The notes under the pieces: generated by a model
Seen by the model: only the letters and a program-made list of their open reading frames with translations
Databases searched by the model: none
What the model was told of the DNA's origin: nothing
Shown here: piece after piece, positions 1-43,747 of the stretch
Position numbering within the stretch: the first letter of the stretch is position 1
Layout of the letters: each line of letters opens with the position of its first letter
Virus record (IMG/VR): IMGVR_UViG_3300009545_000033
Location: 1 to 43,747 of that record
DNA length: 43,747 nucleotides
Strand: one strand, 5' to 3'
Source: a virus
Made by a program: the position numbers and the translations under genes

Positions 1-42
1 ACTGTTCGGAACGAGAGCGGCGTACTTGTTGTTGACTGCCAT
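1..42 (-). CDS. N-terminus of a conserved phage protein (same gene as the right-edge partial)
   Basis: The leftward gene starts with ATG at base 42 after a clear AGGAG Shine-Dalgarno sequence and runs off the left edge after 14 codons (it begins MAVNNKYAALVPNS). The open frame at the right edge begins EAFKFEDIGSK and has no start of its own. Joining the two ends and dropping one shared base gives one uninterrupted protein, which I infer is the real gene. It follows the gene at 73-498 and probably belongs to the replication module. Confidence 0.75.
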   Translation of the reverse strand, partial: MAVNNKYAALVPNS

Positions 43-72
43 GATTCTCCTAGCTAGGAACGTACTTTTATT

Positions 73-498
73 CTAGTCGAAGAGCGAGTTGGATGCCACC
101 GCCCTGGGGGCGGTGTCCTGATTCTCCCAGGGCTTGGGAGAGCGCTCGACAGGAGCGCTCCAGGACTGTGCAGCCTTCATGTCATCCACGGTCACACCAG
201 CCTCCGAGAGGGCATCTGCCAAGCTCTCGCCAGGCTCGTGGACCTCGACCACCCGACCACCCAGAATGCCCTTCACAAGGGCCTCTGCGGGCTCTACGGA
301 GGCGCCTGAGAGCGCCTCCTGGTGTGCCACCTTGACATGACTCTCCAGCTCCGCCATGAACACGCCAAGCTTGGCCTTGTCGGCATCGTTGAAGTCAGCA
401 AGGTTGGTCATGAACTGACTCTTGTTGGCGCCCTCAATGGTGAGGGCGACATGCTGGAACGAACCAGTGTTGATGATCAGCTCTACCTTGTAGCTCAC
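73..498 (-). CDS. Conserved hypothetical phage protein, 141 aa
   Basis: I do not recognise a named family. The start is GTG, overlapping the stop of the upstream gene by GTGA, so translation is probably coupled. The N-terminal 25 residues look like beta strands (VELIINTG), the middle is helical and acidic, and the C-terminus is a Pro/Ala-rich tail ending SNSLFD. A short acidic/hydrophobic tip of that kind resembles the protein-docking tails of single-strand-binding proteins, but that is only a resemblance. Its position between nuclease genes and the conserved gene at the window edge suggests a replication or recombination accessory role. Confidence 0.8.
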   Translation of the reverse strand: MSYKVELIINTGSFQHVALTIEGANKSQFMTNLADFNDADKAKLGVFMAELESHVKVAHQEALSGASVEPAEALVKGILGGRVVEVHEPGESLADALSEAGVTVDDMKAAQSWSAPVERSPKPWENQDTAPRAVASNSLFD

Positions 499-659
499 TT
501 GTTCGCTCCAATCAGATACCAGAGCATCAGTCGATCACGCTGAGCCTTGGTGAGAGACTCAATATACTCTGGACTGGTTGTCCCGTAAAGATCATTCTCA
601 ATCTGACCATTGAGAACAATCTTCTTGAGCTTCTTGCGGCTATTGTGACGATAGCTCAC
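495..659 (-). CDS. Small basic hypothetical protein, 54 aa
   Basis: The GTG start at 659 overlaps the stop of the zinc-ribbon gene (GTGA), and its own stop overlaps the next start. The N-terminus is very basic (RKKLKK) and the rest is a probable helix. Longer upstream starts are possible but would run into the zinc-ribbon gene. No family recognised. Confidence 0.7.
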   Translation of the reverse strand: MSYRHNSRKKLKKIVLNGQIENDLYGTTSPEYIESLTKAQRDRLMLWYLIGANK

Positions 660-787
660 TTCTCGTCCTTCCCGAAGAAGAGATCGTGACACTCCTTGCA
701 GTAAAGAACAGAGACACCGTTGTCGTTACGCAACCGCTTCTCCTTGTTCTTCAACTTCTTGTGACACGTAGGGCAGCGGTCGTTCAT
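656..787 (-). CDS. Small zinc-ribbon protein, 43 aa
   Basis: ATG at 787 overlaps the upstream stop (ATGA). The protein has CPTC near the N-terminus and CKEC about 25 residues later, a two-knuckle zinc ribbon with a lysine-rich linker. The tight coupling on both sides supports a real gene. Such proteins usually bind nucleic acid or partner proteins, but nothing here tells which. Confidence 0.75.
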   Translation of the reverse strand: MNDRCPTCHKKLKNKEKRLRNDNGVSVLYCKECHDLFFGKDEK

Positions 788-1155
788 CGAGAACTCTTCC
801 TGAACTTCAGCGGGACGACTCGTCCATCAAGGTAGTGAATGTACCCATAGGCTGCACCGTCACTATTGTTCTCCCGAGCAGACCAGTCGATAGATCCAGT
901 GATCGTGTTATTGACGATAGGCTTGCCGTAGTGCTCGGGAGAATCGGATCCAGAGTCTCCCCACTGCTCATACCAGCGATCACCACAGCAGGAGCAATCG
1001 CCATGCCCATCAAAGTAAAGGCCAATCTCCTCCGCTTTAGTGTTGGCCATCTCGGCTGAAGATGCCTCAATGATTACGAGAACACTGACGCCAATCTTTC
1101 TGTCGAAGAAAAAGCTTCCGCCACTGTTGTTCTGATCATACTCATAGAAAGGCAT
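784..1155 (-). CDS. Conserved actinophage protein, DUF7296-like, 123 aa
   Basis: The protein opens MPFYEYDQNNSGGSF and has a CSCCGDRW motif mid-way. This combination of an N-terminal aromatic/Asn-Gly segment and a C-x-C-C cluster is familiar from small conserved actinophage proteins of unknown function (DUF7296-like, from memory). The start overlaps the stop of the nuclease gene (TAATG). The cysteine cluster suggests metal binding. Function unknown. Confidence 0.8.
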   Translation of the reverse strand: MPFYEYDQNNSGGSFFFDRKIGVSVLVIIEASSAEMANTKAEEIGLYFDGHGDCSCCGDRWYEQWGDSGSDSPEHYGKPIVNNTITGSIDWSARENNSDGAAYGYIHYLDGRVVPLKFRKSSR

Positions 1156-2012
1156 TAGAAAGGAATCCCTCCATCGTGTTCGACTCGATCATAGTAGGCG
1201 GAGCGTTCGGTGACGCCTCCGCCAAGCTTGCAATTTGGCCTCATCACACAGAAGCGACAGTTGAACTGAGGAATGGCAGGCCAAGCGTTTGCCTTGATAC
1301 GACGTTCGATCTCAGCGAACTTCTGCCCCATGGATTCAGGAGTCTCAATCAGCTTGACGGGCCTGGCCTTTGAAGTGCCAGGCTTCAGCATGACAAAGAG
1401 GCCCTTGAACTCCACGGATGACATGGTGGGACTTGATGTATGAACCATCTCGCCATGCTTCATGAGGCAGTTGTATGTCTCAAGCTGGAGATTGTCCTTG
1501 GGCTTGGAGCTACCAGTCTTCCAGTCGATGATCACTGGACCATGCTTCTTGTGCTCACCGATCATGTCAGGAAATGCCTTGATCGGCATGGAGCATCCAG
1601 GTAGATGGCCTGTGATGTCTGGCTCGACTTCCCAGATCTCCATGTCCTCAAGGAATTCTAGCGCCGCTTCAGAGCAGGCGCGTGCTTGCTCAAGTGCAAG
1701 CCCTTCGACAACTGGTGCTTCCTTGCTCCCGCCATGGAGCCAGAGTGATGTGGCGGGCTCGATGAGCCGAGCCTTGACGACCTCTTCGTGGAAGAAACTG
1801 TCGACTGTCCGTGTCGCGTAAGGGCTGATGCTGTACTCGATGAAGCGATGCACAGCACTACCAACAACAAAGAACCAAGCAGGAAGCGGCTCAGCCTTCT
1901 TGATCTTTTCAAGGTAGACCTTGCGAGGGCAGGAGGTGAAGGAGCTGAGTGTTGAGTAGGAAAGGTGGTCAAGACTGAGAGCATTACCGCTCTCTGACGT
2001 TCGTCCATTCAT
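1155..2012 (-). CDS. PD-(D/E)XK exonuclease, Cas4/RecB-like
   Basis: The 285-residue protein has the layout of Cas4/RecB-family (PF12705-like) nucleases. The N-terminal segment SYSTLSSFTSCPRK carries the first cluster cysteine (C28). GSAVH follows with H55, then an aspartate in FPDMIGE (D149) and the core DWKTG (D163, K165). The C-terminal C252-x2-C255-x5-C261 completes a four-cysteine iron-sulfur set. Such enzymes resect DNA ends for recombination or replication. ATG overlaps the whiB stop (ATGA), so the two are translationally coupled. All catalytic residues appear intact. Confidence 0.92.
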   Translation of the reverse strand: MNGRTSESGNALSLDHLSYSTLSSFTSCPRKVYLEKIKKAEPLPAWFFVVGSAVHRFIEYSISPYATRTVDSFFHEEVVKARLIEPATSLWLHGGSKEAPVVEGLALEQARACSEAALEFLEDMEIWEVEPDITGHLPGCSMPIKAFPDMIGEHKKHGPVIIDWKTGSSKPKDNLQLETYNCLMKHGEMVHTSSPTMSSVEFKGLFVMLKPGTSKARPVKLIETPESMGQKFAEIERRIKANAWPAIPQFNCRFCVMRPNCKLGGGVTERSAYYDRVEHDGGIPF

Positions 2013-2470
2013 GCCTCCATCTTAGCAGCCCTGGCCTTGTCGCGGCGAGCCTGACTGTACTTCTTGTTGCGCTCCTTACGGCACGCAGTGCACTCAGCCC
2101 ACACGTGACCAGACTTCTGGATATTGATATCAAGATCCTCTTGTGACCTGATCTCATGACCATTGAGACAGGCTCCAGCTTCAATGAAGGCATCGATGCG
2201 ACGCTGGAGATTCTTCCTGGCCTCATCGGGATTACGCTGGCTGAACTCCAGCATCATCCCACCACGCACCATGTTGCGTCGGTCATCCTCCGACGCATCA
2301 GCAAGGCATTCCTGCTTAACCGTACAGGCAGAGCAGAAGATATTGGCTGTCTTAAAGATCTCCACCTGTTTCCTGCTGGGCTTCCTGTCGATCCTTAGAG
2401 GAACTGGATAGAAGAAGAGTTCAGGGTCTTCCCCCAGGCAGGCAGCCTTGTCCCTCCAATGCATGTCCAT
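2009..2470 (-). CDS. whiB-like: WhiB-family iron-sulfur transcription factor with extra C-terminal zinc finger
   Basis: C11, C46, C49 and C55 give the WhiB pattern C-Xn-C-X2-C-X5-C that holds a [4Fe-4S] cluster, followed by RGGMM in the place of the usual G(V/I)WGG turn. WhiB proteins are confined to actinobacteria and their phages and bind the principal sigma factor, so this fixes the host phylum and suggests host promoter redirection. The C-terminal half (C101-x3-H105 ... C127-x2-C130, then a basic tail) is an additional zinc finger not present in standard WhiB proteins. The SD is AAGG, six bases before ATG. The tryptophan of the turn is replaced by Met, so sigma contact may differ. Confidence 0.92.
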   Translation of the reverse strand: MDMHWRDKAACLGEDPELFFYPVPLRIDRKPSRKQVEIFKTANIFCSACTVKQECLADASEDDRRNMVRGGMMLEFSQRNPDEARKNLQRRIDAFIEAGACLNGHEIRSQEDLDINIQKSGHVWAECTACRKERNKKYSQARRDKARAAKMEA

Positions 2471-2498
2471 GTCAAACCTTTCTCAACTGTCAAGAGAC

Positions 2499-2524
2499 GC
2501 GGAGCTTTGGGGCTCCGCTTTTTT
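2499..2524 (+). terminator. Rho-independent terminator-like hairpin, rightward
   Basis: GCGGAGC pairs with GCTCCGC around a TTTGGG loop and is followed directly by six T on the plus strand. It lies in the leader of the leftward whiB gene, so it would stop transcription running against the operon. It may also act as a leader hairpin in the whiB mRNA. Confidence 0.6.
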
Positions 2525-2599
2525 GAACGGGGGAGAAGTGGGGGAGGAGCGAAGCGACGACCCCTGCAACTTCCCAACTTCTCTGATTCGGGAACAAGA

Positions 2600-2625
2600 G
2601 AAGGACCCCCCGAAAGGGGTCCTTC
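2600..2625 (-). terminator. Leftward terminator upstream of whiB
   Basis: A 10-bp perfect stem (GAAGGACCCC with its complement, 6-nt loop) is followed on the minus strand by TCTTGTT. It lies between the 46-aa gene and whiB and would lower read-through into whiB. Confidence 0.6.
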
Positions 2626-2643
2626 TAGAGTATGCGCTTCAGA

Positions 2644-2784
2644 TTATATTTTGCTACTGGTGAGTAACTTATGGCAATCAACAGAGATCTGGGCCCAAAG
2701 CCCAGATCTCATAGCTCTCCCCTTGATCACTGTGTTCCGTACCACTACAGGCGCCCCTTCAGGGGGGCGCTCCCAGTTAGCCAT
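2644..2784 (-). CDS. Small hypothetical protein, 46 aa, with two internal hairpins
   Basis: ATG at 2784 follows a GAGGGA Shine-Dalgarno sequence and lies just downstream of a candidate promoter. The reading frame (MANWERPPEGAPVV...) holds two perfect DNA hairpins: 2751-2770 (7-bp stem), which encodes the RPPEGAP stretch, and 2684-2710 (11-bp stem, 5-nt loop). No family recognised. It could also be noncoding leader with chance coding potential. Confidence 0.5.
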   Translation of the reverse strand: MANWERPPEGAPVVVRNTVIKGRAMRSGLWAQISVDCHKLLTSSKI

Positions 2785-2809
2785 TCCCTCAACCCCTTGG
2801 GACGGTTCC

Positions 2810-2838
2810 AGTATAACGGGTTGTCAAGCTCCGCGCAA
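2810..2838 (-). promoter_or_regulatory. Candidate leftward promoter
   Basis: On the minus strand TTGCGC (2838-2833), a 17-bp spacer and TATACT (2815-2810) form a housekeeping-type promoter with a good -10 and a partial -35. It overlaps the end of the upstream gene and would transcribe the 46-aa gene and whiB. The sequence TTGACAACCCGT also lies inside the spacer region. Confidence 0.45.
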
Positions 2839-3111
2839 GCGCTCTCGCTGACACTGTACGTGACAGGCCCGTAGCACTCCGAGATGGCCAATCCTTCTTA
2901 GCCTGTACGTGTCACCGGCCTTCATGGCCTGGTGACACCTTGGACACTCGGAGTCACTCTCAAGACGCTTACCCCCCGAAGGGGGTACGCTACTCACTGT
3001 AACGGGATAGGTTCCGATCTCCGCGAACCGCTTGCCCAGCTGCTCGAAGGTCTGGCGACCGCTGGTGTACTGGCCGCTAAGGTATCCGCGCTTCTCTTTC
3101 AAGGCGTGCAT
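2824..3111 (-). CDS. Zinc-finger-like hypothetical protein, 95 aa
   Basis: The chosen ATG (3111) overlaps the upstream gene by 13 nt; its SD is weak. The C-terminal half carries CPRCHQAMKAGD and a later C/H set (ACHVQCQ), a likely zinc-binding fold. A hairpin at 2970-2987 (TACCCCC, CGAA loop) lies in frame and encodes Val-Pro-Pro-Ser-Gly-Gly. Function unknown. Confidence 0.65.
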   Translation of the reverse strand: MHALKEKRGYLSGQYTSGRQTFEQLGKRFAEIGTYPVTVSSVPPSGGKRLESDSECPRCHQAMKAGDTYRLRRIGHLGVLRACHVQCQRERLRGA

Positions 3112-3338
3112 CCCAGGTGACGGAACGTAGTGTTGACAGAGGTGCTGCCGTCGTGCCTTGGATACATCCTGGTGAACCCGTCGGCCGCATAGAAGCGGTC
3201 GCACGGAGCCATAGGCAGGGCTCGCTCGCCCTTCGTGAAGTTCTTGCCACAGACAGCACAGATCTCCAGAGGCAGCATGATCTCAACGGCTCGCTGTTCA
3301 TCAGAGGTGAGCTTGCGGAAAGGGTTCCAGCCTGTCAC
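3099..3338 (-). CDS. Zinc-binding hypothetical protein, 79 aa
   Basis: The GTG start at 3338 follows GGGAGGGAAT and overlaps the upstream stop. The protein has a CAVCGKNFTKGE knuckle, a second cysteine in MAPCDR and a terminal RHLGC, so it resembles the two flanking Cys-rich genes. These three genes in a row look like diverged members of one small zinc-protein type. Confidence 0.7.
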   Translation of the reverse strand: MTGWNPFRKLTSDEQRAVEIMLPLEICAVCGKNFTKGERALPMAPCDRFYAADGFTRMYPRHDGSTSVNTTFRHLGCTP

Positions 3339-3499
3339 ATTCCCTCCCCGACCATCTTTCGTAGAAGATCTTCGAACGTGCCCCCGAAAGGGCACGTGAG
3401 GTGGAAGAAGTTGCTACCGAGCTTGTAGCAATCTTCCTTGGTCAGGATGTAATCATCGCACCTCTTGCAGAGCTTCGGCTGCCACTTGAGTTTAGCCAT
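3335..3499 (-). CDS. Small zinc-ribbon protein, 54 aa
   Basis: ATG at 3499 follows GGAG at ten bases. Cysteines occur as CKRC, C24 and FHLTC, consistent with a treble-clef or ribbon. A perfect 8-bp hairpin (3376-3397, ACGTGCCC with loop CCGAAA) sits in frame over the C-terminal part. It is the first gene of the leftward run that starts opposite the rightward island. Confidence 0.7.
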   Translation of the reverse strand: MAKLKWQPKLCKRCDDYILTKEDCYKLGSNFFHLTCPFGGTFEDLLRKMVGEGM

Positions 3500-3504
3500 T
3501 ACAT

Positions 3505-3533
3505 TTGCACTCCAATCTACCTATGTGTATCAT
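3505..3533 (+). promoter_or_regulatory. Rightward promoter for a leaderless transcript
   Basis: TTGCAC (3505-3510), 17 bp, then TATCAT (3528-3533). A start seven bases past the -10 falls on base 3540, the A of the metallophosphoesterase ATG. There is no convincing Shine-Dalgarno sequence before that ATG, so a leaderless mRNA, which is common in actinobacteria, is likely. Confidence 0.55.
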
Positions 3534-3539
3534 CGAGTC

Positions 3540-4292
3540 ATGGAAACTCTGATGGTGGTACCGGATCTTCAAGTTCCCCTGCATGACAGGGAGTTCGTGG
3601 AGAAGCTCATTGAGGTGGCTGGCTACATTCAGCCCGACAAGCTTCTGTTCATCGGCGATCTGACCGACTCTACGGAGGTCGGTCGTTGGGTCAAGGGTCG
3701 CAAAGGCGAGTTCACCGGTGACCTTCAAGCGGCCTTTGATGAGGCCGCTGACATCATCCGCAAGTTCCGAAACACGGTCGGCTGGGCCTGTGAGATGTAT
3801 CTCCAGGACTCGAATCACGATTCTCGCACCCAGGAGTATATCAATGCCAACGCACCTGCATTGTCCAGCCTGCGAGCGCTCGATCTTGTCGAACTACTCT
3901 CGCTTGACCTCTTTCGCGTGTCCTATCTGCGAAAGCCCCATGACATCCTGCCCGGAGTGCTCTCTATGCATGGCCACGAACGATCCTACTCCCAAGTTCC
4001 TGGGAAATGGGGCCTTGATCGGTCGCGGGAGCATGGAAAGTCCATCATCTACGGACACACCCACACTCCGCTCTTGGTCACTTCGGGAATTGGCACAGGA
4101 GATACTCGACAGACTGTCTGGAGTATGAATGTGGGTCACGCCATGAACATGAGTAAGGCGACGTATCTCACTGATGACTACGCTACATGGAACCAGGCGT
4201 TTGGCCTGGTTCACTATGAGAATGGAGCCACCTACCCTGAGCTAGTTGTTGCTCAGAATGGGAAGTTCCACTTTGATGGGGAGATCTGGTGA
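3540..4292 (+). CDS. Metallophosphoesterase (calcineurin-like)
   Basis: The 250-residue protein carries the dimetal phosphoesterase motifs in order: D9-x5-H15 (PDLQVPLH, a variant of DxH), GD at 39-40 (FIGDLTD), N92-H93-D94 (SNHD in place of GNHD), H144-G-H146 and the terminal GHTHT (H173, H175). It therefore probably hydrolyses a phosphoester, perhaps a nucleotide or nucleic-acid end. It is the first gene of a two-gene rightward unit with the sigma-like gene, opposite to its neighbours. The start is the ATG matching the predicted transcription start; an upstream in-frame extension exists but lies in the divergent promoter. Confidence 0.88.
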   Translation: METLMVVPDLQVPLHDREFVEKLIEVAGYIQPDKLLFIGDLTDSTEVGRWVKGRKGEFTGDLQAAFDEAADIIRKFRNTVGWACEMYLQDSNHDSRTQEYINANAPALSSLRALDLVELLSLDLFRVSYLRKPHDILPGVLSMHGHERSYSQVPGKWGLDRSREHGKSIIYGHTHTPLLVTSGIGTGDTRQTVWSMNVGHAMNMSKATYLTDDYATWNQAFGLVHYENGATYPELVVAQNGKFHFDGEIW

Positions 4293-4295
4293 GTC

Positions 4296-4994
4296 GTGCT
4301 GGTAGCTGATATCAAACCCATTCTCGAACGTTCAGCCTGGCAGGTGGCCCGCGCATATACGGACTGGGTTTCTCTCTCTGATGCGCAGGCACACCTGTGG
4401 CTGTTTGTCGTTGCCAACGAGGAACGACTGGCTGAATACATGAGCCGAGAGAACGGGGAACGAATCCTCACCGTCATCCTTCAACAGGAAGCCCGGACAT
4501 GGGCTATCAAAGAAAGGGCCACTGTGTCCGGTTACTCTCCAGAAGATCTCACGTGGTACAGCCTTGCGCAGATTCGAGACTTGCTTCCTGACGTATATGA
4601 CTACGAGGGGTGGCAGTCTTCCGGTGGCTCTGCGACCGATATGAAGTCCAGCAAGCCAGTAGCCAATGCGACTGGAGACAGGCTGGCAAGTATTATTGAT
4701 GTGTCCATGGCAGTGAAGAAGCTTCCGCAGGAGCATCAGAGCATTCTTGCTCTACACTTCCGGGATGGCGTCACCCTGGACGACCTTGCCCATGCGTACG
4801 ACAGTACGTCAGAGGCCATCAGGAAGCGCGTAGAGCGCATGCTACGGGCCATTCAAGGGCACCTTGGTGGTGCCCGTCCAAGTGACCCCTACGAGGCCGT
4901 CAACGGGCAGTTTGACACTCGCACAAAGGGCCGCAAGGTGGTATCAAATGCGACAGCTCGCGCCATGACTGACAATGCCTGGGATGGCTCTTGA
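4296..4994 (+). CDS. Sigma-factor-like protein (sigma-70 region 4 HTH)
   Basis: Residues about 138-195 (KLPQEHQSILALHFRDG... then LDDLAHAYDSTSEAIRKRVERML) match sigma-70 region 4, the helix-turn-helix that reads -35 elements. The N-terminal 110 residues are helical but not clearly region 2. It may be a true phage sigma factor or a region-4-only regulator. The GTG start lies 4 nt after the phosphoesterase stop, so they are cotranscribed. With WhiB, which binds host sigma region 4, it suggests the phage reprogrammes host RNA polymerase. Confidence 0.75.
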   Translation: MLVADIKPILERSAWQVARAYTDWVSLSDAQAHLWLFVVANEERLAEYMSRENGERILTVILQQEARTWAIKERATVSGYSPEDLTWYSLAQIRDLLPDVYDYEGWQSSGGSATDMKSSKPVANATGDRLASIIDVSMAVKKLPQEHQSILALHFRDGVTLDDLAHAYDSTSEAIRKRVERMLRAIQGHLGGARPSDPYEAVNGQFDTRTKGRKVVSNATARAMTDNAWDGS

Positions 4995-5011
4995 GTCTGA
5001 AGAAAGAAGGA

Positions 5012-5036
5012 GGGGCACAGTTCAAGACTGTGCCCC
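5012..5036. terminator. Bidirectional terminator between convergent genes
   Basis: GGGGCACAGT pairs perfectly with ACTGTGCCCC around TCAAG, a 10-bp stem. On the plus strand it is followed by AATTTC; on the minus strand by TCCTTCTTTCTT. It separates the sigma-like gene from the leftward gene at 5041. Confidence 0.75.
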
Positions 5037-5040
5037 AATT

Positions 5041-5217
5041 TCATGCCTCAGAAGAATCCTTCTTCCACTCTCGCTTTTCGATGCTACGCATCATGCGAGT
5101 AACAAGCTTCCTTGATTTCTTGTAACGAGAACGCTTGCGCTGAGAAGAAGCCCAGTCGCAGCAGCGACAGAATGTAGCGCATCCATGTTTGCCGCGATTG
5201 GATCTACTGTTGAGCAT
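5041..5217 (-). CDS. Small basic Cys-containing protein, 58 aa
   Basis: ATG at 5217 follows AGGGG. The N-terminal half holds CATFCRCCDW, a tight cysteine cluster, and the C-terminal half is very rich in Lys and Arg. A nucleic-acid-binding role is likely. No family recognised. Confidence 0.65.
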   Translation of the reverse strand: MLNSRSNRGKHGCATFCRCCDWASSQRKRSRYKKSRKLVTRMMRSIEKREWKKDSSEA

Positions 5218-5232
5218 GTCAACCCCTAAAGG

Positions 5233-5409
5233 TCAGTGCCAGGTGTGACTAGCGTAGAGAAATCCGATGGCAGACCAGACGAACCAGACACCAGCACCAA
5301 TGCCATACATGATGGTCAGAGGAGCACTCTTCTTATTCAGAGCCGAAATCCCCATGTTCATCCCAATGAAGAACGAAGAGATTGCGGTGGTATAGAAGTA
5401 AGGTGTCAT
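5233..5409 (-). CDS. Small two-helix membrane protein, 58 aa
   Basis: Two hydrophobic segments (about residues 7-22 and 32-52) are separated by a short basic loop (NKKS). The start overlaps the upstream stop (TGATG). It lies in a run with another membrane peptide and an exported protein. The size and topology would also suit a holin or antiholin, but no holin motif is visible. Confidence 0.7.
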   Translation of the reverse strand: MTPYFYTTAISSFFIGMNMGISALNKKSAPLTIMYGIGAGVWFVWSAIGFLYASHTWH

Positions 5410-5525
5410 CAGAATTTCTCCCTCTCGATTTCCTTGGCGTGCACATAGGCAACGCCAAGCATGATGCCGATAGCAACCAGCATCAATCCGGCAATGATTG
5501 CTGCAATAGTCAGGTAATCACTCAT
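5409..5525 (-). CDS. Single-pass membrane peptide, 38 aa
   Basis: One long hydrophobic helix (about residues 5-28) is followed by a charged tail (HAKEIEREKF). It overlaps the genes on both sides by stop/start junctions, which supports real translation. Confidence 0.7.
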   Translation of the reverse strand: MSDYLTIAAIIAGLMLVAIGIMLGVAYVHAKEIEREKF

Positions 5526-5769
5526 GAAAGTCTTCACCAATGAATGCCTGATTGTACTGCCATTGCTGAACATACTTAACCTCTACACAGTTGCCGTACG
5601 AAATTTGTACGACATACTGGGATGGCTCCGGTGGAATACCGGAGACCATCCATCGATTGATCACCTTGCCATGAGTAGAGCAAGCATGAACGGGGGAAGG
5701 AGTGACAATCGCAAGGACTCCCACTCCAACCGTTAGAGCGATGAGACAGGCTATGAATAATGGTCTCAT
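5518..5769 (-). CDS. Exported or membrane-anchored small protein, 83 aa
   Basis: A signal peptide is visible: MRP, a hydrophobic core LFIACLIALTVGVGVLAIV, and a cleavage region ending SPVHA before a cysteine. The mature part is about 55 residues with two cysteines. The second ATG (5769) is preferred because it lies seven bases from AAGG and forms TGATG with the upstream stop. Its place in the early region suggests action on the host envelope, such as exclusion of other phages. That is inference. Confidence 0.75.
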   Translation of the reverse strand: MRPLFIACLIALTVGVGVLAIVTPSPVHACSTHGKVINRWMVSGIPPEPSQYVVQISYGNCVEVKYVQQWQYNQAFIGEDFHE

Positions 5770-6272
5770 CATCCCACCTTCTTGTAGAATCGTTTGAGGC
5801 TGTCGTTCGATTCTGCGAATGGTGCAGAGTATCGCTCACTAAAGAACAGCACTCCACCCTTGCAGGTGCAGGCGACAATATGCGTATCACCGTGAGTATC
5901 GATGAACATGTCTCCGGCCTGATGGCCATCGACATTGGTCAGGGCTTTTGTCCTGACCGCGTCAGTGATCCTCGCTGGCTCACGGTAGTGCCAATTCTTG
6001 AAGGGGTCACTCGTTATCCACCCATAGGTGTCATCTTTGGTGACAAGCCATGTGTATGACGAATTCTGCCAAGCAACAATCAGTGGATTCTTGAAGACAG
6101 GAGTACGAAAGACCTCACCAATAACAAGTGGACCCATGGATTGCCGAACAGCGGTGCCCTCAAGAGTGCGGAGTGCTTTGATGCACTCCGCAGCAACATC
6201 CTCAACAGACTTGCCCTCATGATCAAGGGTGAGAACGTGAACAACTGCCTTGATCTCTGAATCAGTTGTCAT
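5769..6272 (-). CDS. Hypothetical early protein, 167 aa
   Basis: The start at 6272 is chosen for GGAGG twelve bases upstream; it overlaps the stop of the previous gene by 11 nt. This is the first gene after the cassette array that lacks the AAGGGAGAGAGAA leader and relies on coupling instead. The protein is mixed alpha/beta with a Trp/Tyr-rich middle (ITSDPFKNWHYREP) and a short CTC motif. No family recognised. Confidence 0.8.
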   Translation of the reverse strand: MTTDSEIKAVVHVLTLDHEGKSVEDVAAECIKALRTLEGTAVRQSMGPLVIGEVFRTPVFKNPLIVAWQNSSYTWLVTKDDTYGWITSDPFKNWHYREPARITDAVRTKALTNVDGHQAGDMFIDTHGDTHIVACTCKGGVLFFSERYSAPFAESNDSLKRFYKKVG

Positions 6273-6651
6273 AGTTCTCGGTAACCTCCAAGGCAAGTTC
6301 GAAGGACTTGCCCCAGGTTTCGCGGTTATCCTGATTCTCCTGAATGAAGCCAAGGAATACGCGAGCCTTGGATTCAGTAGTGCCAATGACACCATCGCCC
6401 TCAAGTTCACGAATGAGCGATGATGTCGAGCCGATCTGATCCCAATCATTGCTCAAAGGAACACCGAGCTTTGGCAGAATGTGGCCAACGATACAGCCGG
6501 GAACAATGCTGCCATCACTCATCTCGTGAGCGTAGAAGCACGCAAGTCCATCCACCTGAGGGTGAGGACTTGCGTACACGAAGTCCTCACCCTTCTCGGC
6601 GATGAGTTCGCGAGTCACGCGAACGACATCCTCAAACGTGATGTCAATCAT
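6262..6651 (-). CDS. Early paralog family member 1 (VPGC(I/L)VG family), 129 aa
   Basis: ATG at 6651 follows the repeated leader. The protein shares with the genes at 6727 and 9930 a C/Y-Y-x-H segment (CFYAHEM), VPGCIVGHIL, a Ser/Leu-rich helix and a C-terminal F-x8-QDN-x2-TWGKSF stretch. The family is not one I can name. The single conserved Cys in PGC(I/L)VG and the aromatic residues are the best candidates for a functional site. Three copies in one array point to local duplication and divergence. Confidence 0.85.
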   Translation of the reverse strand: MIDITFEDVVRVTRELIAEKGEDFVYASPHPQVDGLACFYAHEMSDGSIVPGCIVGHILPKLGVPLSNDWDQIGSTSSLIRELEGDGVIGTTESKARVFLGFIQENQDNRETWGKSFELALEVTENYDN

Positions 6652-6711
6652 TTTCTCTCTCCCTTGAATAGGTCCAGTAGACCAGGAAAGACAGCATCTC
6701 TGGATGCTGTC
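6652..6711 (-). repeat. Early intergenic cassette 1
   Basis: Leader AAGGGAGAGAGAAA (6665-6652) before ATG, a small palindrome GGTC-N5-GACC upstream of it, and a 9-bp hairpin at 6690-6711 (GACAGCATC, TCTG loop on plus) followed on the minus strand by TTTCCT. It sits between the stop at 6727 and the start at 6651. Confidence 0.85.
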
Positions 6712-6726
6712 CAACCAAACTACTGG

Positions 6727-7152
6727 CTACTTGCGAACGTCAAGCCATTCCTTCTCGCCATCAGTGAGAAGAGTCTCACACTCCCGAAGAACGTATTCAA
6801 GGGCGATCATGTGAGCCCTGGACCATGTTGAGCCACTATCCTGACGACCCTGGGCAAAATTGAAGTACTCCCATGCCGCTGAGGTCACCTCGAAGTCGAA
6901 TGCATCAAGCAGGGCGCTGGAACTTGAAGATTCATAGCCGTTCGTGCCAATGATGGCTGGATCGACTCCGGCATTGACAACGACAGTTCCGACCAGGCAG
7001 CCAGGAACGAATTCACCAGGGCTGACCCGGTGAACATTCAGACACGAGCCAATGAAGTACGGATTGTCCCGGTACCTGTACCCCTCAGGCTTATCTGCGA
7101 TAGCCTTGAGAACCATGGAAACAGCCTTGGGTAGATCAATGAACTTGGACAT
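6727..7152 (-). CDS. Early paralog family member 2 (VPGC(I/L)VG family), 141 aa
   Basis: ATG at 7152 follows the repeated leader. The conserved block reads FVPGCLVGTVVVNAGV and the C-terminal block QDSGSTWSRAHMIALEY, aligning with the members at 6262 and 9930. It has about 20 extra charged C-terminal residues. The position of the Cys and the TW motif is kept, while the rest has diverged strongly, so the duplication is old. Confidence 0.85.
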   Translation of the reverse strand: MSKFIDLPKAVSMVLKAIADKPEGYRYRDNPYFIGSCLNVHRVSPGEFVPGCLVGTVVVNAGVDPAIIGTNGYESSSSSALLDAFDFEVTSAAWEYFNFAQGRQDSGSTWSRAHMIALEYVLRECETLLTDGEKEWLDVRK

Positions 7153-7215
7153 TTCTCTCTCCCTTGTTTGACTGGCGATCTCTCACCATGGCAAGACACA
7201 GCCAGAAGCTGTGTC
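7153..7215 (-). repeat. Early intergenic cassette 2
   Basis: Leader AAGGGAGAGAGAA (7165-7153) and an 8-bp hairpin at 7195-7215 (GACACAGC / GCTGTGTC). The small middle palindrome is not clear in this copy. Confidence 0.8.
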
Positions 7216-7232
7216 CCACCAAAGCGTTCAGA

Positions 7233-7655
7233 TCAGCCCTCGATGATGCTGTCAACGTAGGTCTGCGACCTCTGGAGCTCAGCCTTGAGCTGAGAGATCT
7301 GCTCAGCCTGCTCTTCGTTGAGCTTCACCTGCTCATTGTAGGCGTCCGAGATGGCTTGAGCCTGACGCTCAAGCTCGGTCCGCTGGTTGATGGACTCGAA
7401 ATAGTGACGCTCAAGCTCGGCGTACTTGTCCGGGTGGACGTAGCCAACCTTCTGCATCACAGCGCCGGAAGCGTTCATCTCGGCCAAACGCACCAGCTCA
7501 TCCTTGAGGAAGAGGCGAGTGCGACCGATGGTGTGAACAGTCTCCGGCTTGTCGTCGCCAGACTTGTCCATCCAGTTGGTGACCGTACCAACGCTCACCT
7601 CGTACTCCTTCGCGAAGTCAGCGATGGTGGTCAACTGGTCGATGGTGTACGACAT
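7233..7655 (-). CDS. HTH DNA-binding protein with coiled coil, 140 aa
   Basis: The start at 7655 follows the repeated leader. Residues about 8-55 (TTIADFAKEYEVSVGTVTNWMDKS ... GRTRLFLKDELVRL) look like a MerR/excisionase-type winged helix-turn-helix. The C-terminal 60 residues (HPDKYAELERHYF..., ELERQAQAISDAYNEQ) form a long charged coiled coil for dimerisation. It may regulate the early array or bind DNA for replication or partition. With no integrase nearby, an excisionase role is unlikely. Confidence 0.8.
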   Translation of the reverse strand: MSYTIDQLTTIADFAKEYEVSVGTVTNWMDKSGDDKPETVHTIGRTRLFLKDELVRLAEMNASGAVMQKVGYVHPDKYAELERHYFESINQRTELERQAQAISDAYNEQVKLNEEQAEQISQLKAELQRSQTYVDSIIEG

Positions 7656-7715
7656 TTCTCTCTCCCTTGCCTGTGATCCCGAATGGATCAGGAAAGGCAC
7701 AGCCGAAGCTGTGCC
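7656..7715 (-). repeat. Early intergenic cassette 3
   Basis: Leader AAGGGAGAGAGAA (7668-7656), small palindrome GATCC-N5-GGATC, and a hairpin at 7696-7715 (GGCACAGC; TTCG loop on minus) followed on minus by TTTCCT, the most terminator-like copy. Confidence 0.85.
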
Positions 7716-7724
7716 CAACCTCAC

Positions 7725-8360
7725 TCACTCGGGAAGCGGACCAAGTGCATGAAACCATGGGGAAGTGAGCACGTTGAATTCTTCGTCCGAAATGAGATCG
7801 CAAACGACAAGTGCGCTAGCTGCACCCCTGGCTGCATTCTTGGCTTCATCACAAACTGCCTCCCTAGCTGCCTCCCTAGCTGCATGCCAGGCTGCAATTC
7901 TAGATGCACCCCAAGCTGCATGCCAAGACGCGTCCAGGGCTGCGTCCCAAGCTTCATCCCAGGCTTCATAATCGAAATCATTGAAAACTTCTGCACTTAC
8001 GCTGTTGATTGCGGCAGGAATGGAATCAATGAAGCGAGAAACCGCCTCTCCATTCGGCCCGAGAGTCATCCATGCGGGAAGCTCTCGGATAACCTTGAGA
8101 GTAAAGAAGCCTCGCTTATTATCCTCCTTGCAAACAGCGTCGCCCTCGACCTCGAAGAGGCGGCAAGGCCATGAAGCACCAATCAGAGTGTCCGCAGCGC
8201 TAACAGAAGCATGGTACACCTCACGGGAGCAGCAGTGAGGATCGTTAATCGCTTCCTTCACGGGAAGCGATTCGCCAGTTCCACACAAGGACGCATAGTC
8301 AACGGCTCCAGTGTAGAAATCAAATCCGTCAACCCTGACAGCCTTGTAGAAGATTGCCAT
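7725..8360 (-). CDS. Early protein with Ala/Trp tetrad repeats, 211 aa
   Basis: The start at 8360 follows the repeated leader; longer frames read through it. The N-terminal 130 residues are a mixed fold of unknown type. From about residue 145 the protein turns into about thirteen four-residue repeats (EAWD EAWD AALD ASWH AAWG and so on, ending AARG AASA), visible in the DNA as a 12-nt period around 7850-7970. A similar A-A-W-x repeat is known from Imm5-like putative immunity proteins, so a toxin-antagonist or protein-binding role is possible. The repeat probably forms a long helix and may vary in copy number. Confidence 0.8.
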   Translation of the reverse strand: MAIFYKAVRVDGFDFYTGAVDYASLCGTGESLPVKEAINDPHCCSREVYHASVSAADTLIGASWPCRLFEVEGDAVCKEDNKRGFFTLKVIRELPAWMTLGPNGEAVSRFIDSIPAAINSVSAEVFNDFDYEAWDEAWDAALDASWHAAWGASRIAAWHAAREAAREAVCDEAKNAARGAASALVVCDLISDEEFNVLTSPWFHALGPLPE

Positions 8361-8421
8361 TTCTCTCTCCCTTGGTTTCGGCAGTGATGCCGTCAATGTG
8401 CACATCTCAGAGATGTGCACA
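8361..8421 (-). repeat. Early intergenic cassette 4
   Basis: Leader AAGGGAGAGAGAA (8373-8361), small palindrome CGGCA-GTGA-TGCCG, and a hairpin at 8397-8421 with a stem of at least 10 bp (TGTGCACATC). Confidence 0.85.
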
Positions 8422-8429
8422 AAGAGTGG

Positions 8430-8603
8430 TCACTGATCGTCGTACTCAATCAATTCCACATTGTGGTGAATGTACTCAGTGCGAATACGCACACCGAAAC
8501 GATCGGTAAGCCCAAGCTTCTTGAGCTTGGATGCCGCTTCACGCAGATATCGGTCGGCCTCATCCGGATCCTGAAATGAGGCCAACCACTTGACCATCTT
8601 CAC
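8430..8603 (-). CDS. Small hypothetical early protein, 57 aa
   Basis: GTG at 8603 overlaps the upstream stop (GTGA); an ATG two codons inside is the alternative. The sequence is a helix rich in Lys/Asp (FQDPDEADRYLREAASKL) followed by a short beta part and an acidic end. It is the last gene of a coupled block of five and ends just before cassette 4. Confidence 0.75.
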   Translation of the reverse strand: MKMVKWLASFQDPDEADRYLREAASKLKKLGLTDRFGVRIRTEYIHHNVELIEYDDQ

Positions 8604-8827
8604 AAGACACCAGCCAATGCCCTCTTGGCATCCTTGAGGCGCTTGAAGCGCCCCACAATGCCCTTACGTGAGCCGGAGCGGTAGTTCCTCGGACCCACCT
8701 GATAAAACCAGCCAGCACCCTTGCCGTCGGCCTCAAAGAGCCATCCGGCGCACACTTCGGTACCAGCCAGCCTCACCTTGTACTCATTGCCCTGCTTGCT
8801 GGCAATGAGTTGAGAAACGGCGATCAC
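8600..8827 (-). CDS. Small hypothetical early protein, 75 aa
   Basis: GTG start in a GTGA junction with the upstream stop. A basic protein with a Gly/Trp-rich beta section (CAGWLFEADGKGAGWFYQVG) and a C-terminal helix with several Lys and Arg. Nucleic-acid binding is possible. No family recognised. Confidence 0.8.
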   Translation of the reverse strand: MIAVSQLIASKQGNEYKVRLAGTEVCAGWLFEADGKGAGWFYQVGPRNYRSGSRKGIVGRFKRLKDAKRALAGVL

Positions 8828-9027
8828 GTGATGACCTCACGAATCATCGAGATCATCACAGTGGCAGCGTGAGAACGGGCAAGCTTGGCCTTGGCCTCAA
8901 CGGCCCGCCCATCCTCGGTGGCAGCGGAAAGGGGAAGGAGAGACCTCTTGACCTCCTTGTACCCCTTTTCCCAGCCTCCCACCGTGTATTCCACGGTGAA
9001 CATGCGATTGCCATACTTCTCACTCAT
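8824..9027 (-). CDS. Small hypothetical early protein, 67 aa
   Basis: ATG start in an ATGA junction with the upstream stop. Beta-rich N-terminus (MFTVEYTVGGWEKG) and an Ala-rich C-terminal helix. Part of the same coupled block. Confidence 0.8.
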   Translation of the reverse strand: MSEKYGNRMFTVEYTVGGWEKGYKEVKRSLLPLSAATEDGRAVEAKAKLARSHAATVMISMIREVIT

Positions 9028-9248
9028 GCGTCCCTCACCTCGATGATCTCGATGATGTCGTGGGGATTCTCGCCAGGAAGCACAAGGCCAGAACCAACCT
9101 GACCAATAGCCTCCTCACGAGTCGAGCCATTGAAGCTCGATTCGTACACCGAGCTGGTTCCCCTCGGTCGCCACAATGCCTTGCTCTGTCGAGCAGGCGA
9201 GGACGGGGGAAGAGATGAGGGGTCCGAAGACTTCTTACGACCAAACAC
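9024..9248 (-). CDS. Small hypothetical early protein, 74 aa
   Basis: GTG start with GGAG upstream, overlapping the previous gene by 14 nt. The first 25 residues are Ser/Pro/Lys-rich and probably disordered; the rest (ARCTN-like region in the other frame is a shadow) contains a repeated-looking ALWRPRGTSSVYESSF segment. No family recognised. Confidence 0.7.
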   Translation of the reverse strand: MFGRKKSSDPSSLPPSSPARQSKALWRPRGTSSVYESSFNGSTREEAIGQVGSGLVLPGENPHDIIEIIEVRDA

Positions 9249-9471
9249 GGGCGATCTCCACTATCTCAAGGCGCGACACGATGAGCTGAGCAGTCTTCTG
9301 AGTCCACATGTCCTCAAGGTCAATGATCACATGAGAGGGATTGTGATCCCTCGGAGGATTGACAATGAGATACATATCAGAATGATAGTCGTCACCCTCA
9401 CGGTGACGACCCACACCTGAGTGCATGATGATGAGATCACCAGCCATCAGGTGTTCAGCCATGTCGTACAT
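9235..9471 (-). CDS. Hypothetical early protein, 78 aa
   Basis: ATG at 9471 follows the repeated leader, so this is the first gene of the coupled block 9471-8430. A His-rich beta-type protein (AGDLIIMHSGVGRHREGDD), with a barrel-like pattern of alternating hydrophobic residues. Confidence 0.8.
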   Translation of the reverse strand: MYDMAEHLMAGDLIIMHSGVGRHREGDDYHSDMYLIVNPPRDHNPSHVIIDLEDMWTQKTAQLIVSRLEIVEIARVWS

Positions 9472-9526
9472 TTCTCTCTCCCTTATAGTCCTGAACGGAC
9501 AAAGCAGGGCACGTCTCTAGACGTGC
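9472..9526 (-). repeat. Early intergenic cassette 5
   Basis: Leader AAGGGAGAGAGAA (9484-9472), small palindrome GTCC-TGAAC-GGAC, and a hairpin at 9509-9526 (GCACGTC, TCTA loop). Confidence 0.85.
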
Positions 9527-9540
9527 TCCACTCAATCTAC

Positions 9541-9840
9541 TCAGATACCATACTTATCCGTGAGATCACCGATCACATCGTTCAAACGATCCCACTCAGC
9601 ACGCTCAGCATCCGACAGATTCCTCTTGATGGCGCTGTAAATGTCACCAAAAGAGCGGGCGAGGGTACTTGTTTTGATCAAAGGAGATCGTTCAAGGGCG
9701 ACCTCCGCAAGCTTGAGACGATCCCTGACAGCCCAGAAGTGAGCGTCAGAATCCTCACCAGTCACATCGTGATGATTGAAGGACCTGATGTGATCAGAGA
9801 ATCGATCTTCAATCATCTTGAAGGCTCGGTAGTTTATCAT
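9541..9840 (-). CDS. Helical hypothetical early protein, 99 aa
   Basis: ATG at 9840 follows the repeated leader. All-helical by composition, with charged amphipathic stretches (AVRDRLKLAEVALERS, LSDAERAEWDRLNDVIGDL). No recognised family. Confidence 0.8.
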   Translation of the reverse strand: MINYRAFKMIEDRFSDHIRSFNHHDVTGEDSDAHFWAVRDRLKLAEVALERSPLIKTSTLARSFGDIYSAIKRNLSDAERAEWDRLNDVIGDLTDKYGI

Positions 9841-9898
9841 TTTCTCTCTCCCTTGTAGGCAAATGATGCCAGGAAGACACTCGTTCAAGACGAGTGTC
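9841..9898 (-). repeat. Early intergenic cassette 6
   Basis: Leader AAGGGAGAGAGAAA (9854-9841), small palindrome GGCA-AATGA-TGCC, and a 9-bp hairpin at 9876-9898 (GACACTCGT, TCAAG loop). Confidence 0.85.
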
Positions 9899-9929
9899 AA
9901 CCTTGGTCACTTACTCTTGGCGTACGAAG

Positions 9930-10298
9930 TTACCAGCCCAACTTGGAGCCATGGAACGCTTCACCCCAACTCAGCCCGCCGTCCTGCTTACGCTGGAGCG
10001 CATGAAGGAAGTGGGCTGCTTCCTTCTCATATCCACCAATGACACCAGACTGCATCAAGTGAGGCAGGACGATGTCGGCAGTGCCAACCGCATCAAGGCC
10101 GGAAATATCGATTCCGAGGGAATCAAGGATCCAGCCAACAATGCAACCGGGAACCTTGACGCCATCCTCGAACGGATGCACGTAGTAGCACTTGTCTCGG
10201 TTGCCGATGGGGTTGGTGTAGACATAGCCAGCCCCACGATACTCAACAGCAGCCTCAGCGGCCCTGAGGACAAGGTTGTAGGTGAGGTTGATTTTCAT
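9930..10298 (-). CDS. Early paralog family member 3 (VPGC(I/L)VG family), 122 aa
   Basis: ATG at 10298 follows a degenerate copy of the leader (GGGAGAGAGAC). The protein aligns with the members at 6262 and 6727: CYYVHPFEDG, VPGCIVGWILDSLGI, and QDGGLSWGEAF near the end. It is the first gene of the cassette array. Confidence 0.85.
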   Translation of the reverse strand: MKINLTYNLVLRAAEAAVEYRGAGYVYTNPIGNRDKCYYVHPFEDGVKVPGCIVGWILDSLGIDISGLDAVGTADIVLPHLMQSGVIGGYEKEAAHFLHALQRKQDGGLSWGEAFHGSKLGW

Positions 10299-10337
10299 GT
10301 CTCTCTCCCATTTTCAGGGCACAGCCTTGAGCTGTGC
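10299..10337 (-). repeat. Early intergenic cassette 7 (degenerate)
   Basis: TGGGAGAGAGAC precedes the ATG at 10298, and a 7-bp hairpin (GCACAGC, CTTGA loop, GCTGTGC) lies at 10319-10337. The leader differs from the other six copies at both ends. Confidence 0.7.
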
Positions 10338-10339
10338 GC

Positions 10340-10888
10340 CCCCCAATGTGAATGACTGGACTAGCTCACTCACAAAGGGACGGGAGAAGAGACGGTGTAA
10401 CCCACCAAATCTCCCGCCTAAGGGAAAGAGAGAGAAAGCACACTATTGAGTTCACAAGGTGGACTGATGTTCAGTCCTCAAGCGGTCACACCTTTACAGC
10501 ACCCTTTCGAGGTGGCAGCCGATGCCCCTTGCACGTTGTAGCCGTGCCAGCGTTCCGAACCTTTGATCACGGGGGATCCAGGCGATTCAGTGGCCTGCGG
10601 TGCGATGTAGGGATACTTTCAAGCTTCCGTCTGTCCTGTCAAGTCCCTGATTTACCTCTAGGAGAGGCGTAATTGCCCCTCTAGGACGCGATCACCAGAG
10701 AGATGAACTCTTGGACGGGGCCTCCCGTAAGAGGCCCCTGACGGTGGCTTGCAGGCCCTTGGTGGCGCCTGCCGTTCCCGACACCGAGAACACTACGGGG
10801 CGAAGGTAACGGGGAAGATACCTAAACGGTCACGGACGGATAACGCTGGTGCAATGACATTCTTGTACGAAGTATTAGATAGTAGAAA
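10340..10888. other. Noncoding, strongly structured segment
   Basis: No credible gene is seen on either strand; the 106-codon plus frame here has random-looking composition and no SD. The segment holds a perfect 8-bp hairpin at 10717-10738 (GGGGCCTC / GAGGCCCC), the direct repeat CCTCTAGGA around a GAGGC-N6-GCC hairpin near 10656-10685, and further short stems. A plus-strand relic of the leader motif (AAGGGAAAGAGAGAGAAAG) lies at 10420-10438 with no start codon after it. It must hold the promoter for the array at 10298, since a terminator lies upstream, but only a lone TTGACA (10642-10637, minus) is visible. Confidence 0.5.
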
Positions 10889-10911
10889 GACAGGGCCCCG
10901 AAGGCCCTGTC
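10889..10911 (-). terminator. Leftward terminator after the first early genes
   Basis: GACAGGGCC, a short CCGAA-type loop and GGCCCTGTC form a strong stem, followed on the minus strand by TTTCTACT. It separates the genes at 11303-10918 from the cassette array. Confidence 0.75.
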
Positions 10912-10917
10912 AATCAA

Positions 10918-11037
10918 TCAGTGAACGCAGCCGTCCAGCTTGCAGTAGACATCACAGTCGGGGCCGAACAGCTCACCACAGCACCGACAGTAGAGCATGA
11001 ACGTCACGCCCGAGAGGATGTTGCGGATGATGAGCAT
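10918..11037 (-). CDS. Small zinc-ribbon protein, 39 aa
   Basis: ATG at 11037 overlaps the upstream stop (ATGA). The second half is CRCCGELFGPDCDVYCKLDGC, six cysteines in 21 residues, plus a terminal His. A compact metal-binding peptide, perhaps one that modifies a host regulator. Confidence 0.7.
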   Translation of the reverse strand: MLIIRNILSGVTFMLYCRCCGELFGPDCDVYCKLDGCVH

Positions 11038-11303
11038 CAGTCAGACTCCAAGGGGTTGCGAAAGTCCCGCACGAAGGCCTTCCATCCACCCTCGTACTCA
11101 CGGTTGATCAGGCGCTTGATGTGTCGGTCCATGACATCGACATCCGCGTACACGATGACATCCACGTCGATGTCGGCCAACCAGGCGTCAGCAGAATCCA
11201 TCAGATCCTCGTAGTCGCTGGGCTGGTCCTCAGCCAGCCGCTTGAGGTCCTCGTTCATCGCCCGGGTGAGCCTGTCCGTCTGCTCCTGAGTGAGCGTGTC
11301 CAT
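11037..11303 (-). CDS. Acidic first early protein, 88 aa
   Basis: ATG at 11303 is chosen for GGAGGCGAAA just upstream; a longer frame to 11414 would cover the promoter. The protein is strongly acidic in the middle (YEDLMDSADAWLADIDVDV, then YADVDVMD) with a basic C-terminus. Small acidic early proteins often mimic DNA or inhibit host enzymes; that is only a possibility here. It is the most upstream leftward gene and so probably immediate-early. Confidence 0.8.
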   Translation of the reverse strand: MDTLTQEQTDRLTRAMNEDLKRLAEDQPSDYEDLMDSADAWLADIDVDVIVYADVDVMDRHIKRLINREYEGGWKAFVRDFRNPLESD

Positions 11304-11380
11304 TTTCGCCTCCGTGTTCGTGTTGATGGAGCCATCGTGGCAGATATCGGATAACGAAAGAATACCTGCCAAGTCACGGA

Positions 11381-11408
11381 ATGATAACGATGGAATATCA
11401 CCTGTAAG
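11381..11408 (-). promoter_or_regulatory. Candidate leftward early promoter
   Basis: CTTACA (11408-11403), 16 bp, TATCAT (11386-11381) on the minus strand, about 75 bp before the first early gene. CGTTATC occurs twice between 11395 and 11345 and could be an operator. Confidence 0.4.
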
Positions 11409-11830
11409 GACCAATCGTGTGGGTTGATGGTTACTCGCTACGTAGATACGGGGTATCTATCGCCCCCACAATGTGACATTGCACTCCATTCAACAAACTG
11501 TTGAAGCCATCCGCTTGCAGATGCCAACCATTCGCGGTGTATACGCTTGCATGTGCAACTGTCCATTATGTGTATGGCTGAATGTTCAACTATCAAGCAC
11601 ACACTTGAGAAACAGATGGTAGACAAGGCGTGACAATGGGTGATGTCGAGTACAGATGAGATTGCACCGGTCAATACATTGGAGTGTCGGGCGAAGAGTC
11701 AGTACACGACCCGGGGGTTTTAAATCTGGGCGCGGTGTGAGTGAGTGAGTCCCCATCAATTTCTTGCATACATGGATAGCTCCTAATGTCCAGTTTGACC
11801 CAGTGTGTATAGGTTCTCCGAAGTAGTTCA

Positions 11831-11846
11831 TGTGATCTGCATCACA
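11831..11846. promoter_or_regulatory. Perfect CRP/GlxR-type operator palindrome
   Basis: TGTGATCTGCATCACA matches the CRP-family consensus TGTGA-N6-TCACA at all ten defined positions. In actinobacteria Crp/GlxR proteins use this site. It lies about 30 bp upstream of an AT-rich TATATATAG stretch. Confidence 0.6.
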
Positions 11847-11901
11847 CTGGCGTCCGAAAGCGACCTTGGACGCATGTATATATAGTGAGGGGAGTTTTTT
11901 C

Positions 11902-11924
11902 GGGGAACCCTTCGGGGGTTCCCC
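11902..11924. terminator. GC-rich hairpin in the control region
   Basis: GGGGAACCC, TTCGG loop, GGGTTCCCC, a 9-bp stem. It is preceded by six T and followed by TTGTC on plus, so it is only a weak rightward terminator and could instead be a leader or boundary hairpin. Confidence 0.5.
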
Positions 11925-11987
11925 TTGTCATCCTCATCTCTCAGCAGGGACCGGTGTAGGTCACCAGAGGCAGAAGTAGAGATGTGT

Positions 11988-12016
11988 TTGACAGAACCTC
12001 ATACATGAGGTACCCT
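11988..12016 (+). promoter_or_regulatory. Rightward promoter with an operator-like palindrome in the spacer
   Basis: TTGACA (11988-11993), 17 bp, TACCCT (12011-12016). The -10 fits the actinobacterial TANNNT form. The spacer contains the perfect palindrome ACCTCAT-AC-ATGAGGT (11996-12011), so a dimeric repressor could sit exactly between the two polymerase contacts. Confidence 0.5.
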
Positions 12017-12022
12017 TCCATA

Positions 12023-12178
12023 TCATTTATTACTATAGTTATGTCTTAATGTAGTTGGATGATATGATGCCATTGCTGCTACTGATCCTAAATGGACAGT
12101 ATCTAAAGGTAGTAAGGCAATATCATATTATGGTTACTACTAGATATAACAACAAGAACCCCCTGAAGGGGTTCTTGT
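12023..12178 (+). ncRNA. Candidate short transcript (possible sRNA or 39-aa peptide)
   Basis: The stretch is bounded by the promoter at 11988 and the terminator hairpin at 12152-12178. It contains a weak stem GTAGTAA/TTACTAC near 12109-12139. A plus frame from 12067 to 12186 (MPLLLLILNGQY... 39 codons) reads through the hairpin, but its SD is poor. Either reading is speculative. Confidence 0.3.
12152..12178 (+). terminator. Rightward terminator in the control region
   Basis: ACAAGAACCCC pairs with GGGGTTCTTGT around CTGAA, an 11-bp stem followed by AT-rich DNA. Confidence 0.65.
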
Positions 12179-12209
12179 ATAGCTAATAACTTGATTAGCT
12201 AATTAGCTA
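12179..12209. repeat. TAGCTAAT inverted and direct repeats
   Basis: TAGCTAAT occurs at 12179, AGCTAAT-N6-ATTAGCT spans 12181-12200, and TAGCTAATTAGCTA (12196-12209) is a perfect 14-bp palindrome. Likely a protein-binding site. Confidence 0.5.
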
Positions 12210-12263
12210 TGTTGCTTGTCGGCTGTTGTCGTTGTCCCTTTGTGAATCCTTCCCCCGTTCGAA

Positions 12264-12333
12264 GCTCCGGCTTTCAAGGCCGGAGCATTTGGGGATTGAC
12301 CAATCGCCATCGTTCGGGCTCCGCCCGGATGGC
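12264..12333 (+). promoter_or_regulatory. Double hairpin before the terminase gene
   Basis: Two hairpins follow each other: GCTCCGGC with its complement (12264-12286), and a composite stem GCCATC ... CGGGC/GCCCG ... GATGGC (12306-12333). Next comes TATACT (12336-12341) and AGGAACC before ATG. TATACT could be a -10 for a very short leader, but no -35 lies at the right distance. The first hairpin may end upstream transcription and the second may protect or regulate the late mRNA. Confidence 0.5.
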
Positions 12334-12350
12334 ATTATACTATAGGAACC

Positions 12351-14252
12351 ATGAACACTTTCCACCGGGAGTTGACGACTCCTGAGAAGAAGCGCAATTA
12401 CCTTGCCCTTCGTCAGGCTGGCGTCAGGACCGGTGTTGCCCTCAAGGAGATTGGCGTCTCTTCGGCAGCCGTCGCTTACTGGCGACGGTCTGACGCTAAG
12501 TTCCGAGAAGATGATGCTCGGATCAACATGGCGAAGCAGGGCATTGAACCTGAAGCGCGTGGTGACATGCCAAGCTTCGAAGAGTTCTGCATGAAGTATT
12601 TGAACACCAGGATGTTCAATCACCACATGCAGTGGGTTGATCTCCTTGAGGGCAATGAGCCTCGCAACATTCATCCGAATCAGATCTACATCAAGGGTGA
12701 ACCCGAGTACCTCCTGATCAACACTCCACCTGAGCACGCGAAGTCCACTACGATCACGATGAACTATGTGACGTATCGGATCTGTGAGGATCCGAACATC
12801 CGTATTCTCATCGTGTCTCAGACTCAGGACATGGCGAAGAAGTTCCTTCGAGGCGTGAAGGATCGACTCTCCAGTCCAAACCCGAACTACCGCAAGCTTC
12901 AGTTGGACTTTGCCCCTGATGGTGGATTCAAGAAGGAGTCAGCCGCTTGGACGGCTGACTGTATCTACATCTCCTCTGAGATGCGTGACTCTGGAGAGAA
13001 GGATCCAACGGTTCAGGCTCTATCCATTGGTGGTCACATCTACGGTTCTCGTGCTGACCTGATCATCCTTGATGACTGCGTCACGGGAAAGAATGCTCAC
13101 GAGTTCACCAAGCAGATCGACTGGCTTCAGACTGAGGTCTACAACCGAGTCAGCTATCCTGGTGGTCGTATTCTGCTGATCGGCACAAGGCTCGCACCGC
13201 AGGATCTCTATGGGGAGATCTTGAAGCCTGAGTACTATGGCGAGGATGAGTCCCCCTGGACATACCTTACTCAGCCTGCTGTCCTTGAGTTCGCTGATGA
13301 TTCCAAGAACTGGGTGACCCTCTGGCCTTGGACCAATCGCCCTCCCGTCTCGAAGATGGGTAGGGCTCTTGTGGAGAAGTCCAAGGATGGCCTGTATGCC
13401 ATGTGGGATGGGCCCGCACTAAAGAAGCGCAGGGCCGCTATGAGTCCAAGAAACTGGGCTCTTGTCTACATGCAGCAGCAGGTTGTTGATGATGCCATCT
13501 TCCCACAGGAAGCGGTGCTCGGCTGTGTGGATAACGCCAGGCAGCCGGGCCCCATGGGCGGAGGAACAGTAGGTGGCAGGCCTAACGGCATTGAAGGCTG
13601 CTATGTGGTAGCAGGGTTTGATCCTGCCGTTACTGGCAATTCTGCTGCTGTGGTCATGGCTGTTGATCGAATGACTGGTATCCGGTGGGTCATGGATGTC
13701 TGGACCCGACCCACCAAGCCTGATGAGATCTTTGACAAGATCAAAGAGTGGACCGTGAAGTATCGGATCAATGAGTGGCGTATCGAGAAGAACGCCATGA
13801 ACCTCATGGTTACCCAGAACCGTGACATCCGTAGTTTCCTGGCATCTCGTGGATGTCTTCTGAGGGAACACTTCACTGGCTCGAACAAGTGGGATGCCGA
13901 CTTCGGTGTCGCATCCATGTCCATGCTGTTTGATGGATGGCAGACCAAGTCCAATCTCATCAGGCTTCCCAATAAGACTGCTGAAGGCATGCGTGCCTTG
14001 ATCGAGCAGCTTGTCACTTGGGAACCCACCCCGCCGGGACAGAAGACCCGGCGCAAGACTGACTGTGTCATGGCCCTCTGGTTCGCTGAGATCAGGGCAC
14101 GTGAGCTTGTCGATGAGGTAAGCGAGCAAGAGTTTCACTTGCACAACCCCTGGCTGTCCGAGAGGGACGCCAGGAAGCAGATGGTAGTTGATCTAGACTA
14201 CATGAGCCAGAACGCCATGACTATGGGAGTGGGTGAGTGGTGGAGCGGGTGA
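12351..14252 (+). CDS. terL: Terminase large subunit
   Basis: The 633-residue protein has the two-part terminase layout. The ATPase carries a Walker A-like NTPPEHAKST (residues 124-133), a Walker B LIILDD (237-242) and a motif III-like LLIGTRLAP. The RNase H-like nuclease begins at GFDPAVTGNSAAVV and has a late acidic residue in KTDCVMALWF. It cuts concatemeric DNA and drives packaging into the prohead through the portal. An N-terminal helix-turn-helix (GVALKEIGVSSAAVAYWRR) may replace a separate small subunit, since none is visible. The start has AGGA five bases upstream. Confidence 0.95.
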   Translation: MNTFHRELTTPEKKRNYLALRQAGVRTGVALKEIGVSSAAVAYWRRSDAKFREDDARINMAKQGIEPEARGDMPSFEEFCMKYLNTRMFNHHMQWVDLLEGNEPRNIHPNQIYIKGEPEYLLINTPPEHAKSTTITMNYVTYRICEDPNIRILIVSQTQDMAKKFLRGVKDRLSSPNPNYRKLQLDFAPDGGFKKESAAWTADCIYISSEMRDSGEKDPTVQALSIGGHIYGSRADLIILDDCVTGKNAHEFTKQIDWLQTEVYNRVSYPGGRILLIGTRLAPQDLYGEILKPEYYGEDESPWTYLTQPAVLEFADDSKNWVTLWPWTNRPPVSKMGRALVEKSKDGLYAMWDGPALKKRRAAMSPRNWALVYMQQQVVDDAIFPQEAVLGCVDNARQPGPMGGGTVGGRPNGIEGCYVVAGFDPAVTGNSAAVVMAVDRMTGIRWVMDVWTRPTKPDEIFDKIKEWTVKYRINEWRIEKNAMNLMVTQNRDIRSFLASRGCLLREHFTGSNKWDADFGVASMSMLFDGWQTKSNLIRLPNKTAEGMRALIEQLVTWEPTPPGQKTRRKTDCVMALWFAEIRARELVDEVSEQEFHLHNPWLSERDARKQMVVDLDYMSQNAMTMGVGEWWSG

Positions 14253-14662
14253 GTGTCAAGAATGCCATCTTCGGTCTGTTTGATGGCTTGACTGTTGTTC
14301 TGGGCGTGATCATCGGTCTCTACTCTCATCACCCTGGACTGATCTTCAAGAGCGCACTCTGTGTTGGGGTAGCTGAAGCGCTTGGCATGGGAGCTGCGGA
14401 ATGGTTGAGCGAGACGAAGAGCGGCCTAAGAGGGCCGTTGACTATTGGCCTGTCAACCCTTATGGGGACTGTCCTTCCTGTTCTCCCATTCCTTCTGATG
14501 AGTCGTGCTACTGCTGCTACAGTTACGGCCTCCGTATTCCTGTTGAGTGCTCTTGCGATTGCGACAGCTCGTGCCCAGGAAAAGAAGTTCGTTCGCTCTG
14601 CGATTGAGTCTGTCGGGATCCTGGCGATTGTGAGTGCCTGCGTATGGCTAATCTCAATGTGA
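14249..14662 (+). CDS. VIT1/Ccc1-like membrane protein, 137 aa
   Basis: GTG at 14249 forms GTGA with the terminase stop; the next GTG codons upstream are alternatives. The N-terminus FGLFDGLTVVLGVIIGL and the following AEALGMGAAEWLSE match the first repeat of VIT/Ccc1 metal transporters (compare G-x-x-DGL and the S/A-M-A-x-G/A-E-W pattern). Four or five transmembrane segments are visible, so it is near full length for a compact member. Such transporters move iron or manganese. In a phage late operon before the endolysin it could instead work as a membrane-lesion protein. Confidence 0.75.
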   Translation: MSVKNAIFGLFDGLTVVLGVIIGLYSHHPGLIFKSALCVGVAEALGMGAAEWLSETKSGLRGPLTIGLSTLMGTVLPVLPFLLMSRATAATVTASVFLLSALAIATARAQEKKFVRSAIESVGILAIVSACVWLISM

Positions 14663-14973
14663 CTCTGGCCGACAAGGTCAGCACAGCCATGGGTTCCTGG
14701 AAGTTCATCAACATCCAGGCTACGCTCTTTGCCTTCTGGATCCTGTGGAACACGCAGGCCCCTCAAGGCCTGCGTTGGGATTCCTATCCCTTCATTCTGC
14801 TCAATCTGTTCATGAGTGCAGAGGCAGCATTCACCGCACCAGCCATCATGATGAGCAGTAACGCTGCTGCGGCCAGAGACCGTAACACTATCAATCAAGA
14901 TCTCAAATTGGACGAAGAGTCGTTCGAGATCCTCAAGTCTATACAGGAGAAACTGAATGGCTCTGATTCCTAA
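14644..14973 (+). CDS. DUF1003-like membrane protein, 109 aa
   Basis: Two transmembrane helices enclose the DUF1003 hallmarks: GSWKFINIQATLFAFWI, then DSYPFILLNLFMSAEAAF and PAIMMSSN. A charged cytoplasmic helix (DLKLDEESFEILKSIQEKL) follows. It overlaps the previous gene by 19 nt and the endolysin gene by 17 nt, so the three are translated together. Function of the family is unknown; the position makes a holin-like or envelope role plausible. Confidence 0.85.
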   Translation: MANLNVTLADKVSTAMGSWKFINIQATLFAFWILWNTQAPQGLRWDSYPFILLNLFMSAEAAFTAPAIMMSSNAAAARDRNTINQDLKLDEESFEILKSIQEKLNGSDS

Positions 14974-15724
14974 CTGGACCTATGATCCAGTCGTCAACAA
15001 GACCGTTGATGGCATGGGTGAAGTCTATGGTGTGGTGATTCACATCATGGATGGCAGCTTCGATGGCACCAAGGCTTGGTTTAATAATTCTCAGGCTCAG
15101 GCTTCCAGTCACTTCGGCACTGGCCGTGATGGCCATGCCGAGCAGTGGGTTGACACCAAGGATAAGGCCTGGGCCGAGATGGCGGGCAACGGGAACTACA
15201 TCTCCATTGAGAATGAGGGAACTCCGCCTGACGCCCTGACCGATGGACAGATTTCCCGTTGTGCCGAGATTCTTCGCTGGGCTCACGACACTTACGGTGT
15301 TCCGTATCAGCTGGCCAACGCTCCCGGAGAGCGTGGCCTTGGATGGCACGGTATGGGTGGTCAGGCCTGGGGTGGCCACTTCGACTGCCCTGGTGATCCG
15401 ATCCGTGCTCAGTTCAATGAGATCATCGCTCGCGCCTCCGGTGTCAGTCAGCCTGCCACTCCTTCCCCGACCCCAGCACCGCCCGCAAGCGGTGCTCCTA
15501 CTTGGCCTGGCATCTATCTGAAGAACTTCACTGCCGATAATGCTGCGCGTCAGTGGCAGCAGCGCATGTCTGATCGTGGTTGGACTATCGCTGTGGATGG
15601 CCAGTATGGCCCCAAGTCCGCTGCCGTTTGTCTCGCGTTCCAGAAGGAGAAGGGCCTGGCTCAGGATGGCATTGTCGGCCCTGACACTTGGGCCGCTTCC
15701 TTCCGTACTGACAATGTGACGTAA
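14957..15724 (+). CDS. lysA: Endolysin: N-acetylmuramoyl-L-alanine amidase with peptidoglycan-binding domain
   Basis: Residues 1-155 form an Amidase_2 (type 2, zinc) domain: H29 in VVIHIMDGS, H52 in SSHFGTG, E85 in SIENEG, and H131/H141 with C144 in the WHGMGGQAWGGHFDCPGD block. A Pro/Ala/Thr linker (about 163-180) leads to a C-terminal PG_binding_1 domain (RQWQQRMSDRGW, VDGQYGPKSAAVCLAFQ). It cuts the amide bond between muramic acid and the peptide stem. No signal peptide, so a holin is needed for release. Confidence 0.95.
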   Translation: MALIPNWTYDPVVNKTVDGMGEVYGVVIHIMDGSFDGTKAWFNNSQAQASSHFGTGRDGHAEQWVDTKDKAWAEMAGNGNYISIENEGTPPDALTDGQISRCAEILRWAHDTYGVPYQLANAPGERGLGWHGMGGQAWGGHFDCPGDPIRAQFNEIIARASGVSQPATPSPTPAPPASGAPTWPGIYLKNFTADNAARQWQQRMSDRGWTIAVDGQYGPKSAAVCLAFQKEKGLAQDGIVGPDTWAASFRTDNVT

Positions 15725-15732
15725 GGTGATTC

Positions 15733-17541
15733 ATGCTCACGTATGATCAGGTCACCAGGAAGGTTGAAGCGCTGCGTCAGGCAGCGCGTGACCGAGACCA
15801 GCGAATGAAGGACGTTCATGACGTCCGTTCTGGTGACATCGATACTGTCATCCCGGGGGCCATGCCTGACCCATGGCCCCGACCCATCACTGCCAATTCA
15901 ATCGATACCAGCGCTCGCGACCTCGCTGAGGTTATGGGCCAGATGCCTGCCATCAACTGTACGAACTCTTTGCAGACTTCCGACCGTAGTCGGAAGTTCT
16001 CCAGCAAGCGGACCAAGGTTGCCAATCACTATGTGATTCAGTCGAACCTGACTCGCGGCAAGCAGGTTGAGTTCTGCGATCACTTCAACACGTATGGCAT
16101 GGCGATCTACTCTGTTGAGCCTGACTTCGACAACAAGTGCCCGATCCTTCGCGTAGAGAATCCTATGGGAGTTTATCCGGAGCTCGACCTGTTTGGTCGG
16201 CTCCGCTCCTATACCAAGGTATGGCGCGAAGAGGCACTCCACCTTGTTGCCAAGTATCCTCACCTCATGAAGATCATGAAGACCTCACAGTCTTCCAATC
16301 CTTATGGCGGTGAGGATCCTAACGCTTGGGCCCAGCGTGAGATCGAAGTCGTCAAGTATATTGACGACGACATGATCTACATGTACCTGCCGTCTCTTGG
16401 CAATCGTCTTGTGGATCAGATGCCCAACCCTATGGGTCGCATGACTATCGCAATCGCCTGTCGTCCATCGTACGATAGGGAGATTCGAGGTGCGTTCGAT
16501 GATGCCATTTGGGTTTACCTGGCCAAGTCGCGCATGGCGATGCTTGGATTGGAGGCGACGGAGAAGGCGGTTCGTGCACCGCTTGCTGTCCCTCGGGACG
16601 TTCAAAAGATGACCTTTGGCGCGGATGCTGTAATCCGCACCGATAATCCCGAGAAGATCAAGTATGTCGGCGTAGACATGCCGCAGTTCGCTGCCCAGGA
16701 AATGCAAATCCTGGAACGGGAGGAGAGGGTAGCCACTCGTTCCCCGGCCGTGCGAACTGGTGAGCTTGATGCCAGCATCATCACTGGCAAGGGTGTGCAG
16801 GCTCTTCAGGGTGGCTTCGACTCTGTCGTCACCACCGCTCAGTCCATCATCGCTGAGGCGATGAGGGTTGCTCTTCAGTACGCATTCGACATGGATGAGA
16901 AGCTCTGGCCCAACGAGAAGAAGACCATTCGTGGTGTCATTCAGGGCGCACCCTTCGAGGAGACCTATGTCCCATCAAAGGACATCGCGGGAAACCATAC
17001 CGTCGATGTCACTTATGGATTCGCCGCCGGTCAAGATCCGGCTCGCGCGATCGTGGCATTGCTCCAGCTGCGAGGCGATCAGCTTGTATCACGTGACTTC
17101 GTCCAGCGTCAGCTTCCCATGGAAATTGACGTGGTGCAGATGCAAACTCAGATCGACAATGAACAGTTCGAAGACGCCATGAAGGCTGGCGTTCAGCAGA
17201 TGATGCAGATGGTTGGCCAGCTCACCATGCAGGGCCAGGATCCTGTCGATCTGCTCACTAAGCTCGCGAAGGTCATTAGCCTTCGCGAGGGTGGCAAGCC
17301 AGTACATGAGGCGGTGCTCTCAGCATTTACCCCACCAAAGGTCCAGAACGCCCTTCAGGCGCCTCAGCAGGGAGCTCCTGGTACTCCGGGCCAGCCTGGT
17401 CCTGGCGGGCCGCCTACGGGGCCAGCAGGGGTCTCAGCGCCCCCTGGCCAGCAGCCTGACATGATGCAGCTTCTCGCCAGCCTGAAGAGTGGTGGCGGAG
17501 CCGACATGACCAACCGAATGAAGAGGACTGTTGCAGTCTAA
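15733..17541 (+). CDS. Portal protein
   Basis: Size (602 aa), place after terminase and lysin, and composition fit a portal. The core is alpha/beta with a conserved-looking NPMGVYPELD segment, a stem-like helical region and a C-terminal Gln/Pro/Gly-rich tail from about residue 535 (barrel or disordered). Twelve copies would form the DNA gateway and bind the terminase. I see no simple motif, so the call rests on size and synteny. At least four perfect hairpins lie in the first 300 bases of the gene. Confidence 0.8.
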   Translation: MLTYDQVTRKVEALRQAARDRDQRMKDVHDVRSGDIDTVIPGAMPDPWPRPITANSIDTSARDLAEVMGQMPAINCTNSLQTSDRSRKFSSKRTKVANHYVIQSNLTRGKQVEFCDHFNTYGMAIYSVEPDFDNKCPILRVENPMGVYPELDLFGRLRSYTKVWREEALHLVAKYPHLMKIMKTSQSSNPYGGEDPNAWAQREIEVVKYIDDDMIYMYLPSLGNRLVDQMPNPMGRMTIAIACRPSYDREIRGAFDDAIWVYLAKSRMAMLGLEATEKAVRAPLAVPRDVQKMTFGADAVIRTDNPEKIKYVGVDMPQFAAQEMQILEREERVATRSPAVRTGELDASIITGKGVQALQGGFDSVVTTAQSIIAEAMRVALQYAFDMDEKLWPNEKKTIRGVIQGAPFEETYVPSKDIAGNHTVDVTYGFAAGQDPARAIVALLQLRGDQLVSRDFVQRQLPMEIDVVQMQTQIDNEQFEDAMKAGVQQMMQMVGQLTMQGQDPVDLLTKLAKVISLREGGKPVHEAVLSAFTPPKVQNALQAPQQGAPGTPGQPGPGGPPTGPAGVSAPPGQQPDMMQLLASLKSGGGADMTNRMKRTVAV

Positions 17542-17696
17542 TGGCTGAACATATCTGCGACTACGCGGAACTCATTGGCAAGCATGCCGAATGGCAGGCT
17601 GATGATGAGACTGGCATCGAAGTTTGCAAGTGGTGCCATGAACCGAAGTACACGGTGGCCAAGGCCACAACTCGAAAGGTGGCCAAGAATGGCTGA
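17541..17696 (+). CDS. Small zinc-finger-like protein, 51 aa
   Basis: ATG at 17541 overlaps the portal stop by one base. It has HICDYAELIGKHAEW, then CKWCHEP: a C/H-x-n-C-x2-C-H site for one zinc. The C-terminus is basic. The overlaps on both sides support translation. Confidence 0.7.
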   Translation: MAEHICDYAELIGKHAEWQADDETGIEVCKWCHEPKYTVAKATTRKVAKNG

Positions 17697-18018
17697 CAAC
17701 AACGTCACCGCTGGTGGCAACATGCAGACTGACAGTGCTACTTCGGAGGAGGATGGCCTTGGTGCCGGAGTCTTTCCCAATCACCCTCGGTCCGGCTTCT
17801 GGTTCAGCTCCAAGGGTGAGGCCATGGAGGCTTGGGAGATGAAGCCTCTGGAGTCCGACGCTGCTGGCGAGACTCGTCATCAGACCCCCAGTAATATCAC
17901 TCAGAAGTGGGACAGTACAATTCTTGAGAGTGGTGAATTCGACCCCACCAATACCACCAAGGGTGTTGGTACTGAAGCTGGCCCTACCGATATTCCGAAC
18001 CACAAGAGCGAGGGCTGA
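17689..18018 (+). CDS. Hypothetical late protein, 109 aa
   Basis: Start ATG at 17689 after AAGGTGG. Acidic, rich in Thr, Gly, Ser and Asn, with low hydrophobicity; probably a disordered or small virion-associated protein. No family recognised. Confidence 0.75.
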   Translation: MADNNVTAGGNMQTDSATSEEDGLGAGVFPNHPRSGFWFSSKGEAMEAWEMKPLESDAAGETRHQTPSNITQKWDSTILESGEFDPTNTTKGVGTEAGPTDIPNHKSEG

Positions 18019-18021
18019 GCA

Positions 18022-18234
18022 ATGGACCAGGATGAGGAAGAGTTCGATGTCGAATACATGATACGACCGGCGCGACATGACCGATTCTCCATCCTGGTTC
18101 CCGCTCTACAGGCGGCCTCCCATGGGGCCGCCGTCCTTGCCCGCATGTTCAATACATACTCGATGATGGCTCTTCAGCAGAGCATGACGGTTGAGTATGA
18201 TCGACAGTTCAAAGAGATAACGGACAAGCTATGA
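18022..18234 (+). CDS. Hypothetical late protein, 70 aa
   Basis: An acidic N-terminus (MDQDEEEFDVEYM) followed by an Ala/Met-rich helix. Close spacing to both neighbours. No family recognised. Confidence 0.75.
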   Translation: MDQDEEEFDVEYMIRPARHDRFSILVPALQAASHGAAVLARMFNTYSMMALQQSMTVEYDRQFKEITDKL

Positions 18235-18641
18235 CCACACCTGTCGGTCGGGTCGCTGGTCCCGGCAGACTCTCTCAGCGCACAGACCAGCCCAAGGTTC
18301 AGATCCCCAACGCTGACTATGGGGAGCAGCAGTCCTACCAGGAGCTCCAGTCGGGAGCTCCCATGGCAGCCAGTCCAGGCATTCCCAGCATGGGTTCTGG
18401 TCAGGCTATCAACCTTCAGTCTCTTCTTGGTGGCATGGGGCAGAACGTCACGCCCATCAATTCACCAACCCAGCGACCCAATGAGCCAGTCACCACACCG
18501 GCCCCCGCTGGCATTCCTCAAGCCCAGCAGGATATGCAGAACATGGCCGCATATCTTCCCTACCTTGAGTATGCGGCCAATCTGAGTGGTGCATCATGGG
18601 GATTGCAGAACCTTGTGCGCCAGATCAAGGGGGCGATGTGA
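18231..18641 (+). CDS. Hypothetical late protein, 136 aa
   Basis: Pro/Gln/Gly/Ser-rich throughout, with a hydrophobic C-terminal helix (MAAYLPYLEYAANLSGAS). ATGA overlap with the upstream gene. It resembles small virion proteins that accompany a portal, but this is inferred only from position. Confidence 0.75.
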   Translation: MTTPVGRVAGPGRLSQRTDQPKVQIPNADYGEQQSYQELQSGAPMAASPGIPSMGSGQAINLQSLLGGMGQNVTPINSPTQRPNEPVTTPAPAGIPQAQQDMQNMAAYLPYLEYAANLSGASWGLQNLVRQIKGAM

Positions 18642-18826
18642 GCGATCCAGTTCCCTACTTCACGTACCCTGGCCAGTTCCTAGATCAGATGGCATCGCTT
18701 GCTGTGGTGATGCCGAAGTTTCAGCGCATGGCCTTTGATATATCCAATGTTCCAGGCTCGGCTGACATGCAGAATGTCATAGCCAGAGCGGCTATGACAT
18801 CTGGCAAGACTCCGTATCAGCAGTAA
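18638..18826 (+). CDS. Hypothetical late protein, 62 aa
   Basis: GTG at 18638 in a GTGA overlap. Starts MSDPVPYFTYPGQF and is helical after that. Precedes the giant virion gene by 9 nt. Confidence 0.7.
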   Translation: MSDPVPYFTYPGQFLDQMASLAVVMPKFQRMAFDISNVPGSADMQNVIARAAMTSGKTPYQQ

Positions 18827-18835
18827 GGAAGAGGG

Positions 18836-21800
18836 ATGACGACTCCGAACCCATCGCCTGGAATGGCTCCGGCTCCAGTCGGATCTCTTGAATGGAATCA
18901 GCAGACCCTTGAGGCCAATGCTCGGTACCTTCAGGCGCAGCAGCAGTATAAGGCTACTGATCCCAAGCAGCTGGGTTCGGCGTTCGACTTCATCACCAAG
19001 CCGACCGAATGGGTCGGCTCCAAGCTTCATCAGGTGTACACGGATGTAGTTGCTCGACCTCTTGCCACCGCTCTTATCGCCACCCAGATCGGGGCAGCAG
19101 ACGCCAACAACAACGGACAGGCATGGTCTAACCTGTTCAATGGCGATATCTGGGATCGAGCCTACACCGATGCCGCCCATGTCTCTCCTGGCCAGGCTCT
19201 TGAGTTCGGCATGGAGAACTTCTTCAAGTCGAATGACGATCTGAAGAAGGCGCTTCAGGCGCCTGTCGATGTGAACATCAAGAGTCCTTCGGGTCAGCCT
19301 ACTGGTCAGATCGAGAACCTGAACCAGACTGGCTACCTGTGGGATAATCCCGATGCTGTTGCCGCCAAGTTTGACAGTGGCATTCAGAAGTGGATTTCAG
19401 GTGGACTCGATGCTGGGTACTCCTGGTACACGGATCCGGTAGCCAAGGCCGGTGAGGGCCTTGGTCTTCTGCGTGACGTTGCCTATGTTCGTCCAATGGT
19501 CACCAACTATCAGACCACCTTTGCCGACAAGGCGAAGCAGCTTCTGACTGGTGGAGCTCTTGGAAAGACTCCAGCCTCGGTAAGCAATGTCCAGAAGAAC
19601 CTTGACTCTTCCGCATTCACTCAGCTTGGCAACCTGATCGAGAAGCAGCAGGGAAAGCTGGGTACCGCCTCGGAGGGCGGCACCTTTGAGAACTGGGTAA
19701 CCAATCAGCCTTGGGCCAAGAACTCCTCTGATTCACCGGCTCTTGCTGCCGCACTTGGCAAAGCCACTGATCGCGACCAGATCAACTCTGTCCTGGCTAT
19801 TGCCATGGGCGACCAGAGCAATCTTCAGAAGCTGACCGCACAGAACGCTGAGCTTGGTGCTCAGATGAATCAGCTTCAGCGACAGCAGTCCAGTATGCCG
19901 CTGAACTTTCCGGCGAATCCCACGCCGGAGCAGGCACTCGCTCAGCAGACTCAGCTTCAGCAAGTCTCTGACGATATCAGCAATATTGCCAAGCAGCGTG
20001 CTGATATTCAGAGTCGTATCGATCTGTCTGGCTCCATGTCGAGCGGTATGTATTTCAATCCTCTTGTCTCCCCGCTCGCAAGTAATGCCAAGCAGTTCGC
20101 CAGCAACCTGTACACCATCAAGGCTGGTGGGCCTCTCACGATGCCCATGGCTCTTGTGTACAACAATCTGTATGTCCGACCACTTCGTGTTCTCACTGGT
20201 GTGACGTGGGATGGTGTCCGTGCTCCTGGTCACATCAACCTGTTCGAGTCCAACTCTCACATTGCACTGAATGCTTCGCTGGATCAGTCAAAGGCGTTCA
20301 CTATTCAAGAGCGACAGCAGCTTGTCTCCAAGTATATTGCTGCCACTCCCGATGATCGGGGTGCATTGCTGACTGGTATCGATCGACTTACGGTCGGTCG
20401 TATCGCTGACAAGTATGGCCTTGATGATGATCAGGCTAATGCATTGTTCAATACGATCACCGGCAAGCGACTCAATGCCACGAGTGGGAATGTCTACTCG
20501 ACCGCTCGGATCAATCTGCCGGATGGCACGAGTGTTCGGGCGGATCACGTTGATGATGGCGGCAATGTCATTGCCGTCCATCCGATCCTTGCTTCTCAGC
20601 TTGAGAATACTCACATCCTCACGGACTATGAGCAGCTTGACAAGGTTCTGAAGAATAGCGCTCCAGCGTTCAAAAAGATCCTTCAGGATCAGGAGATTCA
20701 GGCAAAGGCTGCTTCATCCGACGGAACGATCAGTCAGAACATTCAGCAGAACCTAGTATCCAATGCAGCGCAAGAGACTGCCGATACTTCTCTGCGAGTA
20801 AAGGCCTATAAGGCTCAGCAGTTTACTGGTGAGCTTGGAACTCTGGCCAACAAGATCTGGAAGTTTGGTGCACTGTTCCGCGTGGGTTATGGCCCACGCG
20901 CTATCACTGATGACTTCATGGGTCAGGTCGCCCGAATGGGTGCCTACAACTTCTTCGTTGATCGCATGCTTCAGGGCGGGCGCAACAGCTTCTTCCGGAA
21001 CTTCGCTCTTACTTTCACCGATACGACTGGGTATGAGCGTCAGATCGCCAGCCTTGAATCCGGCATCGCAGCCAAGCAGCTTGATGTCCAGAACTTCAAC
21101 GACAAGATCGACAGGATCAACTCTTATCTGCCATCTGGTCAGAACTACACTGGTCGGGGAGCGAAGGGGCGAGCACAGTTCAACACTCGAACCAATCAGC
21201 TCAAGCAGACTCAAGCACAGCTGAGTGATGCCCAGGAGCAGCTGAACCAGCTTCGCGTTCAGCGCAACAAGCTTGGCGCCGTGAGGGATAAGCTTGGAGA
21301 TCGCTACGTCATTACTCCTGACGGCTACGCATTCCCGCGTCCTTTTGAAGGAACGCGGGGTCAGATCTTCCGAGACATGAACTCCGACCGAAGCACCATC
21401 GACAATACTCTTGGTGGCACTGCTGCTGATCAGTGGAATGGTTTCCGCAATGGCGACTGGAGCGTTGTTGAACCCTCGACCGAAAATGCCACTCAGCATC
21501 TGAATGCATGGAGTCGAGTTGTCACCAGGCAGATCGCCAATGATCCTGCCGCTATGCAGGTAGTCAAGGGTGCGAGTCCGAAGCAGCTTGAGGCGTGGTA
21601 CAACACGCCTCAAGGGAATCAGTACTTCAATTCTCTTGGCCTGAAGATGATGGGCAAGGATGATCTGGCCGATCGAGTCCACGCCACCGTCAACCAGATG
21701 CTGCCTACTGACACTCCTGCTGGCATGGCCCTTCGCCAGGCTGTCATGGAAGGACAGGATCAGAAGCAGATCGCTGACCTAATGAAGGAAGTTCCTCTAG

Positions 21801-23704
21801 TCAATCGTCCTCCAGTTCAGGCGGAGGGCGTTGGGTACAACCTCGGCAAGTCTGACATTGTCAAGCAGATGGACTCCGTCATGAACAAGTGGTATGACAA
21901 CTTGTCCAGGATTCCGACCGAGTATCTCTCTCGCAATCCACTCTTCTTCAGTCTGTACCGCCAGCATGTCAATGACCTGTGGCTAGCCGCAAAGGATCAG
22001 GGAGTCACCAAGCTTACTCCCGACAATCAGGCAAACATTGTGGAGCAAGCCCGAAAGCTTGCTCTCAAGGATGTCAAGCGCTTCACGTACAACATTGACT
22101 TCGAGTCCAAGGTTGCTCATACCATGCGCTTCATGGCCCCTTTCTGGGGGCCGATGCAGGAGGGCTTCACTCGCTGGTCAAGGATTGTTGCTGATAAGCC
22201 TGACATTGTGGCGCATGCGGCAACTCTGTTCACCGCACCTATTCGCACTGGCCATGCTGTGGACAAGAATGGCAACCCTGTTGATGCCAATGGATATGCC
22301 GTCGATCCAGCTTCCGGCAACAAGTACTTGGTATCCAAGGGTGATATGCACCTTCAGTTCCAGCTGCCCAGCTGGGCTGCCAAGGGGCTTGGGCAAGAGG
22401 GCTTTCCCATCGTGGATATGCCCATCAATACCCTGAACATTGTTCTCCAGAATGACCCCTGGTTCAATCCGGGAACTGGACCTTTCGTCCAAATTCCCGC
22501 CGACTATGTTGCCATGAACTCCAATCCGAAGATTGGTGACACACTACAGAAGCTTGGCATTCTCAATCAGGTAACGCCAAGTGCACTGTCTCAGGCTGGT
22601 GTTGGTGGTATCGGGAACTTCCTGAACACCGCCATCAGTGGTCCGTCTCCTGACCAGCAGCAGCAGACCATGCTACAGATCATGCAGGCAGAGGACTACA
22701 GGTACAAGACTGGGCTACGTCCTACCGCGCCAACGTGGCAGGAGGTGAAGGACCGAGCAGCCAACCACGGCTTTCTCACGTCCTTCTTCAAGGCGGCTCT
22801 TCCTTCCCCGTTCAGCATGAGCTTCAAGGATCCCTACCAGTACTTCAGGGATCAGTATCAGCAGCTACAGCAGGCCAACCCCAAGACTGCCGATCAGATC
22901 TTCTTGCAGAAGTACGGATCCGCCGCATTTGATTTCACTGGTGCACTCAGTAAGAGCAACAAGAATCTGCCAGCGACCGCAGAGGCGGTCATGGCAGACC
23001 AGAGGTTCTCGGCTATCACCGACCAGTATCCAGAGTTCGCTGGTCTGATCCTTGGCCCTTATGGCAAGGGTGACTTTAGTAGCACCGCATACCAGCAGCA
23101 GCTGGCTGCTGGTGATCGAACCAAGCTTACTGCTCAAGAATCCATCTCGAATGCGAATGCGAACCTTGGTTGGGCTCAGTACCAGAAGTACATGAATGTG
23201 ATTACTTCTGGCCTGTATCAGGCTGGATTCACCTCGTTCCAGGACAAGGGTGCTGAGGTGTACAATAATCAGCGCAAGGCTCTGATCTCTGTCCTGTCTG
23301 AGCCCACTCTTCCTGGTGGAGCGAAGAATCCATTCTACAATGCCGACTGGTCGCAGCAGTTCAACACCGTCGATCGCACCAAGCAGGATCGACAGGCGGC
23401 AGCACTACAGTCCATCGCTACTACTCAGGAGCTTCTGAATGATCCCACTCGTGCGGACATTCGAGGACTCAATCAGTACATGGTCTATCGTGATACTCTG
23501 ACTAATCTTCTGGCAGCCCGCAAGAAGGCGGGCGGTAGTAGTGATGTCAACTCGAAGAGCAATGCCGACCTGAAGCAGAACTTCGCCTACGCTGTTCAGG
23601 GTTTGGTTCAGTCCAACACAATGTTCCAGTCATTGCATGACAGGTATCTCACGAACGACATGTTCAACCACTATGATCCATCACTAGTTCAGTCGGAGGG
23701 ATAA
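18836..23704 (+). CDS. Giant virion protein, 1622 aa (probable internal/ejection protein)
   Basis: By far the longest gene. It is Gln/Ala/Asn-rich and mostly helical, with coiled-coil stretches near residues 335-395 (LTAQNAELGAQMNQLQRQQ) and 730-830 (LKQTQAQLSDAQEQLNQLR). Between about 1090 and 1260 is a more globular part (RFMAPFWGPMQEGFTRWSR; FPIVDMPINTLNIVLQ). It lies between portal and capsid, not in a tail block, and there is no tail tube gene, so a tape measure is unlikely. An internal core protein that is ejected with the DNA, or a polyvalent protein with several domains, fits better. SD GGAAGAGGG before ATG. Two perfect hairpins occur near 20879 and 21334. Confidence 0.75.
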   Translation: MTTPNPSPGMAPAPVGSLEWNQQTLEANARYLQAQQQYKATDPKQLGSAFDFITKPTEWVGSKLHQVYTDVVARPLATALIATQIGAADANNNGQAWSNLFNGDIWDRAYTDAAHVSPGQALEFGMENFFKSNDDLKKALQAPVDVNIKSPSGQPTGQIENLNQTGYLWDNPDAVAAKFDSGIQKWISGGLDAGYSWYTDPVAKAGEGLGLLRDVAYVRPMVTNYQTTFADKAKQLLTGGALGKTPASVSNVQKNLDSSAFTQLGNLIEKQQGKLGTASEGGTFENWVTNQPWAKNSSDSPALAAALGKATDRDQINSVLAIAMGDQSNLQKLTAQNAELGAQMNQLQRQQSSMPLNFPANPTPEQALAQQTQLQQVSDDISNIAKQRADIQSRIDLSGSMSSGMYFNPLVSPLASNAKQFASNLYTIKAGGPLTMPMALVYNNLYVRPLRVLTGVTWDGVRAPGHINLFESNSHIALNASLDQSKAFTIQERQQLVSKYIAATPDDRGALLTGIDRLTVGRIADKYGLDDDQANALFNTITGKRLNATSGNVYSTARINLPDGTSVRADHVDDGGNVIAVHPILASQLENTHILTDYEQLDKVLKNSAPAFKKILQDQEIQAKAASSDGTISQNIQQNLVSNAAQETADTSLRVKAYKAQQFTGELGTLANKIWKFGALFRVGYGPRAITDDFMGQVARMGAYNFFVDRMLQGGRNSFFRNFALTFTDTTGYERQIASLESGIAAKQLDVQNFNDKIDRINSYLPSGQNYTGRGAKGRAQFNTRTNQLKQTQAQLSDAQEQLNQLRVQRNKLGAVRDKLGDRYVITPDGYAFPRPFEGTRGQIFRDMNSDRSTIDNTLGGTAADQWNGFRNGDWSVVEPSTENATQHLNAWSRVVTRQIANDPAAMQVVKGASPKQLEAWYNTPQGNQYFNSLGLKMMGKDDLADRVHATVNQMLPTDTPAGMALRQAVMEGQDQKQIADLMKEVPLVNRPPVQAEGVGYNLGKSDIVKQMDSVMNKWYDNLSRIPTEYLSRNPLFFSLYRQHVNDLWLAAKDQGVTKLTPDNQANIVEQARKLALKDVKRFTYNIDFESKVAHTMRFMAPFWGPMQEGFTRWSRIVADKPDIVAHAATLFTAPIRTGHAVDKNGNPVDANGYAVDPASGNKYLVSKGDMHLQFQLPSWAAKGLGQEGFPIVDMPINTLNIVLQNDPWFNPGTGPFVQIPADYVAMNSNPKIGDTLQKLGILNQVTPSALSQAGVGGIGNFLNTAISGPSPDQQQQTMLQIMQAEDYRYKTGLRPTAPTWQEVKDRAANHGFLTSFFKAALPSPFSMSFKDPYQYFRDQYQQLQQANPKTADQIFLQKYGSAAFDFTGALSKSNKNLPATAEAVMADQRFSAITDQYPEFAGLILGPYGKGDFSSTAYQQQLAAGDRTKLTAQESISNANANLGWAQYQKYMNVITSGLYQAGFTSFQDKGAEVYNNQRKALISVLSEPTLPGGAKNPFYNADWSQQFNTVDRTKQDRQAAALQSIATTQELLNDPTRADIRGLNQYMVYRDTLTNLLAARKKAGGSSDVNSKSNADLKQNFAYAVQGLVQSNTMFQSLHDRYLTNDMFNHYDPSLVQSEG

Positions 23705-24567
23705 TGGCAACCCCAACGCCGCAGCCTGGAGTCACTCCTTCCGCTGGCCCTAGCGGTGGTGCAAGTAGCAGTGATCAGGCGTTCAACAATGCCCTGGCTG
23801 CCATTGCGGCAGCCCAGGGTACTGGTTCTTCTGGCACTGGCAAGCAGCCTGGAACGTGGGATCCAACGGCTATGGCAGTGGAGAGCGGGGACTATGGCCC
23901 GCTCTCCCGCCCACAGTCCGACTATGAGCATGGTACATACCGCCAGATCCCACAGCAGCAGTATGGCTTCAAGACTGTTCAGGATATGACGAATGAGTAC
24001 TACAACTGGAATCAGGATCAGAAGGATCAGTTCCGCTCTAAGGTCGCACTGATCGACAAGTCAGCCCTGACCGCTTCTGATGCTGATCTCCTGAAGGTGT
24101 GGGCAAGCTATGTCCAGCAGTCGGCTGACTACCTGACTGCTGGACAGCACCTTACTCCCATAGATATCCTCTCGAAGGATATCGCCACTAAGGGTGGCGC
24201 TGCCGGCCAGACCAAGCAGACTACAACCAGCAGTGACACTACACTCACTAGTCGTGCTGACTCTGATGCCATCTTCCAGACAGCAGCTCAGTCCCTGCTT
24301 GGTCGTAATCCCACTGATGCCGAGAAGGCACAGTTCGCCGCCATGCTGACCCAGGCTGAACAGGCTAACCCTACATCCGCCACCACTACCAGTACATACG
24401 ACAGCACTGGCAACGCCACCGATCAGACACGCACCACTCAGGGTGGATTCAATTCCACTGCCGCACAGGACCTGGCACGCCAGGTTGCCCAGCAGTCTCC
24501 TGACTATGGCGCCAATGCCGCCAATAACTACATGAATGTCCTGCTCGGCCTGGTGGGTGTCAAGTGA
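23704..24567 (+). CDS. Virion-associated hypothetical protein, 287 aa
   Basis: ATG overlaps the preceding stop. Low-complexity N-terminus (Ala/Gly/Ser/Pro/Gln), a middle helical segment (TNEYYNWNQDQKDQFRSKV), then a Thr/Ser/Asp-rich region and an Ala/Gln-rich end. The style matches the flanking Gln-rich virion proteins. A 10-bp perfect hairpin lies at 23880-23907. Confidence 0.75.
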   Translation: MATPTPQPGVTPSAGPSGGASSSDQAFNNALAAIAAAQGTGSSGTGKQPGTWDPTAMAVESGDYGPLSRPQSDYEHGTYRQIPQQQYGFKTVQDMTNEYYNWNQDQKDQFRSKVALIDKSALTASDADLLKVWASYVQQSADYLTAGQHLTPIDILSKDIATKGGAAGQTKQTTTSSDTTLTSRADSDAIFQTAAQSLLGRNPTDAEKAQFAAMLTQAEQANPTSATTTSTYDSTGNATDQTRTTQGGFNSTAAQDLARQVAQQSPDYGANAANNYMNVLLGLVGVK

Positions 24568-25862
24568 GTGTTGACGGTTCTCAGCTGGTTCAGTATCTTC
24601 AGCAGTTCCTCGGCACTCCCTACCAGTGGGGTGGTAACAATCTCTCGACTGGCGTTGACTGCTCAGGCCTTGTTCAGCAAGGCCTGGCACACTTTGGCAT
24701 CTCTGTTCCACGAACCACTTATGAACAGGTTGGCGTCGGAAGTGCTGTAGCTCTTGATGATCTGAAGCCTGGAGATCTGGTCTTCTTTGATCAGAGCAGC
24801 GAAGGCCCTGGTCATGTTGGTGTGTATGCTGGCAATGGAATGATGATTGAGGCGCCCCACACGGGGGCCAATGTTCGCATGACCAACATCACCACACCGT
24901 ACTACACTCAGAACTTTGCTGGTGCACGCCGTATAGACGGCGTCACCTGGAATGGCCAACAGGTCGCACCGAATGCTGTCACTGATCCAACCACTATGCA
25001 GAAGCTTTCTCCTGAAGAGATGGCTTCTCAGTTCGGTTGGAACTATGCCTTCCTCAAGTCCAATCCGGATCTGTCTTCTATCTTCGATCAGGCAGTCCAG
25101 GGAAGTTGGACGAGTGACAAGTTCAGCGCGGCATTGAAGTCAACCAACTGGTGGCAGACTACTGCTGATGCTACCCGTCAGGCTCAGGTTCTCCAGAAGA
25201 CTGACCCAGCAACATTCAATGCCAACGTGTCCGCTGCCAAGTTGCACATTCAGGATATGGCTGCACAGATGGGTGCACCCGTCACCGATCAACAGCTGAA
25301 CAACATTGCTCAGCAGTCCATCATGATGGGCATGAACGATGAGCAGCTGAAGAATACCCTTGGCCAGTACGTTGACTTTGTCAATGGAACACTCACTGGT
25401 ACTGCTGGACTCTTCGCTCACAATATGCAGTCATACGCAAGGAGTATGGGTGTAAGCATCAGCGATCAGTCTATCAAGCAGAATGCTTCAATGATCGCAC
25501 GTGGTCTGAGCACCGAAGAGGATTACAAGAACTTCATCAACGAACAGGCGAAGTCTCTCTTTCCCACTTATGCCAGTCAGATTGATGGCGGTCAGACTAT
25601 GGACCAGATCGCCAATCCGTACATTCAGACTATGGCTCAGACGTTCGAGATGAATCCTGGCAATATCAACCTGACTGATCCCACAATCCTTCGCGCACTG
25701 AACGGGCTGGACCAGAAGGGTCAGCCCGTTGGTCAATCCATCACTGACTTTCAGAACACTCTTCGCGGCGATCCTCGCTGGAACTCCACTCAGCAGGCGC
25801 AGGATCAAGCGATGGCTCTATCGAAGCAGGTCCTTACGAACATGGGGGTGATGAGTGCCTAG
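24564..25862 (+). CDS. NlpC/P60 peptidase fused to a virion domain, 432 aa
   Basis: Residues 5-130 form an NlpC/P60 cysteine peptidase: catalytic C33 in GVDCSGLV, H84 in GPGHVGVYAG and H99 in IEAPHTG. The enzyme would cut peptidoglycan stem peptides during entry. Residues about 150-432 are clearly homologous to residues 60-347 of the next protein, so the gene arose by duplication plus gain or loss of the peptidase. GTG start in a GTGA overlap. It likely travels in the virion with the giant protein. Confidence 0.9.
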   Translation: MSVDGSQLVQYLQQFLGTPYQWGGNNLSTGVDCSGLVQQGLAHFGISVPRTTYEQVGVGSAVALDDLKPGDLVFFDQSSEGPGHVGVYAGNGMMIEAPHTGANVRMTNITTPYYTQNFAGARRIDGVTWNGQQVAPNAVTDPTTMQKLSPEEMASQFGWNYAFLKSNPDLSSIFDQAVQGSWTSDKFSAALKSTNWWQTTADATRQAQVLQKTDPATFNANVSAAKLHIQDMAAQMGAPVTDQQLNNIAQQSIMMGMNDEQLKNTLGQYVDFVNGTLTGTAGLFAHNMQSYARSMGVSISDQSIKQNASMIARGLSTEEDYKNFINEQAKSLFPTYASQIDGGQTMDQIANPYIQTMAQTFEMNPGNINLTDPTILRALNGLDQKGQPVGQSITDFQNTLRGDPRWNSTQQAQDQAMALSKQVLTNMGVMSA

Positions 25863-26898
25863 GAATCCAGACTGGTCAGATGTAGCGTACGGATACTACA
25901 ATCAGGGAAGCTTGCTTCCGCCCAATCCTGACGTACCCATCACGCCAGCCAAGCCAAAATCTTCCTCGCCAAAGTCCTCGCCATCTGGTGGTGGCAGTAG
26001 GCCCAGTGGCGGAGGTGGCATCCCTACTGCCTCCCCGTCCATTGATGCTGCGACTCTGGCGCAGCAGTACGGATTCACCGTTGCATTCTTGAAGGCATAC
26101 CCTGAATTGAACGCTCTGTTCAATCAGGCTGTTGCTGGCGGATGGAGTGCTGATCGATTCACTGGTGCGCTCAAGTCCACCAAGTGGTATCAGAGCTTCT
26201 CTGATGCACAACGTAAAGCCCTGACTCTTCAGGCTACTGATCCTGCTACCTATAATCAGCAGCTGAATAGTGATCTCACTCATGTCCAGGATCTTGCCGC
26301 CCAAATGGGCGTCGATCCTAATGATGGATCAATGATCACCATTGCCACCAAGTATCTTCAGAATGGCTGGAACGATGAGCAGGCCAGGGCCGAGATCGGT
26401 CTGCACCTGAACTTCAATAGCGCGGGGATGATCGGGGGAGAAGCAGGCAAGGAGCTCGACACGCTCAACCAGTACATGTACCAGATGGGCGTGAAGAACT
26501 CTGATGACTGGGTCCGTCAGAACGTCATCAACATTGTCAGCGGCAAGGGCAGTGAGGATGACGCAAAGAACCAGATCATGCAACAAGCTATGGCAGCATT
26601 TCCTCAGTACGCAGAACAGATCAAGGGTGGCATGACGGTTGAGTCTCTTGCTCAACCGTACATGCAGAGCATGAATCAGATCCTGGAGATTCCCAGTGGT
26701 CAGATCAATCTCTTCGATCCTACGATCAAGAATGCCATGAGTTACAAGGATCCGTCTGGGAACGGATCCTCTCTTCCCTTGTGGCAGTTTCAGAATCAGC
26801 TTCGCCAGGATCCTCGCTGGGCCAGTACCAAGAATGCACAAGATGCTGCCATGGGTACAGCTCACAAGGTTCTTCAGGACTTCGGAATCTACTCGTAA
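25855..26898 (+). CDS. Virion protein, paralog of the upstream C-terminal domain, 347 aa
   Basis: A Pro/Ser/Gly linker replaces the peptidase (residues 20-60). From ATLAQQYGFTVAFLKAYPEL onwards it aligns with the NlpC/P60 gene (SQFGWNYAFLKSNPDL), continuing through ALKSTKW, DPATYN, MGVDPND, the LFDPTI block and a matching DPRW-N-STQ-AQD end. The pair is adjacent and in one orientation. GTG start overlaps the previous stop by 8 nt. Confidence 0.85.
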   Translation: MPRNPDWSDVAYGYYNQGSLLPPNPDVPITPAKPKSSSPKSSPSGGGSRPSGGGGIPTASPSIDAATLAQQYGFTVAFLKAYPELNALFNQAVAGGWSADRFTGALKSTKWYQSFSDAQRKALTLQATDPATYNQQLNSDLTHVQDLAAQMGVDPNDGSMITIATKYLQNGWNDEQARAEIGLHLNFNSAGMIGGEAGKELDTLNQYMYQMGVKNSDDWVRQNVINIVSGKGSEDDAKNQIMQQAMAAFPQYAEQIKGGMTVESLAQPYMQSMNQILEIPSGQINLFDPTIKNAMSYKDPSGNGSSLPLWQFQNQLRQDPRWASTKNAQDAAMGTAHKVLQDFGIYS

Positions 26899-26907
26899 GG
26901 TAAATCA

Positions 26908-27801
26908 ATGGCACTACTCGATAACCTCTCTGGCGATCAGAGGAATGCCTATGAAGCTGTCAACAACCTGTTCAGCTCATACGGTCTGGATTCCCTGGCT
27001 CCGAAGATCTACTCCTACATTCAGCAGGGCTTCTCCTCTGACACGGTGAGCATCCTTCTCCAGGATACTCCCGAGTACAAGCAGCGCTTCGCTGGCAATG
27101 AGCTTCGCAAGTCTGCTGGTCTTCCTGTTCTCTCCCCGGCCCAGTACCTCTCCACTGAATCCCAGTACCGCCAGATTATGCAGGAGGCTGGATTGCCTCC
27201 TGGTTTCTACGATCAGCCCTCTGACTTCAATCAGTTCATGGCCAACGATGTCAGTCCATCTGAGTTGAAGTCTCGCGTTGATCTGGCGAATCAGGCAACC
27301 ACTATGGCATCGCCTGCCTTAAAGCAGGCGTTGCAGCAGATGTATGGCATTGATCAGTCTGGCATTAGTGCATACTTTCTCGATGAGAGTCGAGCTGTTC
27401 CTGAACTTCAGAAGCAGGCTGTAGCTGCTCAGATTGGCGCTGAAGCATTGCAGCGTGGATTGCAGATCTCTACCAATGCTGAGAATTACGCCAAGGCTGG
27501 TGTGACCGATGCTCAGGCGGCCAAGGCTTATGGTCAGATCGCCCAGCAGCTTCCCGAGTATTCTCGTGTAGCTAATCTTTTTGGTGAGAATGTGACTCAG
27601 GGAGATTTTGAATCAGCGCTTCTGGGTGACAATGCTGCACAGCCTGGTGCTGTGCAGACTACTGCTCCTGGTGGCACTACTTCCGAAACTCCTGAAGCAA
27701 AGCTTGAGCGACTTGCCTCATGGAATAGGGCTCAGCAGGAAGGCAAGGCTGGTGGCGCTGGAACCGCACAGGGTCTGGCAAGGACTAGCACAGAAGCTTA
27801 A
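26908..27801 (+). CDS. Virion-associated hypothetical protein, 297 aa
   Basis: Helical, Gln/Ala-rich with a Tyr-containing N-terminal domain (DQRNAYEAVNNLFSSYGL) that recalls the neighbouring virion proteins. The C-terminus is Thr/Ala/Gly-rich and probably disordered. It is the last gene before the internal promoter and tRNA. Confidence 0.8.
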   Translation: MALLDNLSGDQRNAYEAVNNLFSSYGLDSLAPKIYSYIQQGFSSDTVSILLQDTPEYKQRFAGNELRKSAGLPVLSPAQYLSTESQYRQIMQEAGLPPGFYDQPSDFNQFMANDVSPSELKSRVDLANQATTMASPALKQALQQMYGIDQSGISAYFLDESRAVPELQKQAVAAQIGAEALQRGLQISTNAENYAKAGVTDAQAAKAYGQIAQQLPEYSRVANLFGENVTQGDFESALLGDNAAQPGAVQTTAPGGTTSETPEAKLERLASWNRAQQEGKAGGAGTAQGLARTSTEA

Positions 27802-27804
27802 TGG

Positions 27805-27833
27805 TTGACACAGTAAACTATTTACGTTATAAA
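27805..27833 (+). promoter_or_regulatory. Consensus rightward promoter for tRNA and capsid genes
   Basis: TTGACA (27805-27810), exactly 17 bp, TATAAA (27828-27833): 11 of 12 consensus bases for the housekeeping sigma factor. Predicted start near 27840. It is the best promoter in the window and would boost tRNA, scaffold and capsid. Confidence 0.8.
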
Positions 27834-27871
27834 CAAAGTGAAGGGGACAACTCTCTCCCGTCTCCTTCTAT

Positions 27872-27943
27872 CTGGTGGTGGCCCAATGGTAGGGCACTCG
27901 CCTTGGGAGCGAGTGGTTGAAGGTTCGAGTCCTTCCCATCAGA
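27872..27943 (+). tRNA. tRNA-Pro (anticodon UGG)
   Basis: A full cloverleaf folds by hand: acceptor CTGGTGG/CCATCAG with one G-U pair, D stem GCCC/GGGC, anticodon stem CTCGC/GCGAG with loop CTTGGGA (anticodon TGG at 34-36), and T arm GAAGG-TTCGAGT-CCTTC. Discriminator A; CCA is not encoded. It reads CCA (and possibly CCG/CCU) proline codons and would be cotranscribed with the capsid genes. Confidence 0.9.
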
Positions 27944-28058
27944 CCGACACGAGGATCAACCGGCCCCGAGTGTCTGTAACTGAAGTCCGGTAGAGACGAT
28001 CAACCGTGTATACCCCGATGCATGGTTCGCGTTTCGCATCCATTAAGGGAGTAATGCA

Positions 28059-28523
28059 ATGAATGACGCATGGGGCGAAGACCTCGATCAGATCGCCAAT
28101 AGTGGTGGCGGCGGTGCGTTGCGCAAGTTCGCCGAGGATACGGCCAAGCAGAACCGAGAACTCATGGACCGTCTCGCAAAGCTCGAAGCGCAGAACACTC
28201 GCAACACTGTAGCCGATATGATCGAATCTCAGGGAGTCAGCCGTCAGGCCGCTCAGTATTACGGCGGAGACCCTGATCCCGAGAAGGTTGCCGCATGGGT
28301 CACCGACATGCGCAGTGCCTTTACTGGCACTGCTCCGGAGACTCAGACTCAGCCCGTTGAACCTGTACTCAATTCTACCGACATGAACCAGTATCAGAAT
28401 CTGATGCAGGCTGGTTCGAATGGAACTCCGGTTGTGTCGAACACTGATTCCCTTGGCGCCGCACTGTCGGACGCCAAGACTCCCGCAGATATGATTGCGG
28501 CCTTTCAGCGTTTCGCTCGATAG
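28059..28523 (+). CDS. Probable scaffolding protein, 154 aa
   Basis: It lies directly before the capsid gene. An N-terminal coiled coil (LRKFAEDTAKQNRELMDRLAKLEAQ split over residues 20-45) leads to an acidic, Gln/Thr/Pro-rich middle and a C-terminal helix. Small acidic helical proteins in this place usually guide prohead assembly. SD AAGGGAG before ATG. Confidence 0.75.
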   Translation: MNDAWGEDLDQIANSGGGGALRKFAEDTAKQNRELMDRLAKLEAQNTRNTVADMIESQGVSRQAAQYYGGDPDPEKVAAWVTDMRSAFTGTAPETQTQPVEPVLNSTDMNQYQNLMQAGSNGTPVVSNTDSLGAALSDAKTPADMIAAFQRFAR

Positions 28524-28559
28524 CAACTGAAGGGCTGCATCCTCCCTTAAGGATGTGAA

Positions 28560-29564
28560 ATGGCTAACGCCTTTACTGGCACTGCCTCTATGGCGAACCT
28601 TGTCCAGACCGCGTATGACCGCGCTCTTGAGTTCGCCCTTCGTGCTCAGCCAATGTTCCGCATGGTCGCCGACAAGCGACCCGTGCAGCAGGCTATGCCT
28701 GGTTCGTCTGTTGTGTTCGAGATCTACCAGGACCTCGCTCAGCAGATCACCCCACTGAATGAGCTGGTTGACCCTGACGCCGTTGCAGCGGGTAACCCCA
28801 GCACTGTCAGCGTTACTCTCAACGAGTACGGTAACGCCATTCTCGTCAGCAACAAGCTCGACCTGTTCTCGTTCACCGACGTGACCGCTGGTCTCGTCAA
28901 TCAGGTGGCGTGGAACCTGGTTGACTCTGTCGACCTGATTGTGCAGAACGTTCTCGCTGGTACTACTCAGACCCTGCGTCGTGATCCGACCACCGGTAAC
29001 GTCACCTATGGTTTCGGTAGCAACCCTACCCAGCCTACCGCGCTGACTTCCATCACCTCTGCTGGCACCAACGCGAACAACACCTTCAGTTCCAGCATGG
29101 CGCGTACTGCTGTTGTGCAGCTGCGCACCAACAAGGTTCACCCGAACAAGGGCAGCTTCTACACCACCTACATTCACCCACAGGTCTCCTATGATCTGCG
29201 GTCCGAGACTGGTGCTGCTGCCTGGCGTGACCCGCACAACTACAGCGCCGCCGAGAACATCTGGGCTGGCGAGATCGGCGAGTACGAGGGTTCCGTCTTC
29301 ATCGAGACTCCTCGCGCCATCAACGCTCAGGTTGGTGCTGGCTCTGGTTCGACCCAGACTCGCGTGTTCAACACGTACACTGTTGGTCAGCAGTCTCTTG
29401 CCGAGGCTTGCGCTGAGGACTTCCACACTGTTCGTGGTCCGGTTGTCGATAAGCTCACCCGCTTCCAGCCTCTTGGTTGGTACGGTGTCGCCGGTTGGTC
29501 CCTGTACCGTCCGGAGGCTCTGATCATGAGCCAGACTATTGCGACTCCTCGCCCGAACGCGTAA
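28560..29564 (+). CDS. Major capsid protein
   Basis: The 334-residue protein follows the scaffold, has a strong consensus promoter upstream and a terminator downstream, and is coded with unusually regular codons (many GTC, CTC, ACC, GGT), as expected for the most abundant protein. Sequence features fit an HK97-like shell protein: an N-terminal arm, a mixed core (LVQTAYDRALEFALRAQPMF; SVVFEIYQDLAQQ) and a beta-rich P-domain. The assignment rests mainly on synteny and composition. Confidence 0.88.
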   Translation: MANAFTGTASMANLVQTAYDRALEFALRAQPMFRMVADKRPVQQAMPGSSVVFEIYQDLAQQITPLNELVDPDAVAAGNPSTVSVTLNEYGNAILVSNKLDLFSFTDVTAGLVNQVAWNLVDSVDLIVQNVLAGTTQTLRRDPTTGNVTYGFGSNPTQPTALTSITSAGTNANNTFSSSMARTAVVQLRTNKVHPNKGSFYTTYIHPQVSYDLRSETGAAAWRDPHNYSAAENIWAGEIGEYEGSVFIETPRAINAQVGAGSGSTQTRVFNTYTVGQQSLAEACAEDFHTVRGPVVDKLTRFQPLGWYGVAGWSLYRPEALIMSQTIATPRPNA

Positions 29565-29569
29565 TGAGT

Positions 29570-29597
29570 AAGGGGTGGGCTTTCGGGCCCACCCCTT
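29570..29597 (+). terminator. Terminator after the capsid gene
   Basis: AAGGGGTGGGC pairs with GCCCACCCCTT around TTTCGG, an 11-bp stem followed by TTA. It would make capsid transcripts more abundant than those of the genes downstream. Confidence 0.8.
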
Positions 29598-29613
29598 TTA
29601 CCTTGGAGCCATT

Positions 29614-29940
29614 ATGGCCAACTGGCACTTCCAGACACCGGATATCCCCAAGGAAACTCCGGTAGCCTGGAATCCCCTAATGGAGCGCTTCAGCCTTACC
29701 CGTGGTGTAACTGTCCACCAGACAGCGCCAGGCCCCAACTATGTTCTTGTCCGCTATGACGCATACACCAATGAGCTGGGAGCTAGCAATCTCCCAGCTC
29801 TTCCGTCTGACCCCGAGATCCTGCCCACTGGGTTGAACGTCTTCCGTGGTGGCTACGACTGGATTGTGAATGACGCGACCAAGGCGGACCTCATCAACTC
29901 GGGCATTGGAATCACCAATGCCAACTTCACTCCCGCTTAA
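29614..29940 (+). CDS. Head or head-tail protein, 108 aa
   Basis: ATG at 29614 after GGAG. A compact beta-rich protein (MANWHFQTPDIPKETPVAW) directly after the capsid terminator. It could be a head completion or decoration protein. A perfect 10-bp hairpin lies inside at 29773-29800. Confidence 0.75.
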   Translation: MANWHFQTPDIPKETPVAWNPLMERFSLTRGVTVHQTAPGPNYVLVRYDAYTNELGASNLPALPSDPEILPTGLNVFRGGYDWIVNDATKADLINSGIGITNANFTPA

Positions 29941-29956
29941 GAGAAGGATCAAGAAG

Positions 29957-30142
29957 ATGGCTAAGCCGAATCCCAAGGCTCCGCTTGGTGAAGGCGGTCG
30001 CTTTGCTGCCGTAGCGAAGGCTGCTGGTGGCGGCAAGGAGGGTGCAGCTATCGCCGCTGCGGCCGGGCGAAAGAAGTACGGCAGCGCCAAGATGGCCAAG
30101 ATGGCTGCCGCTGGCAAGAAGGCTGCGAGCAAGGGGAAGTGA
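29957..30142 (+). CDS. Very basic Lys/Ala/Gly protein, 61 aa
   Basis: Composition is almost only Lys, Ala, Gly, Arg and Met, ending GKKAASKGK, with KKYGSAKMAKMAAAGKK inside. This resembles small basic phage and archaeal DNA-binding proteins with KYG-x-K-x-M-x-x-M repeats. It may condense DNA or coat the capsid interior. SD AAGGA before ATG. Confidence 0.75.
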   Translation: MAKPNPKAPLGEGGRFAAVAKAAGGGKEGAAIAAAAGRKKYGSAKMAKMAAAGKKAASKGK

Positions 30143-30426
30143 TGGCTGACAACTACGGCAACGTTGATCCGTCAAGGGAGGCAGCGCCCAAGCGCTGGTC
30201 CGACCTGGGTCACAGTTCCACCTGTAATAGCTACTGTTGTGCGATCGTTGGTCCCGGTGGCAAGGAGACCAACATTGAGAACAATGAGAAGGGAATTCTT
30301 GACTCGTATGTCCTCTCATTTGCCAATACTATTACCGGCGAAGAGCTTCCCTCTAACCACGATGGCTACGCGCAGGGCATCTACAAGACCCACAACTATG
30401 CCAGTACATCCGAGATGAGCGACTAG
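30142..30426 (+). CDS. Hypothetical late protein, 94 aa
   Basis: ATG at 30142 forms TGATG with the previous stop. Polar, with three Cys (STCNSYCCAI) and an acidic C-terminus. No family recognised. Confidence 0.7.
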   Translation: MADNYGNVDPSREAAPKRWSDLGHSSTCNSYCCAIVGPGGKETNIENNEKGILDSYVLSFANTITGEELPSNHDGYAQGIYKTHNYASTSEMSD

Positions 30427-30692
30427 TGAAGAGTAAGGGCCCTTGCTCTTCGGGCTGCCTCACTCGGGATCACAAGACTTATGGCGAGTGCCTCAAGTCA
30501 AAGTCCGTCTCTCATCCCCCGACCATCCTTTCCTCTGCACAGAAACTATGGGATGGAGAGCTGCGCGCCTATGAGCGCGCAGTCTCTCAGGGGATTCAGC
30601 CGGATGGAACTACCATGAAGAAGATTGATGAGGCTGTTCGTAAGAGTGATGCTTCAGGCGTAGCTTATCGAGCGGAGAATCCTTATGGGTGA
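30426..30692 (+). CDS. Hypothetical late protein, 88 aa
   Basis: GTG start with the preceding stop one base away. N-terminal Cys (GPCSSGCLTRDHKTYGEC) suggests metal binding; the rest is helical. It holds the 8-bp hairpin at 30561-30582 (CTGCGCGC, CTATGA loop). Confidence 0.7.
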   Translation: MKSKGPCSSGCLTRDHKTYGECLKSKSVSHPPTILSSAQKLWDGELRAYERAVSQGIQPDGTTMKKIDEAVRKSDASGVAYRAENPYG

Positions 30693-31212
30693 AATGCACG
30701 TCTATGTAGACAATCAGCCGAACATTCCCATCGCTGTCACCAGCACCAACACCAGTACTACGGCATCGTTCGTCAAGATTACCGATAGCACCGGAACGAA
30801 CATTGTCACTGTTGACAGCGGTGGCCGCATTACCGCCAACGCCGTTGCTCAGGTGGCACAGAATCAGTACACGGAATCTCCGGTAAGCCGTACTACTAGC
30901 GGCAGCACCGCTGGTGGCTCTTGGACTGCCAATGTCCAGCAGGCTTTTGTTGGCGTCAATGTCACCGTCTTCAGCGGTGGCACCAGTCCCACTCTTACCG
31001 TCCAACTTCAACAGCAAGATGGCAATGGCATCTATCAGACCATTGCTCAGAGTCCAAGCATCAACGCCGTAGGTACCGCTTCATTCTCCGCTGGCACTGG
31101 AATGAACAGCGGTCAGATGATTATGGCTGGCCAGGGTCAGTATCGCCTGGCCTGGGTGGTTACTGGGGCTCCTACGACTCTGACTTTTCAGCTTGCCCTT
31201 AGCGCTCGGTAA
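30685..31212 (+). CDS. Beta-rich structural protein, 175 aa
   Basis: Thr/Ser/Val/Gly-rich, all-beta pattern (VTSTNTSTTASFVKITDS; TLTVQLQQQDG). Typical of decoration or minor tail proteins. Overlaps the previous gene by 8 nt. Exact role unknown. Confidence 0.75.
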   Translation: MGEMHVYVDNQPNIPIAVTSTNTSTTASFVKITDSTGTNIVTVDSGGRITANAVAQVAQNQYTESPVSRTTSGSTAGGSWTANVQQAFVGVNVTVFSGGTSPTLTVQLQQQDGNGIYQTIAQSPSINAVGTASFSAGTGMNSGQMIMAGQGQYRLAWVVTGAPTTLTFQLALSAR

Positions 31213-31227
31213 GATAGGAGTAAGCAC

Positions 31228-31776
31228 ATGCTTGACTCGGTCAATGTAAAGTCAGACATTGGTCTGCCAACCTTTGCCGCCCTTGATCCCACGTGGACTG
31301 GGGTATACTTTCATGCTCTAGTGGATTCTCCTGGCGTCGTCGCTGCCAACAACTATCTCGCCGTGTTCAATCCATCCGGTAGCGGCAAGCTCGCCATTGC
31401 CCTTGGGTTCATCTGTGGCAGCTATTCGGTTGGCGCTGTCACCACGCCAGCATCAATGAGCGCATTCAGGATCACCGCCTCTAGCGCTGGAACTCTACTG
31501 TCAGCGGCGAACACTAATCGGTTCCTCACTTCCTTCCCCGATCCGGTCTCTACTGTCAGGACCGCAAACCCTACCGTGACGCTTCTCAATAGCACCAATC
31601 CCATGATTGGGATCGTCCCCACGGTTGCCACCACTAGCGTCGGTCAGACTGTGGCACCAACTCCTGGTGCTTCATTTGTTTTCCAGCCTGGCGAAGGTAT
31701 TGTCTTCGCCACTCCCAGCGGAGACGTTGATCTCCGCTGGGATATGCAGTACGTGTGGGCAGAGAAGGCCATGTAG
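31228..31776 (+). CDS. Beta-rich structural protein, 182 aa
   Basis: Same Thr/Ser/Val style as its neighbour but no detectable sequence similarity by eye. The 3' part of the gene contains two hairpins back to back: 31690-31710 (7 bp) and 31713-31742 (12-bp perfect stem), the longest in the window. Likely decoration or neck-associated. Confidence 0.75.
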   Translation: MLDSVNVKSDIGLPTFAALDPTWTGVYFHALVDSPGVVAANNYLAVFNPSGSGKLAIALGFICGSYSVGAVTTPASMSAFRITASSAGTLLSAANTNRFLTSFPDPVSTVRTANPTVTLLNSTNPMIGIVPTVATTSVGQTVAPTPGASFVFQPGEGIVFATPSGDVDLRWDMQYVWAEKAM

Positions 31777-31784
31777 GGAGAGTC

Positions 31785-32153
31785 ATGATTCAGGTAAACC
31801 CGTCACCGTCAGACATCATCAATGCTTCGGCTACGTCAACTACAAGTGGAATCATTACTGTTCCCGGTGGTCGCTGGCTTTCGGCGGATGTTCAGCTCTC
31901 TGCAAGTATCGCTCTCGCTGGAACCGCTGCTCCAGAGTTGACTTACCATATTCCAGGCGGCACTTCTGGTGCTGCTCCTGCTGATGGGTCGGTCCTTGCG
32001 AGGATTACTCTCACCGGCCTTGCGCTCACCACTGTATCGGATTCCAATACAACGGAGATCTTTGTCTATGGTGGCGACAACGGCTGCACTCTGAACTTCA
32101 CTGCTGGAGCTACTGGCTCCAGCTCTATCACCATCAATGGCTTCCTGATCTAA
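31785..32153 (+). CDS. Beta-rich structural protein, 122 aa
   Basis: ATG at 31785 after GGGAGAG. Third consecutive small beta protein with Thr/Ser/Ala/Gly bias (SATSTTSGIITVPGGRW). Possibly a trimeric decoration or tail-collar protein. Confidence 0.75.
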   Translation: MIQVNPSPSDIINASATSTTSGIITVPGGRWLSADVQLSASIALAGTAAPELTYHIPGGTSGAAPADGSVLARITLTGLALTTVSDSNTTEIFVYGGDNGCTLNFTAGATGSSSITINGFLI

Positions 32154-32161
32154 GGAGTAGC

Positions 32162-33076
32162 ATGCCAACCCTGGGGGATCTCAAGGGACGTATCAAGCAG
32201 CTCCTTCAGGGTTACACCCGCAATCAGGAGCAAATCACGTGGCTCAGTAGTCCCATGCTTGCCACTGATACAGTCTTCAATGTTGATCTGTCTACGGCCA
32301 CGGCGGTAAACCGTGGCCTAGTAGAGATTGATGATGAACTCATCCTGGTCAACACTTATAGCTCAACCACTGGGATCGTCAACGTAGCTGCAAGCACGAA
32401 CGGGAGGGGAGTGGAGAACACCACTGCCGCCTCTCATGCCACGAATGCCATCGTCACCATGGACCCTGACTTTCCCATGCAGCGCATCACCGAGGCACTG
32501 AACCAGACGATCCAGGCAACATATCCAGATCTTTATCAGATGGTCACCTACGACTTCCCGAAGGTGGCTGCACGGTATGAGTATCCTATGCCCACCGCTG
32601 CCGAGGATATTCTCCGAGTAACCTTTGATACCATCGGCCCATCAAGGGTCAAGGCCCCATCGCAGGCATGGCGCTTCAATCCACAGTGTCAGATAGACAC
32701 TGTGGGTGGCCTGACTACTGGCAAGTCTCTTGAAATCATGGACTTCGTTGTTCCCGGCCGTACCATCCATGTCATCTACACAGCTCCGCCTGGGACTCTA
32801 GTCAGCGACACCGATGACTACGTGTCCGTGGTTGGCTATCCTGAGCGCACCACTGACATGATGATGTATGGTGCTGTGGCTCGACTCCTTTCGGGAGTCG
32901 AGGCCGCTCGACTTCAGCAGAAGAGTGTTGAGTCTACAGAGCGTGCACCGCTTGTTCCCACTGGTGCCGCGACCAATGCAGCAAAGTATTACTGGGGACT
33001 ATATCAGCAGCGTATGCAGGAAGAGATTGACCGCCTGCACCAGCTGTTTCCGTCCTATCAGACCTTCCTGGCGTAA
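32162..33076 (+). CDS. Head-tail connector / tail tubular A-like protein
   Basis: 304 residues with an N-terminal helix (LGDLKGRIKQLLQGY), a central beta domain and a C-terminal helical tail (YYWGLYQQRMQEEIDRLHQLF). Size, position before the tail proteins and the absence of a tube protein suggest an adaptor below the portal. Three perfect hairpins lie inside (32296-32318, 32681-32705, 32880-32902). The call is by synteny. Confidence 0.6.
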   Translation: MPTLGDLKGRIKQLLQGYTRNQEQITWLSSPMLATDTVFNVDLSTATAVNRGLVEIDDELILVNTYSSTTGIVNVAASTNGRGVENTTAASHATNAIVTMDPDFPMQRITEALNQTIQATYPDLYQMVTYDFPKVAARYEYPMPTAAEDILRVTFDTIGPSRVKAPSQAWRFNPQCQIDTVGGLTTGKSLEIMDFVVPGRTIHVIYTAPPGTLVSDTDDYVSVVGYPERTTDMMMYGAVARLLSGVEAARLQQKSVESTERAPLVPTGAATNAAKYYWGLYQQRMQEEIDRLHQLFPSYQTFLA

Positions 33077-33084
33077 GAGGAGTT

Positions 33085-34119
33085 ATGGCACAGAATCGTT
33101 ACTATGCCAGTACGGCACAGCCGACCATCCTGGTCAACACCATCTCTCCAACTACGACCAGCATTCAGCTTCAACAGGTCATCGGATTTCCATCCAACAC
33201 TCCATTCACCATCGCTCTGGATTACAACACTTCAGGCGAAGAGCTTGCTCTGGTGACGAATGTTGCTGGCACTACGCTGACCATCACTCGCGGCTTCGAT
33301 GGCACGAGTGCTTCGGGTCACAATGTTGGCGCTGGCGTTCGACATGTCTCAGCAGCGATTGACTTCAATGAGGCTGGCGCTCACATTGGCAACTCATCTA
33401 GTGTGCATGGGATCACCGGCTCGGTCGTAGGGACGACCGACACTCAGGTTCTCACCAACAAGACTCTGTCTGGTGGATCGATCACTGGAACCATCTCTGG
33501 TTCCCCGACCTGGACCAGTCTTCAGACGTTCGGGAACGGTGCAACGTTCCCAACTACCATTCCTACTTTCCCTGTCGGCCTTGAGGCTGGTAGCACCAAC
33601 CAGCTCGCCATTGACAGTAGCGGGAATGTAACTAGCAGTGGAAGTACCAACTTCACCAATGGAATCTACACTGGAAATCTGAGCGTCACTGGTCGTCTCA
33701 ATTCCGGCAGTAGCGCCGTATACACCGAAAGCTCAACCCCGGGAACCGCCAATACTTCATCCACTACCTATGTGGATGTCGGTACCACCGTATCTGTGAC
33801 CATCGTCGTTCCCCCGTCTGGCAAGGTGTATGTCTCCGGTCGAGCCGCAGCCTTCAACGGTACTGGTGGAACCAGTGTCTGGTCTGTTGTCAATGTCGTA
33901 GGCAGTGTTTCTGGAACCCTTCGCGCCTCCGTGGACGCGAAGGGTTTGGAGGTCCGCATCACGTCCAATATGGCTGGCACCGACCTCCCTGTCCATGAGA
34001 GTTTCGTACAGACCGCTACTCCTGGCGAGACGTTGACGATCAAGTGGCAGCATAGGACTACGGGCGGTACAGCTGGCATCGACTATCGAAGCTTGTCGGC
34101 CATTCCAATGATTGGGTAA
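33085..34119 (+). CDS. Tail fibre/minor tail protein, 344 aa
   Basis: The middle segment GTTDTQVLTNKTLSGGSITG is a familiar linker of actinophage and other tail fibre proteins. The N-terminus holds FDGTSASGHNVGAGVRHVSAA, common in base-proximal fibre domains. The C-terminal 120 residues are beta-rich and may bind the receptor. An 11-bp hairpin lies at 33915-33946. Confidence 0.75.
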   Translation: MAQNRYYASTAQPTILVNTISPTTTSIQLQQVIGFPSNTPFTIALDYNTSGEELALVTNVAGTTLTITRGFDGTSASGHNVGAGVRHVSAAIDFNEAGAHIGNSSSVHGITGSVVGTTDTQVLTNKTLSGGSITGTISGSPTWTSLQTFGNGATFPTTIPTFPVGLEAGSTNQLAIDSSGNVTSSGSTNFTNGIYTGNLSVTGRLNSGSSAVYTESSTPGTANTSSTTYVDVGTTVSVTIVVPPSGKVYVSGRAAAFNGTGGTSVWSVVNVVGSVSGTLRASVDAKGLEVRITSNMAGTDLPVHESFVQTATPGETLTIKWQHRTTGGTAGIDYRSLSAIPMIG

Positions 34120-34121
34120 AG

Positions 34122-36281
34122 ATGACAAGCATTCACTCTATGATCAATCGGATACCTTTCAAGGTATCCGGTAGGTCGATGGCCAGCAGCGGTCTGTATA
34201 TGCAGAACGCCAACCAGTTCGACTACGCTGTCGGTGGCATTCCATTCCTGTCTTCCACGTCGGATCAGAGGCCTGATACTGAAGGCGGAATCGAGCAGCG
34301 CAAGCAGCAGTTTGAGAACTATGAGGATCCTGGAGAGTATTCTCTTCTCCAGTGGTGGCTTCGTTCTCAGACCTCATTCATTGGTGGCGCTGGCGTCATC
34401 TATCAGGACCCAGACACTCAGGGTCAGCACAGGAATCTTCGCTTCGCCAAGAGTATTGGCTGCGACCCGTTCACCAATGTTGATTACATGCTCCTCCAAA
34501 AGGAGTTCAACAACTGCACTACGCTTTCAGGTTTCACTTCCAATACTGGGCCAGCATTCATCAAGACATTCAGCGGTGTGTACTTCGGTGACTGGGCCTA
34601 CGTGGCCCAGGGTAACAACTGGACTATTCAGTCTGTTGGTGTATCCGATATTCCTGGAAGCACCATCGGTGCTGGCACGTGGATCATCTCCACTGGAGCG
34701 TCAGCCACAAGCTTCCTTCAGGGTGGAATGCCAGTACTGGTCTCCACTGGACAGCAGAGTGGCTACGCCTATGTCATGCTGGTTGACCCCACCAGCTCTG
34801 CGCACTGTGGAGTCTATCGTCTGCATCAGCCGCTGACTGGAACTCCTACATCGGAGTTCATTTACAATGTCACCATTGGTACGCCGACCAGTCCAACTCC
34901 AGGTGGCTACAAGGCATACACGCTTGGCGCTTCTCGTGGCTCAATCTTCCTTGGCGTAGACAATCAGCTGTACGTTCTGAATCCCTACATTGCCACTGGC
35001 TCCAACGCTCTGCCCACGGTGAGCGCGTCTGTCCCTCAAGGGCAGACGATTGTCTCTATCACTGATGGACCGGATGCAACCTACGTGGCAGCCAACGGGG
35101 TCAATCAGGGATTCATCTACAAGACCACGGTTGACAGTACTACGGGTGCCGTCAATGGCCTTCAGTTGACTGCGGTTCTCCCCCTCGGTGAGCTTCTCAA
35201 TGATGCCCAGGCCTACATCAACAGCTACATGGTGCTCTCCACTACGAGTGGTGTTCGTGTGGGCACCTTCACTCCCGGCTTCTCTGGTGCGATCTTCGCC
35301 TATGGGCCGAAGATCATTCAGGTTCCAAGGCAAGGGACAGGGTCGGGGCCGGAAGGGCTGTCAGGCTTCGGACGTATCGCCCTCTATGGCACCAGGGCAT
35401 ATATCACCACGCAGGGACAGGCCCAGCATGATGGATCATATGGCCTCATGGCCATCGATCTATCCACCACTGTCCAGGATGTCAACACTGGGGCGCAGTT
35501 CAATCCGTATGCAACGTGGGACTATGTTCCTGGAACTAACACACCCATCGTTGATGTGAGCGTAACAGCCAGCGGTCGCCCCATGTGCACTACTGGCTAC
35601 GATGCAAACGCCAAGGTCCAGCTAGAGCACCAGAACAACTACATCAGCTCTGGCTACTTCGAGACTGGTCGCTGCCGGTTCAATACCATGGAACCGAAGC
35701 TCTTCAAGTTCCTATCGGTTCGGACGCCGACTCCACTACAGGGTAACCTTGACGTCACCCTCCTGGATGATACTGGCGGCCAGACCCCGTACATCACCTA
35801 TGGTCCAACGTTGGATCCTGGCGTTGGTGACCTCTCCACTCCTTCCCCGACCGGAGCAAGGAACTGGGAAGCCTTCAGGTTCACCTTGCATCGTGGGGCT
35901 ACAGACCCCACGATCGCAGCACAGCTGGATGCATGGCAGATCAAGGGAATGCCTGGCAATATCCGACAGAGGAAGATTGTTCGAAACTTCCTCTGCATGA
36001 ACCAGGAGACGGACAAGGGTGGACAGATCATCAAGGGCGACACCTACGCCCTTGATAGGCTCACTGCCATTCGTCAGATGTACCAGCGTGGAGACACCAT
36101 TCTTCTCCAGGATCTGGCTCAGAACATCAGCACTCAGGTGGTCATTGACGACTACCAGTTCACCATGATGGCTCCGCCTGGCCCCAACAAGGAGAACTAT
36201 GGTGGATATCTGACCATCACCTTCAGGACTGTCGCTGACACTGTTCCGAATGTTGCTCTTGGAACGGCCGAGAGTGACTGA
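34122..36281 (+). CDS. Large tail protein, 719 aa (tail tubular B/tail knob-like)
   Basis: A long beta-rich protein with a repeated blade-like pattern (SVGVSDIPGS, TPTSEFIYNVTIG, GQTIVSITDGPDATY) suggesting a beta-propeller or nozzle. By size and order after the connector it corresponds to the tail-tube B/nozzle of short-tailed phages, or a minor tail protein. A 10-bp perfect hairpin lies at 34149-34170, right after the start. Confidence 0.65.
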   Translation: MTSIHSMINRIPFKVSGRSMASSGLYMQNANQFDYAVGGIPFLSSTSDQRPDTEGGIEQRKQQFENYEDPGEYSLLQWWLRSQTSFIGGAGVIYQDPDTQGQHRNLRFAKSIGCDPFTNVDYMLLQKEFNNCTTLSGFTSNTGPAFIKTFSGVYFGDWAYVAQGNNWTIQSVGVSDIPGSTIGAGTWIISTGASATSFLQGGMPVLVSTGQQSGYAYVMLVDPTSSAHCGVYRLHQPLTGTPTSEFIYNVTIGTPTSPTPGGYKAYTLGASRGSIFLGVDNQLYVLNPYIATGSNALPTVSASVPQGQTIVSITDGPDATYVAANGVNQGFIYKTTVDSTTGAVNGLQLTAVLPLGELLNDAQAYINSYMVLSTTSGVRVGTFTPGFSGAIFAYGPKIIQVPRQGTGSGPEGLSGFGRIALYGTRAYITTQGQAQHDGSYGLMAIDLSTTVQDVNTGAQFNPYATWDYVPGTNTPIVDVSVTASGRPMCTTGYDANAKVQLEHQNNYISSGYFETGRCRFNTMEPKLFKFLSVRTPTPLQGNLDVTLLDDTGGQTPYITYGPTLDPGVGDLSTPSPTGARNWEAFRFTLHRGATDPTIAAQLDAWQIKGMPGNIRQRKIVRNFLCMNQETDKGGQIIKGDTYALDRLTAIRQMYQRGDTILLQDLAQNISTQVVIDDYQFTMMAPPGPNKENYGGYLTITFRTVADTVPNVALGTAESD

Positions 36282-36565
36282 TGGATCTTACCAATGTAGC
36301 GGCCCTGACGATTGGGAGTGTGGGAAGTATCGGCGCCTACTTTGGCGGCCGATACCAGGCGAGATCACAGCAGAGTCAGATAGCAACGGATACCGTGGCC
36401 CTTCTGAGTACACAGATCACTGCTCTCAAGGAGCAGTGCGATAAGATCCCTACCCTTCAGCAGGAGATCAACGTACTCAGGGATCTTGTTACCCAACGTG
36501 CCGAAGTGGAGAAGGTTATCGAGATTGTCACCAGGATTGAGGGGAAGCTTGATGCTCAAGCGTGA
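36281..36565 (+). CDS. Membrane-anchored coiled-coil protein, 94 aa
   Basis: One N-terminal hydrophobic helix (LTNVAALTIGSVGSIGAYFGG) and a long coiled coil (LQQEINVLRDLVTQRAEVEKV). This layout suits a lysis accessory or spanin-like protein. Start overlaps the tail gene stop by one base; contains a hairpin at 36418-36438. Confidence 0.7.
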   Translation: MDLTNVAALTIGSVGSIGAYFGGRYQARSQQSQIATDTVALLSTQITALKEQCDKIPTLQQEINVLRDLVTQRAEVEKVIEIVTRIEGKLDAQA

Positions 36566-36797
36566 AGGTTCGCCAACTTGGTTTGATCGTGATATCATCT
36601 ACCCGGTGGGCGAGTTCGAGCAAGAGGCTGTCAGGCACGTTCAGCGCATCATGCGCCTGGAGGAGACTGGCACAATGGATCATTCTACTCGCTCGCACAT
36701 CCAAGGGCTCCAGGCCCTCTTCAATCTGAAGGTTACTGGAATCCTTGATCTGCCAACGGCACAGAAGATCGAAGAGATCAGGAACAGGTATGCTTAA
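36552..36797 (+). CDS. Peptidoglycan-binding-like small protein, 81 aa
   Basis: ATG at 36552 overlaps the previous gene by 14 nt. Residues 20-80 resemble a PG_binding_1 fold (AVRHVQRIMRLEETGTMDH then IQGLQALFNLKVTGILDLPT). No catalytic domain, so probably a wall-anchoring helper to lysis or adsorption. Confidence 0.65.
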   Translation: MLKREGSPTWFDRDIIYPVGEFEQEAVRHVQRIMRLEETGTMDHSTRSHIQGLQALFNLKVTGILDLPTAQKIEEIRNRYA

Positions 36798-37011
36798 CAA
36801 GAAGCTTCTCATTGACATGGCCGAGCGTATCGGCTGGACTGCTGTATCCGCTGGCCTGTCCGCTCTTACCGTGTACACCACTAAGCTTCCATCGGAGTAC
36901 ATTCCCATTGGGACCGTTGTCCTCACGATGTTGAAGACGCTCATTGCCAGCCGTATCGGTGACAAGAGCAGCGCTGCCCTACTTCCTTCGTCTAAGGAGA
37001 CAACCGCATGA
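36790..37011 (+). CDS. Holin, r1t-like, 73 aa
   Basis: ATG at 36790 overlaps the previous stop. Two hydrophobic segments (about 10-25 and 33-50) with short charged ends and SRIGDKSSAALLPSS resemble the small r1t-type holins of actinophages (compare WTAVSAGLSALTV). It would form membrane lesions to release the endolysin, whose gene is 22 kb away. Confidence 0.75.
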   Translation: MLNKKLLIDMAERIGWTAVSAGLSALTVYTTKLPSEYIPIGTVVLTMLKTLIASRIGDKSSAALLPSSKETTA

Positions 37012-37322
37012 GCGGCCTTGACAACACTTCGGAGACCGTGCGCACGGTCGCTACCACTACCACTCTGACCAATAACGACTATGACCTCCTGGTCATCGGC
37101 GCTACTGGCGCCGTGACCGTGAACTTGCCCGATGCTACCAAGCTTCAGCCTGGTCGGTTTTACCGCTGCTACAAGGATGCTGCGGCTCAGACCATCACCA
37201 TCACGCCGTTCGGTTCTCAGACCATTGACACCGCGTCTAGCACCACTCTTGCTTCTGGTGCCATTCACGCCAAGGGTCTTCTGACTGATGGTGCGAACTG
37301 GTTCACCGTCAGTTCTTACTGA
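37008..37322 (+). CDS. Beta-rich structural protein, 104 aa
   Basis: ATGA overlap with the holin gene. Small beta protein (TVATTTTLTNNDYDLLVIG; AVTVNLPDATKLQPG) similar in style to receptor-binding tail or collar domains. Contains the perfect 16-bp palindrome GACCGTGCGCACGGTC at 37034-37049. Last gene of the late module. Confidence 0.8.
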   Translation: MSGLDNTSETVRTVATTTTLTNNDYDLLVIGATGAVTVNLPDATKLQPGRFYRCYKDAAAQTITITPFGSQTIDTASSTTLASGAIHAKGLLTDGANWFTVSSY

Positions 37323-37333
37323 TCAATGAGAAC

Positions 37334-37362
37334 AGCCCCCGACTCCAGGAGAGTCGGGGGCT
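37334..37362. terminator. Bidirectional terminator between late and leftward modules
   Basis: AGCCCCCGACTC pairs with GAGTCGGGGGCT around CAGGA, a 12-bp stem, with TTCTTGCG after it on plus and GTTCTCATT on minus. Confidence 0.85.
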
Positions 37363-37371
37363 TTCTTGCGT

Positions 37372-37545
37372 TTAGAGACCTACATCTGCGATGAGAATAT
37401 CCTCATCGTCAGCATCATTGTAGAAGTGTCCAGCGAACAAGCGGTGCCCGCCATCCCCATCAGGGATTGCGTATATGGCAACTCGATCGGCGGTAGCTGC
37501 CTCTATAAGTTCTCGAATGGCATTGGCATATTCTTCGGGAGTCAT
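37372..37545 (-). CDS. Small acidic hypothetical protein, 57 aa
   Basis: ATG at 37545 forms TGATG with the upstream stop. Helix (MTPEEYANAIRELIEAA) then a Tyr/Asp-rich end. Last leftward gene before the terminator. No family recognised. Confidence 0.7.
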   Translation of the reverse strand: MTPEEYANAIRELIEAATADRVAIYAIPDGDGGHRLFAGHFYNDADDEDILIADVGL

Positions 37546-37736
37546 CAGAAGCGAAGCTCCGTCAGGTCATGCCACGGATTGTGCTCAATTTGCTTGTAGA
37601 TATCCAGACTGAAGTCACCGCCACAACAGCGACAAGAATTATTGTCAAACATCTCGACCGTGAACCCATCAGCCTTGGCGGCATCAATGGCGGCCATGAT
37701 GTAGTCGCCCCACTCCCGGGAAGTGCGCTCGCCCAT
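37545..37736 (-). CDS. Small hypothetical protein, 63 aa
   Basis: ATG overlaps the upstream stop by one base. Contains SCRCCGGDF, a C-x-C-C cluster like other small proteins of this phage. Probably metal-binding. Confidence 0.75.
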   Translation of the reverse strand: MGERTSREWGDYIMAAIDAAKADGFTVEMFDNNSCRCCGGDFSLDIYKQIEHNPWHDLTELRF

Positions 37737-38071
37737 CAGAGCTCAATCCAACTTTCCATGTCAGTGATCATATCAGCCCGCCACTCGCTCCCATCTGGAC
37801 ACGAATGCTGTCCAGCAGCGTAGTAATTCCTATCCTCTACGTCGCCGACATATCCAACATAGTGACAGTTAAACCGACAGCCGAGATCGTTCTTGTAGGT
37901 GTAGCCAACCCTAAAGAAGTCAGGAACCTTCGTCATTCGCCATAGGCTAATTGTTCCACGATTTCCGGAGGGACTCTTGCACCAGGCATCCTTGCCATCT
38001 ATGGCAATAATGGTCCATACATGAGGGAGACTATCAACGTTCACCTTGTCGCCGACCTTGAAGTCAGTCAT
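37736..38071 (-). CDS. Hypothetical protein, 111 aa
   Basis: The N-terminus (DFKVGDKVNVDSLPHVWTI) looks like an SH3/KOW-type barrel. Two cysteine pairs follow (CRFNCH and SCPDG). Role unknown. ATG start with the upstream stop overlapping by 8 nt. Confidence 0.75.
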   Translation of the reverse strand: MTDFKVGDKVNVDSLPHVWTIIAIDGKDAWCKSPSGNRGTISLWRMTKVPDFFRVGYTYKNDLGCRFNCHYVGYVGDVEDRNYYAAGQHSCPDGSEWRADMITDMESWIEL

Positions 38072-38285
38072 TCTTCTTGCCCCAACTCATATAGTTCTTC
38101 ACGTACACGAAAGCGTACGACAGGGTTCCGACAATGAAGCCATACTGTTTCGTCTGAATGGCATACGCAAGCCAGAGAGCTTGCGTGAAGAGGCTCAGGA
38201 GCCAGCCACTGCGCCTCTTCTTGCCTGCCATCCACATGCCAGCAAGGCCAAGTGGAGCAAGAATGTAACTCCAATAGTGGATCAT
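38064..38285 (-). CDS. Small membrane protein, 73 aa
   Basis: Three hydrophobic helices separated by basic loops (AGKKRRSGW). The gene has an 8-bp hairpin at 38165-38186 (ACGCAAGC). It could be a second holin-like or nutrient-transporter-like protein; no motif decides. Confidence 0.8.
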   Translation of the reverse strand: MIHYWSYILAPLGLAGMWMAGKKRRSGWLLSLFTQALWLAYAIQTKQYGFIVGTLSYAFVYVKNYMSWGKKND

Positions 38286-38395
38286 TTCCTATCCTTTGCT
38301 CGCGTGTAACACCACCACGAACAGTAGGGATGATAGGTCTTGGTGGCTAGCTTCTCTTCGCAGTGAGGACAGTAGCTAGGCGGCATGGACTTCAC
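38282..38395 (-). CDS. Small zinc-finger protein, 37 aa
   Basis: CPHC ... PYCSWWCY gives four cysteines for one zinc in 37 residues. GTG start in a GTGA overlap; the ATG two codons later is an alternative. Overlaps the next gene by ATGA. Confidence 0.65.
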   Translation of the reverse strand: MKSMPPSYCPHCEEKLATKTYHPYCSWWCYTRAKDRK

Positions 38396-38547
38396 CAGTT
38401 TACCTCATTATTGCAATCGTCGTAGTTAACATTATCGACATGATCGATATACCCATGACGATCGCAGCATACGGCAAACTCGAATCCGTCAGTCTTCATC
38501 TCGTCAAAGATATTCTGTAGACGACTTGCCCACTCGGAAGCCTTCAT
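38392..38547 (-). CDS. Small hypothetical protein, 51 aa
   Basis: ATG at 38547 overlaps the upstream stop. AVCCDRHGYIDH is a possible metal site; the C-terminus is rich in Asn and Asp. No family recognised. Confidence 0.65.
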   Translation of the reverse strand: MKASEWASRLQNIFDEMKTDGFEFAVCCDRHGYIDHVDNVNYDDCNNEVNW

Positions 38548-38750
38548 CGTTCAACCGTCACAGTGTCGCCATGCTCGGACTTCCAGGAGTTGTTACCAGT
38601 GGCACGCCAAATGGTCGTGCCACCACCGATGAATTGGGCTACGCCAATGCGAGCAGCAGTCTCATCACTGTAGCCACCGTAGGTCTGCGTTACAGAACCA
38701 TTGGCACTACGGTAGACGTACTTCCAATTATTCCGAGTCGTCTTCCACAT
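38544..38750 (-). CDS. Hypothetical protein, 68 aa
   Basis: ATG at 38750 after GGAG; overlaps the upstream gene by 23 nt. Trp/Tyr/Thr-rich beta-type protein (TRNNWKYVYRSANGS). Confidence 0.7.
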   Translation of the reverse strand: MWKTTRNNWKYVYRSANGSVTQTYGGYSDETAARIGVAQFIGGGTTIWRATGNNSWKSEHGDTVTVER

Positions 38751-38874
38751 CTTCCCACTCCTCATCATCGTCGTATCCGGGGTGACATTCGGTGCAGTTC
38801 TCGGAACATTCAGCGAAGTACATGTCATCGCCATAGGTCAACCAGTCAGGATCCTGCTGAGTGTAGCTACTCAT
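38728..38874 (-). CDS. Small acidic Cys protein, 48 aa
   Basis: ATG at 38874; ends in a strongly acidic tail (DDDEEWEDVEDDSE). Cysteines occur as CSENCTEC. The tail would suit a DNA mimic or docking peptide. Confidence 0.65.
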   Translation of the reverse strand: MSSYTQQDPDWLTYGDDMYFAECSENCTECHPGYDDDEEWEDVEDDSE

Positions 38875-39094
38875 CTACATCAATCCAATCAAGAACTGCG
38901 TAGCATACTCCATGACCACTGCGCCCATGGAAAGCCTCAAGCTTCTGGATCTTGGGAAACTTGCTTGGGTGAAGATGGCCATACATCTGAGTGCGAGCAC
39001 TGCGAGCAGCACCCAAGCTGGTGTAGGGACCCTCACGATCGCCAATTCGATAGAAGGCAGTCCCACCAGCACTGTACCTACCCAATCTTCCCAC
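38867..39094 (-). CDS. Hypothetical protein, 75 aa
   Basis: The GTG at 39094 has a poor SD; another start is possible. Mixed alpha/beta with Arg/Gly-rich N-terminus and an acidic end (VLDWIDVDE). No family recognised. Confidence 0.6.
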   Translation of the reverse strand: MGRLGRYSAGGTAFYRIGDREGPYTSLGAARSARTQMYGHLHPSKFPKIQKLEAFHGRSGHGVCYAVLDWIDVDE

Positions 39095-39296
39095 CCCGAT
39101 TCCTGGGCAGCCAGCCCCCAAGAGGGGCTGGCTGAATGTAGTTCTGCTGATTAATGTAGTCGAGGAGATGATCACGATCCTCCTCAAGCTTGATGATGCG
39201 AGCTTCGAGAGCTTCGACCTTACTCACCAGAGCATTCATATCGAAGAGATCAGACCAGGTTGCAGGCTCTGGTCCCCAATCCCATTCGATACTCAC
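39078..39296 (-). CDS. Small coiled-coil protein, 72 aa
   Basis: GTG start in a GTGA overlap. Central coiled coil (LVSKVEALEARIIKLEEDRD). The C-terminal tail PAPLGGWLPRN is encoded by an 11-bp perfect hairpin (39108-39134), one of the clearest in-frame hairpins. Confidence 0.7.
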   Translation of the reverse strand: MSIEWDWGPEPATWSDLFDMNALVSKVEALEARIIKLEEDRDHLLDYINQQNYIQPAPLGGWLPRNRGGKIG

Positions 39297-39439
39297 GGCT
39301 GATGTCCGCAGTGCTTGCAGACAGTCATCTTCAGGTGACGTCCATCAACCATGGACTCCATGGTCGTCCACTCGTGAAGCTTGTTGGGTGAAACCTTGCA
39401 AGGCTTGTTCTTCACGCCACCCTTGAACATCCAGCCCAT
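39293..39439 (-). CDS. Small zinc-finger-like protein, 48 aa
   Basis: ATG at 39439 after GGAAAG; a second ATG at 39451 is possible. CK at the middle and CKHCGHQP at the end give a zinc knuckle. Very basic. Confidence 0.65.
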   Translation of the reverse strand: MGWMFKGGVKNKPCKVSPNKLHEWTTMESMVDGRHLKMTVCKHCGHQP

Positions 39440-39440
39440 G

Positions 39441-39560
39441 TCACTTTCCATTTCCTACGATGAGCACTAGGCATATGAGTCCTAGCGCGATGATCAGTAA
39501 TAAGAAGAACGTTGATGCGCAGCCCCCCGCAGGGGGCTGCTTTCTGTGATCAGATGGCAT
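39441..39560 (-). CDS. Single-pass membrane peptide, 39 aa
   Basis: ATG at 39560 overlaps the end of the upstream gene by 11 nt. A basic start (DHRKQPPAGGC), then a hydrophobic helix of about 22 residues (FFLLLIIALGLICLVLIV). The PPAGGC segment is encoded by the 9-bp hairpin 39520-39541. SD is weak, but the amphipathic layout is unlikely by chance. Confidence 0.6.
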   Translation of the reverse strand: MPSDHRKQPPAGGCASTFFLLLIIALGLICLVLIVGNGK

Positions 39561-39807
39561 AGTACTTCAAATCGTAGTCGTCAATCTCATCCACGTAGTA
39601 GACGAGAAGCTTGTAACCGTCGGGCAGTTCATCTTCATCTACTGCCCAGAAGGTTTCGCCATGAAGCTCTTCGGTTCGATTGAAGCTCATGGTTTCGAGA
39701 TGATTGATGGCTTCATCGAAACCGTCAAAGCGGTGGCCGAGAAGATTTACATCAAAGGCACTGTCGGTGTCACGCTGGAATTCAAGGAAGATACCGTACT
39801 GGGTCAA
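39550..39807 (-). CDS. Hypothetical protein, 85 aa
   Basis: TTG start directly after the primase stop with AGAGGG upstream. Acidic, with Asp/Glu/Tyr-rich C-terminus (YYVDEIDDYDLKYYAI). No family recognised. Confidence 0.7.
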   Translation of the reverse strand: MTQYGIFLEFQRDTDSAFDVNLLGHRFDGFDEAINHLETMSFNRTEELHGETFWAVDEDELPDGYKLLVYYVDEIDDYDLKYYAI

Positions 39808-40440
39808 TTAAAAAAGCCCTCTCACGAACTCGGGACCGCGCTCCAGATAGAGCGCGTTCACATCATATCCTTCAGGCAATTGAACGTGGATGGCAGACCT
39901 TCCAAGTTCCTTCTGAAGCTTATTGATCATAGAGTCTCCACCCACGTCCGGATCAGACCAGACGAAGACTCGTTGGAAATCCTGAAGGACATTCTTCCAC
40001 CACGGTCGCCAGTTCGTGGCGCCCGGAAAGCCCAGAGCGGGGAGAGAGCACAGCTCCGAGAGCGTGATGGTGTCGATCTCACCCTCGGCAATGTGAATGT
40101 CCAGCGTATCCTTGAAGACGTCGAGTACTCCATACAGCTCTGGCGGCGAGCCACCAGGCTTCCAGTACTTGGAGTGCTTGTCGATCTCCTTGCAGTTGTG
40201 ATCCTGAATGCAACGGAACGTGAAGCCTATCACGCCAGCAGGAGTCTGGTAGGGAATGGAGAGTCGTCCCTTGGCATTCTTGTGACCCTTGATGGGTTCA
40301 GTCACGAAGCCAAGTCCTCTTGAACTCGCCGTAGCTAGATCGATTCCTCGACTCTTGAGATAGGGAATGGCGCGTTCCAGATTGCTGCTGTACATCTCTT
40401 GCGCCAAGACCAGTGATTGCCTCTGCTCTTCGGACAGCAT
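39808..40440 (-). CDS. Primase, TOPRIM catalytic part, 210 aa
   Basis: After a DnaG-like helical linker (ERAIPYLKSRGID) and a beta stretch (RLSIPYQTPAGVIGFTFRC) come the TOPRIM motifs: HIAEGEIDTITL with its catalytic glutamate, and VFVWSDPDVGGD with the metal-binding D-x-D. It would make RNA primers. The frame is +1 relative to the zinc-domain gene and overlaps it by 143 nt; initiation may be at this ATG (or TTG 40452), or the two parts may be joined by frameshifting. No helicase domain is fused. Confidence 0.85.
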   Translation of the reverse strand: MLSEEQRQSLVLAQEMYSSNLERAIPYLKSRGIDLATASSRGLGFVTEPIKGHKNAKGRLSIPYQTPAGVIGFTFRCIQDHNCKEIDKHSKYWKPGGSPPELYGVLDVFKDTLDIHIAEGEIDTITLSELCSLPALGFPGATNWRPWWKNVLQDFQRVFVWSDPDVGGDSMINKLQKELGRSAIHVQLPEGYDVNALYLERGPEFVRGLF

Positions 40441-40672
40441 CCCAGTAACCAACTCCCTCTCTCTGCATGATCAGCTGTGCGGCATTACCTTTCATGCCGC
40501 ACGAGTGACACTTGAAGTACTGCTCTTCATTACTGGTGGTGACAGTCGCTGACGGCGACCTGTCACCATGGAACGGACACTTGACTGGGTGATGGTTCCA
40601 TCCATCCTCGATGGGGTCCGATCCGTAATGTTCAAGGATCGGACCCACCGGGAACCTGGGAAGGTCAACCAT
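40298..40672 (-). CDS. Primase, zinc-binding (CHC2) part, 124 aa
   Basis: C32-x2-H35 (KCPFHGD) and C55-x2-C58 (FKCHSCGMKG) give the CHC2 zinc ribbon of DnaG primases, followed by GYWDAVRRAEAITG, the usual helix. After residue 88 the composition changes to Ser/Arg/Gln, the sign that the true continuation is in the other frame. Contains an 11-bp hairpin at 40614-40646. ATG overlaps the nuclease stop. Confidence 0.88.
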   Translation of the reverse strand: MVDLPRFPVGPILEHYGSDPIEDGWNHHPVKCPFHGDRSPSATVTTSNEEQYFKCHSCGMKGNAAQLIMQREGVGYWDAVRRAEAITGLGARDVQQQSGTRHSLSQESRNRSSYGEFKRTWLRD

Positions 40673-41060
40673 TCTTTCCGTACAGCTCAGTTTCTAGATG
40701 CTTGATGCGCTCGACCATCCATACCCAATCGTTGAGCATCATGAAGACTGGCCACTGCATAACAGTGGTCTCACCCATTCCATCAGGTCGCATGATGACC
40801 ACGGGAAGTGGCGGATACTCTTCATCAGGATGTTCGGCGCTGTACTTCTCGGCAGCATCATCGGCCTGCTTAACCCAAGCCTTGGGATTGAAGGCCCGCC
40901 TGGCCTTCACCTCAATCGAGTAGCCAGGTGTGTTGATAATGTCAGATCCAGGGAGCGACGCCGGACGTCGCTCCGCAGAGGGGAACGGACCAGGATTCGA
41001 GAGGAAATCAGCAACGATCTGCTCAGTCTTCCTTCCCCGACTCACCCTTGAGTTCGCCAA
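40665..41060 (-). CDS. Holliday-junction-resolvase-like PD-(D/E)XK nuclease
   Basis: An N-terminal basic motif (SRGRKTEQIVADFL) followed by GSDIINTPGYSIEVKARR, the D-x-n-EVK core, and a C-terminal helix that could dimerise. It would cut branched DNA for packaging or recombination. A TTG at 41060 with AAAGGAGG nine bases upstream is preferred; GTG at 41045 is the alternative. Overlaps the upstream gene by about 38 nt. Contains a 9-bp hairpin at 40952-40974. Confidence 0.8.
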   Translation of the reverse strand: MANSRVSRGRKTEQIVADFLSNPGPFPSAERRPASLPGSDIINTPGYSIEVKARRAFNPKAWVKQADDAAEKYSAEHPDEEYPPLPVVIMRPDGMGETTVMQWPVFMMLNDWVWMVERIKHLETELYGKNG

Positions 41061-41214
41061 GTCGCTTCGCCTCCTTTCGAATGATCTCAAGCAGCTTGTT
41101 AGTGTAGTACCAGTCGCTGATAGCGTCATGCGCAAGGCAAAGAATTTCCTCCTTGGTTAGGTTGAGATTGTAATCATGAATCCTATTGCGACTCGGAGTC
41201 CTAGTGAGCTTCAT
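41023..41214 (-). CDS. Hypothetical protein, 63 aa
   Basis: ATG overlaps the upstream stop (TGATG). Basic, with a helix ILCLAHDAISDWYYTNKLL that looks like part of an HTH or nuclease accessory. Function unknown. Confidence 0.75.
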   Translation of the reverse strand: MKLTRTPSRNRIHDYNLNLTKEEILCLAHDAISDWYYTNKLLEIIRKEAKRLGELKGESGKED

Positions 41215-41378
41215 CAGATACTCCCGAAGGCGAGATTGATAACACGCCAGACTTCACCATCAATCTCGCCTTCAAGATCGTTACCATAGATCGCTCCACG
41301 CAGATTGATGAGCTCACCCCTCGTGAGGGTGAGTGTTACTGTAGGCTCGATGGGAGGATTGATCTTGTACTCAGCCAT
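41214..41378 (-). CDS. Small hypothetical protein, 54 aa
   Basis: ATG at 41378 with AAGGAG seven bases upstream. Beta-type N-terminus (EPTVTLTLTRGELINL) and an acidic middle. Coupled to both neighbours. Confidence 0.7.
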   Translation of the reverse strand: MAEYKINPPIEPTVTLTLTRGELINLRGAIYGNDLEGEIDGEVWRVINLAFGSI

Positions 41379-41529
41379 TGCTCCACTCCTTCTTCAGATC
41401 ATCGTAGATTCGAATGAGATCACAGGCGAGACAGTGATAATGTCCAGCCTTCATGGTTCCGCAGCCAGTAGTGTGCGGACTGAAAATGTGACCGTCATCA
41501 CCCTTGGGACACTCGTGAGGATTACTCAT
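41371..41529 (-). CDS. Small zinc-binding protein, 52 aa
   Basis: ATG at 41529 overlaps the upstream stop. Cys/His content is high (HECPKGDDGH, TTGCG, GHYHCLACDL), enough for two zinc knuckles. Confidence 0.7.
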   Translation of the reverse strand: MSNPHECPKGDDGHIFSPHTTGCGTMKAGHYHCLACDLIRIYDDLKKEWSNG

Positions 41530-41746
41530 TGAGAAACTTCTCTTCGGTAGCCTCTAGTGCACCCTGAAAGACTCGATCAATGAAGTATTCAAGAACTTCC
41601 TCTTCATCGGCAGTCACGTCAATGGCAACCTTGGTCAAGGGCCTGCCGAAGAATGAGATGTGAATCCAGGAGCATACGATCGGACCACTCCAAGTGTCCC
41701 GATTATTTTCCCGATAATATGTGAATGGCTCAATGTCAATCTTCAC
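41522..41746 (-). CDS. Hypothetical protein, 74 aa
   Basis: GTG start in a GTGA overlap. Beta-rich centre (SGPIVCSWIHISFFG) and acidic C-terminus. No family recognised. Confidence 0.75.
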   Translation of the reverse strand: MKIDIEPFTYYRENNRDTWSGPIVCSWIHISFFGRPLTKVAIDVTADEEEVLEYFIDRVFQGALEATEEKFLNE

Positions 41747-41898
41747 GTCCAGTCCACCGCTCCATAGTCATTCATGATAGAGAAAAGTTCGCTCGTCAGA
41801 CTGACTGCATCATCTCGATCGCCGATGTAATCATCAATCATTTCGATGAACTTCTGTTGCATCTCGTTGTACTCATCAGCGTGATGACTCAGACCCAT
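41743..41898 (-). CDS. Small acidic helical protein, 51 aa
   Basis: TGATG junction upstream and GTGA downstream. Helical, with Asp/Met-rich segments (EMQQKFIEMIDDYIGDRDD). No family recognised. Confidence 0.65.
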   Translation of the reverse strand: MGLSHHADEYNEMQQKFIEMIDDYIGDRDDAVSLTSELFSIMNDYGAVDWT

Positions 41899-42077
41899 CA
41901 GTCACCATCCACGATATCAACGCTGCAACTCATGTTGTCATCACCAATGGTGATGACATAGTCAACGCCAGAATGACCAGCGGCAGAATCAATCGCACGC
42001 CTAAACCACTCAAGGTCGGCGGTATTGAACTGAGAATCCCCGTGATCACGAACCAGGCTCACCAGTATGCGCTTCAC
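41898..42077 (-). CDS. Small hypothetical protein, 59 aa
   Basis: GTG at 42077 with GGAGGTGAAGA upstream, one of the best SD sites here. A basic start, then helix and a beta end (DYVITIGDDN). Overlaps the neighbouring Cys-rich gene by 32 nt in another frame. Confidence 0.7.
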   Translation of the reverse strand: MKRILVSLVRDHGDSQFNTADLEWFRRAIDSAAGHSGVDYVITIGDDNMSCSVDIVDGD

Positions 42078-42198
42078 TCTTCACCTCCCACATGTAGCCA
42101 CATTCACATTCATGCATTCCATTAGGATGCTCACCCTCGGCGCACCAACATACACACATGATGGTCTCGGATGCCTCTTCGTAGCACCATTTACTCAT
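42046..42198 (-). CDS. Small Cys-rich protein, 50 aa
   Basis: ATG at 42198 overlaps the ATPase stop region. Cysteines: CY, CVCWC, CEC with two His (GMHEC). Possibly a double zinc ribbon. The overlapping next gene is real, since both frames have SD and coding character. Confidence 0.65.
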   Translation of the reverse strand: MSKWCYEEASETIMCVCWCAEGEHPNGMHECECGYMWEVKSEAHTGEPGS

Positions 42199-42985
42199 CA
42201 GTCTTCACCTCATCCTCAAAGAGATTGACCTTCTGAATCTGCGGCTCCTGCTGAGCCGCATCTTCCATGCGAGACTGCGAGGGAAACGCCTCAAGCTTGA
42301 AGGTGGTCTTGCCTGACACATCGCTCTTGCCGTTGCGATTCTTCACTACAGCATAGTGGCCTTGGTGTGTGGTGATGATCAGCTCAGGAAGCTGATTGGC
42401 CTTCCCGAGAATGGCACTCATCGGCTGGCAGGGTTCACCCTTGACCGACTCAGTTGTGTGGTGGATGCCAACCATTGCCGTGTTCCAGTCGGCAGCAATG
42501 GCCTTCAACTCAGGCATGAGTCGCCAATAGTTCTGCTCAGCGACACCCTCATGGTCAACGTTCATGAGTACATCCACCACAGTGAGCCAAGGATATTCGC
42601 CATACACAGTGCGAAAAGCCTCACCTGACATGGCGATATCTTCAATGCTTGGCTTCGAGTTGAAGTCAAAGCGAACGTTACCCCACCTACCCAGGACCCT
42701 GGCTGCCGCGCCAGGGTCCCTCTCAATCTGCCCCTTGGCTATACGCATGTCTTGCTGAGTGAGCATGGCATAGGCACGGGTAATGATCGTATAAGCAGTT
42801 GAGTCATTACTGATATACAGAGTGGGAACCTTGATCTTGCGAACGAAGTTCATCATGCTGATGGTCTTCATGGAGCCGGGACCGCCAGCCAGAAGGCTGA
42901 CGGCACCACGATAGAAGAGCGCCTCTCGATCCTCGAACACCTTGAACGGGGCAGGGAGGGGCTTCAAGGACTCCATGCCATCCAT
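42191..42985 (-). CDS. RecA/DnaB-type ATPase (replicative helicase-like)
   Basis: 264 residues from ATG 42985. Walker A GGPGSMKT (34-41), a Walker B-like YPWLTVVDVL (131-140) and HHTTES as a sensor-like motif. The shape (core ATPase without N-terminal domain) matches the KaiC/RecA-like phage helicases or DnaB-like ATPases that act with primase. In keeping with that, the primase parts are in the same operon. A 10-bp perfect hairpin lies at 42694-42719. Confidence 0.82.
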   Translation of the reverse strand: MDGMESLKPLPAPFKVFEDREALFYRGAVSLLAGGPGSMKTISMMNFVRKIKVPTLYISNDSTAYTIITRAYAMLTQQDMRIAKGQIERDPGAAARVLGRWGNVRFDFNSKPSIEDIAMSGEAFRTVYGEYPWLTVVDVLMNVDHEGVAEQNYWRLMPELKAIAADWNTAMVGIHHTTESVKGEPCQPMSAILGKANQLPELIITTHQGHYAVVKNRNGKSDVSGKTTFKLEAFPSQSRMEDAAQQEPQIQKVNLFEDEVKTDE

Positions 42986-43001
42986 GACAGCTCTACCGAG
43001 A

Positions 43002-43160
43002 CTACGGATAGTAAAGTCCCTTCTCCTCAGCCCAGTCAGCAACAGCCTCTACAAGGTTGTGAAGCCAGTTGGAGTTGTAGTTCTGGGCAATATCACTGAT
43101 GTCTTCGTCATCAAAGCTCACCAAGATATTGCCATTATCATCAACGAGTCGCAAGCTCAC
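43002..43160 (-). CDS. Small acidic hypothetical protein, 52 aa
   Basis: GTG at 43160; overlaps the HNH gene by 20 nt. Asp/Glu/Asn-rich start (LVDDNGNILVSFDDED) and a Trp-containing helix. Located just before the ATPase, so perhaps a loader or inhibitor. Confidence 0.65.
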   Translation of the reverse strand: MSLRLVDDNGNILVSFDDEDISDIAQNYNSNWLHNLVEAVADWAEEKGLYYP

Positions 43161-43353
43161 AGCGATTACCCTTCTTGTGGTTACATGGACTGCACATCAG
43201 TTGCAGATTGAAGTAGTTGTTCTTGCCACCCAGCGACTTGGGTGTGATGTGGTCCACGGTCATGCCCTCAAAGTCAAACCATTGACCACAGCCAGCACAG
43301 AAATGCTGGCCCATCTGATAGTACAGTGCGTACTTGTGTCGTCGGTTACTCAT
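43141..43353 (-). CDS. HNH endonuclease, 70 aa
   Basis: Compact HNH: C19-x2-C22, the D34-H35 core in TVDHITPKSLGG, N46/N49 and C54-x2-C57-N58. It is a short free-standing enzyme, the kind often found near terminases or as a homing nuclease. Start ATG 43353 after GGAGGA. Confidence 0.9.
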   Translation of the reverse strand: MSNRRHKYALYYQMGQHFCAGCGQWFDFEGMTVDHITPKSLGGKNNYFNLQLMCSPCNHKKGNRCELATR

Positions 43354-43369
43354 CCCTCCTCCGATCAAA

Positions 43370-43393
43370 GGGACAGCCCCGAGGGGCTGTCCC
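43370..43393 (-). terminator. Hairpin between HNH and the conserved edge gene
   Basis: GGGACAGCC pairs with GGCTGTCCC around CCGAGG, an 9-11 bp stem. On minus it is followed by TTTGATC, so it is a moderate terminator. Confidence 0.6.
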
Positions 43394-43401
43394 ACTATGA
43401 A

Positions 43402-43747
43402 TCACTCAGGCTTGCGAATGGCAGCCTGGAACTTATGCGGACGAGAACCCTGCTTGGGCTGAGGGCCAAGGCCGGTCCAGGCCATGACGAACTCATGGCC
43501 GATCACGAGATCCGACAAATCAGCAGCGACAAGCGCATCGCTCAGCGCCTCGAAATGTCCACTCTTGTTCAGGTAGACGGAAACCTTCTTGCCATCGGGC
43601 TGCTGAAGGTTGACCTTGACCGTGGTAGTCGTAGTCTTCTTCCCCTCTTCAATGAACTGGGGAGGCTTCGGCATCTCATAGGGCTCAGTGAACTCAAGGA
43701 TAATACCCTGAACCTTGGAGCCGATGTCCTCAAACTTGAAGGCTTCA
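43402..43747 (-). CDS. Conserved phage protein, C-terminal part (gene crosses the junction)
   Basis: The frame is open at the right edge and continues the gene at 1-42 if one base is shared at the junction. The combined protein would be about 129 residues. It has a beta-rich pattern (VKVNLQQPDGKKVSVYLNK) and a basic end, as in OB-type or DNA-binding proteins, but I cannot prove this. The family is often encoded near replication genes in actinophages (from memory). Confidence 0.7.
   Translation of the reverse strand, partial: EAFKFEDIGSKVQGIILEFTEPYEMPKPPQFIEEGKKTTTTTVKVNLQQPDGKKVSVYLNKSGHFEALSDALVAADLSDLVIGHEFVMAWTGLGPQPKQGSRPHKFQAAIRKPE

Follow-up and report, generated by a model that had tools for sequence, protein, structure and literature searches.

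Comparative sequence analysis of an apparently exchangeable tRNA module and a covarying leader RNA ahead of phage scaffold and capsid genes

The tRNA-Pro gene and its surroundings

Why does a phage carry a single tRNA gene directly ahead of the genes for its scaffold and major capsid proteins? The question is raised by virus record IMGVR_UViG_3300009545_000033, of which a stretch of 43,747 bases with a G + C content of 53.9% (the window) was analysed; all features given below lie on its plus strand unless stated otherwise. ARAGORN found one tRNA in the window, tRNA-Pro(tgg) at 27872-27945, and Rfam family RF00005 matched 27872-27943 with 68.6 bits, with cloverleaf and anticodon both in place. 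The tRNA-Pro(UGG) that an initial annotation had read ahead of the scaffold and capsid genes was thus confirmed by both programs. Only this tRNA reached its Rfam gathering score in the window; the sub-threshold matches, two in the window and several in relatives, were taken as chance. The bacterial proline identity set consists of C1-G72, A73, G35 and G36. Read off the sequence, the window tRNA has C1-G72, A73 and the anticodon loop CUUGGGA, and all elements of the set are present.

The tRNA begins 70 nt past the stop codon of a 297-aa gene (26908-27801) that matches PHROG 8424, of unknown function, and lies 115 nt ahead of the 154-aa scaffold gene (28059-28523; PHROG 7813, unknown function), whose counterpart in phage Dennebes is named scaffolding protein. 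The major capsid gene follows at 28560-29564, as identified by family matches to Phage_capsid_3 and PHROG 1357. The slot occupied by the tRNA is bounded by a tail-region gene on its 5′ side and by the scaffold and capsid genes on its 3′ side, and most relatives with a contig long enough to show it have a homologue of the upstream gene 5′ of the slot. Between a promoter-like box, considered below, and the tRNA there is a 9-bp hairpin, GAAGGGGAC / GTCTCCTTC (27840-27868), recognised from the sequence and its predicted fold; a different hairpin was seen by eye in the same gap in a number of relatives. On the minus strand a 495-aa open frame (27939-29426) runs antisense across scaffold and capsid, and is probably a by-product of codon usage.

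Relatives sharing the locus

Capsid proteins with 71-77% identity to that of the window, across 92-100% of the latter's length, are encoded in 29 Streptomyces phage records, and wherever an inspected record names a subfamily (Manuel, Immanuel3, FlowerPower, Abafar and kin) it is Beephvirinae. The order upstream gene, tRNAs, scaffold, capsid was common to all ten phage records inspected. These Beephvirinae phages carry 14-23 annotated tRNAs in the slot, the first for Pro and the last for Val, whereas the window has one; the distance from the last tRNA to the annotated scaffold start is 113-117 nt, and 79 nt in Percastrophe. In JXY1 (MN994275.1) the capsid match falls in two pieces across two annotated genes, perhaps through a sequencing frameshift.

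Capsid searches of IMG/VR with three queries supplied the best 80 of 303, 436 and 202 relatives. The 252 parsed loci were reduced to 128 that were unique over the 170 nt ahead of the scaffold gene, and a census of 122 loci was obtained by removing the distant outgroup L093 and five loci with a mis-parsed scaffold start (L040, L106, L120, L142 and L172). The leader element described below is present in L040, L106 and L142 according to the covariance model, and in L120 by eye. Three further pattern matches (L107, L119 and L126) have no capsid start within the available stretch; L107 and L126 end in a scaffold-like start and L119 runs off the edge. Among 84,980 bacterial and archaeal genomes, 30 stretches matched a pattern and none encodes a capsid relative, in a search able to detect close relatives only. 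A DNA search for near matches returned nine records, with the match confined to the capsid gene, and in a search for distant matches to 27780-28100 the annotated entries among the best 10 of 370 matches showed tRNA similarity. The tree used below was built from 115 capsid proteins by a quick method, with 32 of its 100 inner branches starred.

A structured leader precedes the scaffold gene

Comparison of these loci revealed a shared pattern ahead of the scaffold gene, independent of which tRNA is present. From 5′ to 3′ it consists of a hairpin of variable sequence (P1) with an ACCGGC-type loop, the sequence AAGNCCGG or a matching variant, an outer stem (P2), a second hairpin (P3) whose loop is CCCC or CCCTA, the Shine-Dalgarno sequence and the scaffold start codon. 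In the window the element spans 27942-28064 by the model match, taking in the first scaffold codons. The tRNA (27872-27943) is followed by CC and then by P1 (27946-27974), in which GACAC at 27946-27950 pairs with GTGTC at 27970-27974, followed by a tandem GA mismatch and GG/CC. Four bases, CCGG at 27960-27963, can pair with CCGG at 27987-27990 to form a pseudoknot, PK1 (27960-27990), supported by alignment and covariation. The outer stem P2 (27994-28034) joins AGACG (27994-27998) to CGUUU (28030-28034) and recurs as a stem in relatives; it encloses P3 (28002-28027), AACCGUGUAU / AUGCAUGGUU, with the loop ACCCCG at 28012-28017. P1 and P3 are likewise backed by covariation.

A covariance model, R1, was trained on 40 copies from 64 candidates, with the window, L159, L102 and L094 left out. 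It matched the window with 51.5 bits (E = 2e-12), the next-best match having an E value of 5.1, and found the element once each in 98 of 99 sources, 40 of them training copies. The sole miss was the distant phage LuckySocke; in the distant capsid relatives Pascal, BRock and LuckySocke and in phage Shady the best match had E = 0.38 and was rejected. The window copy has the fifth lowest score among the 98 copies, and its P3 is divergent. In two loci the leader contains additional hairpins, located near P3/P2 in L031 and between PK1 and P2 in L059, and the order of the conserved parts is preserved.

Over the 98 copies, standard pairs fill 95.0% of 2212 pair cells, double changes occupy 736 cells (206.6 on average in shuffles), and covariation scores 0.838 compared with 0.183 for shuffled and at most 0.091 for slid partners; these statistics favour P1, P2 and P3, which were fitted by the model, while PK1 lies outside it and is paired in 100% of the cells with letters. 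The number of pairs with a double change (22 of 23) is barely above that in shuffles (mean 19.8). A hand-annotated MAFFT alignment gave 82.8% pairs and a covariation of 0.537, against 0.181 shuffled and at most 0.210 slid. In that alignment all four PK1 pairs are present in 88 of 89 copies (1000 shuffles: mean 66.8, maximum 73), the exception, L159, being apparently misaligned. Six PK1 types were distinguished (CCGG/CCGG, CTGG/CCAG, CCAG/CTGG, TCAG/CTGA, TCGG/CCGA and GTGG/CCAC), and the type switches at least 19 times along the capsid tree, a count for which complementary partners were selected by design and L012 and L169 were left unassigned; the unbiased PK1 counts are the alignment-based ones (88 of 89 copies; 100% of cells). 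P1 has a mean of 8.5 pairs and 6.0 with swapped strands; for P3 the means are 8.8 and 4.7, a comparison that favours P3 in that its strands were picked as the best native helix.

A plain minimum-energy prediction for the window leader was uninformative: 27838-28070 folded alone is not unusual (z = -0.91), and the minimum-energy structure disrupts the tRNA. In the window and in six relatives, no Rfam 15 family scored close to or above its gathering threshold on the leader, and no description of the family was found in open-licence papers, a body of literature with subscription papers mostly outside it. At the level of sequence comparison, the structure, conservation and place of the leader are demonstrated, and it is on this evidence an RNA family with strong covariation that Rfam 15 does not contain.

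Agreement between the P3 loop and the Shine-Dalgarno sequence

The Shine-Dalgarno sequence of the window scaffold gene is AAGGGAG (28045-28051), and sequence comparison suggests that its GGG can pair with the CCC of the P3 loop (PK2). Among the 98 copies the Shine-Dalgarno sequence is GGGAG in 75, CTAGGAG or TTAGGAG in 20 and neither in three. Copies with CTAGGAG or TTAGGAG have the P3 loop CCCTAG or CCCTAA, a loop that the other copies lack; those usually combine a CCCC loop with GGGAG. The types of loop and Shine-Dalgarno sequence are concordant in all 115 loci (29 with the CTAGGAG or TTAGGAG combination, 86 with the other, none mixed). Each trait changes six times on the tree, but no more than four independent pairs sit on supported branches (p = 0.125). 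At least five contiguous loop-Shine-Dalgarno pairs can form in 69 of 89 copies, and the summed complementarity of 1134.5 exceeds that in 300 shuffles (mean 1101.8, maximum 1132.5) by a narrow margin. These data suggest that PK2 is likely to form.

The tRNA module is replaced while the leader stays

Scored at a fixed offset, P1 is directly preceded by a T-arm in 88 of the 98 copies, compared with 80 of 4499 random positions, and about 3 nt separate the end of the acceptor strand from P1. An ARAGORN tRNA ends 109-130 nt before the scaffold gene in 79 of the 122 census loci, regardless of the size of the array: the tRNA is single in 37 of the 79, and the others have up to 24 within at most 3.5 kb of upstream sequence. 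The slot-adjacent tRNAs of the 79 loci cover 14 amino acids, together with two odd calls. In L029 and L031 ARAGORN reports beside the leader a tRNA-??? with a two-letter anticodon, and the anticodon loop has 6 nt by eye.

By our own reading, the 43 census loci without an ARAGORN tRNA still have a T-arm in 31 cases and none in 12. The T-arm is absent from the fixed offset in ten of the 98 copies, one of which (L128) has an ARAGORN tRNA. Copies without a module are L092, the L105 group, L101, L106, L149 and L163, mostly distant relatives; thus the leader can do without the module or with another arrangement. L092 (ct2KA10, OX376640.1), which has the element and no tRNA-like module, encodes a capsid protein about 45% identical.

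Counting reduced modules (stubs) as types of their own, the module type has changed at least 50 times on the 115-capsid tree. L003, L004 and L005 encode identical capsid proteins, and their modules end in tRNA-Phe, tRNA-Pro and tRNA-Asn, respectively; between L003 and L004 the leader is identical, the scaffold genes are 99.8% alike and the modules 60%. L066, L068, L070 and L071 likewise share one capsid protein; L066 has tRNA-Asn and the other three a stub. Between such near-identical phages (L003/L004/L005 and L066/L068) the module changes at a sharp border next to P1, which resembles a cassette exchange. That modules are interchangeable is evident from these comparisons.

Stubs retain the acceptor and T-arm half of a tRNA

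Twenty-seven non-standard modules, cut by hand at visible borders, were folded. An acceptor stem and a T-arm with a 7-nt loop were found in 17, and the other ten fold otherwise. The stub of L009 is a 12-bp hairpin, or minihelix, with a T-loop and ACC. Those of L015 and L059 have 5 + 7 bp and an 8-nt linker, with compensated acceptor pairs (GGATG/CATCC and GGTAG/CTACC), and those of L033, L063, L068 and L081 have 4-5 + 6-7 bp joined by some 11 nt of linker; L081 has a weak additional stem. Four arms, with an anticodon loop of 6 nt, are seen in L031 and L041. Among the ten others, the T-loop closes further, to a 3-nt loop, in L032, L065, L076, L135 and L109; in the first four its letters (TTCACAA, TTCGCGA) are self-complementary, which may give the 3-nt loop. 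The acceptor of L008 is irregular, the module of L121, just upstream of an element on the minus strand (3588-3726), combines two hairpins with an acceptor stem and lacks a T-loop, and the modules of L034, L047 and L014 have other folds. By eye, the modules of L094, L136 and L120 resemble the tRNA-like domain of tmRNA: they have a G3-U70 acceptor pair and a TTCGAC stretch, and no mRNA-like part. The T-arm of the L015 stub gave a sub-threshold tmRNA match (16.6 bits; gathering score 47).

In a crude test of acceptor pairing most individual stubs were non-significant alone. The combined test over 30 stubs gave p = 5e-7, a value that ignores kinship and includes at least one wrong assignment: the wrong T-arm was taken for L008, and L031 was missed, its T-arm being shifted by an insertion.

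Possible role of the module and leader

The free identity of the tRNA, the turnover of the module and the survival of its acceptor/T-arm half suggest that the selected feature is a shape read by tRNA-processing enzymes; if so, the module most likely marks a cut between the upstream and the capsid mRNA. The slot would then be the 5′ boundary of the capsid message. Transcripts from the tail-region genes, and in the window perhaps also from the promoter-like box, would carry the module joined to the leader. Host RNase P would cut at the module, with RNase Z or an exonuclease probably acting on its 3′ side, and the cut would separate the upstream mRNA from a scaffold-capsid mRNA whose 5′ end lies at P1 or a few nucleotides before it. 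P1 and PK1 could act as a clamp at this new 5′ end, and P2/P3 together with PK2 could hold the scaffold ribosome site, so that the leader would set the stability and translation of the capsid unit. The partner that releases or represses it would likely be an assembly protein, such as scaffold or capsid. We propose that any tRNA can serve as the module, and a bare acceptor/T-arm minihelix too, because of which identity would drift freely. Since the T-arm is missing from ten of the 98 copies and from 12 of the 122 census loci, the module is not needed everywhere. The initial annotation had offered a leader cleaved by RNase P; the acceptor/T-arm half, which tends to be kept where the rest of the tRNA is gone, favours this indirectly, and it is cleavage, 5′-end protection, regulation and the regulatory partner that we infer. 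The reading in which a swappable processing tag releases the capsid message, ahead of a pseudoknotted translational leader, has in our judgement slightly better than an even chance of being correct. The more specific statement, that exchangeable tRNAs and minihelices are natural RNase P punctuation freeing the capsid message for a new double-pseudoknot leader family, with selection on the top half of the tRNA and on the leader but not on the codon, falls somewhat short of an even chance and is put forward tentatively.

The slot could instead be a docking place for tRNAs used in decoding or in resisting host defences that cut tRNAs, with the leader alone functional and the stubs functionless relics, recombination between near-identical T-arms shrinking the arrays and always leaving the T-arm and the acceptor 3′ half by the leader. 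Up to 24 tRNAs do occupy this same slot, and tRNA-Pro is the single or last tRNA on separate branches (the window; L155/L156; L037), as array deletion predicts. The authors of a paper on Abafar, a phage of podoviral type, tie its 15 tRNAs to the evasion of tRNA-targeting defences (PMC11536984). Relics should decay, however, yet the acceptor stems of L015/L059 and of L032/L076/L065 are paired with compensated changes; the combined acceptor test, with the kinship and assignment errors noted above, and the tmRNA-like folds in the slot of L094 and L136 also count against a mere docking place, which we regard as unlikely though a serious contender.

The close spacing of acceptor strand and P1 would also suit a single uncut compound RNA in which the acceptor stacks on P1 and which binds the ribosome, EF-Tu, or the capsid or scaffold protein. 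Standard tRNAs and long tRNA arrays are normally processed, and both abut the leader too; some copies, mostly of distant relatives, have no module at all. An uncut compound RNA is improbable.

Promoter-like box, terminator and codon usage

The initial annotation had explained the locus by a strong near-consensus promoter driving the tRNA and capsid block, with tRNA supply possibly matched to capsid translation. A promoter-like box with 11 of 12 matches does lie just past the upstream gene (27805-27833; TTGACA at 27805-27810, a 17-nt spacer and TATAAA at 27828-27833), and it is the sole sigma-70 consensus site of that quality on either strand of the window; the final T of its -10 element is missing, and a scan demanding that T passes over it. 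In 20 dinucleotide shuffles of the window, 11 such sites arose in total (0.55 per window), with at least one in seven shuffles, so the box is not beyond chance. A search for a conserved sigma-70 promoter found a box with 10 or more of 12 matches no more than 160 nt upstream of the first tRNA or tRNA-like module in three of 115 loci, the window included. The promoter thus stands as the best such sequence in the window, but at chance level and not conserved in relatives, and control of the tRNA-capsid unit by it does not hold as a general rule.

The end of the proposed unit fared better. An 11-bp intrinsic terminator, AAGGGGTGGGC-TTTCGG-GCCCACCCCTT-TT, was recognised in the sequence 3′ of the capsid gene (29570-29599), where it had been annotated, and 82 of 113 loci have a similar hairpin after the capsid gene, compared with four of 113 control windows within the capsid gene. 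Because the leader and the post-capsid terminator both recur in relatives, scaffold and capsid appear to be expressed as a unit of their own, which upholds that part of the earlier reading.

Codon usage does not fit the supply idea. CCA accounts for three and CCG for six of the 18 Pro codons of the capsid gene, CCA is absent from the scaffold gene, and over 16 selected ORFs it is the rarest Pro codon (74 of 374); the CCA/CCG count in late genes, proposed as a check, gave no enrichment of Pro codons. The idea is further opposed by the relatives' tRNAs for 14 amino acids beside the leader. Codon supply as the reason for the tRNA was therefore ruled out by the codon counts and the free identity, and in spite of the box and the terminator, a strong local promoter coupled to tRNA supply is very improbable.

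The phi29 packaging RNA is a small RNA acting in virion assembly, and a head-gene locus in phages of podoviral type would suit a separate RNA of that kind, but the leader ends at the scaffold start codon in the loci read and its P3 loop agrees in type with the Shine-Dalgarno sequence, pointing to action in cis, which makes this the least credible of the explanations.

Comparison with known systems

What is new here is the leader family together with the exchangeable tRNA module. The lineage with the leader is a group of soil phages, and the leader sits at the point where the most abundant virion proteins would be controlled. If the proposed role is true, phage tRNAs would have a second reason to exist, as processing marks in mRNA, and the question can be tested directly on the natural series that runs, in one fixed slot, from 24 tRNAs through a single tRNA to a 34-nt minihelix.

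That a tRNA can mark a cut beside a protein gene is known from mitochondrial tRNA punctuation and from bacterial tRNA-mRNA operons such as tRNA-tufB. The present locus differs from these in that the identity of the tRNA is free, a minihelix is possible and a conserved pseudoknotted leader abuts the module. The window tRNA has the acceptor and T-arm helix of an RNase P substrate, and hairpins of acceptor stem, T-stem and T-loop are described as RNase P model substrates (PMC11143913). The stubs of L009, L015, L059, L033 and L068 have the same make-up, but unlike those substrates they are natural sequences in a likely phage mRNA, and their cleavage is putative.

Structured phage RNAs often encoded near tRNA islands include GOLLD and ROOL (PMC12286853). 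Neither family model matched in the window or six relatives in the Rfam search, and many GOLLD members are longer than 800 nt and form cages.

The T4/RB69 gene 32 operator has a pseudoknot 5′ of the Shine-Dalgarno sequence in a phage mRNA leader (PMC535899). PK1 is likewise a pseudoknot upstream of the ribosome site, and the leader resembles the T4 operator in plan, with a pseudoknot near the 5′ end and likely a second at the ribosome site. The gene 32-type operator works by autogenous repression through a bound protein, and any such repressor of the present leader is putative; the leader also differs in the gene it precedes, in its P1/PK1 and P2/P3 fold with likely loop-Shine-Dalgarno pairing, and in the tRNA module at its 5′ side.
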